From the NCBI RefSeq assembly GCF_022828365.1, contig NZ_JAJQJU010000001.1, positions 372,001 to 436,000 on the forward strand: a stretch of 64,000 nt of DNA, in the 5' to 3' direction. Position 1 is the first letter of the stretch. Each line of letters begins with the position of its first letter. The notes under the pieces were generated by a model. The model was not told the origin of the DNA and did not search any database. It worked only from the letters and a program-made list of their open reading frames with translations. Positions 1-64,000 of the stretch are shown in pieces. The stretch is from Candidatus Nanosynbacter sp. TM7-087 (GTDB taxonomy: Bacteria > Patescibacteriota > Saccharimonadia > Saccharimonadales > Saccharimonadaceae). The translations under genes and the position numbers were made by a program.

Positions 1-1
1 A

Positions 2-352
2 AAACATATCAGTATTACACCGGCTAGCAAACCACGCATGACGAGAAGCGATAAGTGGAATGAGCGTCCGTCAGTAATGAACTATCGAGCGTACGGCGAC
101 GAGCTAAGGCTGAAACTGCCAGGATATGAGCCGCCTGAAACGTTTACGATTGAATTTGCTCTGCCCATGCCAAAAAGTTGGTCGAACAAGAAGCGTAAAG
201 CCATGAATGGACGCCCACACCAGCAGAAACCGGATATAGACAATCTGGTTAAGGCGTTTTTGGATCATCTCTGCGAGGATGATTCGTACGTCTGGAAGGT
301 GTGTGCATCCAAGATATGGGCTGAGCACGGCGGAATAACTATCGAAACTTAA
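2..352 (+). CDS. rusA: RusA-like Holliday junction resolvase, 5' end outside window
   Basis: Probable RusA-family crossover junction endodeoxyribonuclease, which cuts four-way DNA junctions and would resolve branched phage DNA before packaging. The signature KPDIDNLVKAFLDHL followed by an acidic EDDSYV stretch is visible. The reading frame stays open upstream of the first ATG (position 38), and the translated upstream part (ending ASKPRMTRSDKW) fits the usual RusA N-terminus, so the gene starts before this window. It opens the recombination/packaging block of the prophage. Family assignment comes from recognised motifs, not from a search. Confidence 0.82.
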   Translation, partial: KHISITPASKPRMTRSDKWNERPSVMNYRAYGDELRLKLPGYEPPETFTIEFALPMPKSWSNKKRKAMNGRPHQQKPDIDNLVKAFLDHLCEDDSYVWKVCASKIWAEHGGITIET

Positions 353-366
353 GGAGGAATCCGAGA

Positions 367-624
367 ATGGGGATCTTACAGCTTTTATCCAGAAAGAAAG
401 ATGACGAGTCTGAGCTTGAAATTCGCAGTGAGGACGAAGACTATACCGAGTGGCACGTCAAGCCATATTTTGAAGCAAGAGACTTGTCATTAACCTTTCG
501 GTCCCGATCTGATGCGCGCGATTATAAAAGACTGCTAGCGAAAAGCTTTTACCATATCCATTCAAAAATCATTCGCCGGGATTGGCAAGGCGGATTCATC
601 CGAGAGGAGAAAGAGGTCGGATAA
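367..624 (+). CDS. Small phage protein, unknown function
   Basis: 85-residue protein not assigned to a family. A strong Shine-Dalgarno sequence (AAGGAGG) lies just before the ATG, 14 bases after rusA. The product is charged, with an acidic stretch near residues 11-26 and a basic C-terminal half. It has no membrane segment and no cysteine pairs. Its position between rusA and the terminase genes suggests a role in recombination or packaging, which is inference. Confidence 0.6.
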   Translation: MGILQLLSRKKDDESELEIRSEDEDYTEWHVKPYFEARDLSLTFRSRSDARDYKRLLAKSFYHIHSKIIRRDWQGGFIREEKEVG

Positions 625-705
625 TCACTAAACTGGTGCCGAAACCGGTTAAATGGCTTGGCGATGCCCACCCTTGCCAAGCAGCAGCCAGAGATAGGTA
701 AAAAT

Positions 706-969
706 ATGAACGATAGCAAGCACGTACACAAATGGGAGTGTCTCCGAGCAGATAAGCTTATTTGCCATAGATGTAATACGGTCGCGGAAATTGACACGTT
801 AATTACTAACAACCGTAATGATGCTTATCTCAAAGCGAAGGTCGATATTCTGTCTAAGCAGTTATATGCTGGCGACCTAAAGAAAGATGCTCGCGAGAAA
901 GCTTATGCGTGGCTGGTGGAGCATAATCCGGATGCTATCAAGAAAGACGAACAGGTATCGATGCTATGA
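706..969 (+). CDS. Small phage protein with zinc-ribbon-like N-terminus
   Basis: 87 residues from the ATG at 706; an in-frame ATG at 658 exists but has no good ribosome site. The N-terminal HKWECLRADKLICHRC has a C-x8-C-x2-C arrangement with nearby histidines, like a small metal-binding knuckle. The rest is helical and lysine-rich. The stop codon overlaps the next start as ATGA. Function unknown. Confidence 0.55.
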   Translation: MNDSKHVHKWECLRADKLICHRCNTVAEIDTLITNNRNDAYLKAKVDILSKQLYAGDLKKDAREKAYAWLVEHNPDAIKKDEQVSML

Positions 970-1073
970 CAAGAGACGAAATGATCAAGCGGATTGAGAG
1001 TACATTAAGACGTGCTGAACGCGCCATTGTTGAACTTCGCAAAGAGCTAAAGAGACTACGGAGCGAGGGCTAG
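966..1073 (+). CDS. Tiny coiled-coil peptide (35 aa)
   Basis: Short ORF that begins inside the stop codon of the previous gene (ATGA overlap) and ends 4 bases before the next start. The product is a single highly charged helix with heptad-like leucine and isoleucine spacing. Coupled start and stop argue for translation, but the size leaves doubt. Confidence 0.45.
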   Translation: MTRDEMIKRIESTLRRAERAIVELRKELKRLRSEG

Positions 1074-1077
1074 GTTT

Positions 1078-1314
1078 ATGGCGGTCGAGTATGTCCTGTA
1101 CAAGGGAGAAGAGATAGTAGGAATAGGTACGGCTGATGAGCTATCTCGACGGCTTGGACTACGTCCGCAAACTATTCGAAGTTACTCCTCGCCTTCTCAT
1201 ATGCGCCGCGTAGAAGAAAGCGCCGATCCAGAGTCGAGGATTGTGGCGGTAAGAGTTAAACATGGAAAGGAAGATGATGGCGATGACTCAGAAAAACAAC
1301 AAAGTGGCGATTGA
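1078..1314 (+). CDS. Small phage protein resembling Firmicutes phage HTH-like proteins
   Basis: 78-residue protein beginning VEYVLYKGEEIVGIGTADEL, then a region like a helix-turn-helix (SRRLGLRPQTIRSYSSPSH) and a short beta-rich end (RIVAVRVKH). This layout resembles small phage proteins with an LYKGD...GT..ELA..LG pattern that precede terminases. A DNA-binding role is possible but unproven. Its 3' end overlaps the terminase small subunit gene. Confidence 0.55.
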   Translation: MAVEYVLYKGEEIVGIGTADELSRRLGLRPQTIRSYSSPSHMRRVEESADPESRIVAVRVKHGKEDDGDDSEKQQSGD

Positions 1315-1882
1315 GGCGCATGCTCAGCGTATTGTAGATGTGGTGGTCCGCAAAGCCGAGCCTGCACCTGAGCCGCCAAAGCCTGTCTATGAGTACTCAC
1401 CCGGTCGTCCGATGAAATTTCAGGATATCGACGAGCTGCGCGCCATGATACTCGAGTACTTTAAGAATGCAGCGCCCCACTGGGAAGAACAAACTGAGTA
1501 TATTGACCGCCGTGACCCTAAATCTGGAAAGATTGTCATTGAAAACGGAAGGGTCGTCCAAGACAAGGTGATCCGCAAAGTTAAAACCAAACAGAAACCA
1601 CTCACCGTTACTGGTTTAGCTGTTGCACTAGGCACATCACGCGATGTGTTATTAGACTATGAGACCACATATTCAGAGAAATATCCAGAATTTTCCAACA
1701 CGATAAAAGAAGCGAAAGAACAGATTAAAGCCTATGCGGAGGAGTCTCTGTTTGGCACTAATACTGCTGGCGTAATATTTAGCTTGAAGAATAACTGGGG
1801 ATTCAAAGACAAATATGAGACCGAGAACACTAACCGTGAGGTTAAGTTCATTAACACTGTTCCGAGGACGCCAGAATCATGA
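1277..1882 (+). CDS. Terminase small subunit (DNA packaging)
   Basis: Recognises phage DNA and recruits the large subunit for packaging. About 201 residues. The central region (LTVTGLAVALGTSRDVLLDYE, then IKEAKEQIKAYAEESLFG and VIFSLKNNWGFKDKYE) matches the pattern of DNA-packaging small subunits: a helix-turn-helix followed by a helical domain. Start codons at 1262, 1274, 1277 and 1283 are all in frame; the AAAGGAAG ribosome site favours 1277 or 1283. The 3' end overlaps the large subunit gene by 4 bases, supporting a paired function. Confidence 0.75.
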   Translation: MAMTQKNNKVAIEAHAQRIVDVVVRKAEPAPEPPKPVYEYSPGRPMKFQDIDELRAMILEYFKNAAPHWEEQTEYIDRRDPKSGKIVIENGRVVQDKVIRKVKTKQKPLTVTGLAVALGTSRDVLLDYETTYSEKYPEFSNTIKEAKEQIKAYAEESLFGTNTAGVIFSLKNNWGFKDKYETENTNREVKFINTVPRTPES

Positions 1883-3267
1883 CAGAGATAGTCAAAGTAC
1901 CGGATTACACTGCTTCGCCTCGTCAGACATTGTTTCATACATCAACAGCTTTTGAGCGATTCTACGGTGGTGCTGCCGGCGGAGGAAAGACTGCCGCACT
2001 AGTTGCTGAAGCAGTAACACGTTGCCTTGAGTACGATCACTACGCAGCGTATCTATTTCGGCGAACGTACGAGGATACAAAAAAGACCCTCATGAGAGAA
2101 ATAGATAAACAGTGTCGTGCATATATCAAGGACGGCAACATGATATTTAGGTCGCAAGAAAAGGGCTACTACTTCACCGCCACTGAATCGTGGATTTACT
2201 TGTGCTACTACAACCACGAAGATGATTTTAATCACTATCAGGGTTCAGAGATACACATGCTGGGTATCGACGAGTTAACTCAGTTCTACGAAAGCTGGTA
2301 CGACAACCTCGTTGGGCGCGTTCGTTCTGACGATCCAGACAAACCGCTCACCGTCTTCGCAGCTGGCAACCCAGGTGGCGTCGGGCATGGTTGGGTTAAG
2401 ACTCGATTCATTGATGCCGCACCACCTGAGCAGATAATTTACGACAAGCGTCCGTACGTCAAGCGAGACGGCTCAATTGACTACATCGAGACAACGCGTA
2501 TGTTTATCCCTGCCACCCTAGAAGACCACCCGAGCGCGTCATTTAGACAGTCATACATGCGTAGCCTACTGACAATGGCAGACCCGAAGAAGCGCGAAGC
2601 ATATCTGTATGGCAACTGGGATCTGTTTGCTGGTCAGGCATTTAGCGAGTGGCGGCGACATCTACACGTCGTTGAGCCGTTTAACATACCAGACCACTGG
2701 CCGAGATGGATGGCGTATGACTATGGACGAGGCACGTATGCGGGTGCTGTTTGGCTAGCACGTGACCCAATTAGTCAACGGATATATCTTTACCGCGAAT
2801 ATTATGCTAGCGGCAAAGGTCCAAGGATTCAGGCACGCGAGATGAAGCAGCTTGAACAATCAAACGAGCAACTGCCTGTTAGGCTAGCCGACCCGTCGCT
2901 GTGGAAGCATATTGCTAATGCCGATGACGGAAAAACTATCGCTGATCGATTTACTGAAGAAGGCATCAACTTCACGCCCGCCAATAACGACCGGCTTCAA
3001 GGAGTCACTGCTGTTCATGAAGCGTTGTCTCTGGCACCAGACGGATTGCCATACCTGCAGGTATTCAGTAACTGTGTTCATTTTATCCGTACCCTACCGA
3101 GTCTCGTGGTTGACACTAAACGACCCGAGGACGTTGATACAACAGGTGAAGACCATCTCTACGATGCACTGCGCTACGGGCTTGTCAATGAGCGTAAGGC
3201 GACAGTTGAGGATTCTATGCCTCAGTCTGATCCGGGACTGTTCAGTGATGGAGGGTATTATGGGTAG
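1879..3267 (+). CDS. terL: Terminase large subunit (ATPase and nuclease)
   Basis: Motor that pumps DNA into the procapsid and cuts it. 462 residues, usual for the family. Walker A is GGAAGGGKT (about residues 30-38), and a Walker B-like strand ends GIDEL (about 128-132). The nuclease half begins near residue 277 with MAYDYGRG, and a C-terminal EDHLYDALRYGL (about 424-435) fits a terminase RNase H-like fold. It is translationally coupled to the small subunit. It anchors the identification of the first 32 kb as a tailed-phage genome. Confidence 0.92.
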   Translation: MTEIVKVPDYTASPRQTLFHTSTAFERFYGGAAGGGKTAALVAEAVTRCLEYDHYAAYLFRRTYEDTKKTLMREIDKQCRAYIKDGNMIFRSQEKGYYFTATESWIYLCYYNHEDDFNHYQGSEIHMLGIDELTQFYESWYDNLVGRVRSDDPDKPLTVFAAGNPGGVGHGWVKTRFIDAAPPEQIIYDKRPYVKRDGSIDYIETTRMFIPATLEDHPSASFRQSYMRSLLTMADPKKREAYLYGNWDLFAGQAFSEWRRHLHVVEPFNIPDHWPRWMAYDYGRGTYAGAVWLARDPISQRIYLYREYYASGKGPRIQAREMKQLEQSNEQLPVRLADPSLWKHIANADDGKTIADRFTEEGINFTPANNDRLQGVTAVHEALSLAPDGLPYLQVFSNCVHFIRTLPSLVVDTKRPEDVDTTGEDHLYDALRYGLVNERKATVEDSMPQSDPGLFSDGGYYG

Positions 3268-3299
3268 TTTACCGATAAAAAATTAAAGGAGGGTATATT

Positions 3300-3623
3300 T
3301 TGGAAAGCTTAGATTTACCACAATACATCATTAACCTAGAACGAGCCGCACGCGATACGCCGTTTGGTGAAGTTGGTCCGTTCTATCTCATGAGACACAA
3401 AGGCGAGACCGTGGGTATACGCGGTCAAACGTCGGAGATTATCCGATTCAAAACTACGGCAGAAGCAGTTATATATCTGGTGGACTATATCAAGACCCTG
3501 CCAGCCGACAAGTCTGGAGATATCGTTTTTGCCGTTAAATTTACTAACGGTAGAGTCAAACAGATTACTACAACATCAGACATCACAACGATAATCGAGG
3601 ATAAAGCAGATGACGACAGGTAA
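3300..3623 (+). CDS. Phage hypothetical protein, TTG start
   Basis: 107-residue protein not recognised. It starts at TTG, supported by a strong AAAGGAGGG ribosome site; no ATG in frame is nearby. The sequence is mixed alpha/beta with a basic and acidic tail. It sits between terminase and an HNH nuclease, and its end overlaps the latter by 14 bases. Confidence 0.55.
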   Translation: MESLDLPQYIINLERAARDTPFGEVGPFYLMRHKGETVGIRGQTSEIIRFKTTAEAVIYLVDYIKTLPADKSGDIVFAVKFTNGRVKQITTTSDITTIIEDKADDDR

Positions 3624-3939
3624 AGCTAAAGCGCTGTGTAAGAAATGTGGTAGCACAAGACACTATCAGACGTTCTGTCCATTCAAAAAACGACAGAAAA
3701 TATCGCAGTGCGGCAAACACGCAAAAGCATGGGCAGCGTTCCGAGATAAGGTTGCGAAGCCATACCTCGACATGAAATTTGGGCATGTGTGTGCAGTCGC
3801 CGGGTGTACCGAGACTAAAAACCTAGATGTTGATCACATTAAGGGGCGCGGCTCTCACCCACATTTACGCTATGACGTCAACAACTTGCAGTACTTGTGT
3901 CGTAATCATCATCGACTGAAAACGGACGGCAAACTATGA
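3610..3939 (+). CDS. HNH endonuclease with zinc knuckles
   Basis: 109 residues. An N-terminal CKKCGSTRHYQTFCP looks like a zinc knuckle. The C-terminal half carries the HNH core: CAVAGC, then LDVDHIKGRGSHP, then NNLQYLCRNHHRLKTDGK. HNH nucleases encoded beside terminases are known to assist genome cleavage during packaging in several tailed phages, and the position here fits that. Free-standing homing-type mobility is a weaker alternative. Confidence 0.82.
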   Translation: MTTGKAKALCKKCGSTRHYQTFCPFKKRQKISQCGKHAKAWAAFRDKVAKPYLDMKFGHVCAVAGCTETKNLDVDHIKGRGSHPHLRYDVNNLQYLCRNHHRLKTDGKL

Positions 3940-4022
3940 CGAAGAAGGCTTTACGAAAGAAGCAACGCCGAAAGCGTAAACAGCGAGCGATAACTGAAAT
4001 AAAGGGAGGTAAAAATGACTAA
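3936..4022 (+). CDS. Tiny basic peptide (28 aa)
   Basis: ORF overlapping the HNH stop (ATGA) and ending inside the start of the next gene. The product is almost wholly lysine, arginine and glutamine in its first 18 residues. Translational coupling at both ends suggests expression, but it could merely bridge the two genes. Confidence 0.35.
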   Translation: MTKKALRKKQRRKRKQRAITEIKGGKND

Positions 4023-4980
4023 AGAAACAGAATTGCCAGACGTATTTCTCTGGGCAAACAAAACGGACGGACGTAAGGATAAATTAGACGTTGAGCTATT
4101 TGCAATCACCAAATCGTCTGAGATATTTCGCATTGACCATAACGAGGCAATCAATCATCAGCTGTTCGCGCTGTTTTTGTACGACATCATTAGTGGAGTG
4201 CAAGTTGACAGTATCACTGGCGTAAGGGTTGTCGATTATGCGGCATCTGATGGCTGTCAGAATACCCTACCCGCCATCAAGGTAAATGACGTACCGGTTG
4301 CTGAAACGATCATGGAATATCTGGAGTATACAAATGACATCGACCTACTCGACTTGAATCAAATCGAGGCAAAGAAGCTACTAGCGATTTGCGCACGATT
4401 CACCGACAAAGAGACGAACGAAAGCTTTTACATTTTTAAGCACATTCGCCCAGCTAGCGTATTAGTCGGCGGCACTGTCTCCTACGCCATTTCAACCGGA
4501 CGTATGGAAGAGCTGCCGTCAGAGTGTGCATTAAAGATAGATCCGTCGAATCAAGTTTTAGTGTTTGAAGATACGATGTTTGTGTTCAATAAGTCCAAGT
4601 TTGAATCGATGTTTCAACACGACCCAGTGTCAGTCGCTGAAGCTCGCAAGAATGGCAAAATACTTGACGAGAGGCTGTCTATCGCTACGCCGACGGTTGG
4701 TCAAGGCATTGAGTTTCTCTGTAAAGACAACCGCACACTAGTCAGACGGCTTGCTAAGCTTGACCCTGTCAATATGACCCGCGATGTTGTTGAGGAGATA
4801 ATTCGCGATTACAACGTAGATCTGATGACCGACGCCACCAACGACAAACTCATCATCATGGACGCTAACGATGCTAAGAAACTGCTAGATATTGTCGAGG
4901 ATAACTTCGTTCGCGGCACCAACGGCACTGCTTATATCGCCAAAAATAAGAAAGAACTTGAGCCAAAGGAGGATAAATAA
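4015..4980 (+). CDS. KwaB-like (DUF4868) protein
   Basis: 321 residues. The central and C-terminal parts (FYIFKHIRPASVLVGG, then ALKIDPSNQVLVFEDTMFVFNKSKFESMF, then NRTLVRRLAKLD) resemble the DUF4868 family, whose known member is KwaB of the Kiwa anti-phage system. Typical family features visible are the short strand before an 'd.vfvfn...FE.mF' motif and the following helical region. KwaA, the four-helix membrane partner, is absent; the next gene encodes a 55-residue single-pass membrane protein. It has a strong ribosome site (AAGGGAGG). Role in phage biology or superinfection exclusion is inference. Confidence 0.5.
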   Translation: MTKETELPDVFLWANKTDGRKDKLDVELFAITKSSEIFRIDHNEAINHQLFALFLYDIISGVQVDSITGVRVVDYAASDGCQNTLPAIKVNDVPVAETIMEYLEYTNDIDLLDLNQIEAKKLLAICARFTDKETNESFYIFKHIRPASVLVGGTVSYAISTGRMEELPSECALKIDPSNQVLVFEDTMFVFNKSKFESMFQHDPVSVAEARKNGKILDERLSIATPTVGQGIEFLCKDNRTLVRRLAKLDPVNMTRDVVEEIIRDYNVDLMTDATNDKLIIMDANDAKKLLDIVEDNFVRGTNGTAYIAKNKKELEPKEDK

Positions 4981-5147
4981 TGTTCTGGATTATGACAACC
5001 GTGGTGCTCATCGCATTCATCGTCGTTACAGAGATTGCGGTGGCGCGAGAAGACAAAGAATGGCAACGCGAACGCGAGGTCAGACAGTACAAAGACAAAA
5101 TCATCAAGTCCCGCAAGCGAAATAAGAAAGATAGCGGAATATTTTAA
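4980..5147 (+). CDS. Small membrane protein (55 aa)
   Basis: Begins in the stop codon of the KwaB-like gene (TAATG). The first 22 residues (MFWIMTTVVLIAFIVVTEIA) form one membrane segment; the rest is a charged, arginine/lysine-rich cytoplasmic tail likely to be helical. Coupling to the upstream gene suggests the two proteins work together, which is inference. Confidence 0.5.
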   Translation: MFWIMTTVVLIAFIVVTEIAVAREDKEWQREREVRQYKDKIIKSRKRNKKDSGIF

Positions 5148-5158
5148 TGGGAGGTATT

Positions 5159-5746
5159 ATGAAACGATACAAATTACTTAAAGATTTACCAACCTTCAAA
5201 GCGGGCGATTTATTCTACATATCTGAATATGGTGCTTTGGTTTATGATGACGGCGATGGTGGCGTTATGGCTTACACAAGACAAACACTTGAGAAATTCC
5301 CAAATATCCTTGCCGACTGGTTTGAGAAAATCGAAGAGCCGACGAACAGTATTCATTGGAAGCCGAAGTTTGGCGAAGACTATTGTTTCGTAGACGATTT
5401 TGCACGCATTACTCGAGCGCGTTGGTCCGACACTCATGTTGATGAGCAGCGCTACAAGCTCGGCATAATAAGGCGCACCAAAGCCGAAGCCGAGAAAGCT
5501 CTCGAACGTCAAATGGCTATCGCCACGCTTATGCGCGATTCAAACTTTGAGCCTGATTGGAGCAATAACGATCAGAATAAGTGGACATCTTATTACAACC
5601 ATAATGATAAAGAGTTGTTGATTGAGGCGACTGCCTTTCTGCAATATCCTTCAGCTATTTACTTCGACACATATGACAGCATTAAAAAATCCATCAAAAA
5701 TCATAAGAAAGAATGGCTAATCTACCTTGGCGTGGAGGACAACTAA
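5159..5746 (+). CDS. Phage hypothetical protein (YopX-neighbour type)
   Basis: 195 residues from the ATG at 5159, preceded by a GGGAGG ribosome site; an ATG at 5147 lies inside that site's upstream region and is less likely. The part around residues 65-110 (WKPKFGEDYCFVDDFARITRARWSDTH, then RTKAEAEKALER) follows the 'W.P..GE.Y' plus 'AE.A' layout common in phage accessory proteins. No enzymatic motif is visible. Confidence 0.6.
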   Translation: MKRYKLLKDLPTFKAGDLFYISEYGALVYDDGDGGVMAYTRQTLEKFPNILADWFEKIEEPTNSIHWKPKFGEDYCFVDDFARITRARWSDTHVDEQRYKLGIIRRTKAEAEKALERQMAIATLMRDSNFEPDWSNNDQNKWTSYYNHNDKELLIEATAFLQYPSAIYFDTYDSIKKSIKNHKKEWLIYLGVEDN

Positions 5747-6196
5747 GTGAAGGATTCAAATTCACAAGAATTGTTTACTATTCACAGTGTACTGCTGGAG
5801 AGTTCTCGAGTAGTTCTGGAGCGTCGTCTTGGCAAGTATATGCTGCGAAACATGGAGTTGCGAGAACGCCGTGATATCATTGACGATTTAGTAATTACCC
5901 TCTCTTCTGAAGTGTTGTCTACCAAGTTATGCGAGGATTCGTACGAAGTATCAGATGTTCAAACGTACCACTTCCCGAAAGGCCCGTGGCAACATTTCAA
6001 GCACAACTATATGCCTATGTGGTTTTGCGATATATTCCCCATAAAATACTCTGTAAAACGAATATATTTTCATAAAACCATTAAAATCACTCGTCGAGAG
6101 ACTTATCCAATGTGCAACATGGACGTAAGGAACAACCCGACACTTTGTGTCCAACTGGGCAAACCGGTTATTAAAGACGAGGTAAAAATTAGCTAA
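5747..6196 (+). CDS. Phage hypothetical protein, GTG start
   Basis: 149 residues, not recognised. It starts at GTG immediately after the previous stop codon. The N-terminal half is a charged helix; the C-terminal half has aromatic and cysteine residues (PMWFCDIFP, YPMCNMD) without a clear metal site. Function unknown. Confidence 0.5.
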   Translation: MKDSNSQELFTIHSVLLESSRVVLERRLGKYMLRNMELRERRDIIDDLVITLSSEVLSTKLCEDSYEVSDVQTYHFPKGPWQHFKHNYMPMWFCDIFPIKYSVKRIYFHKTIKITRRETYPMCNMDVRNNPTLCVQLGKPVIKDEVKIS

Positions 6197-6211
6197 TAGA
6201 AAGGACACGAT

Positions 6212-6643
6212 ATGAAAGGTGAAGTACTTATATACATAGAGGGAACGGAGGATAGCTATAAGTTATACAGCAAAGACATAGAATCGGCTTGCAGCCTGTA
6301 TTACGGCTTAGAAGAACGTCCGATTTATATTGACCGTCCCGATGGTTTAGCTAAAGTTGTTGTTGAAAAATTGGATGTGTTAATAGAAGCTATCCTCGAC
6401 ACTCATAAGCTTAGAGAGGAGAGGCTTGAATCTTTCTACGAAAACACACGAGTAAAGGAATGGCGGGACGCGAGAGACCGACGAGTTCTATTGGGTGCGC
6501 TTATAAATAGAAACTACGAAGGCGACAGAATAGCCGGTTTGATTGGCTGGCTAGAATCCAAAAGGGCTATTAGTTGGAACGACAGAGATGCTAGAGTCGT
6601 GCCCTATAAATTAAACGATAATTTGATATTAATCTTTTCCTAG
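6212..6643 (+). CDS. Phage hypothetical protein
   Basis: 143 residues with an AAAGGA ribosome site. The first 50 residues look like a compact alpha/beta fold, followed by a long charged helix (residues about 65-100). No family recognised. Confidence 0.5.
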   Translation: MKGEVLIYIEGTEDSYKLYSKDIESACSLYYGLEERPIYIDRPDGLAKVVVEKLDVLIEAILDTHKLREERLESFYENTRVKEWRDARDRRVLLGALINRNYEGDRIAGLIGWLESKRAISWNDRDARVVPYKLNDNLILIFS

Positions 6644-6654
6644 GAGACTCAATA

Positions 6655-6819
6655 ATGGAACGTAAAATACTCATGACAATCTGTATCATCGGTATGATAT
6701 CCGGTGCAGCTTCAGTGATATTTACTGCTATAGCTAAGCAATACACTGGATCAATATTCTATTTAATACTATTTTTCATTAACACGCTTGGATTTTATGC
6801 CGCAAAGGAGGAAAAATAG
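6655..6819 (+). CDS. Two-pass small membrane protein (54 aa)
   Basis: ORF starting 11 bases after the preceding stop, with an AGGAG ribosome site. Two hydrophobic segments (about residues 6-24 and 32-48) flank a short polar turn, and the protein ends AAKEEK. It could be a holin-like or exclusion protein, but nothing specific is visible. Confidence 0.5.
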   Translation: MERKILMTICIIGMISGAASVIFTAIAKQYTGSIFYLILFFINTLGFYAAKEEK

Positions 6820-6824
6820 TAGCC

Positions 6825-6939
6825 CCGTAGAACGTTTTATCTAAAAAACACGCTCTACGGATAAAATATGTAAACAACATACATGTACTTTACATATATT
6901 TGGCATAACAACACGACTAAACTACACGATTTCGTGTAG
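6825..6939 (+). promoter_or_regulatory. Intergenic regulatory region with two hairpins and a possible phage promoter
   Basis: A 7-bp stem (6825-6831 with 6854-6860) is followed by an A/T-rich stretch in which TGTAAA (6869) and CATATA (6893) are separated by 18 bases, the spacing of the other phage promoters here. Just before the AAGGAGG site of the next gene lies a perfect 8+2+8 inverted repeat (6922-6939, CTACACGA/TCGTGTAG), which could be an operator or leader hairpin. Confidence 0.4.
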
Positions 6940-6954
6940 ATAAGGAGGATTATA

Positions 6955-7392
6955 ATGGCATTGAAAAATTACACAACTAGCACATCTGTTGAAAAAACAC
7001 TGAGCGAGATTCAAGGCAAGCTCGCCTATGTTGGCGCAAAGCGTATTATGACCGAGTATGACGATACTGGCAATGTTGTCGCTCTTAGCTTTCAGTTGGA
7101 GCTCAATGGTCAACAATTGGCATTTAGCCTGCCTACCGACTGGCGGCCAGTTGCTCAAGTGTTAGAGCGCCAGCGTGCTGTACCAAAAAGTCGCCTTGAA
7201 GAACAAGCACGTCGTACAGCCTGGCGCATTACTAAAGATTGGGTAGACGCTCAAGTGGCTATCATAGAAACGAAGATGGTAACGACAACGCAAGTATTTT
7301 TGCCCTACACAGTCACTAGCTCAGGTAAGAGTTTATATCATAGATTTTTGGAAGATGAGCATCTCATGATTGGAAGCGGTAATGTCAACTAA
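6955..7392 (+). CDS. Conserved phage hypothetical protein
   Basis: 145 residues. It follows a layout recognised in many tailed phages: KNYTT...VE.T..EIQ..LA..GA.RIM.EYDD, then a strand pair (VVALSFQLELNGQQLAFSLP), then RTAWRITKDWVDAQVAIIETKMV and a C-terminal FLPY. The function of this family is not known; it is normally found among early or recombination genes. It has a strong AAGGAGG ribosome site. Confidence 0.65.
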   Translation: MALKNYTTSTSVEKTLSEIQGKLAYVGAKRIMTEYDDTGNVVALSFQLELNGQQLAFSLPTDWRPVAQVLERQRAVPKSRLEEQARRTAWRITKDWVDAQVAIIETKMVTTTQVFLPYTVTSSGKSLYHRFLEDEHLMIGSGNVN

Positions 7393-7431
7393 ACCACTAA
7401 TTTTGCATAGAGAGAAAGGAGATGTCAATAT

Positions 7432-7608
7432 ATGTGGCCAGCATGTCAAATATGCGGTAAACCAGTACGGAATATAAGCGATGAGTTTTGCCGAGGTTCT
7501 CACTGCGACGGCAAGCCGATGACGTATCCGTCTGCCAAAAAACCGCACACTAAAAGAAAACTTACTCGCGCTATGATTAAAGCGCGCCGCAAGAAAGGTA
7601 GGAAATGA
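7432..7608 (+). CDS. Small zinc-ribbon protein (58 aa)
   Basis: The N-terminal CQICGKPV...EFCRGSHC gives a C-x2-C...C-x4-C metal site; the tail is strongly basic (KRKLTRAMIKARRKKGRK). It ends in an ATGA overlap with the YopX gene and has an AAGGAG ribosome site 10 bases upstream. Probably nucleic-acid binding. Confidence 0.55.
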   Translation: MWPACQICGKPVRNISDEFCRGSHCDGKPMTYPSAKKPHTKRKLTRAMIKARRKKGRK

Positions 7609-8012
7609 CAAAAATGGATAAGCGCTCGATAAAGCGTTTTCGCTGCTGGCTAGTTGAATCAAAGCAGTATGTTTATGATATTCAAAAAATTTGCGATGGC
7701 AAGCTGATTAAAAACTTTGCCGAGATTTTGAATAATCCTAAAAAATATGTCGTAGAACAGGAAACTGGCGCTATTGATATCGCTAAAAATAAAATCCGGG
7801 AGGGTGATATCGCAAAATATCGCAACGCTAACTATCAGCGCGAAGTTTTTGAGTGGCAATATGGCGTCGTGGTTTTCAAAAATTGCGGCTTTGAGCTGTA
7901 CAACCCAATCAAGGACACTGCAGAATCACTAACTGATATATCTATCAGTTTTTCGAAAATTGAGGTCGTCGGCAATATCCACGAAAATCATGAACTCTTG
8001 GAGGAGAAATGA
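7605..8012 (+). CDS. YopX family protein
   Basis: 135 residues. It has the YopX layout: an N-terminal 'FRCWLVESKQYVYDI', a central strand 'REGDIAKY', a strand 'GVVVFKNCGFEL', and the C-terminal 'VVGNIHENHELLEE'. YopX proteins are common phage and prophage proteins forming a beta-rich oligomer; their biochemical role is unclear. It overlaps both neighbours by 4 bases. Confidence 0.8.
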   Translation: MTKMDKRSIKRFRCWLVESKQYVYDIQKICDGKLIKNFAEILNNPKKYVVEQETGAIDIAKNKIREGDIAKYRNANYQREVFEWQYGVVVFKNCGFELYNPIKDTAESLTDISISFSKIEVVGNIHENHELLEEK

Positions 8013-8506
8013 AAACTACCCCAACAACCATACTTGACGCTTGTTGCGGCGGCCGCATGTTTTACTTTGAAAAAGACCACCCAAATATTCTGTATATAGA
8101 TCGTCGCAGCGAAACTGTCGAGATGAAAGATAGAGATAAGATTAGGACGCTGGAAATCAACCCAGACTTTGTTATGGACTTTACAGACATGAAGTTTCCT
8201 GATGAGTGCTTTAATTTCGTCGTTTTCGATCCGCCCCACCTCATCAACTGCGGCAAGAATAGCTGGCTCGCCAAGAAATATGGCAAGCTCGAAAAAGATA
8301 CTTGGCGTGAAACGCTGAGTAAAGGCTTGAGCGAATGTCTACGCGTCGTAAAACCTGGCTGTGTCGTCGCTATGAAGTGGAGCGAGCGCGATATTAAAAC
8401 CACTGAGTTACTAAAGATATTACCTCAAAAACCAGCTTTCGGTGACAAATCTGGAATGACGCGGTGGTTGTTTTTTGTGAAAGGAGTGGATGATGAGAAT
8501 ATCTAG
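8009..8506 (+). CDS. Class I SAM-dependent DNA methyltransferase
   Basis: 165 residues. A shortened SAM motif (ILDACCGGRMFYF, residues about 7-20) and an acidic strand end are followed by the catalytic FDPPHL (about 72-77). The DPPH form is typical of amino-methyltransferases acting on adenine or cytosine in DNA. A later strand (GCVVAMKWSER) completes the fold. It may protect phage DNA from restriction. The target base cannot be told from sequence. Confidence 0.72.
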   Translation: MKTTPTTILDACCGGRMFYFEKDHPNILYIDRRSETVEMKDRDKIRTLEINPDFVMDFTDMKFPDECFNFVVFDPPHLINCGKNSWLAKKYGKLEKDTWRETLSKGLSECLRVVKPGCVVAMKWSERDIKTTELLKILPQKPAFGDKSGMTRWLFFVKGVDDENI

Positions 8507-8741
8507 TTTTATACATCAAAAAAGAATCAAGTGGCTGAAGTGGCGAATTAAACGAAATGGAGTTTGGCTTGATTGTGCAAGAGATGCTTACAACCGTGCC
8601 TGTGCCAAGGGAATCCGGAGCTACCACAGGTCTCGGCCATTTGTGCAGCAGATACTCCACTACGAGAATAAAATATTGTTATGTAGCGCAAAAATCGTTT
8701 ACCTAACGGAAAAAATGAGCAAGAGAAATGACGAAAAGTGA
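8493..8741 (+). CDS. Small basic phage protein
   Basis: 82 residues, strongly basic and aromatic at the N-terminus (FIHQKRIKWLKWRIKRNG). Start chosen at 8493 by spacing to AAGGAG; 8490 is also possible. It overlaps the methyltransferase by 14 bases and the next gene by 14 bases. Not recognised. Confidence 0.5.
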   Translation: MRISSFIHQKRIKWLKWRIKRNGVWLDCARDAYNRACAKGIRSYHRSRPFVQQILHYENKILLCSAKIVYLTEKMSKRNDEK

Positions 8742-9249
8742 ACTAAAACCATCCATCCAGTGCAACAAGTGCCGTAAGCGGATAAAATACGACCGCTACT
8801 ATGGTTATAGTCACTATTGCAGTGGACGTGTAAAAGATATTTATAGAGTTGCACGTAAAAGACTGCTCTCTATAAACTCCCTTCGAAATCGTCATGCCCA
8901 AATTTTTGGAATGAGTGATATTGCCAACGATTTAAATTCTGCGAGCGTAGTGTACAATCCAGAAACCGATAAACGAATAAGAAAGGAAATTGAAATGAAG
9001 AAAACTGTAACAGACCTCCCTACTCCAGAAGAGGTCACCCGAATCACTGCAACTTTAGATTTAGCGAGCAAACTAGACAATACTACGATTGCTAAATTAA
9101 GCAGCTCCAAAAGCAAAAGCTCCACGCCAAAAATTGGCGAACTGTGCGGCATGGATTTGCTAATCGACCTGTCTAACGCGCCAGATGAGGCAAAATATGA
9201 GCTGTATTTTAAGGCGCGGACTATACTTGAGAAAATAGCGTCCGAATAA
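8728..9249 (+). CDS. Phage hypothetical protein with N-terminal zinc motif
   Basis: 173 residues. The N-terminal CNKCRKRIKYDRYYGYSHYC gives a C-x2-C...H-x-x-C metal site. The remainder is helical with a serine/lysine-rich linker (SSSKSKSS) and an acidic end. An internal ATG at 8995 with a preceding AAGGAAA could give a shorter second product of about 84 residues. Function unknown. Confidence 0.5.
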   Translation: MTKSELKPSIQCNKCRKRIKYDRYYGYSHYCSGRVKDIYRVARKRLLSINSLRNRHAQIFGMSDIANDLNSASVVYNPETDKRIRKEIEMKKTVTDLPTPEEVTRITATLDLASKLDNTTIAKLSSSKSKSSTPKIGELCGMDLLIDLSNAPDEAKYELYFKARTILEKIASE

Positions 9250-9265
9250 CTGGCAATTTCCTTCC

Positions 9266-9271
9266 TATAAT
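9266..9271 (+). promoter_or_regulatory. Probable -10 box of the KilA-N gene
   Basis: A perfect TATAAT lies 15 bases before the KilA-N start codon. No good -35 box is seen at the usual distance, and the spacing pattern of the other phage promoters is absent, so this gene may be controlled separately, possibly in the lysogenic state. Confidence 0.4.
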
Positions 9272-9285
9272 AGTATTATTGAACC

Positions 9286-10170
9286 ATGATATTAAAGCGT
9301 AAACTTACTATTGACAACCAGACCATAGCAGTTATGAACATTGACGGAGCCGACTATATATCGCTGACAGATATGGTCAAGAACATCGAGGGTGATGATC
9401 ATATCAGGAACTGGATGAGAAATAGGGAGACTGTTGAATTTCTTGGTTTGTGGGAGCAATTTAATAATCCAAATTTTAAACCCGTCGAATTCGACGGGTT
9501 TAAAAGACAAGCAGGTTTAAACTCATTCGTTCTGTCCCCTCAAAAATGGGTTAACGCCACGAATGCAATAGGAATAATATCAAAGAGTGGACGCTACGGT
9601 GGTACCTACGCACACAAAGATATCGCCTTTGAGTTTGGCACTTGGATCAGTGCCGCATTCAAGCTATATCTTATTAAGGAATATCAGCGACTCGTTGAGA
9701 TCGAGAGCAATCAATATAATTTAGAGTGGAATGTGCAGCGCATACTTTCAAAAACCAACTACACGATACATACCGATGCGATCAAAGATAAAGTTATACC
9801 GACAACTCCGATATGGAATAAAAGTTTTACTTATGCAGGAGAGGCTGACTTGCTAAATCTTGCATTATTCGGCATGACAGCTAAAGAATGGCGTAAGGCT
9901 AACCCTACCGAGGCGAGGCAAGGCAGAAACATTAGAGACGTAGCTAGTATAAACGAGCTGATCATACTATCAAACCTCGAGACTCATAATGCGCAGTTTA
10001 TTCGCGATGGTTTAAGTAAGGAGATTCGTTACGAGCGCCTGGCGAATATTGCAAAAATACAAAGAGAATCTCTCCACAGAGTAGATCCAATTAAATCAAT
10101 CAAAAAACTGACTAATGAAACATATCACCTTGCATCGCGCAGTGAATTAGATGAGAGTCGTAAAAATTAA
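9286..10170 (+). CDS. KilA-N domain protein
   Basis: 294 residues. The N-terminal part (YISLTDMVKNI, IRNWMRNRETVEFLGLWEQFNNPNF, then KWVNATNAIGI, GRYGGTYAHKDIAFEFGTWISAAFKLYLI) is a clear KilA-N domain, a DNA-binding module of phages and large DNA viruses. The C-terminal half is helical (KEWRKANPTEARQGRNIRD and so on). It is found in many commensal-bacterial prophages as a regulator of uncertain target. The gene contains a long perfect palindrome listed separately. Confidence 0.85.
   Translation: MILKRKLTIDNQTIAVMNIDGADYISLTDMVKNIEGDDHIRNWMRNRETVEFLGLWEQFNNPNFKPVEFDGFKRQAGLNSFVLSPQKWVNATNAIGIISKSGRYGGTYAHKDIAFEFGTWISAAFKLYLIKEYQRLVEIESNQYNLEWNVQRILSKTNYTIHTDAIKDKVIPTTPIWNKSFTYAGEADLLNLALFGMTAKEWRKANPTEARQGRNIRDVASINELIILSNLETHNAQFIRDGLSKEIRYERLANIAKIQRESLHRVDPIKSIKKLTNETYHLASRSELDESRKN
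9474..9505 (+). repeat. Perfect 32-base palindrome inside the KilA-N gene
   Basis: Two 16-base arms (TTTTAAACCCGTCGAA and its exact complement) meet at 9489/9490. The stretch encodes residues FKPVEFDGFK of the KilA-N protein. It could form a hairpin in mRNA with an A/T-rich base, or serve as a two-fold symmetric protein-binding site. Confidence 0.8.
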
Positions 10171-10189
10171 TAAAAAAATAGAAAAAATG

Positions 10190-10219
10190 TTGGAGAATCT
10201 GAAAAACTCGTGATATGGT
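10190..10219 (+). promoter_or_regulatory. Phage promoter upstream of the portal gene (cassette A)
   Basis: TTGGAG (10190) and TATGGT (10214) are separated by 18 bases, with an AAAAAATG run just upstream of TTG. The same arrangement is seen before four other phage modules. It would give a leader of about 75 bases before the portal start. Confidence 0.6.
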
Positions 10220-10254
10220 GAATATGTAATAGCCACGAGCGGTAATGCCGCAGG

Positions 10255-10289
10255 AGGCTCACAGAGAAATCTGGGGGCCTTTTTATTTT
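10255..10289 (+). terminator. Terminator-like hairpin before portal gene
   Basis: A two-part stem (AGGCTC/GGGCCT, then CAGA/TCTG closed by GAAA) is followed by TTTTTATTTT. It lies about 30 bases downstream of the probable transcription start and 13 bases before the portal start codon, so transcription must read through it to express the head genes. Confidence 0.7.
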
Positions 10290-10301
10290 GGAAAATAAAT
10301 T

Positions 10302-12179
10302 ATGAAAGCAAGCGATTTAGGTAAAGACTATCAAGAAGCAAGGACAAATATGATCCACACGCACGAGACATGGCGTGTCTTACTCGATATTGCCTATGCC
10401 AAGCTGTCTACTGAAAAAGGTTTTAAGTCTCGTGTTCGCGAAGGTAGCTTGAGTTCTCTGATATTAGAACGATCCTCCCGTGTGGTGGCACAGTTACCGA
10501 CCGGACGTATCCGTTCGCTAAGCAGGCGCGACCAAGGTAAAGCAATGCTGATGGATTTAGTATGGACTAAATATGTTATTCCTAACGCTAAAAGCCAGTG
10601 GTCATTCATGACGAAGCTCCGTATGTGGGATTACTACTCCCTTATCTACGGTGCTATGCCAGTTCAGTACGATTACCGAGTTGACGAGGATTATGTCGGT
10701 CCTGATTTTAGAGTGATAAATCCAACGGAGTGTTTTCCGCAGGTTGGCAATACTAGTTTGAATGATTGCGACGCCGTCTATATCGTTACCTACCATAGCA
10801 AACGCTATCTGCAAAGCCGTATGAAGTTTAAGGACTGGAATAGAGCCTCTGTCCAGACTATCCTCGATAAAGTAACCGAGAAGCATCAGCCATCAGACGC
10901 CAAGGAAACGGCTACTAACCTGCAACAGGAGCGCGGCGAGGCGGCGACCCTACACCAAGGGCAAATTACTCTGGTTACTCGATATGAGCGTGGCAAGAAT
11001 GGGCGCTGGATTACGTTCGCGCCAGACTTTGAGAATATTGTCGTTCGAAACATTAAGAACCCGCACGAATCTGGACGTATTCCTGTCGTGTTCAAATATG
11101 CTATCCCGCTTATTGACTCTCTTTGGGGTATGGGCGATGTTGAGCGTGGCGCTTCATTACAGCGAGCAATCGACACGTCCGTAAACCTAAATCTCGACTT
11201 CTCCAAGTTCAAGATATTCCCGCCAATGTGGTATAAGGGTGATGCTGTTGACCCATCTCTAATGCGTTATGAGCCAGGTGGCAAAATCCGTACTGCTAAT
11301 GGACAATCTGACTTTGGCTTCGTCAATCCAGGCGCTAGCCCATCAAATGAGTTCCAAGCGACCTATCAGTTCCTGAAGGGTGCGTTGCTCAATCAAAACG
11401 GTACGACTGACACCACGATATCCGCAAGCGACGGTCTGCCGGGCTTTGGTCGAACACCAGAAGCCTTGAGCAAACTTGAAAAGCGCGAAAACGCCCGCGA
11501 TCAGTGGGATAGAAACATGTTTGAGGAGGCTTATGAAGAGCTGGTCGATGGCATGATAAACCTAATTGGCACCAAACAATCTGTTCCGATAAAGTTTCAT
11601 GTCTTTGACGACGAAATCCTGGATATCATCAAATCTGGACACAAGGATCTGCTAGACATCTTCGATTCAGCCAAGGGTTACCGAATAGGTACTGACCCAG
11701 AGACTGGCGAAAACGGTATGGTTGAGTACATCAACGCCCACGGCACAGCCGAAATGAAAATTGACCATACCAAGCTGTCCGGTAAGTGGATGTATCGAAT
11801 AGATGCTGGCACGACTGCCGCCAATGACCAGAAAGATGAGTATGAGCGCGTCTACAATCTCGTTGAGCTACTGTCATCTCAGGCTGGTGCGTGGCTAATG
11901 GACGGTGCGCAAGAAGATGGACGCAAGGTCAACAGGACAGAGCTACTCGACCAGCTTATCGCAGCTAGTGGCATCAAAAACAAAGATAAAATCTTTGACC
12001 CGTACACTCAGGAAAACGACAAGACGAAGCCGTTTACCCCAGATATGCTCAATGACCCTCAGATGATGAGTGCGCTTCAGCAGCAGCTTCAAGGTCAGTC
12101 CGAGGAGCAGTCGCAAGCGCTACGGGGTATGCAGCAGTCCCAAGAAGTCCAACAACTTCAGCCGATGGAGGCGGCATAA
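10302..12179 (+). CDS. Portal protein
   Basis: 625 residues, a size usual for podovirus portals. The twelve-subunit ring at the capsid vertex guides DNA in and out. Recognisable features are the N-terminal helical region with SRVVAQLPTGRIRSLSRRD, the wing containing DYVGPDFRVINPTECFPQ, the stem-like region around WGMGDVERGASLQRAIDTSVN, and a C-terminal glutamine-rich tail typical of portal barrels (QQQLQGQSEEQSQAL). It follows the accessory block and precedes scaffold and capsid genes, the normal order. Confidence 0.85.
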   Translation: MKASDLGKDYQEARTNMIHTHETWRVLLDIAYAKLSTEKGFKSRVREGSLSSLILERSSRVVAQLPTGRIRSLSRRDQGKAMLMDLVWTKYVIPNAKSQWSFMTKLRMWDYYSLIYGAMPVQYDYRVDEDYVGPDFRVINPTECFPQVGNTSLNDCDAVYIVTYHSKRYLQSRMKFKDWNRASVQTILDKVTEKHQPSDAKETATNLQQERGEAATLHQGQITLVTRYERGKNGRWITFAPDFENIVVRNIKNPHESGRIPVVFKYAIPLIDSLWGMGDVERGASLQRAIDTSVNLNLDFSKFKIFPPMWYKGDAVDPSLMRYEPGGKIRTANGQSDFGFVNPGASPSNEFQATYQFLKGALLNQNGTTDTTISASDGLPGFGRTPEALSKLEKRENARDQWDRNMFEEAYEELVDGMINLIGTKQSVPIKFHVFDDEILDIIKSGHKDLLDIFDSAKGYRIGTDPETGENGMVEYINAHGTAEMKIDHTKLSGKWMYRIDAGTTAANDQKDEYERVYNLVELLSSQAGAWLMDGAQEDGRKVNRTELLDQLIAASGIKNKDKIFDPYTQENDKTKPFTPDMLNDPQMMSALQQQLQGQSEEQSQALRGMQQSQEVQQLQPMEAA

Positions 12180-12180
12180 C

Positions 12181-12534
12181 ATGGAGAACATTTTAGATAG
12201 CGATATCAATTCCCTGCCACTTACACCAGTGGCTGAGGAGCTAAGCCTAGAGGCAAAAGTAGCAGAAGCCCGCCAGCGTGCTGAGGTAGCCGATATTGCT
12301 TCAATCCCAGGTTGGCCGCGCATCAAGGAGCAGATGAAGCAGGACGCGTTAAATCTGAGGCTCCACAGAGACCTAGAGTTTGGTCCTAATGATTCTGATG
12401 AAAAAGTTGGTAAAGAGGTGCGGTCTAGGCTACTAATGGCACAGTGGATCGAGAAGTATATAGAGAGAATTGAGGGTGCGGTATTAGCCGTCGAAGTAAT
12501 AACCAAGGAGGCTGAAGATGAACAGCAATCCTAA
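12181..12534 (+). CDS. Head-region phage protein
   Basis: 117 residues from the ATG at 12181, directly after the portal stop. Almost entirely helical (EAKVAEARQRAEVADIASI...GWPRIKEQMKQDAL). It could be a small head-assembly or minor capsid protein by position. No family recognised. Confidence 0.55.
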   Translation: MENILDSDINSLPLTPVAEELSLEAKVAEARQRAEVADIASIPGWPRIKEQMKQDALNLRLHRDLEFGPNDSDEKVGKEVRSRLLMAQWIEKYIERIEGAVLAVEVITKEAEDEQQS

Positions 12535-12769
12535 CCCGTATGAGACGTCAAACACGGAGTCAGAGCTAGTCGAAAAACCGCATTATGCCGAACTGGACAT
12601 GAGTAGTATCGCGCCGCAGCACAAACCAGACAGTGAATGGCGGCAAAACGGCACAAACCTAAGGTGTATAAGTTGCCAGAACGAACACGGTATATTTTTG
12701 CCGCCGGGGACTTTCTACACTGGCAAAACTGACAAGAAAGGAATGCCTATCGTTGAGAAGAGGTTCTGA
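12518..12769 (+). CDS. Small head-region protein with CxxC
   Basis: 83 residues overlapping the previous gene by 17 bases. The C-terminal half contains LRCISCQNEHGIFLPPGTFYTG, a strand-rich segment with a single CxxC pair. Position suggests a head protein; function unknown. Confidence 0.5.
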   Translation: MNSNPNPYETSNTESELVEKPHYAELDMSSIAPQHKPDSEWRQNGTNLRCISCQNEHGIFLPPGTFYTGKTDKKGMPIVEKRF

Positions 12770-12778
12770 GGTAGGTTG

Positions 12779-12819
12779 CGTTTCCGGCTGGTCTTTTACC
12801 ACCCTACTAGCCGGAAACG
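12779..12819 (+). other. Strong hairpin before scaffold gene
   Basis: A perfect 11-bp stem (CGTTTCCGGCT with its complement) encloses a 19-base loop. There is no following T run, so it is not a standard terminator; it may be an mRNA processing or stability element separating portal from capsid expression. Confidence 0.6.
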
Positions 12820-12881
12820 GAGCGTATCTCCCGCCGCGGACTGCGTAAGTGTCTTGGCTAAATTAAACGAAAGGATGTAGC

Positions 12882-13763
12882 ATGTCTACTTCTAGCGATA
12901 CCGGACTATCGGCCGAACAGGTCGAGGCGGTAGAAAATATGGCGCTAACAGACGGCGGAGAAGCAACCGCCACACCGGAGACGCCGGCTGGTGAGAATCA
13001 AACTACGAACGAAACAACAGCGACTGGTGCGGAGGGTGCTGATGGCGACGGTCAACAGCAGTCCAATGGTGATTCCAAAGCTGAAGCAGAAGTCGGTACA
13101 GATACACAAAACGGGCGTCCAGACAAGCAATCGCGCCTCAATCAGCGTTTCGCTGCATTGACCAGCCAATTGCACGAGAAGGACGAGTATATCGAGTCTC
13201 TTAAGCAGGAGATGGCACGAAAAAACCAGCAAGACCAGCTTAAGCCCCCTACTCCTGATGAAGATGGCAATTACAGCGCCAGCGACATCATGGATTATAA
13301 CCAAAAACAAGCCCAGCAAGCTGCCAATACTGCAGTAGAGGCAATGCAGGAACGCTTGGACGGTGAACAGGTGGCGTCGCGCTTTGATCGCGAAGAGGCA
13401 GAAATACTAAAAGCATATCCTATGCTTGACCCAAACAATGCTTCGTTAGACCCAACGGATCCGAACTGCTACAACGAAACCTTAGCTAAGGCGGTTGACA
13501 GCTATGTCCGAGGACGTATTGAGCCGCACATTTTAGCAAGGAACGTCGGAGCTCTTAAGAAGCTATCGATTCGGAAGCTAGCCGATGAGTACTTAGAGCC
13601 TATCATGTCTGTAGCGCAAGCCGAGCGCGAGCGTGCCCAGCAAAACCTACAGAACCTGAACGGACAAAGCTCTGGCATGTTTTCGTCGGCAGCAGGCTCA
13701 GGTGGCGGCGGAGATTCCATAGAGGAACTAGAGGCAAGGATCGGAAACATTAGTTTATCGTAA
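12882..13763 (+). CDS. Scaffolding-like protein
   Basis: 293 residues. An acidic, low-complexity N-terminal third (many T, E, G and Q), then a coiled coil (RFAALTSQLHEKDEYIESLKQEMARKN) and a helical C-terminus ending in a glycine-rich segment and ELEARIGNI. This composition and the position just before the major capsid gene fit a procapsid scaffold that is expelled or ejected later. It has an AAAGGATG ribosome region. Confidence 0.7.
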   Translation: MSTSSDTGLSAEQVEAVENMALTDGGEATATPETPAGENQTTNETTATGAEGADGDGQQQSNGDSKAEAEVGTDTQNGRPDKQSRLNQRFAALTSQLHEKDEYIESLKQEMARKNQQDQLKPPTPDEDGNYSASDIMDYNQKQAQQAANTAVEAMQERLDGEQVASRFDREEAEILKAYPMLDPNNASLDPTDPNCYNETLAKAVDSYVRGRIEPHILARNVGALKKLSIRKLADEYLEPIMSVAQAERERAQQNLQNLNGQSSGMFSSAAGSGGGGDSIEELEARIGNISLS

Positions 13764-13803
13764 TCCATTTGGGTGGTAGTGGTTACAGAAAGGGCTGTTT
13801 AAC

Positions 13804-14721
13804 ATGACTGACACTACTACTGCGCAGCTTCAGCACGATCTGCAAACCTATTTTGCGAAGAAAGTCCTTCGCGGAGCGGAGTTTCAGACTGTGCTTGACC
13901 AGTTCGGTCACAAAGAAACATTGCCAGAGGCATCAAGCAAGACTATCCAATTTACCCGTTACTCGGACTTGGATATCGTTACTAACCCTCTGACGGAAGG
14001 GCAAGCCCCAGCCGGCAGCCAGCTGACAACTTCTGCTATCAATGCGGTTGTTGACCAGTATGGCGACTTTGTGACGCTTACTGACCTCGCAAAATTAACA
14101 CCAAAACACTCATCTGTTCAAAACGCTCTGAAGAAGCTCAGCGAGCAGTCATCGAAGAGTTATGACCGTGCTATCAACAAGGTCATCATCGCCGGTACTG
14201 CTGTACGCTACGCCAATTCAAAGACCGCACGCAACTTGCTGGCTGACGCAGACAAGCTGACCTGGGCAGATGTTCGCAAAGAGGTTTCCCGCTTGCGCAC
14301 CGCAGGCGCACCAACCTTTAAGGACGGCAACTATGTCCTAGTTGTCGATCCAGCCGTCGAGCAAGACTTGATGGATGACGAGGCGTTCCGCCAGACGGTT
14401 TACCGCCAAGCATCGAAGGAGAAATCCAACGAGCTATACAAGGGCGAATTAGTCTCGTTTGCTGGTGTAACGGTTGTTCGAAGTAATAACCTAATCACCG
14501 ACAAGGGTGCATCAAACGCGAAGGTGCACATTAGCTTGCTCTTTGGCGAAGACGCCTACGGCAACACCGACCTGCAGCACCTGAAGGTGTACAAGGAAGG
14601 TCCAGGCGGCGTGTCCGACCCACTTCATCAGAAGATGACGCTTGGTTGGAAGTTTGCCGCCAAGGCTGCCATTCTAAACAACAACTTTATGTGTCGTTTG
14701 GAATCCGGCTCACTATACTAA
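13804..14721 (+). CDS. Major capsid protein, N4-gp56 type
   Basis: 305 residues. The succession YFAKKVLRGAEFQTVLDQFG, IQFTRYSDL, NPLTEGQAP, VVDQYGDFVTLTDLA and the C-terminal DPLHQKMTLGWKFAAKAAIL...RLES matches the N4-gp56 major capsid family (HK97 fold), found in podoviruses and many uncultured phages. It forms the capsid shell. Codon choice is rich in abundant-codon synonyms (GAC, AAG, CGC), as expected for a highly expressed gene. Confidence 0.88.
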   Translation: MTDTTTAQLQHDLQTYFAKKVLRGAEFQTVLDQFGHKETLPEASSKTIQFTRYSDLDIVTNPLTEGQAPAGSQLTTSAINAVVDQYGDFVTLTDLAKLTPKHSSVQNALKKLSEQSSKSYDRAINKVIIAGTAVRYANSKTARNLLADADKLTWADVRKEVSRLRTAGAPTFKDGNYVLVVDPAVEQDLMDDEAFRQTVYRQASKEKSNELYKGELVSFAGVTVVRSNNLITDKGASNAKVHISLLFGEDAYGNTDLQHLKVYKEGPGGVSDPLHQKMTLGWKFAAKAAILNNNFMCRLESGSLY

Positions 14722-14774
14722 ATTAACCGGGCGGTAGGTATACAAGCCGCCGCCCACGCCATGGAAGGATAATC

Positions 14775-15191
14775 ATGGAAGGTAACGCACCAAATACTCT
14801 AGGTCCTACTATGACCAATGTGCCGACTCCCCAGCCCCGCACGCCGCAGGCTGAGTATGCCGTGCAAGCAGCACCGGACACAACACCGACAGTCTCGCCA
14901 GCGCCAGTATCGCAACCAGAGCCAGAAGCTCCAGCGGAGCCAGTGCTTGAGCAGTCGGATCCAAAAGTCGCACAGTACGAGCCAGACACAAAACCAGTGT
15001 ATGTCCACGTCAAATTGCGGCGTACGGTGATGATTAACGGCAAGGGCTATCCAGCAGGCAAAGACCTGACGGTACCGAAAGAAATTGCCGATGAGCTGTA
15101 CCGTATTGAAGAGACTAACCTGGAGTACGAAGCAGATCTGCTCCGTGCAAACAACCAGGTCTCCACCCCAGCAGCCGAGCTGAAGGTTTAA
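14775..15191 (+). CDS. Proline/alanine-rich head protein
   Basis: 138 residues. Residues about 10-70 are a P/A/T/E-rich flexible linker; the C-terminal 65 residues form a small beta domain (YVHVKLRRTVMINGKGYPAGKDLTVP, then EIADEL). Such a small domain immediately after the major capsid gene suggests a decoration or head-completion protein. Not firmly assigned. Confidence 0.55.
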   Translation: MEGNAPNTLGPTMTNVPTPQPRTPQAEYAVQAAPDTTPTVSPAPVSQPEPEAPAEPVLEQSDPKVAQYEPDTKPVYVHVKLRRTVMINGKGYPAGKDLTVPKEIADELYRIEETNLEYEADLLRANNQVSTPAAELKV

Positions 15192-15219
15192 CAAAAACTA
15201 AGACAAACCAAAAAATACA

Positions 15220-15258
15220 CACAAAACATAAAACCTCCACTGATAGCGCAGGTATGAC
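15220..15258 (+). promoter_or_regulatory. Degenerate phage promoter (cassette B)
   Basis: CACAAAA (15220) stands exactly 26 bases before TATGAC (15253), the same spacing as CACAAAA and TATGGT in cassette E. The TTG of the -35 box is replaced here by TAA, so it may be weak or decayed. Confidence 0.35.
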
Positions 15259-15288
15259 ACGCAATCTACTGGACGCTACGGAGAACTC

Positions 15289-15318
15289 AAAGACACCCCA
15301 ACTCGCAAGGGTGTCTTT
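15289..15318 (+). terminator. Two-way hairpin after capsid module
   Basis: A perfect 10-bp stem (AAAGACACCC/GGGTGTCTTT) with a 10-base loop. It lies right after the stop codon of the minus-strand membrane protein and after the capsid operon, so it may end transcription from both sides. It is followed by ATGGCAGA and a stop seven codons later. Confidence 0.55.
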
Positions 15319-15319
15319 G

Positions 15320-15577
15320 TCATGGCAGACATTTTCCTATTATGACGCCAGTGGACAGCCATATAGCAATTAACCACATATGCAGGTCGCTCCTAAATAT
15401 TGCTTCTGTATCATCAAGAATATGAAGCACTACAGTTGCGCAGATAGCTATAATTACAATAATAACCGCAGTACCCCAGTTTATATTATTGTTTCCTATC
15501 GGAAAAATAATCGCGCAAGCAGACATAAAAAGTGCCCCAGAGTACTCTTTCGCATTGCGAAACAACTTCTTCATCAT
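15320..15577 (-). CDS. Two-pass membrane protein (phage cargo)
   Basis: 85 residues on the strand opposite to all other phage genes. Hydrophobic segments at about residues 13-50 (two helices) and 64-82 give two to three membrane passes. A minus-strand TATGAT lies about 7 bases before the start, suggesting a nearly leaderless mRNA. It is divergent from the CAP gene and probably forms a cargo (moron) unit with it. Function unknown. Confidence 0.6.
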   Translation of the reverse strand: MMKKLFRNAKEYSGALFMSACAIIFPIGNNNINWGTAVIIVIIAICATVVLHILDDTEAIFRSDLHMWLIAIWLSTGVIIGKCLP

Positions 15578-15578
15578 A

Positions 15579-15607
15579 TGGACAAATCATACCATATTTG
15601 CTATAAT
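15579..15607 (+). promoter_or_regulatory. Promoter of the CAP gene, leaderless type
   Basis: TGGACA (15579) and TATAAT (15602) are separated by 17 bases; the ATG follows 6 bases after TATAAT. This is the same layout as host genes in this window and unlike the phage promoters. The overlapping minus-strand -10 makes the region a compact divergent control site. Confidence 0.7.
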
Positions 15608-15613
15608 GACGCC

Positions 15614-16336
15614 ATGAAAAAAGGTGGTAAAGCAGAAAAAAATGACACGATGGTCACCAGAAAAAAGTGTCTCATAGACGTAGCTATCGTTGGTGTCATC
15701 TGTTTTTTTCTCGGTTTTTTATTCTGTCACACAGCATACCCTATTCTATACCACAACAAGCTAGAAGCTGACAGGAAAAATGCCGAAGCTACCCTGGACT
15801 ATAAGATACAGGAGCTGAGAGACTTACAAGGACGAACTCCAGTCAAAAATCAGAGCCAGAATAAGTCTGCTTCGCATAGCAAGCACACTGTCTACGACAT
15901 CACGCCAGAGACAATGCTGGCTGAAGTGAACAAGATACGCGCCGAGCATGGCGTTGCCCCCCTACAGCTAAATCCAGCTTTGAATAAGTCGGCACAAGAG
16001 AAATGCAGCGATATGGTCGCCAATAGTTATTACGGACATGACAATCCAAAGACTGGCGAGCATGGCTGGGAGATAGCCCTGAGAAATACTGGATTTACAA
16101 CTGGCTTCCATAGCGAAAACCTATCTTTGGATACGGGATCAAAGGAAGAAGGACGCTCTGGCTACATCACAGACAAGACTGTTTTTGAGGGCTGGATGAA
16201 AAGCGAGCCGCACGCTAAGGCTATCCTCGACTCCCGATATACACTAACTGGCTTTGGTAAATGCACTACTGACGAAACTTTGGGCGATAATGGACATTGG
16301 TTCTTCATTGAGCATTTCTACAGTCCGACAAACTAG
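15614..16336 (+). CDS. Membrane-anchored CAP/SCP domain protein
   Basis: 240 residues. A membrane anchor at about residues 18-42 (CLIDVAIVGVICFFLGFLFC), a coiled/linker region, then a CAP domain from about residue 95: MLAEVNKIRAEHGVAPLQLNP, SYYGHDNP, SENLS, then VFEGWMKSEPHAKAIL and TLTGFGKC, with GHWFFIEHF at the end. The paired histidines and acidic residues of CAP domains are present. The protein would sit outside the cell membrane. In a prophage this suggests a lysogenic-conversion gene acting at the cell surface; substrate unknown. Start chosen from the promoter position. Confidence 0.78.
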   Translation: MKKGGKAEKNDTMVTRKKCLIDVAIVGVICFFLGFLFCHTAYPILYHNKLEADRKNAEATLDYKIQELRDLQGRTPVKNQSQNKSASHSKHTVYDITPETMLAEVNKIRAEHGVAPLQLNPALNKSAQEKCSDMVANSYYGHDNPKTGEHGWEIALRNTGFTTGFHSENLSLDTGSKEEGRSGYITDKTVFEGWMKSEPHAKAILDSRYTLTGFGKCTTDETLGDNGHWFFIEHFYSPTN

Positions 16337-16369
16337 AATCGAAAAACTTTCACAAAATTTGCCAAAATA

Positions 16370-16404
16370 TTGATGATTTGAAAAAACGCATGATACCTTA
16401 TAAA
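16370..16404 (+). promoter_or_regulatory. Phage promoter of tail/ejection module (cassette C)
   Basis: TTGATG (16370) and TACCTT (16394) keep the 18-base spacing and upstream CAAAAT of the other phage promoters. A better -10, TATAAA, starts at 16399 and could pair with TTTGAA at 16377. Either start would give a leader of about 200 bases. Confidence 0.5.
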
Positions 16405-16410
16405 TAAGCA

Positions 16411-16609
16411 TGCGGTATTTCCTGTAGTAGACTACGAGAAGCACCGCTCCGTGAGCCGCAAGCTCGGCAACGGCTTTGGACGACCGGTCGTACGGCGGAC
16501 ATCAGGACTCCAGAGGCGAAAGACAAACTTGTATTAAGTGTGTCTTCGCAACTGGACAGTCCAAGCGAAACAACAGCCCTTTTGCGAAGCGCAAGAAAGG
16601 GCTATTTTT
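16411..16609 (+). ncRNA. Structured ~200-base leader RNA
   Basis: Between the promoter and the next ATG the sequence folds into several stems: GAGC/GCTC at about 16452-16474, the palindrome CGACCGGTCG near 16481, and a long bulged stem GCGAAAGACA/TGTCTTCGC around 16514-16552. It ends in the terminator-like hairpin listed next. No ORF with a plausible start covers it. It could be a regulatory leader or a free small RNA; no known class was recognised. Confidence 0.5.
16575..16609 (+). terminator. Terminator-like hairpin that buries a ribosome site
   Basis: AGCCCTTT (16575) pairs with AAAGGGCT (16596), with TGCG/CGCA inside and ATTTTT after. The only Shine-Dalgarno-like sequence for the following start codon, AAAGGG, is in the 3' arm, so the same fold could stop transcription or block translation. 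Confidence 0.65.
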
Positions 16610-17770
16610 ATGGCAGAATATCAAGGAAACCCAGACTTCCGCGGGTGGCTGGCGGTACACGATCCGTACACGCTCGCCTACACCGGCAACGACGGCAGGA
16701 TTGACTGGAACAAGGTCAATAACAACGGCGCCGACACAAGAATGATCAGTTACGACAAAGGACAGTCCGGCAAGGTTCAGCAGTATGTAGACGGTCTGCA
16801 TCGACAATTTCAAGCTTGGGACGCCAAGCGAAATCAGCAACAGCCTCAACAGCAGAATGGCATTGGCGGCTGGGGCTATAGCAGAGGCGGTAGCGGCGGC
16901 GGAGGCGGCATGTCAGCAGTACAGCGCCAAGCCATCGACAAGCAGTGGGCGCAAAATAACCGCTACTACAACGATATGCTGAGCTCCATCGATCCGCGAC
17001 GCAACGCAGCACGAGCGGCCGTTGACAGGCAGGTAGATACATCCATCAACTCATTGAAGGGCGAACGCGACAGCGCCTTTCAAAACCTCGACCGTCAAGA
17101 CCAAAAGCTGGAAAAAAGTTATGCCCGCGGTAAGCAGTCGCTGGGTGAGATGGTCCGCAATACTCTGCAGGGCGAATCAAACAACATCGGTATGCTGGGC
17201 GGCGGCAACTCAAGCGCCATCGGTATGCTGGGTGTTGGCGTAGCCGACCTGCAAAACAGCGAACAAGGCAAGATGTTAGACGATCTGAACGAGCAGAAGA
17301 CTGACATTGAAGTCAACCGTCAGCAAGTACAGAGGAAGCTGGAAGACGAAGTACGCAAGCTGAATGACTTCCGCCAGAGCAAGTACCAAGAAATCCACGA
17401 CACCTTCAACGAGCAGCGCAACGAAATCCTCAACAAGATGAACATGAACGACAACCAGCGCGCCCAAGCCCTCGCTCAAGCGGGTGCAATATCGACAGCT
17501 CAAATTCAGGACGTCGATAGAGCTATCAACGGACGGCTAGGTCAAATCGTACAGACCTACCAAAATATCACTGCTCCGCAAGCGTCACTGGCGAGCGTTC
17601 CAGCATACCAGGCGAAAAATATCACTCAAGGCACAGTAGATAGCTCGAATATTAATTCGCCTAGCCTGAGCGCAGGACAAGCAACAGAATCAGTTCTTGG
17701 CCGACGCTCTGACGATGACGACAGCTACTTTATGCGTCCACGGCGTTCCGCAGACGACGTCCAATTCTAA
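16610..17770 (+). CDS. Coiled-coil internal virion protein
   Basis: 386 residues from the ATG at 16610; the open frame upstream lies in the structured leader and is not used. A globular start (residues 1-75), then Q- and G-rich low complexity (about 83-105), then a long coiled coil (about 130-310: RAAVDRQVDTSINSLKGERDSAFQNLDRQDQKLEKSYARG and similar), ending in an acidic/arginine tail. Position before the giant protein and composition fit an internal or ejected virion protein of a podovirus. Confidence 0.6.
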   Translation: MAEYQGNPDFRGWLAVHDPYTLAYTGNDGRIDWNKVNNNGADTRMISYDKGQSGKVQQYVDGLHRQFQAWDAKRNQQQPQQQNGIGGWGYSRGGSGGGGGMSAVQRQAIDKQWAQNNRYYNDMLSSIDPRRNAARAAVDRQVDTSINSLKGERDSAFQNLDRQDQKLEKSYARGKQSLGEMVRNTLQGESNNIGMLGGGNSSAIGMLGVGVADLQNSEQGKMLDDLNEQKTDIEVNRQQVQRKLEDEVRKLNDFRQSKYQEIHDTFNEQRNEILNKMNMNDNQRAQALAQAGAISTAQIQDVDRAINGRLGQIVQTYQNITAPQASLASVPAYQAKNITQGTVDSSNINSPSLSAGQATESVLGRRSDDDDSYFMRPRRSADDVQF

Positions 17771-17793
17771 TAGCCGAAAGGAGCTAAATACCA

Positions 17794-20700
17794 ATGTTTG
17801 ACTTTGGAAAAATGATACGCAGCTTCTTCGGATGGAGAGACGACGAAGAAGAAAAACGCCGCGAACAGCAAAACCACCGCGAGCCAATCCAGCAGCACAA
17901 CGATAATCCGCTAAGCCAGCCAAAGCAGTTTCAGGGGTTTGACGCAACACGCCTGTCTACTATTCAGCAGCCGCGCCAGCAGGAGCAGCAGCAAAACTTC
18001 TCGCCAGAGAAGCCCAAAACGCCAATGTTTCAACCAAACTTCGTAGAGACAATTGAATCGCAGCTAGAAAAAGCCAAAAAGTATGCCGCACTGGGCGATG
18101 AGAACGCCAAAAAGTACATCGAACAGAACCAGTCGAAAGTGCAGCAGCAAGACAAGCAGCAAAACTTCTCGATAAACAATCAGTCACAGCTACAATTACC
18201 ACATCCACAGCAACCCTCCCCTTTTCAGCAGCCAGCACAGCAATCACCGCAGATGCAACAGCTGAATGAGACTGTACGCCGCAACAACCTAAACTCTGAG
18301 GACTACCGAAAGCGTCGAGACGAATTAACGACGCTGCTTAATGATACCCGCGGCAACTGGACAAACGAACGGAAATTACTCGATGAAGCACAGCAAGGCA
18401 TCACCTCTGACGAGCAGTTGAAAAATACCATCGAGAAGATAAAGAATGTTCAGTATCGCCAGAAAACCGCTGACGCTGCCTTGGGCGAATACGGACAATC
18501 GCCCATGATAAATTACGGTGGCAGGACACCGACACAATTCCTAGAAGACTTTAATAATATGGATGCCGGCAGGCAGCGTGAGGCTATCGAGCAGATATCC
18601 AAAAATCTAACGGATTACGCCAAGGTCCCTTACGGATTTACCAATCCAGAGCAAAGAGCAAAGTTCGAACGTATCGTTGCTGAATCAGAGTTACTACGCA
18701 ACCTAATCGATGACCGAGCAACAAAGAAAGTTCCTAATGTAGAGACTGTTGGCAAGGATATTATTAATATTGGCGGCAATATAGTTGGCGGCATAACACA
18801 ACCATTCAAGACGGTTTATCGTTCAGGTGAAGCTTTAGTTAATCATAGCCCGCTTGATGCACTCACTGCGGAATACAAAGCAGGCAAGCTTTCGGAGGAA
18901 GAATATGCTCGCAGATACAACGCTATAGACCAAGAGATAAACGGCATAACTGGAGGCATGCAAGACAAAGGAACTCTAGACCGTATACTTCGCGCAGCTG
19001 GTACAGCTGTTGATGTCGCTTCTTCTGTTGCTCCTGTAGGATCTCTTGCCAAGGGAGTTGTCAAGGGTATTGCACCAACGCTAGCTAAAAGCGCGCTAGA
19101 GAAAGGTATCATCAGCCAAGCAGCCGAGAAAACCGTTCCCCAACTGATTGCTCATGAGGCAGCCACGAACGCCGCTCTAGGTGCAGGCGGGTCGCTTCGA
19201 GCTGGCACCGACTGGAAACCTGAAAATGCTTTGCAAGAAGCGGCGACCGGTGCTGTCTTTGGTGCTGGAATGGCAGGAGCTGGTGCAGCTATCGGACGCG
19301 GCGCTACAGCACTTCGCCAAGCGTATGTCGATGGCGACCTGCATATTCCACGTACGGAAATCACACCGAATGCTGGACGAAATGAGCGAATGCGCACAGC
19401 CATTGAGAATTATCCTATCGATGAGCCATTTAACTACGGGCGCGTTAGCCAGAGCACTCTAGATCAACACAACGCGATTCAGGCACAAACTGGTCAAGAC
19501 TTCGTAACCAACAGAGACGTAACAGTGTATCCGGGCGCACATAATGCCCACGTGGAGAAACGGATTCTTCAGGAGGGGGTAACGCCTGAGGAGTATGTAA
19601 ATATAGCGGAAAAGTCTATTTATGGCAACAACAGCACACTCACTCGCAGCCCTAACGATACAGGACTCCAGAATGTTACCTATGCAAACACTGACGCACC
19701 GAGCGGTCGAGTCCTAATGGGTCAATTCAACGATGGCTTAAGCCTTAAGAGTGTACAAAAAATCCGCCCCGAAAGAATTGAGGCAGATATTAAAAAAGCC
19801 CAAGCCGAGCTTGGTACGCCCCTGATGGACGACGACTTGCGGGGTGTTACCCGGGCAGGTAGCAATCTAGAATCTGCTACAGGCACAAGTCCTATTAGTA
19901 ATCCATCAGGAACTCGTACTGGCAGTGTATCAAACAACACGGTAAATGTCAATGGCGAGGATGTTTACAGGCCAACAAAACCAGGCTTTTTTGGTACAGC
20001 TCCTGAAGATTACCGCTACCGAATCGAGCAGACACCACGCGGCAAATACGCAATCGTTGAAGAGTATGCTGACGGCAGTCCATCACAGCGATATTCGACA
20101 CATTCAGACATTGCTATTGCTCGCCGTGAAGCACAGAGATTAGCTGAAGGACTAGAAAAACCAATCCAAGTCGAAGAAACCGGAAAAGGCTACAACGGAT
20201 TCACTGAACGAGCGGCTGAGATTGAGCTGAAAAAGCTACAAACAACCCGTCCAGAGTATGTCTGGGAGATTAAGCCAGCCGAGCATATGGATAGCCACGA
20301 TATAACGCGAGGTAAGTATGGTATTAAGGGGGTGCTACGCGAGAGTGACGCCCGCCTCGACGGTCCAAACCAGCCGGCGAGAACATACGAAGTTGAGGGT
20401 ACTGTACCAAAAGTCAAGGAGGAGCTAGACCTCGGCGACGGCTCAAAGCTAACATCCACCACTAACGGGGACACCGGCGTCACAACAACCGAACGCGTCG
20501 CTCCTGACAATACAGCAGACCTACAGGCGGTAGCGGCAGCCCGAAGCGCCACCGATGTAGCCGACGGGTACAGAATCGATAATATTACGTCACAAAGCCA
20601 AGCCGCAGACATCAACCCCTACCCTCAAGCGACCGTTGATAATGTTATCGACAAACTGAACGCCGGTACTCCAGCACAGCGCCGCCTAGTTCGCGATGAG

Positions 20701-23700
20701 ATCCGCAAACAAACCGGCTATGACGTTCACGACATACGAGGTATGAAACAGTATCCAACCATCGTACAGTCAGCATATAACCGCGTCGTCGGCAGCCAGG
20801 AGTGGATTGACGCTAGCAAAAAAATCCACGTCAAGGGTACGGAAGCTAATCGCAAACCTGATCTAACAGAGTTTGCTCTAGCAAAAGGTGTGGACGAGCA
20901 AGGCAAGCCGATATTCGACCTGGTCCCGCTTGACGGCAATAAACATACTATCAGCAGTACTGGTATGGTAGTCGACAAAGATGGCAAGAGTGTTGGCAGC
21001 TACGTCGGTATCGATGAGAACGGCAATCAGCATGCGTATGTTGAGGGTAAACCAGTCAATCTGGGTGCTGTCGTCGGAGATATTGAACGCTGGGGTAACA
21101 GGAATAACCCACTTGCAGACATTGACCGTATCATCGACGCAAATGCTCCAGATGCCGCAACGGCCGCAGCTACCAAGGAATTTACCTCCGTATTCAAAGA
21201 CAGCCAAGAAGCAGCCATGAAAGTCGAGCTGAAATCTCGCCGCGATGGACTAACGAAACTAGAAAGCAAGATGTTAGACAACCTACCATCTCGCCAGCTG
21301 CGAAAAGACCTAACCGAAGATATGTTCGACCTCGTAGAAAAGAAAGTCGATGTTGCCGACCTGAACGCCAAATACGGCAAAGACTACGTAGACACCTACA
21401 TGAAGCCAGCGGTGGATTGGTGGCGTACTCACGCAGACGATATCCTCAACAACACTAACCGTGTACTGGAAGCAAACGGCTATGACCCAATACCGCGCCG
21501 CAAGAACTACATCTCGCACATCATGAGCGACCCGTCATTCTTCGAGAAGGTTGGACTGAAGATTAAGGACATCACCGGAATGAATGGCTCGGTGAGCGGT
21601 GAAGCAATCCCTAGCGGAGTACGCGGGGGTGTTCCTGACGAGATAGTCGGAAATACTGAAAACACTGGTGCACGCCGCAAGTGGAATCCATTTGCACAGA
21701 CACGCCGCGGCGAACTAGCCAACAAGGACTTCTTCGGTGCTATCGACAGGTACTACGAGGCAATGCTCTACAACCAGTACATGACTCCTGCTGCTTCACG
21801 CGTGCGGGTAGTTGAAAACGCCTTCCGAACATTCCAGAAAGCTAAGGAGATTAAGCTAGACAAAGCTATCGAAGAACTCGGATTTAACGAAGCGATGGCG
21901 CAAGTCGAGACCGGCAAGCCAAAACACAAGAACTTCAAAGAAGGCGAGCGCTCCCCTCTCATCGCCGCATGGCAGGAATATGGCAATATCCTTGCTGGAA
22001 AAACGAACGCCATTGACCGATTGGCCGTTGATAAAGGCTTTGGTAGGGCTGTAGATGTTTCAATCAAGGCACAAGGTATCGTCGGCGCTAACACTATACC
22101 AGGCTCAGCCACGGCAGCCGTAGCGCAGGTCCTAAGTGTTCCGCAGACAATTGCTCGAGACGGGTTGCCATCGTTCATGAAAGCTGTCAAGCAGATGATC
22201 CACTCTGGCTTTGACGAAGCAAGCGACCCGCTGAATAAATCTTCATTCATGAAAGCCCGCTATACCGACGCCTCATCGCAGCGGCGCGGCATCATCCGAA
22301 AGTACACTGATGCTGCCTCCATTCCGATGGAAGCTATTGAGAAGTTTACTGGAGAGCTGAGCTGGCGCAGCGCATATAACGAGGCACTCAGCAAAGGACT
22401 GACTGGAGACGCAGCCATTAGGCAGGCTGACCTAGCTGCCAAGGCTACTCTAGCTGGGCGCGGCATTGGCGACCGACCATTGGTCATGAACTCGAAAGTA
22501 CTCGGTGTGTTCACACAGTTTGGGTTAGAAGTAAACAACATGAGACTACAGTTCTTTAAGGACTTTACACCCGCCCAGAAAGCCAAATTCATCATCGCAG
22601 CAGCAGCTGCTAACTATGGGCTGAAGATGGTAACCGGACAAGAACAACTGCCAGACTTCCTGAAGGCGACAATAGACACTTATAACGACTTTGCCAGTAA
22701 CGAGGACGATGCTAACGACAACCTTCTAAATAATACCGCGCAAGCAGGTCAGCGTTTTCTAGGCGAAGCCTCCAAGTTTGTTCCGGGTGGTCCCGCACTT
22801 GTTGGAGCATTTATAGACGACAAAACTAAGAAAACCATTTTTGGCGAAGATTCAGACATTTCCCGTTACGGCACGCCCGCTGTATCAAAGTTGATTAAGG
22901 CTGGACTTGCCGCTGGCGAGGGTTTATCGAGCGGTGATGCTGGTAAGATTGGCACCGCAATGCTTGATATAGTCCCAACCGGTGCGCAGATAAAGCGCAC
23001 AATTCAAGGGGCTACTGCCCTAAAAGATGGCTATACACAGGATAGCAAAGGCAACATTCAGACACCTGTTGACCGCTCGCCAACAAATATCGTTAAAGGA
23101 ATGCTCTTCGGCAAGAATGCCCTTGATGAGCAGAAGCAGTTCTATGACACCAAGCAGCATGCGCTCAGTGATAAAGACAGTGCTGCGTTTAGAGAGATGC
23201 TATCCAACAATCCTGAAGAGGCTAAGCGGTATTATAGCCTCGTTCAGGATTCAAGGAAGATGGATATTCTGGAGAAGCGTGCTAAAAATGGCGACACCGC
23301 AGCAATGGATAAACTCAGCAAAATGTCTCAGGCGACTGGCTCAGACGGACTGCCCGTGGTGCTAAAAGCCAAGATTGCTCGTGGCGACTACACACAAGAC
23401 GGTGATGGGACGATCAGAACAAAAGGCGGCGAAGTTGCTCGAGAAGTTCATAAGAGACTTGCTAAAGATTCAAAAGATGAATCAGACGCCACCTACCGCA
23501 ACTACGTACTAGGCTACGGATTAAAGCAGAGAGGTTCGAGTGAAACAAGCAGCAATACCGGAAACGATATTACCGATAAACTATCTGCCCTCGCCGCTCA
23601 ATCAAACGATAAAGCAATAGTCCATCAAGCTATCGACCTGAACAAGAACAAGAAGTACGCCGATATGCCGGCCTGGGTTAAAGAACGCTACGCTGCAGAA

Positions 23701-24228
23701 AATGGCATTGACAAGGAACAGCTAACCTATGCAACGCAGGCAAGCTATAAAGCAGATGTTAAACTGCAATACCTCAAAGAGGCAACCAAGGACATGTCGA
23801 ATGAGCAGCTGGTTAACACTCTATACGCTGGACGCAGGAAGTCGATCGCCGACAAGTGTTTTGTAGAAGATTCTATGCTGAAGAATTTCTACAACGACGG
23901 ACGTATCTCCAAAGATCAGTACCAAGCCCTGCGGTCCCTAATCATGGACGAAAACGGTAATGTTACTTCGCAATCCAGAAATGGTGGCGGAGGTGCTAGA
24001 CGCGGCTCAAGCGGTAGCGGTGGACGACGAGGCGGTACTGTCAGTGGGGTTTCAGTACCAGACTACAACGTCAAGATGATGAAGCTTTCTAGCCCGTACG
24101 GCTTTGCAAAAGATCCAAACGTAAGCCTTGGCAACGTCGGCTCAAACAAGAGCATCGTTACCGGCATCAAAGCCCCGTCACAGTTCAAAATTAGTAAGTC
24201 GGCGCTACCAACGCCGCGCGTAAGATAA
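17794..24228 (+). CDS. Giant 2144-aa virion/ejection protein
   Basis: Very large multi-domain protein. Residues 1-150 are Q-rich low complexity; 170-320 helical; about 400-510 alanine/glycine-rich amphipathic helices; about 555-660 a small domain starting QHNAIQAQTGQDF with N-x-HVEKR and LMGQF strands that resembles nuclease or toxin-like domains in phage polyvalent proteins; about 735-790 a small alpha/beta domain (YRIEQTPRGKYAIVEEY); about 1200-1750 long helical regions typical of polyvalent proteins ejected with DNA; the end is G/R-rich. It probably enters the cell at infection or lines the tail channel. Domain edges are estimates. Confidence 0.65.
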   Translation: MFDFGKMIRSFFGWRDDEEEKRREQQNHREPIQQHNDNPLSQPKQFQGFDATRLSTIQQPRQQEQQQNFSPEKPKTPMFQPNFVETIESQLEKAKKYAALGDENAKKYIEQNQSKVQQQDKQQNFSINNQSQLQLPHPQQPSPFQQPAQQSPQMQQLNETVRRNNLNSEDYRKRRDELTTLLNDTRGNWTNERKLLDEAQQGITSDEQLKNTIEKIKNVQYRQKTADAALGEYGQSPMINYGGRTPTQFLEDFNNMDAGRQREAIEQISKNLTDYAKVPYGFTNPEQRAKFERIVAESELLRNLIDDRATKKVPNVETVGKDIINIGGNIVGGITQPFKTVYRSGEALVNHSPLDALTAEYKAGKLSEEEYARRYNAIDQEINGITGGMQDKGTLDRILRAAGTAVDVASSVAPVGSLAKGVVKGIAPTLAKSALEKGIISQAAEKTVPQLIAHEAATNAALGAGGSLRAGTDWKPENALQEAATGAVFGAGMAGAGAAIGRGATALRQAYVDGDLHIPRTEITPNAGRNERMRTAIENYPIDEPFNYGRVSQSTLDQHNAIQAQTGQDFVTNRDVTVYPGAHNAHVEKRILQEGVTPEEYVNIAEKSIYGNNSTLTRSPNDTGLQNVTYANTDAPSGRVLMGQFNDGLSLKSVQKIRPERIEADIKKAQAELGTPLMDDDLRGVTRAGSNLESATGTSPISNPSGTRTGSVSNNTVNVNGEDVYRPTKPGFFGTAPEDYRYRIEQTPRGKYAIVEEYADGSPSQRYSTHSDIAIARREAQRLAEGLEKPIQVEETGKGYNGFTERAAEIELKKLQTTRPEYVWEIKPAEHMDSHDITRGKYGIKGVLRESDARLDGPNQPARTYEVEGTVPKVKEELDLGDGSKLTSTTNGDTGVTTTERVAPDNTADLQAVAAARSATDVADGYRIDNITSQSQAADINPYPQATVDNVIDKLNAGTPAQRRLVRDEIRKQTGYDVHDIRGMKQYPTIVQSAYNRVVGSQEWIDASKKIHVKGTEANRKPDLTEFALAKGVDEQGKPIFDLVPLDGNKHTISSTGMVVDKDGKSVGSYVGIDENGNQHAYVEGKPVNLGAVVGDIERWGNRNNPLADIDRIIDANAPDAATAAATKEFTSVFKDSQEAAMKVELKSRRDGLTKLESKMLDNLPSRQLRKDLTEDMFDLVEKKVDVADLNAKYGKDYVDTYMKPAVDWWRTHADDILNNTNRVLEANGYDPIPRRKNYISHIMSDPSFFEKVGLKIKDITGMNGSVSGEAIPSGVRGGVPDEIVGNTENTGARRKWNPFAQTRRGELANKDFFGAIDRYYEAMLYNQYMTPAASRVRVVENAFRTFQKAKEIKLDKAIEELGFNEAMAQVETGKPKHKNFKEGERSPLIAAWQEYGNILAGKTNAIDRLAVDKGFGRAVDVSIKAQGIVGANTIPGSATAAVAQVLSVPQTIARDGLPSFMKAVKQMIHSGFDEASDPLNKSSFMKARYTDASSQRRGIIRKYTDAASIPMEAIEKFTGELSWRSAYNEALSKGLTGDAAIRQADLAAKATLAGRGIGDRPLVMNSKVLGVFTQFGLEVNNMRLQFFKDFTPAQKAKFIIAAAAANYGLKMVTGQEQLPDFLKATIDTYNDFASNEDDANDNLLNNTAQAGQRFLGEASKFVPGGPALVGAFIDDKTKKTIFGEDSDISRYGTPAVSKLIKAGLAAGEGLSSGDAGKIGTAMLDIVPTGAQIKRTIQGATALKDGYTQDSKGNIQTPVDRSPTNIVKGMLFGKNALDEQKQFYDTKQHALSDKDSAAFREMLSNNPEEAKRYYSLVQDSRKMDILEKRAKNGDTAAMDKLSKMSQATGSDGLPVVLKAKIARGDYTQDGDGTIRTKGGEVAREVHKRLAKDSKDESDATYRNYVLGYGLKQRGSSETSSNTGNDITDKLSALAAQSNDKAIVHQAIDLNKNKKYADMPAWVKERYAAENGIDKEQLTYATQASYKADVKLQYLKEATKDMSNEQLVNTLYAGRRKSIADKCFVEDSMLKNFYNDGRISKDQYQALRSLIMDENGNVTSQSRNGGGGARRGSSGSGGRRGGTVSGVSVPDYNVKMMKLSSPYGFAKDPNVSLGNVGSNKSIVTGIKAPSQFKISKSALPTPRVR

Positions 24229-24238
24229 GGAGTTCAGA

Positions 24239-24892
24239 ATGAAAGTCAACGAGATACTAAAGAGTGTCCACGTAGCATACGAACAAGCAGCGGATGCGCC
24301 TGCACTCAATGATGAGGACGGGCAAATACGACTAAACCTGCTACAGAAGGCTGTACACCGCTGGTCAACGGATAATGCTACTAAATGGAATGAGCTGTTT
24401 AGTGTAGGCGATATCGGTCCTATTCAACCTGGACAGCGCGAGTATGACCTGCCGGAAGGATATTCGCTATCTAGCGGATTCTACCTACAGGGCAGCTCAG
24501 AGCCTCTATATGTAAAGTCCCCTAGCCAGCTAACTGGCGAAGATGGCAAGTTTGTTACTATTCTGGGAAATCCACAAATCGGACACAAGCTTCGGCTAGG
24601 TTGGATACCAAAATCTAGCGATCAGGAAATTGGCAAAACTATCATCGTTAAATACTATCGCGATCCGTTTATTCCAACAAAACTAGATGATGTACTAGAA
24701 ATGAGCGACCCAAACTTCGCCATAGCCTACGTAACAGCAGAACTGTTCGTAAATGACGATGCCAACCTATACACGAAATATAACAGTGACGCCATGATAC
24801 TCCTAGCAAATATGCGGCAGCGCAATGAGCTAGTTCCTGATGGGCAGTTTAGCGGACTTGAGGGCGACATTGGGATAGGAGGAGATTGGTAA
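24239..24892 (+). CDS. Head-to-tail adaptor protein
   Basis: 217 residues. Helical N-terminus (LNLLQKAVHRWSTDNATKWNELF) followed by a beta sandwich with GQREYDLPEGY, then YYRDPFIPTKLDD and a helical end (AIAYVTAELFVNDDANLY). This order matches podovirus adaptor/tail tubular protein A-like proteins that join portal and nozzle. The next gene encodes the nozzle. Confidence 0.7.
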   Translation: MKVNEILKSVHVAYEQAADAPALNDEDGQIRLNLLQKAVHRWSTDNATKWNELFSVGDIGPIQPGQREYDLPEGYSLSSGFYLQGSSEPLYVKSPSQLTGEDGKFVTILGNPQIGHKLRLGWIPKSSDQEIGKTIIVKYYRDPFIPTKLDDVLEMSDPNFAIAYVTAELFVNDDANLYTKYNSDAMILLANMRQRNELVPDGQFSGLEGDIGIGGDW

Positions 24893-26895
24893 TGGCAGTA
24901 CAAACTCCCCCACGTATGACAGGCGGCAGCGCTAAAACACAGAACATTATCATCCCGAATTTTAGCGGTGGTGTTAACAGCTATCTAGACGAAGCACGCC
25001 TACCGAATAACACGCTCCGTTCTGCCGTAAATTACATGCTAAGACAGGATGGTGTACTGTATCCACGTTGGGGCACAAAAACGTTTTTCCCTGTTCTAGA
25101 TAAAATGCCCGACGGCTTTGATAAGTTCACCGTAAAAATGCTAGCAACGGCCAGCGGGCTAGAAGAATGGGTGATCATCGTGGAAGACGGCGTCGTCAAG
25201 CGATCGAACGGCGGAGCATGGCAGGAAGCAACTGGAGAAAAGCTCACACCTGGATATGAAGCAAAGTTCTATCAAGTGGACGATTGCGTATACATCGTCA
25301 ATGGTAAGGATGTTCTGGCGTTCTACGACATCGCCAACAATAAGGTGAAGAAGTTTGAAGGTATCGACACGCCAAAAAACCTCAAGGTTACCAATTCTAA
25401 GAATCTAGCAACCGGCAGCTATTCCAACTTTTATAAAGTCTCGGCGGTCAATGAGGTTGGCGAAACAATGGCATCAGCTGAGATCTCCGTAAAAACCAAC
25501 CGTATCCGCAACCAGTGGCGCCAGACAGGCGAAGTTGAGGACTATCTGGAATTAACCTGGGATGCCGTACCAAAAGCCACCCGCTACAACATCTACTACA
25601 GCGACATGTCGAATGATGAAACGTATATTGACTCGGTATCGACTAACTCGTATCGAGATTTGGGGCGTACCGCACAAAACGTAGCCGTGGAGGCTCCTGT
25701 AGCCGACACCACGTCCGGTCCCGTTCTTCGTGATATCACTGGATCGAGCTACCGTATATTTGGCGTTGGTGTAGACGACAAGGTTTACTGGGGCGGCGTT
25801 GGTAAATATATCAGTGCATTCAATGCCTTCTACGGCGGCGGCTGGGTCGAGATAAACAAAGGTACTGGTGAAATACCAATCACCGTCCGCAGTTATCGTG
25901 ATGGGCGCGGTGAACCAGTAAACGTAGTGTTTATGACAACCGCATCTGGTGAGGGTTCTCAAAACCAGCTTACGCTCACCTCGATGACTGTTGGTAATAC
26001 ATCGTTCATTGTACCGAATATCGCCCGGGTTGTCGGTTCTTACGGTACATACGCCGCCGGCTCAGTTACTGAGGCAGATAACAACCTATTCTTTACCTGC
26101 TCCAGAGGCAAAAATACCACTGGCGCTAAACCTGATCTGCTGAACGTATTGAGTACTGAAGAAGTTAGTCTAGCTATTCGCCCAGATTTTGATGGTATCA
26201 ACCCGCTATATGGCCGCGGGATATCGAGTGTACACTTTGATGGAAAAATATTTGACGCCGTACCAGCCGCCCAATCCAAGGTTAATAATGAAATCTGGAT
26301 ACTGGACTTGCAGCTGAAGGCATGGATACGTCCGTGGACTATTGGTATCAAGAAGCTTATTACCTTTACTCCGAGCGATGGACGCGAGCGATTGATGGGA
26401 CTTCGCTCAACACCAGACAACAACGGCAAATATCGAATTGTCGAGTTTAGCGAAAAGTACATAACCGATGACGGCGAGCCTTTTGTGTCTACGTTCCGGA
26501 CAGGACTGCTCCACTTCGATAAGGGACATATGAGCTGGGCAAAAATGAAGAAGACCTACATCGAGCTACTACGCGTGAGCGGATCATTGTCCATTGCGGT
26601 GAGCGGCACCGGCAAGAAACGTGTTTTGCACACTCTGAAAGACATTACGGTCTCTAGTGCCATGGTAACGACCGGATTTAACAGCGATAAATTCAACGAT
26701 TTTGCATTTAACGATACAGAAGGAGGGCACGTAACTTTTAGCGACCCAAGTACTAAAAAATCACTGAAAATAAATAAGGTGGTCAATAACTACCGAGTAG
26801 ACGGCAGATCGAGCAACGCCTCCTATGGTATAGCCACGATCACATCTGTGGTCATACCAAAGAAAGTGCCAGACCCTGCCAGCTGGAAGAAGTAA
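24892..26895 (+). CDS. Tail nozzle protein with fibronectin-like domain
   Basis: 667 residues. The start FSGGVNSYLDEARLPNNTLRSAVNYMLRQDGVLYPRWGTK is typical of podovirus nozzle/tail tubular B-like proteins. A fibronectin type III-like domain lies at about residues 155-265 (TPKNLKVTNSKNLATGSYSN...YFKV-type strands, LELTWDAVPKATRYNIYYS). The C-terminal half is beta-propeller-like with short repeats. Start set at the ATG overlapping the adaptor stop (TAATG), with GGAGGAG upstream. Confidence 0.72.
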   Translation: MAVQTPPRMTGGSAKTQNIIIPNFSGGVNSYLDEARLPNNTLRSAVNYMLRQDGVLYPRWGTKTFFPVLDKMPDGFDKFTVKMLATASGLEEWVIIVEDGVVKRSNGGAWQEATGEKLTPGYEAKFYQVDDCVYIVNGKDVLAFYDIANNKVKKFEGIDTPKNLKVTNSKNLATGSYSNFYKVSAVNEVGETMASAEISVKTNRIRNQWRQTGEVEDYLELTWDAVPKATRYNIYYSDMSNDETYIDSVSTNSYRDLGRTAQNVAVEAPVADTTSGPVLRDITGSSYRIFGVGVDDKVYWGGVGKYISAFNAFYGGGWVEINKGTGEIPITVRSYRDGRGEPVNVVFMTTASGEGSQNQLTLTSMTVGNTSFIVPNIARVVGSYGTYAAGSVTEADNNLFFTCSRGKNTTGAKPDLLNVLSTEEVSLAIRPDFDGINPLYGRGISSVHFDGKIFDAVPAAQSKVNNEIWILDLQLKAWIRPWTIGIKKLITFTPSDGRERLMGLRSTPDNNGKYRIVEFSEKYITDDGEPFVSTFRTGLLHFDKGHMSWAKMKKTYIELLRVSGSLSIAVSGTGKKRVLHTLKDITVSSAMVTTGFNSDKFNDFAFNDTEGGHVTFSDPSTKKSLKINKVVNNYRVDGRSSNASYGIATITSVVIPKKVPDPASWKK

Positions 26896-26915
26896 ATAAC
26901 TAAAGGAAAAATGAA

Positions 26916-27806
26916 ATGGATAAACTACGAAAAACTTCAAACATACCGCCTACAACATTAAGTGCGTCAATTAGCGATACAGATACGACGATTCCGCTAT
27001 CCTCTACCGTAGGTGCGGAAACCAGTACGTGTATTGATATTGTCATCGATAGAATTGACGCTGCTGGTGAAAAGACTCCTGACAAAATGGAAGTCGTCAC
27101 GGTCCTGATATCTGGAAACAATGGCACTAACGCTGTTCGAGGGCGTACTGCCCCGGCTATGCCGCACGAGCAAGGTGCTGTGGTTGAATACAACATCTCA
27201 ACGTCTGTATTGCATAACGATTTGATTGATGGCATGTCGTCAATCTTAACTCTCGAAGGCAAGCCAAAAGAAAAATCCATACCTCTCGATTCTATCAATG
27301 GAGGCACCAAGACAGGTGTGCTTATGGTAGGAGAAGAAGGAAAGACCGCACCTGGTAAGCTCACTCCAGAAAACATCAATTTAGCGACGCTCAATAAACT
27401 AGGATTCTCTTCCGTAACGGTTAGACCTGATACTGGCAATTATTACAATAGCGGCTCTAACCGTGTTCGGCTCAAAAAAGTAATCAAACAACATGGTAAT
27501 ATTACTGTTGATACAGAAAACAATGAGTTTATAGTCGGCAAAGATATATCTGAAGTTGAAGTATACGCCTCTGTTATGGCAGAGGGGTTGTCGACCTATC
27601 TATATCTCCTTGCCCAAATTAAGAGGAAGGGTTCACGAGATTATGAACGACTTGAACAAACCCTAATTGGGCCTTCAAGTGGCTATGGCGGAATCTCTCT
27701 CTTTGCATCTATCAGTGTCAACGAGGGCGATAGGGTCTCTGTACTGCATGACTGCACTGGTACTATCCGTGGTAATTATTCAGTAGTTAAGGTAAAGTCA
27801 GCGTAG
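26916..27806 (+). CDS. Tail fibre/receptor-binding-like protein
   Basis: 296 residues. N-terminal half resembles phage tail spike/fibre attachment regions (ASISDTDTTIPLSSTV, VTVLISGNNGTNAVRGR, MPHEQGAVVEYNIS); the C-terminal about 110 residues form a beta sandwich of the kind seen in receptor-binding tips (VYASVMAEGLSTYLYLLAQIKRKG, ISLFASISVNEGDRVSVLHD). Last gene of the tail module. Would bind the Saccharibacteria cell surface. Confidence 0.6.
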   Translation: MDKLRKTSNIPPTTLSASISDTDTTIPLSSTVGAETSTCIDIVIDRIDAAGEKTPDKMEVVTVLISGNNGTNAVRGRTAPAMPHEQGAVVEYNISTSVLHNDLIDGMSSILTLEGKPKEKSIPLDSINGGTKTGVLMVGEEGKTAPGKLTPENINLATLNKLGFSSVTVRPDTGNYYNSGSNRVRLKKVIKQHGNITVDTENNEFIVGKDISEVEVYASVMAEGLSTYLYLLAQIKRKGSRDYERLEQTLIGPSSGYGGISLFASISVNEGDRVSVLHDCTGTIRGNYSVVKVKSA

Positions 27807-27898
27807 GTTACTTAACATAAACATATTTATACTCACACCGCAATCTCCTCAAGGGTACGTTCTTACAATTTCGATGTTGCGCAATTTTGTCTGTTTTA

Positions 27899-27928
27899 TT
27901 GATAAAATCACGCCTCACAATATATAAT
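27899..27928 (+). promoter_or_regulatory. Phage promoter of lysis module (cassette D)
   Basis: TTGATA (27899) and a perfect TATAAT (27923) separated by 18 bases. The upstream 90 bases hold no gene. It drives a transcript of about 60 bases ending at the next hairpin unless read through. Confidence 0.7.
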
Positions 27929-27951
27929 ACAATCAGTTAGCTACAATGTAG

Positions 27952-27998
27952 AGACTGCCAATTTGATCTAATGGTGATCAGCGGCAGTCTTTTATTTT
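27952..27998 (+). terminator. Terminator-like hairpin before lysis genes
   Basis: AGACTGCC (27952) pairs with GGCAGTCT (27983), with an inner TGATC/GATCA stem, followed by TTTTATTTTGG. The following gene has its own AAAGGA ribosome site. The tail TTTTATTTTGG is also seen after the portal hairpin. Confidence 0.75.
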
Positions 27999-28013
27999 GG
28001 CAAAGGATAGCAA

Positions 28014-28418
28014 ATGAAAGAAATAGACTTAACAGAATTTGGCGAAATGAAATCAGACGTAAAGCATGTCAAAGAGGCTGTTGACGAGATAAAACGCACG
28101 CTTGCCAGCCAAGATAATGTTAGCCGTTCTGAACACCATGAACTAGCCACTCTCGTCTCCGCCATGAAAGAGAGTTACGATAATCGTCTAAATACTCTGG
28201 AAGGACAAAATAACGTCAATGCTGCTACGTTCACCGGAAAGCTCGGTAGATGGTTCAATGACGCAATGGTCCAGGAAATCGGTAAAATTATCATCGCAGC
28301 AATATTATTCTACCTTTACAATAGCCAGATAACTACTCAAATACAGAAGACCCAAGACGAGATCAATAAGACTAATCACTACGTCAATTCGCGGCTAGAG
28401 GCGGAGGCAAAGAAATGA
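28014..28418 (+). CDS. Coiled-coil membrane protein, holin-associated
   Basis: 134 residues: a coiled-coil N-terminal 85 residues, a hydrophobic segment at about 90-106 (IGKIIIAAILFYLYN), then a charged helix. This resembles haemolysin XhlA-like or spanin-associated phage lysis proteins. It is the first gene of the lysis module. Confidence 0.55.
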   Translation: MKEIDLTEFGEMKSDVKHVKEAVDEIKRTLASQDNVSRSEHHELATLVSAMKESYDNRLNTLEGQNNVNAATFTGKLGRWFNDAMVQEIGKIIIAAILFYLYNSQITTQIQKTQDEINKTNHYVNSRLEAEAKK

Positions 28419-28513
28419 CCGTAATCGCCACACTGATATCACTAACCACAATCTCGCTTATTCTCTACCTGATTTTTCGAAGCAACAATAACGACAAAGG
28501 AGGACTACAATGA
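28415..28513 (+). CDS. Tiny single-pass membrane peptide (32 aa)
   Basis: Starts in an ATGA overlap with the previous gene and ends overlapping the next start. Residues 3-22 are one membrane helix (VIATLISLTTISLILYLIF). Its 3' end contains the AAAGGAGG site of the next gene. Possibly a lysis regulator; small size leaves doubt. Confidence 0.45.
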   Translation: MTVIATLISLTTISLILYLIFRSNNNDKGGLQ

Positions 28514-28725
28514 AGTTCGACAAATCCACCAATCAAAAAATATCACTGGCAATGGGCATATTGTCATTCTTCGCGGCGTTCGTGCTGTTTCAAGGAGATA
28601 CATGGGGATTCTCCCCTTTAGCAAAGCAAATCTTCTCGTCAATCACGGGTACAATTTCTTTGGTAAATATGTATTTCTTCGGTAGCACGGCTGAAAAAAT
28701 CAAGAACGAAAGGAGCGAAAAATGA
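28510..28725 (+). CDS. Holin-like two-pass membrane protein
   Basis: 71 residues with two hydrophobic segments (about 10-27 and 38-58) and a basic C-terminal tail (EKIKNERSEK). Size, topology and position directly before the endolysin fit a phage holin that opens the membrane at lysis. No family signature beyond topology. Confidence 0.65.
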   Translation: MKFDKSTNQKISLAMGILSFFAAFVLFQGDTWGFSPLAKQIFSSITGTISLVNMYFFGSTAEKIKNERSEK

Positions 28726-29828
28726 AACGAGTAATAGCATTTATTAAGCGTCATTTGGCATCGGTCATTGTTATTGCGGTAATTGCTGTGATTGGCACGA
28801 TGGCAACACTAGCACATCAGAACGACGACGGCACTCGCACGTTTGACAGAAAAGCGCCAAAATACAGCGAGGCAATTGAACAGGCGCACTGTAAGGTCAA
28901 AGCTTCGACTGACGCGGCTATCGCAAGCACGCTTGGCTTCGATGCGCCACAAGACAAAGGCAGCGGCTGCGAACCAAAGGACAAAGAATTAGCACAGCTT
29001 GGCTCTGGCGTTTATTACAAGACCGACCTATCCAGTCCTACGGCGTTTGTCAATGCTATGAATGGCCGCGGATTTAATGAGGGCTACGGACTACAGTGCG
29101 TGGCAGGGTTTAAGCAGTTTATGTTTAGTCTCTCAGGACGCGTCGTGGCGACCAGAACAGGCGGTGCGAGTGGCTACGCAAATCAAGTAGGCGAAATACA
29201 AGCACTCGGCTTTACCTGGCACTCTGGGCAAGCCGGCATGCGTGATGGCGACTGGGCAATATTCGGTGGTGGACAGTATGGGCACGTCGCTATGTATTAT
29301 CAGGGTAGGTTTTTCGGACAGAACCAAGGCTCAGGCAATATCTACGTTGGCAACGCCTTTAATTTGGCGGATCTAGGCGGTTACCGCAACTCTATCATCG
29401 GCTACTACCGCCCTAACATCTGGAATGGCACCGCTAGCGCGCCAGCCGTTCCAGCAGCCAGCTCAAAAGCAGTAAACGACCAAGTTATCGCAGATGTTTT
29501 GCGCGGTGTGTACGGCAGCGGCAATGACCGCGTAGCACGGCTACAAGCTGCTGGCTACAATCCAGCCGAAGTTCAAGCAGCGGTGAATGCTCGCGTAGTA
29601 GCGCAAGCTCCACGAGCAACCGCGCCGGCTTCGACAGGCTACGTTCAGCGAAGCACTGGCGGTTACGTCGTGCGCCGCGGGGATACGCTCGGCGACATCG
29701 CACTGAGGAACGGCTGGCATGACGCGAACGGATTGTTTGGTGATTCTGGCTATACCCAGCGGCTAGCTGAGCGAAATGGAATTGCTAACCGCGGATTGAT
29801 ATATCCGGGGCAAGTTATAAATAAATAA
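28722..29828 (+). CDS. Endolysin: membrane anchor + CHAP-like + CW_7 + LysM
   Basis: 368 residues. N-terminal hydrophobic segment (about 10-28) could be a signal-anchor. A CHAP-like amidase/peptidase domain follows (about 90-230), with cysteine in GYGLQCVAGFKQF (near 125) and histidine in GHVAMYYQ (near 187). A CW_7 wall-binding repeat spans about 253-292 (LRGVYGSGNDRVARLQAAGY), and a LysM domain about 314-367 (YVVRRGDTLGDIALRNG). It would cleave peptidoglycan at the end of the phage cycle. The signal-anchor hints at export without complete dependence on the holin. Confidence 0.82.
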   Translation: MKRVIAFIKRHLASVIVIAVIAVIGTMATLAHQNDDGTRTFDRKAPKYSEAIEQAHCKVKASTDAAIASTLGFDAPQDKGSGCEPKDKELAQLGSGVYYKTDLSSPTAFVNAMNGRGFNEGYGLQCVAGFKQFMFSLSGRVVATRTGGASGYANQVGEIQALGFTWHSGQAGMRDGDWAIFGGGQYGHVAMYYQGRFFGQNQGSGNIYVGNAFNLADLGGYRNSIIGYYRPNIWNGTASAPAVPAASSKAVNDQVIADVLRGVYGSGNDRVARLQAAGYNPAEVQAAVNARVVAQAPRATAPASTGYVQRSTGGYVVRRGDTLGDIALRNGWHDANGLFGDSGYTQRLAERNGIANRGLIYPGQVINK

Positions 29829-29844
29829 AGAAGGAGTCAAAATA

Positions 29845-30174
29845 ATGGAAACTACCAAATACAACGCGCTAGAAGAATTGCATAACGAACTGAATCGCGA
29901 CACACCAGGCGATGAAGTTTCTCTTAATATCGGCGGCAAAGAGGTACTGAAAATCAAGTTTCAAACTGGCGGCACAGCTACTACAGAACGTAATGGCGTA
30001 TTTATCGAGGATTTGCTTATTGTCGCTTACGCAAAATTAGCAGGCTACAATCGAGAGTTGCCGTGCCGCGAAAACAGTGTGGCTCTTACAAAAATCGAGG
30101 AAGCTATCATGTGGCTGGCTAATCGCAAAGCTGAGCGTGAAGCTCGCGGTGTGTATGGCACTGAGAAACGTTGA
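29845..30174 (+). CDS. Phage hypothetical protein after endolysin
   Basis: 109 residues, not recognised. Good AGGAG ribosome site. Mixed alpha/beta with a helical C-terminal half (VALTKIEEAIMWLANRKAERE). Last gene before a strong terminator, so it belongs to the lysis transcript. Confidence 0.5.
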   Translation: METTKYNALEELHNELNRDTPGDEVSLNIGGKEVLKIKFQTGGTATTERNGVFIEDLLIVAYAKLAGYNRELPCRENSVALTKIEEAIMWLANRKAEREARGVYGTEKR

Positions 30175-30206
30175 ACTGTAAAGTGATTCTTTATAGTTGA
30201 GTTAAA

Positions 30207-30237
30207 ACCGCCTCGAAAGTTCGGAGGCGGTTTTTTG
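30207..30237 (+). terminator. Strong intrinsic terminator
   Basis: AACCGCCTC and GGAGGCGGTT form a stable stem with a short loop, followed by TTTTTT. It closes the lysis operon. Confidence 0.85.
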
Positions 30238-30255
30238 ACATTTTTTCACAAAATG

Positions 30256-30285
30256 TTGATTATTCTCGCAATCGTCTGCTATGGT
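30256..30285 (+). promoter_or_regulatory. Phage promoter (cassette E)
   Basis: TTGATT (30256) and TATGGT (30280) with an 18-base spacer, preceded by CACAAAATG. It is the closest match to the portal promoter, sharing AAAATGTTG and TATGGTG at identical distance. Confidence 0.6.
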
Positions 30286-30310
30286 GGTAGTAAGCTAAAC
30301 CCATTAGTTG

Positions 30311-30347
30311 AACCTCGCCACCATATTTTGGTGCGGGGTTTTCATTT
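30311..30347 (+). terminator. Terminator-like hairpin (cassette E)
   Basis: AACCTCG with CGGGGTT and CACCA with TGGTG form a stem with one bulge, followed by TTTTCATTT. It stands about 20 bases after the promoter start and about 40 bases before the next gene's start codon. Confidence 0.65.
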
Positions 30348-30386
30348 GTCCCGACACTAAAATAGTAAAAGTTTTGAGGGTAATTA

Positions 30387-30776
30387 GTGGACGGTAATAA
30401 GGATTCTGATCCTCGTGTCAAGACCCTGCGCAAGAGACTTGGCAAAGCATCAGATTTAATAACAAACGACGCGTACCTACCTATGTTTCGAAACCGGCAG
30501 ATACGCTATCCCAAAGAGTTCGAAGAGAGCCTGATTCAAGCTGCACGCAAGAAAGACCCAAAGCGATGGCTAGCTAAAGTATGGTCGTGCAAAAACATGA
30601 TAGCCTCTGTGAAGATGCTGGCTAAATACATCGCACGGCGAATAGCTAGACACGCTAAGGAGGTTCATGACGCCAAAGTGGCTAAACAGTTGAAGCGGAT
30701 AAATCCAGCTGGACTATTGAAGCTAACTGAAATTAAAAAGCAGCGTAAGTCTACAGCTGGTAATTTACTGCTATAG
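30387..30776 (+). CDS. Basic phage protein, GTG start
   Basis: 129 residues, lysine/arginine-rich and helical throughout (KMLAKYIARRIARHAKEVHDAKVAKQLKRIN). GTG start with a GAGGG ribosome site. Lying alone before the integrase, it could be an excision or regulatory factor, but there is no recognised domain. A weak hairpin (ACACGG/CCGTGT, 30799-30816) follows. Confidence 0.5.
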   Translation: MDGNKDSDPRVKTLRKRLGKASDLITNDAYLPMFRNRQIRYPKEFEESLIQAARKKDPKRWLAKVWSCKNMIASVKMLAKYIARRIARHAKEVHDAKVAKQLKRINPAGLLKLTEIKKQRKSTAGNLLL

Positions 30777-30816
30777 AGCTGTTTGATTCTCTTCTCTAAC
30801 ACGGCGACGACCGTGT

Positions 30817-31041
30817 GTTTCTTGCTGTCTGACCTCTGTTTTTATATAACAAAATGCTTATATTTTCAAATAATAAGACTTTGTCGCACTGAATCCTGAC
30901 CGATTCTTGTATTATTTTTTAAGAAAGGTGGGTATTAAGCATGATTTTTATATTTTTTAGCCAATAAACAGCTCTATAAAGAACTATTTTAGTAAATCTT
31001 TCATTATAACGATCTTTATAAAGAGATCAGTGGAGTTTTTT
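30817..31041 (+). other. A/T-rich control region before integrase
   Basis: About 225 bases without a gene. It contains a seven-codon ORF starting ATGATTTTTATATTT, and the related repeats CTATAAAG (30973) and CTTTATAAAG (31013), the latter part of a GATCT/AGATC inverted repeat next to the integrase ribosome site. These could be regulator or recombinase binding sites. Confidence 0.35.
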
Positions 31042-31926
31042 ATGATGAATAATATTTCAGATTGCTTTAGTGACTTTTTGCGAGACGAAGTCATATTATG
31101 CGACAGGAGTAGCAAAACCATAGAGCGTTACCAGTGCTTTTGCAGACTACTGATCAATTTCTTAGGGAACAAACCTATCGATTCCGTATCTCTAGAAGAT
31201 ACCAGAAAATGGCGTGAGATGCTCTACTCATACCAGAAGCCAGATACTGTCAGAGGCTATATAGTTTGCCTCAAGTGTTTTTTCAAATACTGCCAGCGCA
31301 AGGGTCGCCAGCTATTATTCGACACCGAAGACATTAAGATACCTAAGCGTGAAAAACGCACCCTAGACATTCCAACCGAAGATGAAGTTGAAGAGTTTAT
31401 TTCCATCTTAGCCATGAAGCGGCGCGGCTACTGTAATGCTAATAGGCTGCGTAATGTTGCCATCGGCAGACTAATATTCTCATCAGGCATACGCGTTAGT
31501 GAGGTGTGCTCTCTGAATCGTAATTCTATTAAGAATCGCCAGTTCACTATCGTTGGTAAAAGCCGAGACTCACGGATATGTTTCATTGATTCTCAGACTG
31601 AAAAATGTATCGCAGATTATCTAAATATTCGTACAGACAATAACCCAGCATTATTCATTTCATACCAAACCGAAAAGAGAATGACACCAGGCAACGTCCG
31701 TAATGCGTTTGAGGCAGCATGCGCGCGTTCTGGCGGACAATTTGTCGGCATTAGACCTCACGCACTACGCCACAGCTTTGCTACCAAGATGTTGAATAGG
31801 TGCGTAGATTTACGCTACATTGGTGACCTTATGGGACATGCTGATCTAAATACAACCAAGGTCTACACGCACTACACAAATCCGCAATTACGAGCCATCT
31901 ACGACCGCGCCCACGGCGAAATATAA
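31042..31926 (+). CDS. int: Tyrosine recombinase (phage integrase)
   Basis: 294 residues from the ATG at 31042 (TGGAG site 6 bases upstream; a GTG at 31030 is in frame). N-terminal SAM-like core-binding domain (about 5-90) and a catalytic domain with arginine in SSGIRVSEVCSL (near 150), the HxxR box PHALRHSFATKML (near 240), LMGHADLNTT and the tyrosine in VYTHYT (near 274). It resembles XerC/D-type integrases. It is read towards a tRNA-Gly-like gene 150 bases away, the likely attachment site, and so catalyses insertion and excision of this prophage. Confidence 0.9.
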   Translation: MMNNISDCFSDFLRDEVILCDRSSKTIERYQCFCRLLINFLGNKPIDSVSLEDTRKWREMLYSYQKPDTVRGYIVCLKCFFKYCQRKGRQLLFDTEDIKIPKREKRTLDIPTEDEVEEFISILAMKRRGYCNANRLRNVAIGRLIFSSGIRVSEVCSLNRNSIKNRQFTIVGKSRDSRICFIDSQTEKCIADYLNIRTDNNPALFISYQTEKRMTPGNVRNAFEAACARSGGQFVGIRPHALRHSFATKMLNRCVDLRYIGDLMGHADLNTTKVYTHYTNPQLRAIYDRAHGEI

Positions 31927-31948
31927 GGGGCAATTACATAAAACAGCC

Positions 31949-31985
31949 GCTGCTTATTGACATAAGCAGCTTTGTTTGCTATACT
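31949..31985 (+). promoter_or_regulatory. Integrase terminator overlapping the tRNA promoter
   Basis: A perfect 9-bp stem (GCTGCTTAT/ATAAGCAGC, 31949-31970) followed by TTTGTTT ends the integrase transcript. Its loop and arms contain a perfect -35 box TTGACA (31957), which pairs with TATACT (31980) at 17 bases. Transcription would start near 31992, upstream of the tRNA-like gene. Confidence 0.65.
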
Positions 31986-32017
31986 AAGTTCATGATCGAA
32001 AGATAGAACATTACATC

Positions 32018-32056
32018 GTAAACGTAGATAGGCTTAGAAAACAAGCATCTATTTAC
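32018..32056 (+). other. Hairpin in tRNA leader / attachment region
   Basis: GTAAA, TAGAT and GCTT pair in order with AAGC, ATCTA and TTTAC, giving a bulged stem of 14 base pairs. A second hairpin, CATGTA/TACATG (32062-32078), touches the first base of the tRNA. They may be processing signals or integrase arm sites. Confidence 0.45.
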
Positions 32057-32077
32057 AAGAGCATGTATTGTTTACAT

Positions 32078-32153
32078 GCGGGTATAACTCAGCTGCTAGA
32101 GCGCTTCATTGCCATGGAAGAGGCCAGGAGTTAGAGTCTCCTTACCCGCACCA
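32078..32153 (+). tRNA. tRNA-Gly (GCC), degenerate, probable att site
   Basis: A 76-base cloverleaf with perfect acceptor stem (GCGGGTA/TACCCGC), anticodon GCC, five-pair T stem and encoded CCA. Conserved positions are altered: D-loop G19 is C, T-loop C56 is A (losing the G19-C56 tertiary pair), an A-G mismatch closes the anticodon stem, and the D stem begins with an A-C mismatch. It may be a non-functional attachment-site copy left by the prophage, with a working copy at the other end outside the window. Confidence 0.7.
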
Positions 32154-32166
32154 ATTCGATATTTAG

Positions 32167-32187
32167 CCATCCGAACGGGTGGTTTTT
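32167..32187 (+). terminator. Terminator after tRNA
   Basis: CCATCC/GGGTGG stem with a GAAC loop followed by TTTTTT, 13 bases after the tRNA end. Confidence 0.8.
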
Positions 32188-32219
32188 TCGTATGTTAATC
32201 CTTAGATAACTAATTACAT

Positions 32220-32249
32220 TTGACATAATACCCCCAGGGGGTATATGAT
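32220..32249 (+). promoter_or_regulatory. Promoter with CsoR/RcnR-type operator
   Basis: TTGACA (32220) and TATGAT (32244) flank a perfect 17-base palindrome, ATACCCCCAGGGGGTAT (32228-32244), lying in the spacer. This is the known operator form of DUF156 metal sensors, so the downstream repressor probably blocks its own promoter until metal binds. Confidence 0.85.
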
Positions 32250-32255
32250 TGTTTT

Positions 32256-32543
32256 ATGGATACAGCAGACATCAAACGACGAGCCCTGCATCGCACAAAG
32301 ATCATATTAGGACAAATGCGCGGACTCGAGAAACAAATTACCGACGACGCGTATTGTATGGATGTTTTAACTCAAAGTCTAGCAATACAAAAATCATTGG
32401 CGTCACTTAACAAACTTATTCTGGAGCGACATCTCCGCACGCACATTGCTGATAAAATGGCGTCCGGCGCCGAAGATCAACAAAGTAAAGCGATAGAAGA
32501 ATTACTCAATCTATATGAATTAAATAATATAAGGACAAAATAA
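32256..32543 (+). CDS. CsoR/RcnR-family metal-sensing repressor
   Basis: 95 residues, all-helical DUF156 repressor. The HRTKIILGQMRGLEKQI helix binds DNA. Metal ligands are at Cys34 (AYCMDVLTQ), His59 and His63 (ERHLRTHI). Copper sensors of the CsoR type have Cys-His-Cys; the third ligand here is His, as in RcnR-type nickel/cobalt sensors, though the N-terminal His of RcnR is missing. Metal specificity is therefore uncertain. It forms an operon with the next gene (1-base overlap). Confidence 0.85.
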   Translation: MDTADIKRRALHRTKIILGQMRGLEKQITDDAYCMDVLTQSLAIQKSLASLNKLILERHLRTHIADKMASGAEDQQSKAIEELLNLYELNNIRTK

Positions 32544-33019
32544 TGAATCACGAATCTAATAATCATTGCAATACAAAAAATTCAATCAAACGTATGGCGC
32601 TATCGGCAAGTTTACACTGCCTGGCGGGATGTATGATCGGTGAGATGATCGGCGTTACCATCGGCACGCACGCTGGATTTGCGCCACATACTACGGTCAT
32701 TCTGGCATCAGTCTTAGCTTTCATTTCCGGCTACACCGCGTCAATCATACCACTAGTACGCGCCAAATTATCGCTCATGAAATCCTTAAAGTTAGTTTTT
32801 GCCGCCGACACACTATCCATACTGTCAATGACCGTCGTAGACAACATAATCATGCTAATCATTCCGGGCGCCATGGATAAGAACTTAGCTCATCCGATTT
32901 ATTGGGTTAGCCGGCTAATTTGTATGTTCGCCGCGTTTGCCGTATCGTATCCCGTCAATCTATATTTGTTACGCCGAGGCAAAGGTCACGCATTGACTCA
33001 TCATTATCATCACATGTAA
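32543..33019 (+). CDS. DUF4396 membrane protein, metal-associated
   Basis: 158 residues with four membrane segments. DUF4396 hallmarks are visible: ASLHCLAGCMIGEMIGVTIG, AADTLSILSMTVVDNIIMLIIPGAMD, and YPVNLYLLRRGKGHA. Conserved cysteines, histidines and aspartates in the membrane and a His-rich tail (HALTHHYHHM) suggest metal handling. Co-transcription with the metal sensor supports a role in export or storage of copper or nickel/cobalt. No experimental function is known to me. Confidence 0.75.
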   Translation: MNHESNNHCNTKNSIKRMALSASLHCLAGCMIGEMIGVTIGTHAGFAPHTTVILASVLAFISGYTASIIPLVRAKLSLMKSLKLVFAADTLSILSMTVVDNIIMLIIPGAMDKNLAHPIYWVSRLICMFAAFAVSYPVNLYLLRRGKGHALTHHYHHM

Positions 33020-33064
33020 TTTATTTGTTTTGATTTTCCCTATCATCTCGCTTATACTTAAACT

Positions 33065-34651
33065 ATGAAAATTTGGCAAGATGTCGCCTCTCTTTATCAA
33101 ATTTATCCGCGCAGTTTTCTAGATACGAATGGCGATGGAATTGGCGATTTGAACGGCATTACCGAGAAGCTGGATTATTTATCATGGCTGGGTATCGATT
33201 CGATTTGGATTTCCCCATTCTTCGTGTCGCCGCTAACTGACTTTGGTTATGATATCGCAAATTATCGAGCAATTGATCCGACTTTTGGTCAAATGGAAGA
33301 TTTCCAAGCACTACTTAAAAAGGCTCACAACCTCGACATTAAAGTTATGATCGACCTCGTTCCCTGCCACACTTCAGATCAACATCCGTGGTTTCAAGAA
33401 TCCAGATCTTCACGCGACAACCCCAAGCGAAATTACTATATTTGGCGCGACGGAAAAGATAATAGCGAGCCTAACAATTGGCGAAGTTTGTCTGGCGGCA
33501 GTTCGTGGGAATTTGACGAGCTCACCGGGCAATTTTACCTGCATTCATTCCTGAAAACGCAGCCAGATCTGAATTGGGATAATCCTGAAGTACGTGCTGA
33601 AATAAAAAACATAGTGCGATTTTGGTTTGATATGGGCGTTGATGGAATGCGCGTCGATGCAATTTGGGGAATTTCCAAAGATCCTGATTTTAAAGACGAC
33701 TCTACAAATCCTGATTTTTATGGCAATCCAGACAATTACGGAGCATTTATTCATGACCGCTGTAAAATGGGACCGCATTTTCAGAAATATTTGCAAGAAT
33801 TGGCGTCAGTCTGCGACGAATATAACGACAAGCAAATGGTGTTTGAATTTTATCCCGACGATAAGCTGGGCGATATCTATCATCAATACAGCCAAATCCT
33901 GACAGTTCACCCAAAAGCCTCGGCGTTTTTTATGGAATATCGTGACAACGAATGGCACGCTAAAAATATTGAGAAAAAAATTGAGAATTATCTACAATCA
34001 GCAAGCTCAACCACGCCATTTTTCTGCATCGGAAATCACGATCAGCCGCGAATTGTCTCCAGATTGGGCGAAGAACGTGCCCGCGTCCTCAGCTTCTTAA
34101 ATCTCCTCACTCCAGGAATTAGCGTGATATATTACGGCGACGAAATTGGCATGATGAATGGAGAATTGACCGCTGACGACATTCGAGATAATTTTAGTCC
34201 CGCCAATTCTGTTGTTGACAGTCGAGATTTGGAGCGCACGCCGATGCAATGGAATGATTCGCAATTTGCAGGCTTTTCAAGCGCAAAACCTTGGCTTCCC
34301 GTTAATAATAATCACACGAAGATTAACGTTGATAGCGAAAAAATCGCAAACGATTCTCTGCTTAATATGCACCGAAAGCTGCTAAAATTGCGCCAAACTC
34401 TCCCGATTCTTAAAAATGGCGATTTGAGTATTGTAGAAAACACCGGCAACGGATTTATTCTTGGATTAAAAAGAGGACTGGTTGGTCAACGTGCTTACAT
34501 TTTCATCAATTTCGCAGACGAGAAACAAAGCTTCTCCGTTCCAGAAAACGCCAAGATTATCACCTCGACTCACTCTGTCAATTTAATTACCGCAGAAAAT
34601 CTCCAAATGACAATTCCAGGACATTGCGGGGTTTTGCTTATTGTCCAATAA
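33065..34651 (+). CDS. GH13 alpha-glucosidase (oligo-1,6-glucosidase-like)
   Basis: 528 residues. Hydrolyses alpha-glucosidic bonds in small oligosaccharides in the cytoplasm. The GH13 regions are present: DLVPCHTSDQHPWF, the nucleophile in GMRVDAIW (about 196), an acid/base region MVFEFYP (about 259), and IGNHDQPR (about 323). The N-terminus (DVASLYQIYPRSFLDTNGDGIGDLNGI) is typical of the oligo-1,6-glucosidase/trehalulose group. No signal peptide. It starts 6 bases after TATACT with TTGATT 17 bases before, so a leaderless mRNA is likely. Confidence 0.85.
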   Translation: MKIWQDVASLYQIYPRSFLDTNGDGIGDLNGITEKLDYLSWLGIDSIWISPFFVSPLTDFGYDIANYRAIDPTFGQMEDFQALLKKAHNLDIKVMIDLVPCHTSDQHPWFQESRSSRDNPKRNYYIWRDGKDNSEPNNWRSLSGGSSWEFDELTGQFYLHSFLKTQPDLNWDNPEVRAEIKNIVRFWFDMGVDGMRVDAIWGISKDPDFKDDSTNPDFYGNPDNYGAFIHDRCKMGPHFQKYLQELASVCDEYNDKQMVFEFYPDDKLGDIYHQYSQILTVHPKASAFFMEYRDNEWHAKNIEKKIENYLQSASSTTPFFCIGNHDQPRIVSRLGEERARVLSFLNLLTPGISVIYYGDEIGMMNGELTADDIRDNFSPANSVVDSRDLERTPMQWNDSQFAGFSSAKPWLPVNNNHTKINVDSEKIANDSLLNMHRKLLKLRQTLPILKNGDLSIVENTGNGFILGLKRGLVGQRAYIFINFADEKQSFSVPENAKIITSTHSVNLITAENLQMTIPGHCGVLLIVQ

Positions 34652-34664
34652 TAAAAACACTCAA

Positions 34665-34979
34665 CTAGAATAAGGCTCCAGTTTCAGTATCACACTCTTC
34701 TATAGGATAAACGCCCGCACATCGAGCCGCCAGATCTGCCATTTTCTTTTTAGTTTTCTCATCGTCGGCAGCCTCGGTGAGAGCTTCCAAGTCTGAATAG
34801 TAATCATCAAGAACATCTGGATAGCTGTTTTGGCTAGATTCTGTCGTATCGTTTTCTAACTCCTCGTCACTAACCTTATTAGCTTCTCTATAAGAGCCGA
34901 AGTTACCCAGATTATCGTTCAATATTAGTCGTTGCGAATTTGTGTTTGTTCCACTTGGCAAATAATCAATACACGGCAT
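34665..34979 (-). CDS. Acidic hypothetical protein (104 aa)
   Basis: Not recognised. Acidic, with a serine/asparagine/aspartate-rich centre (SDEELENDTTESSQNSYPDVLDDYYSD) and two cysteines near the end (CAGVYP, EECDTE). An AGGAGG ribosome site and a minus-strand TATAAT about 45 bases upstream support expression. It is convergent with the alpha-glucosidase. Confidence 0.55.
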   Translation of the reverse strand: MPCIDYLPSGTNTNSQRLILNDNLGNFGSYREANKVSDEELENDTTESSQNSYPDVLDDYYSDLEALTEAADDEKTKKKMADLAARCAGVYPIEECDTETGALF

Positions 34980-35193
34980 TTTCTACATTCCTCCTCTTTT
35001 TCACTTTATCTATAAATTATTATACACCGCCACCAGATGTAGTGGTAGAGTTAACTTCACAACACTACCAATCTCCGTCACTCCTATAATTCTCGCTATT
35101 GAGTCGGATTGAGCTATATCTTTCAATGCAGCCAGTGTAGTTGTTCTGTCTACAAGAGGTCATCAATTTCAGATTGCCAACCTCTTCAAACAG
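34980..35193. other. Gene-free stretch, possible small RNA
   Basis: Contains the upstream region of the minus-strand 104-residue gene and, at 35151-35184, an inverted repeat AAGAGGT/ACCTCTT. Nothing else was recognised. ORFs crossing it lack ribosome sites. Confidence 0.3.
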
Positions 35194-35227
35194 AAAACCC
35201 GCTGGCTCTCTACTTCCAGCGGGTTTT
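35194..35227. terminator. Two-way terminator after rsmD operon
   Basis: A perfect 12-bp stem (AAAACCCGCTGG and its complement) with a 10-base loop, giving T runs on both strands. It ends the minus-strand rsmD operon. Confidence 0.85.
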
Positions 35228-35289
35228 GCTATACAACAAAAATCGTCCTGACAAACATCAGAACGAGATTATTAAGTCATACTGTATTT

Positions 35290-35832
35290 TTACAATCGTA
35301 GGAACTTGGTGAGGTGCGCCTCCCCATAACTACGACTGTCCACCACAACAGTTTTGTCTTGAACCGGCACCTCACCTATTCCTGGATGTGATAATATCAT
35401 AGTTCCACCAGGTTTGAGTAGTCTCATTAACTTGGAAACTGTGGAAAACTGTGGATTATGGTACGGCGGATCAGCAAAAATAATATCGAACTCCCCTGTT
35501 GAACTCGCACTTTCCAGCCAATTTACTATCGTTGTTTTTATTACAATAGATTTTTCTTCTACACCCAAAATGCTTATGTTTTCAGCAATTACTCGCTGAG
35601 CGACTCGATCTCGCTCCACGAAAACCGCCGATTCTGCGCCGCGACTTAATGCTTCTAGTCCAACAGCACCAGACCCCGCAAAAGCATCCAAAACCCGCGC
35701 GCCGCGTATCGATTCACCCAAAGAATTGAACATAGCCGAGCGTACTCGCTCGCCCATAGGATGTGTCGTTGAGCCGGGCGGAGTTTTTATGAATCGTCCG
35801 CCAAATTCGCCAGAGATAATCCTAACTCTCAC
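35290..35832 (-). CDS. rsmD: 16S rRNA (guanine966-N2)-methyltransferase RsmD
   Basis: 180 residues. Methylates a guanine of 16S rRNA in the 30S subunit. Motifs: RIISGEFGGRFIKTPPG at the start, RPTsDRVRe-like THPMGERVRSAMFNSLG, SAM site VLDAFAGSGAVGLEALSRGA, and the catalytic FADPPYH. The start is the GTG at 35832, which overlaps the upstream stop as GTGA and gives the normal RsmD N-terminus; the longer frame upstream is coding for another gene. Confidence 0.88.
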   Translation of the reverse strand: MRVRIISGEFGGRFIKTPPGSTTHPMGERVRSAMFNSLGESIRGARVLDAFAGSGAVGLEALSRGAESAVFVERDRVAQRVIAENISILGVEEKSIVIKTTIVNWLESASSTGEFDIIFADPPYHNPQFSTVSKLMRLLKPGGTMILSHPGIGEVPVQDKTVVVDSRSYGEAHLTKFLRL

Positions 35833-36647
35833 TTTTTTTCTGCCTCGAGCTTCCAAATAGACGCCAGCCAGCCCAACATCACCGACTTTATAATAATCGG
35901 CATTAGCTCGTGATTTGTTTGCCAAGCAAGCTCCGTCGTCCAGCCGCTCTTGCTAAAATTGTCATACATTTTCATCGATGCCACGGCGTGAACTTGGTCC
36001 AAATAATACTCACGATAGTCGTGATTTTTCACTTGCAATATCTCATCGTTACTCGGAATTGCGTCCTTAAAACGCGGATATGCTACCACGCTAGCTACGC
36101 CAGCCTCAAACGCCACGTGTGTCGTCATCATACCTTTGGCGCCCCAGAATTTCCAGTTGTTCTTAATCAGTTCAATTCCGTTATCGCCCTTCATGAGATT
36201 TTTCTTCAAAATTGAGGTTCGCGTCTCCAACCCTTCACCGCCGCGAAGTTCTGCCATAGCCTGTTCCAGAGGAAAATGATGAGCCGGAGTCAAACCATCG
36301 GTAATCGCATGTGCCATCCAAGCCGCCTCAAACGCTGCTCGCTCGGAATTATTTGTTCGTAGTGCTCGGGCTAAATTGCCAATATGTCCGTCAATCATCT
36401 CCAAAAGTGCAGTGTCATTCGGATCGTCCGGATTTATAAAATGCCACGGCTCGTCCACAGCCGGACTCTTTCGCTTGACGCCATCAGGACCATTCTTGCC
36501 CTCAAAATGAAGAATGTTTTTAATGTCAGGAAAATCACACCAATCAGGAAGAATTGGTTTTATATTTCTCCTTGCGACTCGATCTATTTTTTGGTGGACG
36601 CCAATAAATCGACCAGAGCTATCCCTAATTGTTGTTCCTGCATACAT
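35829..36647 (-). CDS. Zinc phospholipase C/P1 nuclease-like helical protein
   Basis: 272 residues. Histidine and aspartate spacing (DEPWHFINPDDP, MIDGHIGNLARAL, then AAWMAHAITDGLTPAHHFP) resembles the metal-binding pattern of zinc-dependent phospholipase C and S1/P1 nucleases. No signal peptide is seen. It lies between recG and rsmD in a tight minus-strand operon (1-base gap and 4-base overlap). The activity is not established; another helical metal-binding hydrolase is possible. Confidence 0.5.
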   Translation of the reverse strand: MYAGTTIRDSSGRFIGVHQKIDRVARRNIKPILPDWCDFPDIKNILHFEGKNGPDGVKRKSPAVDEPWHFINPDDPNDTALLEMIDGHIGNLARALRTNNSERAAFEAAWMAHAITDGLTPAHHFPLEQAMAELRGGEGLETRTSILKKNLMKGDNGIELIKNNWKFWGAKGMMTTHVAFEAGVASVVAYPRFKDAIPSNDEILQVKNHDYREYYLDQVHAVASMKMYDNFSKSGWTTELAWQTNHELMPIIIKSVMLGWLASIWKLEAEKK

Positions 36648-36648
36648 A

Positions 36649-38691
36649 TTAATTTAAAACAGTTAATCGCTGATAGCGACTGACGGCGTGCGCCAGATGA
36701 TTATATTGTAGCAAATCTTGCCCCTCTTTGACAAAACGCTCAGCCTCAACTTGGGCACGAGCAATCAACGCCGTATCCGCCAGCGAGGCAATTTTCAAGT
36801 TCAAATCCCCGTGTTGCATTTTGCCGTAAATCTCGCCAGGTCCACGCAATTTCAAATCAACCTCCGCCAAATAAAATCCGTCTTGCGACTTCTCAATCTC
36901 CCGAAGTCGTTGACTCGGCTTATCGTGGCCGCTCATCATCAAATGGCAAAAACTCTGATGCTTCCCGCGCCCAACCCGCCCGCGCAATTGATGCAATTGA
37001 CTCAGTCCGAAATTGTCCGCATTTTCAATCAACATCACCGTCGCATTTGGCACATTCACACCAACCTCAACCACAGTCGTACTCACCAACATATCCAGCT
37101 CGCCGTCCGCAAATTTCTGCATCACTTCAGCTTTTTCTTCAGCAGGAAGCTTTCCGTGCAACAACCCAACTCGACGATGGCTGAAAACAGTCTTGGACAA
37201 TTTATTATATTCCGCCTCCACCGATTTCTTATCATTGTCTGGATTATCATCAATCAACGGACAAATAACGTAAGCTTGGCGACCTTTGGCTAGCTCATTT
37301 TCAATCGATTCGTAAAGCTTCAGAGCTGACGCCGGCGACCAAATCTTAGTCTGAATCGGCTGGCGACCAGAGGGCAGTTCATCCAAAATAGAAATATCCA
37401 ACTCTCCGTACAATGTCAGCGCCAAGCTGCGCGGAATTGGCGTGGCTGTCATGCTTAAAAGATGTGGCATAAAATCAGACTTTTCCAACAAAGCTTGTCG
37501 TTGCTTCACACCAAATCGATGCTGTTCGTCAATCACCGCGAAACCTAATTTATGATACGTAACTTTTTCCTGAATTAGCGCGTGTGTGCCGACCACAACA
37601 TCAATGTTACCGCTAGCCAAGTTGTCCAACAGTTGATTGCGCGCCGCACCTTTCACGTGACCCGTCAGAAGTGCAACAGACACACCAAATGGTGACAATA
37701 ACTCGTCAAGCGTCTTCGCGTGTTGCTGCGCCAAAATCTCCGTCGGCGCCATAATTGCCGTTTGAAAACCAGCCTTAGCCACTTCTGCCGCCACCAATCC
37801 CGCAACGACAGTTTTTCCCGAGCCAACATCTCCTTGTAATAACCGATTCATCGGATGATCAGACTCCAAATCTTGCAGAATTTGCCACGCAGCTCGACGC
37901 TGAGCATTCGTCAAAGGAAACGGCAATTGGTCGACGAAACTCTTCACGACCGACTTATTGAACGGAATTTTCCAGCCTGTTAATCTGGTTTGTTCTTGCT
38001 TGTTAAATTGCGCCGCCAATATCATCTCGAACAACTCTTCAAACGCCAGACGCTCACGACCGCGGGAAATTTCCTCGTGAGTTTTTGGCGCGTGAAGAAA
38101 TTTAACTGCCTCAGAACGACTAACCAATTTTTGGCGCTGAATAATATTTTCCGGCAAAGTCTCGGGCAAAAAATCCATAATTGGACGAATATTTTTCATC
38201 AAATCTTGCACGGTTTTCGGGCGGATACTTTTAATCGATTTATAAACTGGCTGAATTCCAGAATTATTTTCCGCAGTAGTTTTGGCAATTTCTTTTGCCA
38301 GCTCGACGGACGGATTATTGATTTGATAGCGATTATATTGCATACCAAATTGGCCAGAAAAAATAAATTCCGCATCAGATTTTAATTGCGTTTCGCGGTA
38401 CGGCTGATTGAACCAAACCGCCTTAACTTTGCCTGATTTATCCGCCAAAACCGCGGTCGTGATTCTAAGTCCGCGCCGAACAATACGCGTCGAAACCGAC
38501 TCGCAGTGCGCCTTAACAGTAACTTTTCCCGGCTGAAGATCTGCGATATTAACCGCAGTTGAATAGTCGTCATATGCTCGCGGTAAGAAATTCAGGGCAT
38601 CAGAAACCGTCGTAAGACCGGCCACTGCTAGAGCCTGAGCGGTTTTTGGCCCGACGCCTTTAATTTGCTCGAGAGGAGTTGTTAGCTTCAT
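36649..38691 (-). CDS. recG: ATP-dependent DNA helicase RecG
   Basis: 680 residues, full family length. Rescues stalled replication forks by branch migration. N-terminal wedge (GVGPKTAQALAVAGLTTVSDALNFLPRAYDD), Walker A QGDVGSGKTVVA, DEQH-type box VIDEQHRFGVKQR, motif III TATPIPRSLAL, and the C-terminal STTVVEVGVNVPNATVMLIE with QLHQLRGRVGRG. It follows the HAD gene without a gap. Confidence 0.95.
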   Translation of the reverse strand: MKLTTPLEQIKGVGPKTAQALAVAGLTTVSDALNFLPRAYDDYSTAVNIADLQPGKVTVKAHCESVSTRIVRRGLRITTAVLADKSGKVKAVWFNQPYRETQLKSDAEFIFSGQFGMQYNRYQINNPSVELAKEIAKTTAENNSGIQPVYKSIKSIRPKTVQDLMKNIRPIMDFLPETLPENIIQRQKLVSRSEAVKFLHAPKTHEEISRGRERLAFEELFEMILAAQFNKQEQTRLTGWKIPFNKSVVKSFVDQLPFPLTNAQRRAAWQILQDLESDHPMNRLLQGDVGSGKTVVAGLVAAEVAKAGFQTAIMAPTEILAQQHAKTLDELLSPFGVSVALLTGHVKGAARNQLLDNLASGNIDVVVGTHALIQEKVTYHKLGFAVIDEQHRFGVKQRQALLEKSDFMPHLLSMTATPIPRSLALTLYGELDISILDELPSGRQPIQTKIWSPASALKLYESIENELAKGRQAYVICPLIDDNPDNDKKSVEAEYNKLSKTVFSHRRVGLLHGKLPAEEKAEVMQKFADGELDMLVSTTVVEVGVNVPNATVMLIENADNFGLSQLHQLRGRVGRGKHQSFCHLMMSGHDKPSQRLREIEKSQDGFYLAEVDLKLRGPGEIYGKMQHGDLNLKIASLADTALIARAQVEAERFVKEGQDLLQYNHLAHAVSRYQRLTVLN

Positions 38692-39447
38692 CTACGAAAC
38701 GGCGTTGATGCCTTCCAGAGCGTAGGCTGTATCTTCCCAACCCCTCACGCCGATTGAATCTACGCCCATTTGCTTCACTGGAAAATCATTGCCGCCTTCT
38801 TCAATTTTGTCACCAAAGAATAGAGTTTCTTCTTTCGACCAGCCATTCAGTTCAAGCAACCTGCCAATTCCATAGGCCTTATCAATTCCCGGAAGCGTGA
38901 TGTCAGTACTGGTCGTACCGCCAATTCGCACCTCAAGCCCAGGCAGCTTCTCCGCCACCTTGTCGCGATATATCGGACGGACATCCTTATATTTTTCAGC
39001 CCACGCATATTTATCTTCAGGTGTAGCCTGCTGACCCAAAGCCGACATAGTAATCTGGCTATGTCGATCTTCAATTATTTCACCCGCAGGATTCTCACAC
39101 CAAATGCCCATTTCCTTCGCAACTTCTTCCAACGCTGCAGTTATCTGAGTTTTTTGCTCGTCAGATAAATCATTCGCGTATTGAATTTTCCATTCATCAT
39201 CAGCGGCGTCAAATCGATAATATCGAGTACCGCAAGTCGGCATCGCGTGGAACTTCTGAAGCAACTCTGGAGTAACGTTCAACCTATCAATCACCTGCTT
39301 CTTTATCTGTTGAAACGTGCCGCCAGTAATCACGCAAACGTCATAATTCTCAAGTAATCGACTAAGAATCCCAGCCATACGATCGCTAATTGGCGACTTT
39401 GTAATTGCTAATGTATCGTCCAAATCAAAACCGATAATTTTCTTCAT
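38692..39447 (-). CDS. HAD-superfamily phosphatase
   Basis: 251 residues. Catalytic aspartates in GFDLDDTLA (residues 6-10), ITGG near 42, and FFGDKIEEGGNDFPV near 215 define a type IIB HAD hydrolase; the layout is phosphomannomutase/sugar-phosphatase-like. Substrate unknown, probably a sugar phosphate. It overlaps tyrS by 1 base and touches recG. Confidence 0.8.
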   Translation of the reverse strand: MKKIIGFDLDDTLAITKSPISDRMAGILSRLLENYDVCVITGGTFQQIKKQVIDRLNVTPELLQKFHAMPTCGTRYYRFDAADDEWKIQYANDLSDEQKTQITAALEEVAKEMGIWCENPAGEIIEDRHSQITMSALGQQATPEDKYAWAEKYKDVRPIYRDKVAEKLPGLEVRIGGTTSTDITLPGIDKAYGIGRLLELNGWSKEETLFFGDKIEEGGNDFPVKQMGVDSIGVRGWEDTAYALEGINAVS

Positions 39448-40667
39448 TATTCATTCTCCCCCATAATTAATACAAATGTGTTTTTACCCTTCTTCAGTAG
39501 CGACGTGTCATTGACGACTTTATTTTCGGCAAGTTTTTCGCCGTTTAGGCTAATAGCTCCAGATTTTAACAATCGCTTTGCTTCGCCGTTAGAGCCAACT
39601 GCACCGGATTCTACCAACGCTCCAATCACATCAATTCCAGCATCAACGCAAGGAATTTCTTCAGCCAAAGCGCTCAAATCATCATCCGACAATTTCTTAA
39701 AATCACCACCACCAAACAAAACTTCGTTCACACGCTCAACAGATTCACGACGCGCGCTACCGTGAACAATATCAGTAATTTCACGAGCCAAAACCTTCTG
39801 CGCCGAACGAGCACCAGGATTTACGGCATGATTTTCAGCAATAGCCTCAATTGTATCGCGATCCAACATCGTAAATATCTTCATATATTCAATCGCGCTC
39901 TCGTCATCGACGTTCAGCCAGAATTGATAGAATTTATAGACGCTGGTTTTATTTTCATCAAGCCAAACCGCGCCACCTTCAGATTTACCGAATTTACGGC
40001 CAGTCGACTTATTGATAAGTAGCGGCGCAGTCATTGCGTAGACTTCAGCGTTTTCTTTTTTACGAATCAGATCCACGCCGGATAATAAATTGCCCCATTG
40101 ATCCGATCCACCAATTTGCAGATTCACGCCATATTGATTAAATAGATGCCAAAAATCATAGCCCTGAAGCAAAGTGTAAGTGAATTCCGCAAAACTCAAA
40201 CCTTTGCCGTTGTTAATGCGCGCCTTGAAAAATTCGCGGCTCACCAAATCTGCCATATTGAAATTCTTACCGATATCGCGAAGAAACGGCAGCAATTCCA
40301 ACTCAGCCAGCCAGTCAGCGTTATCAACCAAAGTAAAATCTCGTCCAGCAAAAATCCTAGAAACTTGGGATTTTAAGGCTTGTTTATTATGCTCAATTTC
40401 CTCGTACGGAAGCAGATTTCGCTCTTCCGTATCACGCATATCGCCAATCATTCCTGTGCCGCCGCCAACGAGCAAAAACACCTTATGTCCGCGCTCCAGA
40501 AAATGTCGAACCATCATATAAACAGCCAAATGCCCAACATGCAAGCTGTCCGCCGAAGGATCTGTCCCCAAATAGAGCGTGAAATTCTCCGAATCGATAA
40601 GTTTGTCGTCAGTAAATGTGGTCTGATTCCAGAATCCACGCCATTGTAATTCTTCTGATAATTTCAT
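39447..40667 (-). CDS. tyrS: Tyrosyl-tRNA synthetase
   Basis: 406 residues. Charges tRNA-Tyr. HIGH-type motif HVGHL within TDPSADSLHVGHLAVYM, tyrosine-binding QGYDFWHLF and GGSDQWGN, the KMSKS variant KFGKS, and a C-terminal S4 RNA-binding domain (KRLLKSGAISLNGEKL). First gene of the minus-strand operon; preceded by a GGAGTG ribosome site and a -10 TATACT. Confidence 0.95.
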   Translation of the reverse strand: MKLSEELQWRGFWNQTTFTDDKLIDSENFTLYLGTDPSADSLHVGHLAVYMMVRHFLERGHKVFLLVGGGTGMIGDMRDTEERNLLPYEEIEHNKQALKSQVSRIFAGRDFTLVDNADWLAELELLPFLRDIGKNFNMADLVSREFFKARINNGKGLSFAEFTYTLLQGYDFWHLFNQYGVNLQIGGSDQWGNLLSGVDLIRKKENAEVYAMTAPLLINKSTGRKFGKSEGGAVWLDENKTSVYKFYQFWLNVDDESAIEYMKIFTMLDRDTIEAIAENHAVNPGARSAQKVLAREITDIVHGSARRESVERVNEVLFGGGDFKKLSDDDLSALAEEIPCVDAGIDVIGALVESGAVGSNGEAKRLLKSGAISLNGEKLAENKVVNDTSLLKKGKNTFVLIMGENE

Positions 40668-40706
40668 ATCACTCCTTTTCTATATATTAGTATATCAATT
40701 TTACAA

Positions 40707-40734
40707 TTGAAGCGAAACATATGCGTGATATAAT
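40707..40734 (+). promoter_or_regulatory. Leaderless promoter of the PBP gene
   Basis: TTGAAG (40707) and TATAAT (40729), 16 bases apart; the GTG start follows 6 bases later, so transcription should begin at or next to the start codon. Confidence 0.7.
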
Positions 40735-40740
40735 AGAATT

Positions 40741-43401
40741 GTGAAGAAAAAGACTACGATAAGCACCGCCGGACACGGCTCAAGCGATAAGAAATCTCCG
40801 TCGAAACGGATGAACTTATATGCCAATTTGGCGCAGAAACATAAGACTAAAAAAGACAAGGACGCGCGCGAACGAGCGGAATATTTGGCGACTTTGCCGA
40901 AACATCCCGTAAAGCGATTCTTTTATCGATTACATCCGAAGCGACTAGCGAAATATTGGTTCTCCAAGCGAGGCGGACTGATGGCTCTGAAAATTCTTGG
41001 CGTCGGTATTTTGTTGATGTTGCTACTTATCGGCGGAATGTTCGCCTATTTCCGTAAAGACCTCGATAAAATTCGCCCTGGCGAGCTTGCTAAGCGCGTT
41101 CAAACGACTGTCACTAAATATTACGACCGCAACGATAATTTGCTTTGGGAAGATAAAGGTACGGGCAATTATCAATTGGTTGTTGAATCTGACCAGATTA
41201 GCGACTATTTGAAAAAAGCCACTGTCGCAATTGAAGACCGAAACTTCTATAATCACCACGGCATCAGTATTAGCGGTATGTTGCGCGCAATGCTCTCAAC
41301 TGCTTCACGACGCCAAGTTCAGGGCGGATCGACTCTGACGCAGCAGCTAGTCAAGCAAGTCTTCTTCGCAGATGAGGCTGGCGACCGATCAATTAGCGGT
41401 ATTCCTCGAAAGATCAAGGAAATCATCCTGGCTATTGAAGTTGAGCGAATGTACAGCAAAGATCAAATCTTGTCGCTATACTTAAACGAGTCGCCATATG
41501 GCGGCCGTCGTAACGGCGCAGAGTCTGCCGCTCAAACGTACTTCGGTAAGCATGCAAAAGATCTGACGCTGGCGGAAGCGGCGCTAATTGCTGGTATTCC
41601 GCAGAATCCAACTTACTATAATCCATATAACACCGCTGGAAATAAGGCTTTAATTGCCCGACAACATACAGTTCTGGATTACATGGCCGAGCAAGGAGTT
41701 ATTACCAAGGATGAGGCTGAAAAGGCTAAAAAGATTGACATCTTAAGCACACTTAAGCCGCAGACCGAGCACTTGGAGAATATTAAGGCTCCTCACTTCC
41801 TATTGATGGTCCGAAATCAGTTGAGTAAAGAGCTTGGCGAATCGGTCGTTGGACGCGGTGGATTGACGATTAAAACCACCCTCGACTGGCGAATTCAGGA
41901 GAAACTTGAAAATGAAATGAAATCGTTCTTTGCAACGGGTCGACCAGATTCTGTGCGAATCAGTAACGGCGCCGCAACAGTCGAAGACGTTCAGACTGGA
42001 CAAATCGTAGCACTTGTTGGTAGCCGCGACTTTAACTACGCTGGCTTCGGTCAGGACAACGCCGCAGTTTCCTATATCCAGCCAGGTTCCACAATTAAGC
42101 CGCTTGTCTTTGCTCAATTGTTCGACAAACACGACAGCAAGCAAGCATATGGTAGCGGCACAGTCTTAGCCGATGAGAATATTGATAAACTGTACGGCGC
42201 AACTCTAAGGAACTGGGATAATAAGTTTATGGGTGCTATCAATATTAGAAGAGCGCTTGCTCTATCTCGAAACGTCCCAGCCATTAAAGCCGCTTACATC
42301 GTTGGTGACGGATCCGCTAAGCCAGTCGTCGAGGGAATTCGCAGAATGGGCGACACTAACTATTGCCGACAGGAAGAAAACGCCGGCGGTTATGGGCTCG
42401 GTGCAGCAATTGGCGCATGTGGAACCAAGCAGACAGAATTGGTGAATGCCTATTCAACATTAGCGCGAATGGGAGTTCAAAAAGACATTTCAAGTGTTAT
42501 CGAGGTAAAGAATAGCCAAGGTGAAACTCTGAAAAAATGGAAAGATGAAGGCAAGCAAGTTGTCGACTCGCAATCAGCATACATCGTGAACGACATCTTG
42601 TCCGACCGAACCCCTGGACTTCACGGCTGGATGGGCGTTAATGGCGTTCGAACCTCTGCAAAGACTGGTACATCGGACAAAGGTTCGCAACCAAAAGACC
42701 TTTGGATTGTTAATTACAGCCCAGCTCTGGTCATGGGAATGTGGCTCGGAAACTCCGACACCAGCGTGATTGGCACATCAGCTTCCAACTACGGCATGCC
42801 GGTAATTAGAAGCGTCATGGAGTTCGCCCACACCCAAGTTTACGCCAAGGAAGGCAAATGGAAATCAGGTCAATGGTATGAGCGACCAAGCGGAATCCAG
42901 ACTGTCAACGGTGAGCTCTACCCGTCATGGTGGAATAAGAAACAAAGTCAATCTACAGAGAAAATTACCTTCGACAAAGTCTCTAAGAAAAAGGCAACAA
43001 ACTGTACTCCGGATGGCGCAAAGGAAGAGATTGAAGTAACAAAGATTATTGATCCTTTGACTAAGAAAGAATCAATTACCGTTCCTTCAGGCTACGACGC
43101 GAACGCAGAAGATGACGTTCACAAGTGCGACGACACTAAGCCGCAAATTGGAGCGATATCATACACCAACAGTGGTAAGAAATATACGATAAATGTCGAC
43201 GTTACAGCAGGAACTTGGGGCTTATCGGCAATCGAAATTACCGTGGACGGAAAGAGCATTAAGAGTTCAGAAATTACTTCAAGCGGCAAGCAGACCGCTA
43301 CAGTAGAACTTGATACGGCAGGAACACACACGGTTTCTGTAACCGTCAGAGACTCTGCATATTACACCGCCACCTCAACTGGCAGCATTCAAGTTAACTA
43401 A
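40741..43401 (+). CDS. Class A penicillin-binding protein
   Basis: 886 residues, GTG start. Builds peptidoglycan: a basic cytoplasmic tail, one membrane segment (about 82-101), a glycosyltransferase domain (VAIEDRNFYNHHGIS, GGSTLTQQLVKQVF, EIILAIEVERMYSKDQIL), then a transpeptidase domain with serine in GSTIKP (about 450), SRN (about 508) and KTGT (about 641). A C-terminal immunoglobulin-like domain (about 800-886) follows the catalytic part and is an addition seen in some Gram-positive-type PBPs. Confidence 0.93.
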   Translation: MKKKTTISTAGHGSSDKKSPSKRMNLYANLAQKHKTKKDKDARERAEYLATLPKHPVKRFFYRLHPKRLAKYWFSKRGGLMALKILGVGILLMLLLIGGMFAYFRKDLDKIRPGELAKRVQTTVTKYYDRNDNLLWEDKGTGNYQLVVESDQISDYLKKATVAIEDRNFYNHHGISISGMLRAMLSTASRRQVQGGSTLTQQLVKQVFFADEAGDRSISGIPRKIKEIILAIEVERMYSKDQILSLYLNESPYGGRRNGAESAAQTYFGKHAKDLTLAEAALIAGIPQNPTYYNPYNTAGNKALIARQHTVLDYMAEQGVITKDEAEKAKKIDILSTLKPQTEHLENIKAPHFLLMVRNQLSKELGESVVGRGGLTIKTTLDWRIQEKLENEMKSFFATGRPDSVRISNGAATVEDVQTGQIVALVGSRDFNYAGFGQDNAAVSYIQPGSTIKPLVFAQLFDKHDSKQAYGSGTVLADENIDKLYGATLRNWDNKFMGAINIRRALALSRNVPAIKAAYIVGDGSAKPVVEGIRRMGDTNYCRQEENAGGYGLGAAIGACGTKQTELVNAYSTLARMGVQKDISSVIEVKNSQGETLKKWKDEGKQVVDSQSAYIVNDILSDRTPGLHGWMGVNGVRTSAKTGTSDKGSQPKDLWIVNYSPALVMGMWLGNSDTSVIGTSASNYGMPVIRSVMEFAHTQVYAKEGKWKSGQWYERPSGIQTVNGELYPSWWNKKQSQSTEKITFDKVSKKKATNCTPDGAKEEIEVTKIIDPLTKKESITVPSGYDANAEDDVHKCDDTKPQIGAISYTNSGKKYTINVDVTAGTWGLSAIEITVDGKSIKSSEITSSGKQTATVELDTAGTHTVSVTVRDSAYYTATSTGSIQVN

Positions 43402-43406
43402 ATAAA

Positions 43407-44213
43407 CTATTGCTTATTTACCAAATTAATCAGCTCAGCCTCGTGTTGAGCTGATGTTTTTGAGCGACCATTTGTGCGCTTTTTAGGAACGCTAGTCTTC
43501 TGCTTTACAGGTTTTTTCTGTTCAACCACAAGCTTCGCAAACATCATTTTTCCAGCGTCGGTCTGCAAGCTTCGGATAATCTCAATCTTCTTCGTTTGCC
43601 CAATGTAGCGCTTGGCGTTCTCAACAACCACCATCGTTCCATCTTTCAAATATCCAACAGCCTGATGAGAATCTTGCCCCTTCTGCGACAGTTCCAAATC
43701 CAGCTCGTCGCCAGGCAAATAACTCATCCTCAAACTTTTCGCCAGCTCATTGATATTCAAAACCTTAACGCCGTCAACTTGCGCCACCTTATTCAAATTG
43801 TAATCAAGCGTCAACACTGCCGCATCCATTTCCTTTGCCAATTTCAATAAGCGCGAATCCACACCTTCCGGCACGCGAATATTATCGTCATATAGCTCAA
43901 AAGAAGATTTCAAAATGTCCTTAAGCCCCTTAACAACATCCATACCGAACCGCGCCCTTTCACGCTTGTCATGATCTGCGCCGTCGGCTAATAATTGCAA
44001 CTCAGTCAAAACACTCCTTGGTACGATAATTTTGCCCAGCAGAAATCCGGTCTTCGCTAGCTCAGTCACTCGCCCATCCATGAGTACTGACGTGTCGACC
44101 AAAATCGGCGCCGCGCCCACAGATGAATTTCGTCGCGGTTTTGCCAAGAAATAAACCTCAGTCGCCAAACCAAGCAACATTATAATTATTATCAATCCGT
44201 AAAAATCTTCCAT
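43407..44213 (-). CDS. PIN/TRAM domain membrane protein
   Basis: 268 residues. One N-terminal membrane segment (about 5-24), then a PIN nuclease domain (ILVDTSVLMDGRV, VLTELQLLAD, LTLDYNLNKVA with its acidic residues), then a TRAM-like RNA-binding domain (DSHQAVGYLKDGTMVVVENAKRYIG) and a basic tail. Related to YacL-type proteins, but with one rather than four membrane helices. Probably an RNase linked to RNA turnover. Last gene of the nusA-clpC-radA operon. Confidence 0.8.
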   Translation of the reverse strand: MEDFYGLIIIIMLLGLATEVYFLAKPRRNSSVGAAPILVDTSVLMDGRVTELAKTGFLLGKIIVPRSVLTELQLLADGADHDKRERARFGMDVVKGLKDILKSSFELYDDNIRVPEGVDSRLLKLAKEMDAAVLTLDYNLNKVAQVDGVKVLNINELAKSLRMSYLPGDELDLELSQKGQDSHQAVGYLKDGTMVVVENAKRYIGQTKKIEIIRSLQTDAGKMMFAKLVVEQKKPVKQKTSVPKKRTNGRSKTSAQHEAELINLVNKQ

Positions 44214-44224
44214 TTTTTCCCTTT

Positions 44225-45574
44225 CTATTGTAAATAGTCAATCAGCGCCTGTCGCATATCGCTGACGCCTTTTATAAATTTATCTTTATGAACTTTTGGC
44301 GCAATCGCATAAGTGAAGCCCAGCTTCTTCGCCTCTTTAATTCGAGCTTGCCAATTCGTCGCCGAGCGGACCTCGCCACCCAAACCAATCTCGCCAAACA
44401 CCACGGCGCCTTCGTCCAGACTTCGACCAGCACTAGCGCTAGCAATCGCCATCGCCACCGCCAAATCGGCCGCTGGATCATTTAATTTCAGACCGCCGAC
44501 CACATTGACATAAATATCTTTGTCCGCCAACTTCAACTTCGTTCGCTTCTCCAGGACCGCCACCAACAGATTTAATCGATTCAGATCAAAACCACTCGCC
44601 GTGCGCTTAGGATAGCCAAAATTCGTCGGATTGACCAGCGCCTGAATTTCCACCAAAAGCGGACGTGCGCCCTCCATGGTCGCCAACACAATTGACCCAT
44701 CCAGATTCTGACGCTCCGCCAGAAGTTCCGCCGACGGATTCTTCACGATTCTTAGCCCCTGCTCGTCCATCTCAAAAATTGCCGCTTCATTAGTCGAACC
44801 ATATCGGTTCTTCTGCGCCCGAACAACTCGAAAACCGCCATATCGATCACCCTCAAAATTCAGCACAACGTCCACCAAATGCTCCAATATTTTCGGACCA
44901 GCAATTGAACCCTCTTTGGTGACGTGACCAACCAAAATCACCGCCGTACCCGAAGCTTTGGCGGCACGAATAATTACATTTGACGAGTTGGTGATTTGAC
45001 TAACAGACCCAGGAGCCGAGGAAATTTCACTGAGAGAAATTGTCTGAACCGAATCGACAATCGCCAGATCATATCCGCCTTGCTGAATTGAAGCCGCAAT
45101 ATCTTCCGCGCTATTACTGGACGCCAGCTGCATTTTTTCCGAGTCAGCCGCACCCAAACGCTCCGCACGAAGCTTCACTTGAGAAACCGATTCCTCACCA
45201 CTTACATATAACACCGATTTTGACTTGGCAATATGTGCCGCAACTTGCGCCAAAAGCGTACTTTTTCCAATTCCTGGCTGACCCGCCACCAACACCACGC
45301 CGCCAACCAGAAAACCGCCGCCCAAAACAGTGTCCAAATCGTCAATTCCAGTGTTTAATCTTTCTAATCCAGACTCAGAAGCAGTTTCACGAATGCTAGA
45401 CGTTTTCAAGGCTTTGCCGCGCCCAGCCGATTTATCTACAACAGATGACCCGCCAGAAGAAACGACCTGCTCGACTAGCGAATTCCATTCCCCGCAATTT
45501 TCACACCTGCCAGCCCACTTTGAAAAACTAGCTCCGCACTGCTGACAAACAAATTGACTTCTAGCTTTCGCCAT
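44225..45574 (-). CDS. radA: DNA repair protein RadA
   Basis: 449 residues. RecA-related helicase acting on recombination intermediates. N-terminal zinc finger CQQCGASFSKWAGRCENCGEW, Walker A GQPGIGKSTL, the RadA-specific KNRYGS, and a C-terminal Lon-protease-like domain (VNVVGGLKLNDPAADLAVAMA). Start overlaps the upstream stop by 1 base. RadA supports natural transformation in other bacteria, relevant for a lineage that takes up DNA. Confidence 0.95.
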   Translation of the reverse strand: MAKARSQFVCQQCGASFSKWAGRCENCGEWNSLVEQVVSSGGSSVVDKSAGRGKALKTSSIRETASESGLERLNTGIDDLDTVLGGGFLVGGVVLVAGQPGIGKSTLLAQVAAHIAKSKSVLYVSGEESVSQVKLRAERLGAADSEKMQLASSNSAEDIAASIQQGGYDLAIVDSVQTISLSEISSAPGSVSQITNSSNVIIRAAKASGTAVILVGHVTKEGSIAGPKILEHLVDVVLNFEGDRYGGFRVVRAQKNRYGSTNEAAIFEMDEQGLRIVKNPSAELLAERQNLDGSIVLATMEGARPLLVEIQALVNPTNFGYPKRTASGFDLNRLNLLVAVLEKRTKLKLADKDIYVNVVGGLKLNDPAADLAVAMAIASASAGRSLDEGAVVFGEIGLGGEVRSATNWQARIKEAKKLGFTYAIAPKVHKDKFIKGVSDMRQALIDYLQ

Positions 45575-46554
45575 TATTTCGCCCCCTCCAAACTATCCAA
45601 ACTTTTATTCAATTCATCAATCTGCACGCCCAATTCCCTGAGTCGCAAAACATCGGAATTGTAAGAATTGATCTCAGAATTCAAATTGACACGCCTTTCG
45701 TTCAACTCCGAGAGTTCCACCTTCAGAGCTTTACGTTGACTATAAAAATCACTCTGTGACAAGAATCCGCCACTAACGCCCGCTCGCCGATTAAAGTCCG
45801 CCACGCGACCATTATAATCCGCCAAATCAGTCGAATATTGCGATAATTCTCTATTCAATTTTTCCTTTCGAACCTTCAACGACTCGCTCAATTTCTGCGC
45901 TTCATTTTCTCTGGACTCAAATTTTTCTTGATATTGCGCGTGCAATTTCACGACTTCGGATCTATCAGTAAAATATCGTCGATAATATTCTTCCAGCTCG
46001 TCGCCCAAATTGGCAAATTCTGTCCCTAAAATTGAATGTAATTCATTAGCCCTTGTTCCAGGTTGCGCACGATCATAATACTCCATTCGCTCGGACAATT
46101 TCTTATTTTTCACATTATTATAGGCCTGCTCCAAAAGCTCGCTCAAATGAGATTTTTCCGACTCACTCAGCCTTTCCCAGGCAGCGTGCAACATCTCATG
46201 CGCTGCCGTCACTTCTTTCACGCCATCAAGCTCAGAATTGGTCACGTTATAAATATAAATATCCCTAGACGACGGATTGTAACAACCCAAAATTGCGTTT
46301 CCCTTTTCCACGCGACGACAATCTTCATTAAACTCATTTGCCGATTTGATCTGCGGATTAGAAACATAGAACATTTTTCTGCCAGTGTCTGACATTTTCA
46401 CGCGGTCAGCAATAGCTACAATTTCCGCACTTGGTTTATATTGCCACAGCGTAATCTCATCAATGATTTGCTGACGATTCGCCATCACAAAAACCGCAGC
46501 AGAAAGTACAATTATCGGCGTGAGGACGCTGAATATTCTACGCACGATTGACAT
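45574..46554 (-). CDS. Membrane-anchored HExxH protein with coiled coil
   Basis: 326 residues. N-terminal membrane segment (about 7-23), then an extracellular part with TAAHEMLHAAWE, a zinc-protease HExxH motif (about residue 123), and NELHSILGTEFANL further on as possible third ligand. Residues about 190-320 are a long coiled coil. Probably a surface metalloprotease; not assigned to a named family. Overlaps clpC by 17 bases and radA by 1 base, so co-expressed with them. Confidence 0.6.
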   Translation of the reverse strand: MSIVRRIFSVLTPIIVLSAAVFVMANRQQIIDEITLWQYKPSAEIVAIADRVKMSDTGRKMFYVSNPQIKSANEFNEDCRRVEKGNAILGCYNPSSRDIYIYNVTNSELDGVKEVTAAHEMLHAAWERLSESEKSHLSELLEQAYNNVKNKKLSERMEYYDRAQPGTRANELHSILGTEFANLGDELEEYYRRYFTDRSEVVKLHAQYQEKFESRENEAQKLSESLKVRKEKLNRELSQYSTDLADYNGRVADFNRRAGVSGGFLSQSDFYSQRKALKVELSELNERRVNLNSEINSYNSDVLRLRELGVQIDELNKSLDSLEGAK

Positions 46555-48994
46555 TGATCACCACCTTATCATTATCAATTTTAGCCTCCAGCGTGTCGCC
46601 AGGTTTTGCTTTATTGGACAGTAAAACATCGCTCAGTGGATCCGCCAATTCCGACTGAATTGTTCGTCTTAAAACTCGCACGCCGCGTTGCTCATCAAAT
46701 CCCCGATCAATCAACCAACGCTTCGCCGAAGAAGTAATATCAAGCGTCATTCCATGTAGACCAACAGCTTTGATCAAGTCAGACGTGAGATTGTCAAAAA
46801 TCTTTCGCACGACCGAACGAGACAGCGGCTTAAATGTAATCACGTTATCAAATCTGCCAATCAATTCTGGACGCAAAAACTCCTCAAGCTCACGCAGAGC
46901 GGCACGCGAATTTTTCTCGTGACGATTTTTGCTAGCCGACTTTTTCTGCCCAGACACACCAAATCCCAGCTCCGAATCCTGAATCATTTGCTCGGCGCCG
47001 ACGTTGCTCGTCAATATGACAATCGTCTGTCGAAAACTCACCGTTCGTCCGTGAGAATCGCTCAACTTGCCGTCCTCCAGGATTTGCAAAAGTAAATTCA
47101 AAACGTCAGGATGCGCTTTTTCAATCTCATCGAACAACACTACGCTATATGGTCGACGACGAACTTTATCCGTTAATTTCCCGCCATCCTCATAGCCAAC
47201 ATAACCAGCCGGCGCACCGACAAGACGACTAGCCGTATGACGCTCAGAAAACTCGCTCATGTCAATTTTAATTAAACTATCCTCGCCGCCAAAAACTTCC
47301 CGCGCCAGAACTCGCGCCAATTCCGTCTTACCAACTCCAGTCGGGCCCAGAAAGATAAACGACCCAAGCGGCCCGCTCTGACGATTTAGTCCAGCTTTAT
47401 TGCGGCGAATCGCGCGCGCCAGTTGCTCAATCGCTTCATTCTGACCAAGAACGCTCTGGCTCAGTCGTTTTTCCAGGCGAATCAGATCTTTCATCTGATT
47501 CAACGATAATCTGTCAATTGGAATATTTGTCATTGCCGAAACCGCTCGACGCAAATATTCATCGGTCAATACCGGCTCATCACTAGCTTCATTTTTCAGC
47601 ACTTCGGCTTGCAATTCCAGCTGTCGCATTTGCATCTTAAACTCTGCAGCCTTTTCGTAATTTTCAGCCTCGACCGCGGCGTCAATTTTCCCAGCCAATC
47701 GCTTAATTTGGCGAGCCAACTTATCTTTACGCGACAATTTTATTGGTGAGCTAGACTTCAACAAACTCGCCGCCTCGTCAATCACGTCGATCGCTTTATC
47801 TGGCAAAAATCGCTCCGTCACGTAACGCTGACTCAAATCCACCGCCTCAGTCAGCATTTCGTCAGGAATTTGAACTTGATGATGCTTAGCTAATTTTCTT
47901 CTCAATCCTCGCATCATCTCCACCGCCTCTTCCGATGATGGTTCATTGACTGTCACCGACTGGAAGCGCCGTGACAACGCAGCATCTTTTTCGATGTGTT
48001 TTCGATATTCATCAAACGTCGTCGCACCAATTAGTCGCACCTCGCCTCGCGACAATGCTGGCTTCAATACATTCGCCGCGTCCATCGAACCTTCAGCCGA
48101 ACCAGCGCCGACCAACAGATGCAACTCGTCGATAAACAAAATAACTTCTTGATGTTTTTTGGCGACCGCCAGAACTTTTTGCAATCGCTCCTCAAATTGT
48201 CCGCGATATTTCGTCCCAGCAATCATCGCCGTCAAATCCAGTTGAAAAAGTCGCTTGCCTTTCAAAAATTCGGGAACTTTATTATCAGCAATCCTCTGCG
48301 CCAAGCCCTCAACGACCGCAGTTTTACCGACGCCAGGTTCGCCAATTAGCGCTGGATTATTCTTACTACGCCGGCCCAAAATCGTGATCATTCGCTGAAT
48401 TTCCGACGCTCGACCAATCACCGGATCCAAAAATCCTTCGCTAGCACGCCGCGTCAAATCGACACTGAATTTCTCCAAAACTCGTAAATCGCCAGAATTT
48501 TTACTTGCCGTACTGCGTTCACTCTGCAGAGATTCAAATTGCTGTTTATCAAACACATCCTCCAAACTTCCACGCAGATTGTCAATGTCAACGTTCATAT
48601 CCCGCAGCAATTTAGTCGCTCGCGCCTCGTGCTGCTGTAGCATTCCATAAACGATGTGTTCCGTGCCAATTTTTTCCTGTCCAAATTCAACCGCTAATTG
48701 CCAAGCAATCCTTATCAATTCAACAACTTCAGCGCTCAAACCCTTACTTACAATCGTAATCACCAGCGGCTTCGCGGTCAGATTCAACGCCATTTCCGCA
48801 CGATCCAAAGTTACGCCATTTTCAGCCAAAATCTTCGCACCCAATGACGAATTCTGCGCCAACACACCAAGCAAAATATGCTCCGTGCCAACATATTCAC
48901 TCCCCTCATTATGCGCCAGAAAACCAGCCCGCCCCAAACTGGCCCGAGCCGTTTCCGTCAACCGAGGTTCTAATTCAGAAAAATCTTCTGACAT
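46538..48994 (-). CDS. clpC: AAA+ unfoldase ClpC
   Basis: 818 residues from the ATG at 48994 (GGAGGG ribosome site; the open frame upstream extends towards nusA without a start signal). Unfolds proteins for ClpP. Two Clp_N repeats ([24 protein letters not shown]), D1 ATPase with [13 protein letters not shown], a UVR-like middle region ([19 protein letters not shown]), D2 ATPase with [12 protein letters not shown], and a C-terminal ClpB-D2 small domain. It is the main regulatory unfoldase of the operon. Confidence 0.94.
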
Positions 48995-49034
48995 ATCGCC
49001 CTCCTTTCGTTTTCGGCGATTCGCAGAAGGCAGC

Positions 49035-50156
49035 TTATTCCGCCACCTCCTCAACTACGCTCATCAAACTATCCTCAATGTTCTTTCGAGGTTTTGGTTC
49101 TGCCTTAACGGGAGTTTTTGCTTCGATGTCTAATTCATAGCCAGTCAATCGACTTGCCAAGCGAACGTTCTGTCCGGCACGACCAATTGCTATCGATTGC
49201 TGATCTTCGCTAACATAAACCGTCGCACGCTTCTCATCTTCATTGACAGTCACACTCAAAACCTCTGCCGGACTCATCGCATTAGCAATAAATCCAGCCG
49301 CGTCTTCCTCGTATGGAATAATGTCAATTTTTTCCTGCTCACCAATTTCATTCATCACAGCCTGAACACGGGCGCCGTGACCGCCAACAAACGTACCAAC
49401 TGGATCAACGCCAGGTAGCGCCGAAGAAACCGCCAATTTGGTTCGGCGACCAGCTTCACGAGCGATTGCTTTAATTTCAACTGCACCAGTTTCCATCTCT
49501 GGGACTTCTTGATTGAACAAGAATCGCACAAACTCTTCATTGCCGCGACTAAGAATCAATTGCGGACCGCGACCTTCGCGCTCAATGTCCTTAATGTAAA
49601 CCTTAATTCGACGACCAACACCATAATATTCGCCAGGAATTTGCTCACTCTGAGGCATAATTCCGACAGCCTTGCCAAGCTCAATTCGCACAACGCGTGG
49701 CTCAACTCGCTGAACCGTACCGATAACAACCGTACCGATTTTATCCTCAAATTCCGCCAAAACAACTTCACGCTCAGCTTCGCGCAAACGCTGCAAGATC
49801 ACTTGCTTAGCAGTCTGAGCCGCAACTCGACCAAAAGTCGTCACGTTATGAGTTTCCATCACAACTTCACCGCCAAGTTCAGCCGCAGGATCTATCTCCT
49901 TAGCTTCCTCTAGGTCGATTTGATTGGCGTCATTCTCAACTTCTTCAACAACAGTTTTAACAACCGACACGACAGCCGTACCGTTATTGACATTCAAGCT
50001 AGCACGAACCAATTGGTCACGTGTGCCATTATCACGACGCCAAGCCGCTGCAATCGCCTGTTCAATCACGCTCAAAACTGTTTCTTCTGGCAAGTTTTTT
50101 TCCTCAGCAATCGTACGCACTGCCAACGTCAACTGCTTAATGTTCAAGTCTTCCAT
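49035..50156 (-). CDS. nusA: Transcription factor NusA
   Basis: 373 residues, the length usual outside Proteobacteria. N-terminal domain (IKQLTLAVRTIAEEKNLPEETVLSVIEQAI), S1 domain (KIGTVVIGTVQRVEPRVVRIELG), two KH domains (FVRFLFNQEVPEME, SIAIGRAGQNVRLASRLTGY). Controls pausing and antitermination. Preceded by an AAGGAG ribosome site and a TATAAT, so it opens the operon. Confidence 0.95.
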   Translation of the reverse strand: MEDLNIKQLTLAVRTIAEEKNLPEETVLSVIEQAIAAAWRRDNGTRDQLVRASLNVNNGTAVVSVVKTVVEEVENDANQIDLEEAKEIDPAAELGGEVVMETHNVTTFGRVAAQTAKQVILQRLREAEREVVLAEFEDKIGTVVIGTVQRVEPRVVRIELGKAVGIMPQSEQIPGEYYGVGRRIKVYIKDIEREGRGPQLILSRGNEEFVRFLFNQEVPEMETGAVEIKAIAREAGRRTKLAVSSALPGVDPVGTFVGGHGARVQAVMNEIGEQEKIDIIPYEEDAAGFIANAMSPAEVLSVTVNEDEKRATVYVSEDQQSIAIGRAGQNVRLASRLTGYELDIEAKTPVKAEPKPRKNIEDSLMSVVEEVAE

Positions 50157-50210
50157 TACATTCTCCTTCTTATTAATTATATCTTTTTCCGTCTCAAACT
50201 TCCATAAACG

Positions 50211-50233
50211 AAAAACTCCGACCTGCCGGCCGG
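50211..50233 (-). terminator. Terminator after GNAT gene
   Basis: On the minus strand CCGGCC/GGTCGG with a GGCA loop is followed by AGTTTTT; it ends transcription from the acetyltransferase before nusA. Confidence 0.65.
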
Positions 50234-50272
50234 ATTAGTACTTTTCTATTGTAGCGGAAAGATTCTATTCTG

Positions 50273-50731
50273 TCAATCCAATTCTTTTCGCCAAAGAGAT
50301 AAACATCTCTTAGTGGATGGCGATATTTGGTCAAATCCAATTCTTTGGTAAAACTCTTCAGCGGATTTCAGGGAATACAATTTGACAGCACGCGCATCTG
50401 GATATTCACTAGCCAAAGCTTCAATAGCCGCCCGACCAATTCCTCGCTTGCGCGCAACTTCCCTAACAAAAAGATCTTCTATAGTAATCTCGCCGTCACC
50501 ATTAGAGCATACAGTCATAAGCCCAGATGACAACTCTTCACCAGAAGTATCGATAGCAAAAACGTCGCTACCGTAGTAATTATTCATGCCTTTTACATAT
50601 TCTATTAAATCCTTTTTCGCACTATCCGTAAACTCGCAGCCCAAAACAGACTCCGAGTGAGCCAAAGCCGCCCGTTCCAAAGCCTCATCATCAATCACCG
50701 ACAATTTAGTAAGACATACTTCAGATTTCAT
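50273..50731 (-). CDS. GNAT acetyltransferase
   Basis: 152 residues. The acetyl-CoA site motif DLFVREVARKRGIGRAAIEAL (R-x-x-G-x-G/A) and the C-terminal LYSLKSAEEFYQRIGF are typical of the GNAT fold. Substrate cannot be told. Its own weak -10 region lies in the gap to the next gene. Confidence 0.8.
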   Translation of the reverse strand: MKSEVCLTKLSVIDDEALERAALAHSESVLGCEFTDSAKKDLIEYVKGMNNYYGSDVFAIDTSGEELSSGLMTVCSNGDGEITIEDLFVREVARKRGIGRAAIEALASEYPDARAVKLYSLKSAEEFYQRIGFDQISPSTKRCLSLWRKELD

Positions 50732-50767
50732 TCTACCATTTTATCATAAAAACGTATTTTGTCAATA

Positions 50768-51457
50768 TTATACTTCCACACATTTTTCCAGGATTCCCGA
50801 CATCGCGCTTTTTTCAGCTTCCGTTACCCACAAGCGATATTTTCGTTTCACAGCCACTTGTCGCGCAATATATTGACACCTAAAAGGTTTATTACTCGGC
50901 AGCCAAGTTGCCGCGTCGCCGTCACCTTTGGCTTGATTTGCTGGGCCGTCAACCGCTAATAAATTTAACGGATCATTCGCTAATTTCTCTCGTTCTTCTG
51001 GAGAAATTTGCTGCGCACCCTTCTGCCAAGCATCGCTCAAAGCCACTACGTGATCAATCTGAACCTTAGAGCTCGATTTTTCGCCGCGCTGAAATTGGAT
51101 TACTTGACCGGTGTACGGATCGTTCAACACACCCGACAAAACTCGACATTTTTCATCAATTTTCTCATCCGTCAAATCTCGCGCCAGAATCACTTCCCGC
51201 ACAGAGCAGCCGTTAATTTTGCCCCAGCCGTTGCCGAATTGCTTTCTGGAATAACCAGTCTTTGGCGCACGTCCTTTAACTTCTATCTTTTCCAATTCCG
51301 CTTTGGCATTCGAATTACCAAATAATTCTCGTTGTGTTGAAGTTTGAATTGTCTGAGGTTCGGGTTGTGAAATTCGCGAAGCCCAAACCGCCACACCAGC
51401 CACCAAAATTACCAGCGCAATCACCACTTGCCGACGTCGTATTTTATTCACCCTCAT
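50768..51457 (-). CDS. Exported HNH nuclease (DUF1524/GmrSD-C type)
   Basis: 229 residues. N-terminal membrane/signal segment (about 10-27). The catalytic region KVQIDHVVALSDAWQKGAQ, FANDPLNLLAV-like NDPLNLLAVDGPANQAKGD and CQYIARQVAVKRKYRLWVTEAEK are the DUF1524 HNH pattern. In an organism that scavenges nucleotides from its host, an external DNA- or RNA-degrading enzyme fits. Divergent from pepN. Confidence 0.82.
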   Translation of the reverse strand: MRVNKIRRRQVVIALVILVAGVAVWASRISQPEPQTIQTSTQRELFGNSNAKAELEKIEVKGRAPKTGYSRKQFGNGWGKINGCSVREVILARDLTDEKIDEKCRVLSGVLNDPYTGQVIQFQRGEKSSSKVQIDHVVALSDAWQKGAQQISPEEREKLANDPLNLLAVDGPANQAKGDGDAATWLPSNKPFRCQYIARQVAVKRKYRLWVTEAEKSAMSGILEKCVEV

Positions 51458-51477
51458 GACTGTATTATAATTAAACT

Positions 51478-53991
51478 ATGACTAAAGTTCCACGCTTACT
51501 TGACACATTCACACCAAATCATTACAGCCTAACTCTCGATTTAACACGCGCCGAGGAAAAAGAATTTTCTGGCACAGTTATCATTTCTGGCGAGTCAACT
51601 GGCGAGTCAATTTCGCTACATTCCAAAGGCTTAACAATTCAATCAGCCACAATTGACAATCAGCCCGCCGACGTTTCATTTGGTGAGTTTGACGAATTGA
51701 GATTATTTCAACCTGAACTTAAAAGCGGCAACCACATAGTTTGTATCAATTTTTCCGGAACCATCACCGACGCAATGCACGGCTTGTATCCTTGTTACTT
51801 CACCCACGACGGCGTTAAAAAACAGCTTTTTGCAACTCAATTTGAATCGCATCACGCCCGCGAAGTTTTCCCTTGCGTTGACGAGCCAGCCGCCAAAGCT
51901 GAATATGATTTGACACTGGTCACCCGAACAGGAATAACAGTTTTGGGAAATATGCCCGTAAAAAGCGAAGAAGAAAATGGCGATTCACTCACAACAATGT
52001 TCGAGAAAACTCCACGAATGAGCAGTTATCTTTTGGCTTTTGTAATTGGCGAATTGCACAAAAAAACCGCACACACCAAATCTGGAGTTGAGGTCAACGT
52101 CTGGGCGACTCCTGCTCAGAATGAAAATACATTAGATTTTGCGTTAGATATAGCCGCTCGTTCGATTGATTTTTATGATGAATATTTCGGCGTCAAATAT
52201 CCATTGCCAAAATCCGACCACGTAGCACTTCCTGACTTTTCGTCTGGTGCTATGGAAAACTGGGGTTTAATCACCTACCGAGAAAGTTGTTTACTGGCAG
52301 ACCCTGAGTTGACCCCAGAATCATCCAGGCGCTTCATTGCCACGGTTATCGCGCACGAACTTAGCCATCAATGGTTTGGCAATCTCGTTACCATGAACTG
52401 GTGGAATGATTTATGGCTCAATGAAAGCTTTGCCAATATGATGGAATACGTGGCGATTGATACGTTACACCCCGAATGGCGCATGTGGGAAGATTTTGCC
52501 ACGAATGAGGTAACGGCTGCACTCAGGCGCGACAGCTTGGACGGCGTTCAATCAGTACAAGCCGACGTCAATCATCCAGACGAAATCAGCACTTTGTTCG
52601 ACCCGGCAATTGTTTACGCCAAGGGTGGACGACTGCTAGTTATGATCAGGAAGCTTATTGGCGAAGAGGCATTTCGCGCTGGACTTAAATCATATTTTGA
52701 AAAATTCGCGTATAAAAACACTGTCGGAAATGATTTATGGCAAGAATTGGAATCAGCGAGCGGTCAGCCAATTGTCAACTTAATGAACGCTTGGATTTCC
52801 CAACCTGGCCTTCCTGTCGTATCAGTTTCAAACAGTCACGACGCGGCGATTTTAAGTCAGGAACGATTCTTCATCGGCGAACACCAACCATCCGACGCAT
52901 TATGGCCGATTCCATTATTCGCAAATCAGCCACTTGACGTAAAGGTTCTAAATCAAAAAGAAACCACCGTTTCTGTTGAAAAGCCATTACAATTAAATTG
53001 CGGCTTAAGCGCCCACTTCATCACCAAATATGACGAATCCACTCGCGAATATTTATTGAAAAACATTACAGAATTTCCAACCTTGGATAAGATTTGCATC
53101 TTACAAGATGCTACAATACTCGCCCGCGCTGGATTTGAAAACTCGGCGTCGCTACTTCCATTAGCATTGTCGCTAAAAACCGAAACCAACGAAAAAGTCT
53201 TCGGGATGGCGGCTGGTGCTTTGACGGAACTGCGAAAATTCGTCGATGATAATGACGCTGCCAGAGATTCATTAAAGAAAATTTCTGGAGAATTTGCGCG
53301 CGCCACATTTGAAGAGCTTGGCTGGGATGAAAAAGCTGGCGAATCGGATGACGACCGCGAGCGGCGCACTACGGCTTTGAGTTTTATGATATATAGCGAA
53401 GATAAAGAAGTTTTGAACGAGGCAAAAACGCGTTTTGACAATAATAAATTGGAAGACTTACCGACAGAAATTCGAGCTTTAATTATCAGTACAAACGTGA
53501 GGCATTTCGAGACGCCAGAGATGACTGAAAATCTCTTTACTGCATATAAGAACACGCCGTCAAATGACCTGCAGAATGATATTGCAATTGGACTAACTTC
53601 CACCAAAAACCCTAAAACAGCAGAAAAAATTCTTGCCAACATTAAAGATTCCAATATTATCCGCCCGCAAGACGCTAGCCGTTGGTTTGTATATTTGATT
53701 CGGACCAGAGAAAGCCGCCAGATTGCTTGGAATTGGCTGAAAGAAAACTGGGCATGGGTCGAAGAGAAATTTGGCGAAGATAAAAGTTACGACGATTTCA
53801 TTCGCTATGCCGCCACAGCGCTACTGACAACCAACGAACTTAACGACTTTCGACAATTCTTTGAACCGATAGAAAATATTCCAGCCCTCGCCAGGACAAT
53901 TAAATTAGGAATTACCGAAATATCAGCACGTGTCGAGTTGATTGAGCGAGATAAGGCGGACGTACTCTCTGCTTTGCAAACAGCACTGTGA
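51478..53991 (+). CDS. pepN: M1-family aminopeptidase N
   Basis: 837 residues. Removes N-terminal amino acids from peptides. Substrate-binding GAMENWG (about 255-261) and zinc site HELSHQWFGN (about 293-302) with the downstream NESFA glutamate. N-terminal beta domain and C-terminal helical ERAP-like domain are both present, so the enzyme is full length. No signal peptide. The ATG lies 6 bases after TATAAT, a leaderless arrangement. Confidence 0.93.
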   Translation: MTKVPRLLDTFTPNHYSLTLDLTRAEEKEFSGTVIISGESTGESISLHSKGLTIQSATIDNQPADVSFGEFDELRLFQPELKSGNHIVCINFSGTITDAMHGLYPCYFTHDGVKKQLFATQFESHHAREVFPCVDEPAAKAEYDLTLVTRTGITVLGNMPVKSEEENGDSLTTMFEKTPRMSSYLLAFVIGELHKKTAHTKSGVEVNVWATPAQNENTLDFALDIAARSIDFYDEYFGVKYPLPKSDHVALPDFSSGAMENWGLITYRESCLLADPELTPESSRRFIATVIAHELSHQWFGNLVTMNWWNDLWLNESFANMMEYVAIDTLHPEWRMWEDFATNEVTAALRRDSLDGVQSVQADVNHPDEISTLFDPAIVYAKGGRLLVMIRKLIGEEAFRAGLKSYFEKFAYKNTVGNDLWQELESASGQPIVNLMNAWISQPGLPVVSVSNSHDAAILSQERFFIGEHQPSDALWPIPLFANQPLDVKVLNQKETTVSVEKPLQLNCGLSAHFITKYDESTREYLLKNITEFPTLDKICILQDATILARAGFENSASLLPLALSLKTETNEKVFGMAAGALTELRKFVDDNDAARDSLKKISGEFARATFEELGWDEKAGESDDDRERRTTALSFMIYSEDKEVLNEAKTRFDNNKLEDLPTEIRALIISTNVRHFETPEMTENLFTAYKNTPSNDLQNDIAIGLTSTKNPKTAEKILANIKDSNIIRPQDASRWFVYLIRTRESRQIAWNWLKENWAWVEEKFGEDKSYDDFIRYAATALLTTNELNDFRQFFEPIENIPALARTIKLGITEISARVELIERDKADVLSALQTAL

Positions 53992-54021
53992 TATATTATG
54001 CCACATTTTTGACAAAATCCG

Positions 54022-54050
54022 TTGACATTTTATCCTATTGGTGATATAAA
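54022..54050 (+). promoter_or_regulatory. Consensus promoter of hammerhead-associated orphan
   Basis: A perfect TTGACA (54022) and TATAAA (54045) at 17 bases; start expected near 54057. It is unlike the leaderless promoters nearby in having a 195-base leader. Confidence 0.8.
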
Positions 54051-54056
54051 TAGAAG

Positions 54057-54251
54057 TGGCTTTTGTTGACAAGCCGAGTAAATCCTTGTCCGAAAGCGTA
54101 CTTTGACAAGTGAAGAGAATCTATAAGACGAAGGTGAGATTTTGCGGTATTCTAATAAGTACCTCAAAGCCTCATCTTCGATCTATGCCATCCGGGCGTT
54201 GATCAGTGCTTCCAGCACGGGCGTTCGCCCAGATGAGGAGAGAGTACTACA
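54057..54251 (+). ncRNA. Structured leader RNA of the 128-aa orphan
   Basis: Contains CTTGTC-CGAAAG with CTTT-GACAAG (54085-54110), CGAAGGTGAG with CTCATCTTCG (54129 and 54171), GTGC/GCAC (54207-54219) and GGGC/GCCC (54219-54230) stems. The segment 54104-54122 can instead pair with 54684-54701 beyond the ORF. No known riboswitch was recognised. Confidence 0.55.
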
Positions 54252-54638
54252 ATGCCGTTCATTACCGATGAAGTCAAGGCAAAGAGGGCTGCCGACATCA
54301 ATGATAGGAAGAAAACACTGAAGACGCTCAGGAGAAATGAAATCTCCCGTTTCCTCAAAGAGGGAATCCCCACACTGTGCGAGGAAGCCAGGAAAGCCGC
54401 AGTCGACGCATATTTGATGACGGGTAAGCTTCCGGACGAGATCTGTATCTATGATCATGATCGTCGAATCACCTCAGCAGTTGCGGGCAATCCTACGTGT
54501 CGCAAGGCGCTCCTTAAGAGGCTCCAGAGCCTCGAAGAGAAGATCCGTGACGTTGAATTCAGATACGTAGAATCCAACCCATGGGTAACTACTCCCGATC
54601 CTTGCGTTGTCGTCTACTTCTCCAACAACCAGGAGTAG
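54252..54638 (+). CDS. Orphan protein on ribozyme-bearing transcript (128 aa)
   Basis: Not recognised. Highly charged N-terminal helix (KAKRAADINDRKKTLKTLRRNE), then EEARKAAVDAYLMTGKLPDEICIYD, another helical stretch (KALLKRLQSLEEKIRDVEFRYVE) and a beta-like end (DPCVVVYFSNN). No membrane segment. Codons are markedly richer in G and C (CTC, GCC, AAG, AGG) than in neighbouring host genes, suggesting foreign origin or selection for RNA structure. GAGGAG ribosome site 11 bases upstream. Confidence 0.6.
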   Translation: MPFITDEVKAKRAADINDRKKTLKTLRRNEISRFLKEGIPTLCEEARKAAVDAYLMTGKLPDEICIYDHDRRITSAVAGNPTCRKALLKRLQSLEEKIRDVEFRYVESNPWVTTPDPCVVVYFSNNQE

Positions 54639-54701
54639 CAGGCAATAACCTCGCAAACATGGCGAGTCTGTAGACTCTCCGTCAGATTCTCTCACTTGTC
54701 A

Positions 54702-54758
54702 TGTTTGCTCCATAGATGTGTGTCTATGCTGATGAGTCGGAAACGACGAAAGCGAACA
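54702..54758 (+). ncRNA. Type III hammerhead ribozyme
   Basis: All parts of a hammerhead are present in order: stem III 5' strand TGTTTGC (54702-54708), cleavage triplet ending TC (cut predicted after C54710), stem I CATAGA/TCTATG with a 6-base loop (54711-54728), the invariant CTGATGA (54729-54735), stem II GTCG-GAAA-CGAC (54736-54747), invariant GAAA (54748-54751) and stem III 3' strand GCGAACA (54752-54758). A15.1-U16.1 pairing is preserved. Open stem III makes it type III. It lies 63 bases after the orphan ORF and ends 2 bases before the convergent rnhB stop. Self-cleavage would set the 3' end of the orphan transcript. Confidence 0.9.
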
Positions 54759-54760
54759 AT

Positions 54761-55750
54761 TTATTCCAACACCACACACTCTTCAACTACAGGCGGATTT
54801 CCATCAACAGAAATTGCCAGCATTTGCATATCACAGCCTTCATATTGCGCATTTTTGGCAATGAATATTTCAGCAGCAAAACGCATTTGTTGCTGTTTTT
54901 TATTTGTAATTGCCGCCAATCCATCGCCGAAATTGTCATTTTTCCGATATTTGACCTCTGTAAAATATAAAACATCGTCTTTTTTACTAACAATATCAAT
55001 TTCACAATACCGCGTCCGCCAATTCCGCTCTATAATCTCATGACCATCAGCCACCAACCAATCCGCCGCCGCTTGCTCACCTTTATCACCAATTTGACGC
55101 GTTGTGTCTTTTTGCTGGTTTTTAGATTTTCTATCGTCAGACGTATTCTGAGAATTCGCCCCAGTATTAGCATATTTAGCCAACGGCGCAAAACTTAGTC
55201 GATGTAGCGGAGTTACACCCAGATTATCAATAGCCGCTCGGTGCTTCGCTACGCCATAGCCAACGTGCGAAGAAAAATCATATCCTGGATAAATACTATC
55301 CTGCTTCGCCATGAATTTATCGCGAGCCACCTTAGCAATAATCGACGCCGCCGAAACGCTCGGAATCAGACCGTCGGCTTTCGCTATAATTGTTACATAC
55401 TTTTCTAGCGGTGTACCCGCCAAAAAATTGACCGTCCCATCGATAATAATCTCATCAAACGTCGAGCCACTTTTCTGACATTTCGCTTGGATTTCTTTAA
55501 CTGCACGCCGCGTCGCCAATTTAAGCGCCTCGCTCATTCCTATTTCATCCAGCTCCTCAGCAGAAACCCAGCCCAACGCCCAAGCCGACGCTTGCTCGCG
55601 AATTTCCTCATCGAGCAACTCACGGCGTTTTTTAGTCAATTTTTTACTATCATCAAGCCCTTCAATTTCAGCGCCGCCCAAAACCACCGCGCCAATCACT
55701 AACGGCCCAGCCCACGCGCCGCGCCCGACTTCATCAATTCCCAGAATCAC
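54761..55750 (-). CDS. rnhB: RNase HII fused to YraN-like nuclease
   Basis: 329 residues in one frame. Residues 1-190 are RNase HII (GIDEVGRGAWAGPLVIGAVVL, DSKKL, and IIDGTVNFL), which removes RNA from DNA. A hydrophilic linker (about 192-218, NTGANSQNTSDDRKSKNQQK) leads to a YraN/UPF0102 domain: GDKGEQAAADWLVADGHEIIERNWR, EIDIVSKKDDVLYFTEVKYR with the PD-(D/E)xK-type residues. The two genes are neighbours in many bacteria; fusion is unusual. Overlaps the next gene by 17 bases. Confidence 0.88.
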   Translation of the reverse strand: MILGIDEVGRGAWAGPLVIGAVVLGGAEIEGLDDSKKLTKKRRELLDEEIREQASAWALGWVSAEELDEIGMSEALKLATRRAVKEIQAKCQKSGSTFDEIIIDGTVNFLAGTPLEKYVTIIAKADGLIPSVSAASIIAKVARDKFMAKQDSIYPGYDFSSHVGYGVAKHRAAIDNLGVTPLHRLSFAPLAKYANTGANSQNTSDDRKSKNQQKDTTRQIGDKGEQAAADWLVADGHEIIERNWRTRYCEIDIVSKKDDVLYFTEVKYRKNDNFGDGLAAITNKKQQQMRFAAEIFIAKNAQYEGCDMQMLAISVDGNPPVVEECVVLE

Positions 55751-56231
55751 CCGACAATCTTCCCTTTTTCGTCATAAAATCAGCAATAATCCAGCCAATC
55801 CAAACTGTTGCCGCGCCTAATGTATTCGCCAAAATATCCCAATTCGTGTCGTCCAATTTTATGCTCGCCAAGCCCACCTTGACCATAAATAATTCTGCCA
55901 ATTCATTAATGCAGCCCAACGCCGAAACTAAAGCAAAAATCGAAAATGCCATAATCAGCCAATGCGCCCGCCATTTCATCGACGAAACCAAATACGCCCA
56001 GAACAGCCCCGCAAATAGTCCACCGCCCACAAAGTGCGTCGTAAAACTAGTGTTCTGCCCGTCAATTAATGGCGATGGCAAATACCAAGATATGAAAAAC
56101 GACAAACACGCTACGTAAAGTAGCCAACGATATTTTCGCTCACTATCAAAGCCGTTTTTCTTCAAAACATAAGGAGCCGCCACAGCCAAAGTCGTCGGAA
56201 CAAGGACGGATATATAGTGGAATATTGCCAT
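55734..56231 (-). CDS. VanZ/DUF2238-like membrane protein
   Basis: 165 residues with five membrane segments. The motifs HFVGGGLFAGLFWAYL, NELAELFMV and DTNWDILANTLGA are of the VanZ or DUF2238 kind. Role unknown, possibly envelope-related. Co-transcribed with rnhB-yraN. Confidence 0.65.
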   Translation of the reverse strand: MAIFHYISVLVPTTLAVAAPYVLKKNGFDSERKYRWLLYVACLSFFISWYLPSPLIDGQNTSFTTHFVGGGLFAGLFWAYLVSSMKWRAHWLIMAFSIFALVSALGCINELAELFMVKVGLASIKLDDTNWDILANTLGAATVWIGWIIADFMTKKGRLSGDSGN

Positions 56232-56248
56232 ATTGAGATTATAACATG

Positions 56249-56279
56249 AGAAAACCGCCTCAGATTAAGAGACGGTTTT
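56249..56279 (-). terminator. Terminator after rplS
   Basis: AAAACCGCCTC and GAGACGGTTTT pair with one mismatch around a short loop, giving a T run on the minus strand after rplS. Confidence 0.7.
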
Positions 56280-56299
56280 AATGATTAACCAATTGACAA

Positions 56300-56821
56300 T
56301 TACGCGTCTTTATGGCGAGCTGCAACTTCAGCAGCCTTGGCGTCAAGTTCAGCCTGAGCAGCATCTTTTTCAGCTTGCTTTGCAGCAGCAGCCTGAGCAG
56401 CTTCTTCCTTCAAGCGTTCAGCTTCCGCCTCTGCCTTAACGTCATGAATGTCATTAACAGCAGCGCGATCGAAATTCTTAGCCGTCAAGCGAGCTGACTT
56501 ACCGCTACGCTGGCGAAGGAAGCTTAAGAACTTGCGGCGAACCTTAGCGCGACGAACAATCTCAATCTTCTCAATCAGTGGACTGTGCATCAAAAATGAC
56601 TTTTCAACGCCAACGCCTGAAGCAATCTTTCGAACCGTAATGCGTGATGTGTGCGACTTTTTATTATCGGTGCGGATAACAACACCCTCGAACATCTGAA
56701 TACGCTCTTTGTTGCCTTCCTTAATTTTCTGGTAAACGCGAACTGTGTCACCACTGCGAGCATCGACAACTGCTTGCTTTTTTTGTGCTTGGTTGATTTT
56801 GTTGATTAACTCAAAACTCAT
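56300..56821 (-). CDS. rplS: Ribosomal protein L19, long C-terminal tail
   Basis: 173 residues. Standard L19 core (DTVRVYQKIKEGNKERIQMFEGVVIR, ASGVGVEKSFLMHSPLIEKIEI, RRKFLSFLRQRSGKSARL) at the 30S/50S interface, plus about 55 extra residues rich in A, E and K (AEAEAERLKEEAAQAAAAKQ), a common extension in this group. AGGAAA ribosome site. Confidence 0.93.
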   Translation of the reverse strand: MSFELINKINQAQKKQAVVDARSGDTVRVYQKIKEGNKERIQMFEGVVIRTDNKKSHTSRITVRKIASGVGVEKSFLMHSPLIEKIEIVRRAKVRRKFLSFLRQRSGKSARLTAKNFDRAAVNDIHDVKAEAEAERLKEEAAQAAAAKQAEKDAAQAELDAKAAEVAARHKDA

Positions 56822-56960
56822 AATATTTCCTATCTTCCGAACTCGCTCCGACTGGCCACGCAGTTGTACCTCTGCGGCTCCATATCAAACAAGGCTCGAA
56901 TATTTAACTCTCGTACAACTACATAAGATAATAACACAAATCTAAAGAAATATCAATTAA
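56822..56960 (-). other. rplS upstream leader
   Basis: About 130 bases on the minus strand before rplS contain a hairpin-prone segment (GCCGCAG...CTGCGTGGC, + coordinates 56859-56882) and A/T-rich promoter-like sequence. Autogenous leaders are known for L19 in Firmicutes; whether this is one is not clear. Confidence 0.3.
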
Positions 56961-56984
56961 ATAAAATTGGAGTATAATATAGTT

Positions 56985-58118
56985 ATGGATTACAATAAAT
57001 TAGCACTCGAACTACACGAAAAATACAAAGGTAAAATTACGACTAGCCTCAGAGATAAAGAGGAGCTTAATCGCGACAAGCTTAGCGCTTATTACAGCCC
57101 TGGCGTCGGCGCAGTTAGCCAAGCAATTGCCGAAAATCCAGCCGATTTACCAAAGTACACTTGGACAAACAATCTAGTTGCTGTAATCTCAGACGGCTCA
57201 GCAATTTTGGGCTTAGGTAATTTGGGACCAAAAGCCGCCATGCCAGTCATGGAAGGAAAGGCTTTGCTATTTAAGCATTTTGCCGATGTCGACGCAGTGC
57301 CAATTGTGCTAGACGTTCACGAGCCAGAAGAAATTATTGCCACAGTTAAAGCCATCGCGCCAAGTTTCGGAGCCATCAACCTCGAAGACATTGCCGCACC
57401 AAAATGTTTTGAGATTGAAGAACGATTGAAGGCAGAATTAGATATTCCAGTCTTCCACGATGACCAACACGGCACGGCTGTCGTTGTATTAGCAGGCTTA
57501 ATTAACGCCGCTAAGCTGACAGGACGAAACCTGGCAGATTGCAAATTCGTGGTCATCGGCGCAGGCGCAGCTGGCACGGCAATCATCAAATTATTAAATC
57601 TTTACGGAGCAAAAAACATCGTAGCGGTGGATAGCCGAGGAATTGTCGGAAAATCACGCACAGATTTGAACGCTGAAAAAACCGCACTATTGGAATATGT
57701 CGACGCATCGCAATCTGGCTCAATTGAAGACGCCATCACCGACGCAGACGTATTCATCGGCGTATCGCGCGCAGGACTTCTCACTCCAGAATTAGTCCAA
57801 AAAATGGCGAAAGATCCAATCGTATTCGCGCTAGCAAATCCTGTTCCAGAGATTATGCCAGATGTCGCCAAACAAGCTGGCGTCGCAATCATCGGTACAG
57901 GTCGTAGCGACTTTCCAAATCAGGTCAACAACTCTCTGGCCTTCCCTGGAATTTTCCGCGGCGCATTAGATCACGGAGTTAAGAAAATCACCGATCAGCA
58001 CAAATTGGCGGCTGCTGAAGCACTAGCTAACCTGGTCGAAAATCCAACCGTTGATAAAGTCGTCCCAACTGCATTTGATAAGGGTGTCGTTGAAGCTATT
58101 GCAAATGTTATTAGATAA
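56985..58118 (+). CDS. NAD(P)-dependent malic enzyme
   Basis: 377 residues. Oxidative decarboxylation of malate to pyruvate. Motifs: YYSPGVGAVSQAIAENP, lysine in KALLFKHFADVDAVPI, metal-binding DIAAPKCFEIE and FHDDQHGTA, Rossmann GAGAAGTAIIKLL. Short bacterial form without the phosphotransacetylase domain. The start is ATG 56985, 6 bases after TATAAT; the upstream in-frame TTG lies inside the promoter and cannot be used. Malic enzyme is a known feature of Saccharibacteria metabolism. Confidence 0.92.
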   Translation: MDYNKLALELHEKYKGKITTSLRDKEELNRDKLSAYYSPGVGAVSQAIAENPADLPKYTWTNNLVAVISDGSAILGLGNLGPKAAMPVMEGKALLFKHFADVDAVPIVLDVHEPEEIIATVKAIAPSFGAINLEDIAAPKCFEIEERLKAELDIPVFHDDQHGTAVVVLAGLINAAKLTGRNLADCKFVVIGAGAAGTAIIKLLNLYGAKNIVAVDSRGIVGKSRTDLNAEKTALLEYVDASQSGSIEDAITDADVFIGVSRAGLLTPELVQKMAKDPIVFALANPVPEIMPDVAKQAGVAIIGTGRSDFPNQVNNSLAFPGIFRGALDHGVKKITDQHKLAAAEALANLVENPTVDKVVPTAFDKGVVEAIANVIR

Positions 58119-58120
58119 GC

Positions 58121-59692
58121 CTAAGCACCAGCACCGTACTTAGCAGCATCACGAGAATCTCCATCTATAAACAAAGCCACTAACGACTCCTGGTTCTGTT
58201 TGTCGCAAGCCCCCAAAAATAGCACCATTTCAGTCACTCCAGCTTCCTGAAGAGATTTTTTAGTCTCACTTTCATCGGGCATATCTTCAATGTTGACTTT
58301 TGACACATAAACCCTCTTGGCGTTATGCGTTTGTTCTTTCCAGGCGTAAATTATAAACGGATAAAGCTCTTTTAATCTGTTATTCAAACCAATTGGCAAA
58401 CCGACAGACTTATCTTCTGAAGTTGCTACACATTTAGCAGCCATAGTTAATTTATCCTTAATAATAGGCAGAATGTCCCGCTTCTTCTCGTCGTTTTCGT
58501 ATCCAGTCATTTTATGCTCGACCTTTTTGGCCTCTTCAGTGCGCGCGTCAACTACTGCGACCACAGTACCGTCACCACCACGCTCAACATGCAGTACATC
58601 CACAATAGAATCTTCTTTGAGCCACGGAAACATCTCGCTATCAAGTATCACAGCATCTCCCGCCTTCAATCCAATTTCTACCAACTGAGAGCTGCTTTTT
58701 TCGATTGTCAGCTTCGGTTTGCTTGACCTTTTTCTCTTAGCGACTTTTTTCAAAGACCCACTCGCAATTTCACCCGCCGCTTCGTAAGTTGTGAATTTTT
58801 CAGAAAGAACCTTTAGCTCGCTTTCTAGAATTGACTTCATTTTTTCTTCCACCACAGACTTGGCAAGAGTTTGTGCATTCGGACAATTTTCCTCAAATAC
58901 AATTTCCGTATATTCACGAGCCAACAATTCCTCGTCCAGATCTCTCATCTCGTCTGTGCAGTCGAGTATGGTTTTGGCCCACTCCAAGTCTCTTTCATAA
59001 TTAAAGAAGGCTTCAATGCGCTCCATACGCGCACCACTTTCATTCCCAGACATCGCCTCAAGCTCATCAGCTTTAAGCATTGAAAAATTTGTCAATAGCT
59101 CAACCAAGTGATGTGTCTTTTCGCGAACTGGATCGTATTCAGGTCGACTTACTCCAAATTCTATAGGCGGAAAAGTGCTGTCTTTTCTATAAATCCTATC
59201 AATCACGGACCTCTTAGTTTCTAGTGTGAGTTGCATATATTCAGAGTCGGCAACATCTGGGCTGAGATTATTATTCCTCTGAAATTTCTTTACTTTAGGA
59301 ATTTTACACCCCTTAAGATTGCAGTATTTCGGAACATTAACTTCCGCTATATTATCAGGAAAAATCTTATCTAACGATGATATAAAAGCATCTAGTGAGG
59401 CTTTATACTCCTTATTAAATTCTTCTTTCAATCGAGAACTCACTTCGTCAAAATCATAGCGGATATCCAAATATTCAGGAGACTGTCCGTATATATCCTT
59501 AGCCTGCTTAAGACTATCAATTACAGGCTTATATTTCTCAACCAAGTCCTTAAATATAGATGAATCTTTGGTCACATCTTCATATATATATTCAAGAAAT
59601 TTGATGGCAGTACCAAAAATTTCACAGACAGAGTCTTTCTCAGACTCTGAAGATTCATTATCGCAATGAGGATGTTCCAACATTTCGCTCAT
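58121..59692 (-). CDS. Large orphan protein (523 aa)
   Basis: Not recognised. N-terminal 370 residues are mainly helical with many charged residues (KYKPVIDSLKQAKDIYG, HHLVELLTNFSMLKADELEAM); CNLKGC gives one cysteine pair. A basic linker (KKVAKRKRSSKPK, about 310-325) precedes a beta-rich C-terminal part (GLKAGDAVILDSEMFPWLKEDSIVDVL, GDGTVVAVVDARTEE) that looks like a small regulatory or protein-binding domain. No membrane or signal segment. It converges on the malic enzyme gene. Confidence 0.6.
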   Translation of the reverse strand: MSEMLEHPHCDNESSESEKDSVCEIFGTAIKFLEYIYEDVTKDSSIFKDLVEKYKPVIDSLKQAKDIYGQSPEYLDIRYDFDEVSSRLKEEFNKEYKASLDAFISSLDKIFPDNIAEVNVPKYCNLKGCKIPKVKKFQRNNNLSPDVADSEYMQLTLETKRSVIDRIYRKDSTFPPIEFGVSRPEYDPVREKTHHLVELLTNFSMLKADELEAMSGNESGARMERIEAFFNYERDLEWAKTILDCTDEMRDLDEELLAREYTEIVFEENCPNAQTLAKSVVEEKMKSILESELKVLSEKFTTYEAAGEIASGSLKKVAKRKRSSKPKLTIEKSSSQLVEIGLKAGDAVILDSEMFPWLKEDSIVDVLHVERGGDGTVVAVVDARTEEAKKVEHKMTGYENDEKKRDILPIIKDKLTMAAKCVATSEDKSVGLPIGLNNRLKELYPFIIYAWKEQTHNAKRVYVSKVNIEDMPDESETKKSLQEAGVTEMVLFLGACDKQNQESLVALFIDGDSRDAAKYGAGA

Positions 59693-59729
59693 AAACTAAT
59701 ATTTTATCAGTTTATGGCTATAAAGTCAA

Positions 59730-61352
59730 TTATATTACTCTATTAACTTCTTCTAATGTCGTTTCACCACGAAGAGCTGCCAACACGCCAGCTTGGAGTA
59801 ACGTCACCATGCCATCTTCTTTTGCGGCTTTTTCGATTGCCTCAGTATGAACATCCTCAACATCGCCGCGCAAGAATTCCTGAATATTCTCGCTTACAAC
59901 CAACTGCTCCATTACTGGAATTCGCCCCTTGTAGCCAAACGGAACGTCATCCGTCGGCACCGCACGCCAAAGCTTAAACGTATCCAAATCTGGACAATCA
60001 ACATTCTCTGGCAGATCCTTCAAGACTTCTTTCACCCACTTGCGAGTCGCCTCATCTGGCTCATATTCTTCCTTGCTATCATCCCACAATCTCCTCACCA
60101 GTCGCTGAGCAATCACCAGCCGAACCGCCGAGCTAAAAATCGGGTTTTGCCCAATCATATCGATCATACGACTAAACGCCGCCGCAGTCGAATTGGCGTG
60201 AAAGCTAGACAACACCAAGTGTCCCGTAATTGACGCCTGAATCGCAGTCTTCGCAGTTTCATTGTCGCGAATCTCGCCAACCATCACCACATCTGGGTCA
60301 AGACGCAAAACACTGCGCAAACCGTCAGCAAACCTCTGTCCATTTGTCGTATCAATTGGAATCTGAGCAATCCCGGGAATTGTATTTTCTACAGGATCTT
60401 CCAGCGTGATAATCTTTCTATCTGGCGTGTTAAGAGCGTTCAAAATGCTATATAACGTCGTAGACTTTCCCGAACCAGTTGGACCAACCATCAACAGCAT
60501 CCCGCGCGGATGAGAAATGACTTCATCGATTTGCTCGCGCTCTTTCTTTGAAATACTCAAAAGATCCAAGTTCAACATTGACTCGTCAAAATTAAACAAT
60601 CGAAGCACCAGATCCAAACCATACACCGTCATCACGGCTTCCACACGCAAATTCAGCACATGCGATGCGCCATCTCTATGAATTTCCTGCTGCATATGGC
60701 CCGACTGAGGCTCTCTTGAAGCGGTAGAAATATTCGCACGCGACGCCAAAGTCGCCATAATCACTCGATATCTATCTCTGCTAAGCTCCGCCACCGTGTG
60801 CAAAGCTCCGTCAACACGCATCCGAATTCGAATCGATTCGCGCTGGTTCTCAATATGAATATCCGACGCGCCCAACAGATCCGCTTGGTCAATCAAATAA
60901 TTAAACACGTCATTCGTACCCACAGAAGCCAAAGTCTGAGTAACCTGCGCCAGAGTATCGCTATCGCCCTCCTTGGCAATTTCGATGTTATCGTAAATCA
61001 CTTTTTTTGGCGGATCAAACCTAAGCATAATTGACCGAAACGCCGAACCGGAAATTAAGAAGAAGAAGATTCGCTTGCCATTTTCAACATACTGATCTCG
61101 CATCCGCTTCATCAACGATTCAGAAGTTTGCGACGTAACACCAAATCGATAAGATTGGTCTTCCTCATTAAAAGCCAGCGGAACCAGCCGACCCTTATAC
61201 ATCTCTTCTATCGTTAAAACATCCTTAAGCAAAGGTAAAGTATCTTCAAATTCCCGCCCATCAAGATATTGAAGTCCTAAAATTGACGCTCGACGACGAG
61301 TCGCTTCCTCATCTTGCTCACGGCGTCGCGCCTGAATTTTATCTTCGTCCAT
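59730..61352 (-). CDS. pilB: Type IV pilus/secretion ATPase (PilB/GspE-like)
   Basis: 540 residues. Powers pilus assembly. Walker A MLLMVGPTGSGKSTTLYS (about 290), Asp box EDPVENTIPGIAQI, Walker B RLDPDVVMVGEIRDNETAKTA, His box (SITGHLVLSSFHANST). The N-terminal region (GREFEDTLPLLKDVL) is a divergent MshEN-like domain; the four-cysteine zinc site of many PilB proteins is absent. Type IV pili drive motility and host contact in Saccharibacteria. Confidence 0.88.
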   Translation of the reverse strand: MDEDKIQARRREQDEEATRRRASILGLQYLDGREFEDTLPLLKDVLTIEEMYKGRLVPLAFNEEDQSYRFGVTSQTSESLMKRMRDQYVENGKRIFFFLISGSAFRSIMLRFDPPKKVIYDNIEIAKEGDSDTLAQVTQTLASVGTNDVFNYLIDQADLLGASDIHIENQRESIRIRMRVDGALHTVAELSRDRYRVIMATLASRANISTASREPQSGHMQQEIHRDGASHVLNLRVEAVMTVYGLDLVLRLFNFDESMLNLDLLSISKKEREQIDEVISHPRGMLLMVGPTGSGKSTTLYSILNALNTPDRKIITLEDPVENTIPGIAQIPIDTTNGQRFADGLRSVLRLDPDVVMVGEIRDNETAKTAIQASITGHLVLSSFHANSTAAAFSRMIDMIGQNPIFSSAVRLVIAQRLVRRLWDDSKEEYEPDEATRKWVKEVLKDLPENVDCPDLDTFKLWRAVPTDDVPFGYKGRIPVMEQLVVSENIQEFLRGDVEDVHTEAIEKAAKEDGMVTLLQAGVLAALRGETTLEEVNRVI

Positions 61353-61403
61353 ATGAAAATTATACCAAAAAGCTTACGGTTTTACGAGTGATATAATAGT
61401 GAT

Positions 61404-61964
61404 ATGAATCCAGAAATTACTCTGTTAGTCCACAATATTCGCTCAACACATAATGTTGGGGCAATTTTTCGCACAGCCGAAGGATTTGGTGTGAAGAAGA
61501 TTATTCTTAGTGGCTACACGCCGTATCCAGAATTGAGTTTATGCAGCAAGGCGCCTGTTTGTGCGCTTGTTGATGGAGAAATTCGATCTGAAGATCCTCG
61601 CCTGCCGCACATTCGCGAAAAAATCACCAGCCAAATTCATAAAACAGCCTTAGGCGCGGAAAGTTTGGTGCCGTTTGAGTTTTATGAAGATATTAACGAT
61701 TGGATTAAAGAGAATCAGCAAACAGAAAACTTGCCAATTATCGCGCTGGAGCAATCAAAAGACAGTGTGATGCTATCAGAATTTCAGCCGCCTGAAAAAT
61801 TTGCGCTGCTACTCGGCGAAGAAGTCCACGGAATCACGCCGGAGCTTTTGGACAACTGCGATTTCACTGTAGAAATCCCAATGTTCGGTCAAAAAGAATC
61901 ATTCAACGTGTCGGTCGCAACAGGAATTGCGCTGTTCGGACTTATTTTTCCTAAGATGAAATAA
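61404..61964 (+). CDS. SpoU/TrmH-family RNA 2'-O-methyltransferase
   Basis: 186 residues. SPOUT-fold motifs: NIRSTHNVGAIFRTAEGFGV, LLLGEEVHGI, and IPMFGQKESFNVSVATGIALF. Likely modifies tRNA or rRNA ribose; the exact target is unclear. ATG lies 6 bases after TATAAT, another leaderless start. Confidence 0.88.
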   Translation: MNPEITLLVHNIRSTHNVGAIFRTAEGFGVKKIILSGYTPYPELSLCSKAPVCALVDGEIRSEDPRLPHIREKITSQIHKTALGAESLVPFEFYEDINDWIKENQQTENLPIIALEQSKDSVMLSEFQPPEKFALLLGEEVHGITPELLDNCDFTVEIPMFGQKESFNVSVATGIALFGLIFPKMK

Positions 61965-62002
61965 TCTCAACAACACATAAATAAACTTCTCAAGTCTGAT
62001 TA

Positions 62003-62031
62003 TTGACTTTATTAAACATATGTGTTATATT
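62003..62031 (+). promoter_or_regulatory. Promoter of second structured orphan
   Basis: TTGACT (62003) and TATATT (62026), 17 bases apart; start near 62038, directly before a 10-bp hairpin. Confidence 0.65.
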
Positions 62032-62039
62032 TGTATGAG

Positions 62040-62065
62040 CTTTCTCTGGAATCCCCCGGAGAAAG
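62040..62065 (+). other. 5' hairpin of second orphan transcript
   Basis: CTTTCTCTGG pairs fully (one G-U) with CCGGAGAAAG around a six-base loop, at or within 2-3 bases of the predicted transcript 5' end. Such a 5'-terminal stem could protect the RNA. Confidence 0.65.
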
Positions 62066-62093
62066 TAGTCCCCTACATGAAAGGTTAGAGGAA

Positions 62094-62387
62094 ATGTTTG
62101 ACGTTTTCTTTATTCTCACAATTCTAGCAACCATGTATGTTGCATGGTACGCCTACAGGGCCCCTTCGGGGGTTAGCCACATATGGCACACGCTAGCCGC
62201 CGCGGCTGGCGTGTGGATGACAGTCTTTTTCATCTACTTCATGGTAGCAGAATCGCCACACCGGCCGATGTACCACACGGTGCTGGTGGCTTTGTTCTAC
62301 TGCACGACGGCGGCCACTTACACTACCCTACAAGAGAGGGGTAAGACAGAGGTGAGGAATGAACTGCGGGACAATAAGTCCCGCTGA
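62094..62387 (+). CDS. Small three-pass membrane protein in structured island
   Basis: 97 residues from the ATG at 62094; a longer frame upstream runs through the promoter and hairpin. Membrane segments at about 2-20, 32-52 and 61-80, then a charged tail (QERGKTEVRNELRDNKSR). Not recognised. The coding sequence itself holds very stable hairpins (UUCG-capped at 62161-62172; a 12-bp stem at 62187-62215) and is G+C-rich compared with its neighbours. Confidence 0.6.
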   Translation: MFDVFFILTILATMYVAWYAYRAPSGVSHIWHTLAAAAGVWMTVFFIYFMVAESPHRPMYHTVLVALFYCTTAATYTTLQERGKTEVRNELRDNKSR

Positions 62388-62454
62388 CAGTAGTATAGTT
62401 AGCCCGCCGTAGAGCAACCAGCTCCGGCTAGGCCTCTGTCAGCGGGCTAACTAT
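62366..62454 (+). ncRNA. 3' structured region with alternative long stems
   Basis: GCGGGAC/GTCCCGC (62366-62384) spans the stop codon. CCCGCTGACAG (62380-62390) pairs perfectly with 62436-62446, while ATAGTTAGCCCGC (62395-62407) pairs perfectly over 13 bp with 62442-62454; the two share five bases and cannot both form. An inner bulged stem GCCG-GAGC/GCTC-CGGC lies between. It ends at the dnaE stop. No classic T run follows. Confidence 0.6.
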
Positions 62455-64000
62455 CACTTTAGAATTACACACTCTTCACCCAGAGTGTTTTTTAATTGGC
62501 TTAATAGGTTATCATTAGCATCCACCTTAAACGGCAGACGCATGGCTGATTTCTCTTTCTCGCCCAGCACCAAAACCACATCAGTCGTGCCAGCATTCTC
62601 GCCGCAAACAGACTTCATTTTCACTAACCGCGAATGGTCATTCGGGTCTTTAATATACACAAATAACTTTGAAGCGGGAATTTCTGGCGCAACATTAACA
62701 GGCGCCGAATGAGTTTTTGGCTGCGGTTTGGCGGCGTCATTCTTCACAGCAGACTTCGGAGAAGCTCCATTTTTCTGATTACGATAAGCTTCACGGCGCT
62801 CTTTTTTCACAGCAGAGCTAATTTTTGGCGCATCCATTTTACGGCCAGTCGACTCATAGCCATTGATATCGTTATCCGTAATCACAATGATATCATCGGC
62901 AATTAGTTTACTTTCATTGCCCAGATTTCCGTCACGATCTCGAGCTGAATTTTTACCAGAAACTCGAATCACCGCGTCCTGAACTAGCTTGGCGCCAACT
63001 TTCTCATACAGATTTGGGAAAACAATTATTTCACCCTCGCCGAATTTATCCTCAATTCCCACAAACGCCATCTTCGAGCCGCTTTTTGTGACAATTGTGC
63101 GAACGGTACTAATAATTCCCCCGACCGTCATCATTCGACTGTCGTACTCAGGAACTAATTGTGTCAATGGTTGAGTTTGCTCGCTCAAATATGTTTCATA
63201 TCTATCAAGCGGATGCGCCGAAATATACAACCCCAGCAGTTCCCGCTCCCACATCAAGCGCTCTTTATCGTCGTGTTTCACAGGAGCCTTCTGGAGATGA
63301 AGAGTCGATTGGACGCTCGCCGCATCATCGCCACCCAACATTCCAAACAAATTGGTCTGCCCGCTGGCGGCTTCTTTTTGGAGTTTGGACGCAAATGACG
63401 TAATGGAATCCAGATTGAAAAGCAAATCAGATCGATCGCCCATATCATCAAACGCACCAGACTTAATAAGCGACTCCCAGGCTTTTCTGTTGAATTTGCT
63501 GGTTGAAACGCGCCTAGCAAAATCCTCAACCGACGTAAACGGCCCATCTTCGCGCGCCCGCAGAACTTCCTCGACCGCACCAACGCCAACGCCCTTCACT
63601 GCCGACATTCCGAAACGAATTTTATTCTCATTCGGCACCACCGCAAACTCAACGAACGACTCGTTTACGTCAGGACTAAGTACGCTAATTCCCATGTGCT
63701 TACATTCGGTGATTTCAATTGCCAGACGATCAGTATCATCATGGTCGCTGGTCATAAGCGCCGCCATAAATGCGTCGGGATAATGCGCCTTCAAATAAGC
63801 CGTCCAATAGGCAATCAAACCATAACAAGCGGCGTGCGACTTATTGAAACAATAGTTAGCGAATTCTTCCAGCTGAGTCCAGAAAGTTTCCGCAATTTCC
63901 TTAGTTGCGCCACCAACTTTAACCGCACCCTCGACGAATTCAGGCTTGACCTTTTTCATCAAGTCAATTTTTTTCTTACCAACAGCCTTACGCAATGTGT
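62454..64000 (-). CDS. dnaE: DNA polymerase III alpha subunit, C-terminal part
   Basis: About 514 C-terminal residues; the gene continues beyond the right edge. Seen are the end of the polymerase domain (YCFNKSHAACYGLIAYWTAYLKAHYPDAFMAALM), the helix-hairpin-helix region (GVGAVEEVLRAREDGPF), the OB fold (MTVGGIISTVRTIVTKSGSKMAFVGIED) and a C-terminal domain after a basic linker. Main replicative polymerase. Confidence 0.93.
   Translation of the reverse strand, partial: TLRKAVGKKKIDLMKKVKPEFVEGAVKVGGATKEIAETFWTQLEEFANYCFNKSHAACYGLIAYWTAYLKAHYPDAFMAALMTSDHDDTDRLAIEITECKHMGISVLSPDVNESFVEFAVVPNENKIRFGMSAVKGVGVGAVEEVLRAREDGPFTSVEDFARRVSTSKFNRKAWESLIKSGAFDDMGDRSDLLFNLDSITSFASKLQKEAASGQTNLFGMLGGDDAASVQSTLHLQKAPVKHDDKERLMWERELLGLYISAHPLDRYETYLSEQTQPLTQLVPEYDSRMMTVGGIISTVRTIVTKSGSKMAFVGIEDKFGEGEIIVFPNLYEKVGAKLVQDAVIRVSGKNSARDRDGNLGNESKLIADDIIVITDNDINGYESTGRKMDAPKISSAVKKERREAYRNQKNGASPKSAVKNDAAKPQPKTHSAPVNVAPEIPASKLFVYIKDPNDHSRLVKMKSVCGENAGTTDVVLVLGEKEKSAMRLPFKVDANDNLLSQLKNTLGEECVILK

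Follow-up and report, generated by a model that had tools for sequence, protein, structure and literature searches.

The hammerhead ribozyme found between the pepN-like gene and rnhB of an oral Saccharibacterium is the last element of a larger unit, 54022–54758, within the window (the whole 64,000-nucleotide stretch of DNA that was analysed). A promoter-like site is followed by a 5' hairpin, a leader with a RAGATH-10 RNA, an ORF of 128 amino acids, a tail hairpin and finally the hammerhead. The sequence-only reading had confined the feature to 54702–54758; the ribozyme does lie there, but the feature as a whole is larger. On balance we favour reading this stretch as a self-contained one-gene unit on a reusable RNA frame, in which a hammerhead gated by the leader makes the 3' end of the mRNA. 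The parts and their order, the covariation of two stems (P1 and P2), the recurrence of the frame around unrelated ORFs and the presence of either a terminator-like hairpin or a hammerhead at one and the same site are evident from sequence comparison. But how would such a unit work? As the tail emerges, its arms b and c would fold together and block the hammerhead, since c extends into the 5' strand of stem III. An intact leader strand a would then reach c and displace b, so that P1 closes the mRNA 5' to 3' and stem III is freed. The freed hammerhead would fold and cut after 54710, leaving an mRNA with both ends held together. The same step may also decide between P2 and RAGATH-10 in the leader, and with this whether the ribosome-binding site is exposed or covered. 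Cleavage would thus take place in the cell, in this order of events, and would bear on the life and translation of the mRNA. More tentatively, such units could form a new class of RNA-defined cassettes of Saccharibacteria, in which leader and tail wrap interchangeable ORFs and the a/b/c switch lets the hammerhead fold only after 5'–3' pairing. If true, this would be a ribozyme-based completeness check coupling 3' end formation, closure of the mRNA ends and, via P2/RAGATH-10, ribosome-binding access.

Layout of the unit and its leader

The unit and its two flanks are made up as follows.

51478–53991, + strand: M1 family aminopeptidase (pepN-like), upstream flank (Pfam Peptidase_M1, 1.2e-86); the flank is kept in the relatives L001 and L002
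54022–54050, + strand: promoter-like sigma70-type site by sequence, TTGACA (54022–54027), 17-nt spacer, TATAAA (54045–54050)
54059–54097, + strand: hairpin at the expected RNA 5' end, GCUUUUG-UU-GACAAG / CUUGUC-CGAAAGC, -13.7 kcal/mol
54104–54122, + strand: leader strand a of the closing stem P1, pairing with 54684–54701 (covariation)
54129–54180, + strand: leader hairpin P2, 54129–54138 with 54171–54180 (R2 match, covariation)
54166–54245, + strand: RAGATH-10 RNA (Rfam RF03147, 77.7 bits, cut-off 41.2)
54252–54638, + strand: ORF (cargo) of 128 aa, first taken for an orphan (homologs, fold prediction)
54653–54666, + strand: tail strand b, the 5' side of a tail hairpin predicted to occlude the hammerhead (GCAAACATG with CATGTTTGC)
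54684–54701, + strand: strand c, which serves P1 as its 3' strand and also belongs to the 3' arm of the tail hairpin (pairing, covariation)
54702–54758, + strand: type III hammerhead ribozyme (core and stem check, Rfam)
54761–55750, − strand: RNase HII fused to UPF0102, convergent flank (Pfam RNase_HII 7.6e-36, UPF0102 6.6e-23)

The claim that the ORF and ribozyme follow a promoter with no terminator between them agrees with this layout: the two boxes are present at the spacing given, and a simple scan of the + strand from the ORF stop at 54638 to 54760 detected no intrinsic terminator (GC-rich hairpin plus U-run). A generic promoter scan missed the site, as it requires a T as the last base of the second box; across 10 aligned loci TTGA is conserved within the first box and a TA-rich sequence in the second. 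In the same number of loci the 5' hairpin was compared over 13 pairs, with a double change in two of them. The gap of 2 bases between the hammerhead and the convergent rnhB, whose minus-strand ORF ends at 54761, was also given correctly. A leader model, R2, matches the window at 54061–54183 with 69.9 bits, the window being among the 20 sequences from which R2 was built, and the frame is complete here: R2 leader, P1, ORF, and a hammerhead starting right after P1. A circular-RNA, retrozyme or viroid-like reading was considered and rejected, as the unit has a single ribozyme and the copied stretch includes the promoter.

RAGATH stands for RNA associated with genes associated with twister and hammerhead ribozymes, so the name itself implies a link with hammerheads. 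In the window the RF03147 match is full-length and lies directly before the ORF, and it accounts for only part of the leader; the 5' hairpin, P1, the tail hairpin and the ribozyme all fall outside it. The outer stem of RAGATH-10 (54170–54177 with 54231–54238) covers AGATGAGG at 54231–54238, the GAGG ribosome-binding stretch before the ATG at 54252. Since the strand 54170–54177 is common to P2 and to this outer stem, the two are mutually exclusive, and P1 might favour P2 and thereby open the start site. By eye, a CCUCA–UGAGG complementarity is kept in the leader of several distant loci. The RAGATH-10 model gives 29 bits, under its cut-off, on each of two other leaders (L130 and L134), and only one of the 392 genomes of the order exceeds that cut-off. 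One further place (L017/L185, G177 C9) carries RAGATH-10 above the cut-off together with a leader match, as the window does, and has no P1 partner within about 1.3 kb. In another genome of the genus, the 5' hairpin stands at the expected RNA start before a gene that is SPFH-like by eye (L036, 101–180).

The hammerhead, its copies and known relatives

A base-by-base check of the + strand gives the following parts.

54702–54708, + strand: stem III, 5' strand, TGTTTGC
54709–54710, + strand: U16.1 and C17
54711–54728, + strand: stem I hairpin
54729–54735, + strand: core CTGATGA
54736–54747, + strand: stem II, GTCG-GAAA-CGAC
54748–54751, + strand: core GAAA
54752–54758, + strand: stem III, 3' strand, GCGAACA

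The claim of a complete hammerhead is thus borne out in its core, its stems, the A15.1–U16.1 pair and the cleavage site. The CUGANGA and GAAA core, the NUH triplet (CUC), the stem order and the intact stems are those of RF00008 (Hammerhead_3), and the topology is that of type III, with stem III open and stems I and II closed by loops; cleavage is expected between 54710 and 54711. What sets the window apart from the family is the score, the embedding in a leader–tail frame and, possibly, gating by the leader. That Rfam would recognise the ribozyme as type III holds for the match itself (38.1 bits; E 1.6e-6 in 901 nt and 1.2e-4 in 64 kb) and not for the cut-off of 48.5, which is a curated threshold rather than a structural feature. 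Could the hammerhead then be an inactive relic, with the ORF expressed without it? The low score is what would point that way. The core and stems are intact, however, and 92 of 93 copies (the window and 92 others) parse into three stems, stems I and III showing changes that compensate each other, so that we regard a relic as very improbable. The sequence-only reading had made its claim hinge on core-keeping copies in related genomes, and among the 92 parsed copies the core is CUGANGA in 90 and CCGANGA in two. In stem III 92% of cells are paired, and re-dealing the partners lowers this to 43%, although the parse selects the best stems. No other Rfam ribozyme family matched in 53950–54850 at E<=5. 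Elsewhere in the window, at 10227–10289, a weak match to the BjrC68 sRNA (27.1 bits, cut-off 39, E 0.0068) is probably due to chance.

How widespread are these ribozymes? Of 392 genomes of the order, 63 carry type III matches at E<=1e-3, 117 in all and at most nine in any one genome, and 14 control genomes have none; only three of the 392 have a match above the cut-off of 48.5. Strict filters make the counts from the 392 genomes lower bounds. In a search of the genus at E<=0.01, hammerheads were found in three of nine genomes, and one control, Methanosarcina, matched under the cut-off. A type III hammerhead in a chromosome of the CPR (Saccharibacteria) is supported. Neighbourhoods were analysed for 92 of the 117 matches, with L007 treated apart and 24 omitted, each of at most 33.7 bits. 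A same-strand ORF of 90 or more amino acids ends within 260 nt upstream in 79 of the 92; reading the opposite strand gives 49 of 92, and of 3067 random intergenic points 43% are so placed.

Leaders were sought in three ways. A pattern for the leader core gives five copies in the genome G001 and four in G002, and the ORFs behind these nine loci differ, orthologous pairs excepted, in a comparison where some ORF calls are open to doubt (lengths of 36 and 59 aa, or a different frame). The model R1 gives six and five copies in the same genomes and matches in 13 of the 392. The model R2 matches in 50 genomes, 36 outside its training set and 14 from it, and leader and hammerhead occur together in 35. 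A same-strand leader match lies 150–1900 nt upstream of 28 of the 117 hammerheads, and none lies on the opposite strand within 1900 nt. Counted from the leaders, 29 of 94 matches (95 less one antisense shadow) pair with a hammerhead, 14 of the 29 being training sequences. In seven pairs the order is reversed, with the hammerhead upstream, as tandem units would give.

No leader match is in range upstream of the other 89 hammerheads, and in the genome G397 type III hammerheads lie shortly upstream of gene starts (L041, 20–74; L045, about 1501–1555), which would place them in a 5' UTR or make them the last element of a preceding unit; the leader–tail frame is therefore one of several hammerhead settings in the order. 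By eye, the genes that follow in G397 are radical-SAM-like and CYTH-like. Tandem hammerheads at 5951, 6600 and 7835 of L083 (G357 C13), each 53–69 nt past an ORF and with no leader-model match in the locus, are possibly a second setting, cutting a polycistronic RNA into single genes. L119 (G249 C4, 318400–326900) is an array of leader, ORF(s) and hammerhead in which some units seemingly hold two ORFs and a TTGACA box comes directly after a hammerhead. Two loci (L007 and L008) carry a hammerhead near-identical to that of the window after a membrane protein.

What is known of such arrangements? Bacterial hammerheads have been described, some of them clustered in a way that might trim transcripts to the length of a gene; one such cluster, a triple arrangement in A. 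tumefaciens, involves ardA and an unknown gene (Perreault et al. 2011, PMC3088659). Their functions are called unclear there, many lie near integrases grouped with prophages, and the passages on these clusters mention no leader–tail pairing (PMC3088659). Bacterial hammerheads and twisters are also reported as enriched near certain genes, most strongly those of Mu-like phages (PMC10085705). Among the titles and opening parts of abstracts listed from the open literature (which leaves subscription papers mostly outside), none describes the leader–tail frame; the open literature also yielded no match for a hammerhead ribozyme in Saccharibacteria, nor for RAGATH-10 by name. The glmS ribozyme and a group I ribozyme under a c-di-GMP riboswitch are mRNA ribozymes switched by another RNA fold. 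The window differs from both in that the control strand would be the mRNA's own leader, the ribozyme lies 3' and no ligand is implied. The ribozyme is thus of a known kind, and a frame with exchangeable cargo and a putatively leader-gated ribozyme looks undescribed as far as was searched. The role of bacterial hammerheads becomes testable in this setting, where they lie mostly 3' of ORFs and some have a covarying 5' partner and, at the same site, terminator-bearing sister loci. The units also offer a handle on RAGATH-10 and on an accessory gene pool of episymbionts, organisms in which little is known of how genes are regulated.

Closing stem, tail hairpin and a calculated gate

P2 comprises 22 pairs, 16 of them with double changes, and 90.8% of its cells are paired. 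Its covariation score is 0.578; shuffled alignments give 0.234 (none of 500 as good) and slid ones at most 0.214. P1 in the window has 18 bp, 54104–54122 with 54684–54701, and one bulged A. The duplex is calculated at -26.7 kcal/mol and the best of 200 shuffles at -19.7 (0/200 as good), the shuffles having been scanned at every fourth position and the real strand at every position. Over 32 distinct P1 stems, in which selected and fair loci are pooled, 58 double-change cells still pair, against a shuffled mean of 11.4 and a maximum of 20. Of 30 leader-model loci, a P1 partner with a score of 10 or more is present in 22, and 21 outscore every one of their 20 shuffles; shuffled searches reach 10 or more in 26 of 600 cases. 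Thirteen of the 30 are training sequences that had been chosen through their hammerhead or P1, which leaves 17 as a fair test: here 10 loci reach a score of 10 or more, and 10 outscore every shuffle. From the hammerhead side, 89 of the 92 were scanned and 37 of these beat all six shuffles. The stem is weak in L007 and L008. A second leader–tail pairing (for example UUAGGAAAAA with UUUUUCCUAA) occurs in 13 of 24 loci, where at most two of 50 shuffles are as long; the window has none. Base composition is all that the shuffles preserve in the P1 searches and in the tests of tail occlusion, of strand b, of the second leader–tail pairing and of folding.

What follows P1 is not always a ribozyme. 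In the 10 non-training loci with a P1 partner the unit ends by eye in a hammerhead in two, in a T-run in five (two of them near copies) and in neither in three. The frame can thus end in several ways, of which the hammerhead is one. In two others of the 17 fair loci a hammerhead comes after a weaker P1.

In the tail alignment strand c can also pair with another strand of the tail, b, and this b–c pairing continues into the 5' strand of stem III. In the window GCAAACATG at 54653–54661 pairs with CATGTTTGC at 54700–54708, giving an occlusion of 1.00, and none of 60 shuffles has as many paired bases. Calculated alone, 54640–54760 folds into the tail hairpin and forms no complete hammerhead, and with the leader joined to the tail the fold has P1, P2 and an intact hammerhead. 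The probability of stem III in the window is 0.97 for the hammerhead alone, 0.00 with the tail, 0.95 with its own leader and 0.00 with strand a shuffled; the corresponding means over 32 loci are 0.68, 0.16, 0.50 and 0.21. Stem III is blocked by the tail in 20 of these loci and restored by the own leader in 14 of the 20, by the shuffled one in four. For the whole transcript of the window, P1 reaches 0.93 and stem III 0.95, and both fall to 0.00 when strand a is shuffled. Occlusion by the tail and rescue by the leader are results of calculation, and the calculations disregard tertiary contacts of the hammerhead, co-transcriptional order and ribosomes.

The gate is not universal among hammerhead loci. 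Whole-transcript folding brings stem III above 0.5 in no more than 17 of 31 loci (five with strand a shuffled), and nine of the 31 have both P1 and stem III below 0.1 despite their leader. Over 91 hammerheads the stem III strand pairs upstream only slightly more than in shuffles (0.44 vs 0.37); in 33 of them the final 22 nt do better than 57 of 60 shuffles, so that occlusion is confined to a subset. A set of 40 P1 loci, selected as 30 kept by a 5'-strand pattern plus 10 pattern loci including the window, was used for strand b, which beats 95 of 100 shuffles in 22; the window fails by this ungapped test. In those 22 loci b–c holds 2.4 G.U pairs on average and a–c 0.18, b–c being the richer in 19 and equal in three, and a–c is the stronger duplex in 18. 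The P1 best-helix search prefers Watson–Crick pairs, which inflates this contrast, and several loci share one b sequence.

Is a gate needed at all? The hammerhead could be an ungated substitute for a terminator, by which every transcript is cut to a defined 3' end and P1 and the tail hairpin serve only to protect the ends, the tail hairpin forming after cleavage and preventing re-sealing of the cut; we hold this doubtful. It would sit well with the swap of hammerhead and terminator-like hairpin at the pepN–rnhB site, with the position of the hammerheads (a median of 102 nt past the ORF stop in the 86 of 92 with an ORF), with the promoter-like box directly after a hammerhead in L119 and with the hammerhead of L007, which folds with or without strand a. 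A b–c hairpin would also end two bases short of the new 3' end after cleavage. What ungated cutting leaves unexplained is the covariation of strand a with the strand adjacent to stem III, and the calculated rescue that depends on strand a.

Cargo proteins and exchange at the pepN–rnhB site

The 128-aa ORF had been called an orphan, and this stands as far as Pfam and PHROG are concerned, where nothing meaningful was matched (best E 0.048 and 0.13). Strict orphan status has to be rejected, as there are 59 homologs with 58–99% identity over the matched parts. No relative was met in 121 pattern stretches of GTDB contigs or in the 392 genomes of the order, and IMG/VR gave no protein match. An AlphaFold2 model (pLDDT 88) consists of a long helix and a small alpha/beta part, with a best E of 0.23 in a PDB search. 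By eye the homolog alignment (A1) is a mosaic in which blocks of the N-terminal third are swapped between sequences, and this suggests frequent recombination.

The pairing of the hammerhead with this one small gene, singled out originally, is not what makes the unit special, because the frame of leader and tail recurs around unrelated ORFs. Under the rule used, 86 of 92 hammerheads are preceded by an ORF and six are not. Only six pairs among the 86 cargo ORFs are related at E<=1e-5. Pfam detects 13 families among the 86, each in one or two members, including glycosyltransferases, TelA, SPFH, HIT, NUDIX and others, and 17 of 20 cargo proteins scanned singly had no Pfam match at E<=0.01. A prophage reading was rejected, as the 14 PHROG families matched are scattered, each in one or two of the 86 proteins.

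The closest named relative found, TM7 oral taxon 352 SAG3 (L001), has an RNase HII 96% identical to that of the window. L001 aligns with the window as far as 54109 and resumes at 54760, and a second relative, L002, aligns as far as 54132 and resumes at 54771; promoter, early leader and rnhB are kept at their pepN–rnhB sites, and their ORFs between (L009 and L010) have no match to the 128-aa ORF at E<=1e-3. Directly before rnhB both carry AGTCCCAACTGGGGCT-GTTTTTT, which the scan rates as terminator-like; since the scan yields 0.7–0.8 sites per shuffled region, the shared sequence is the better evidence. The hammerhead of the window thus occupies the place of a terminator-like hairpin in two near relatives, and this lends comparative support to the suggestion that it may replace a terminator.

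Are these units mobile? Leader and tail might be a homology, packaging or copying signal for the exchange of ORFs, with the ribozyme trimming the RNA, and we judge this improbable. It would account for the three different ORFs at the pepN–rnhB site, for cargo that is mostly unrelated between loci, for tandem units and for L011, where about 60 bp of a pepN-type promoter region stand at the site of L012. The promoter region of L011 resembles that of the pepN site in 56 of 60 bases over three blocks, followed by 7, 3 and 4 of 20, while downstream it matches the flank of L012 in 195 of 200 bases. Such a hybrid fits DNA-level recombination between units, promoter included. Against mobility of this kind, the copied stretch takes in untranscribed promoter DNA, which argues for DNA recombination, no recombinase or reverse transcriptase was noticed in the units inspected, non-systematically, and IMG/VR has no match to four exact patterns (leader, P1, hammerhead), which would miss divergent copies. 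Two further loci (L013 and L014) have a like leader and tail around different ORFs, and their units end beside tRNA genes, tRNA-Leu-like by eye.
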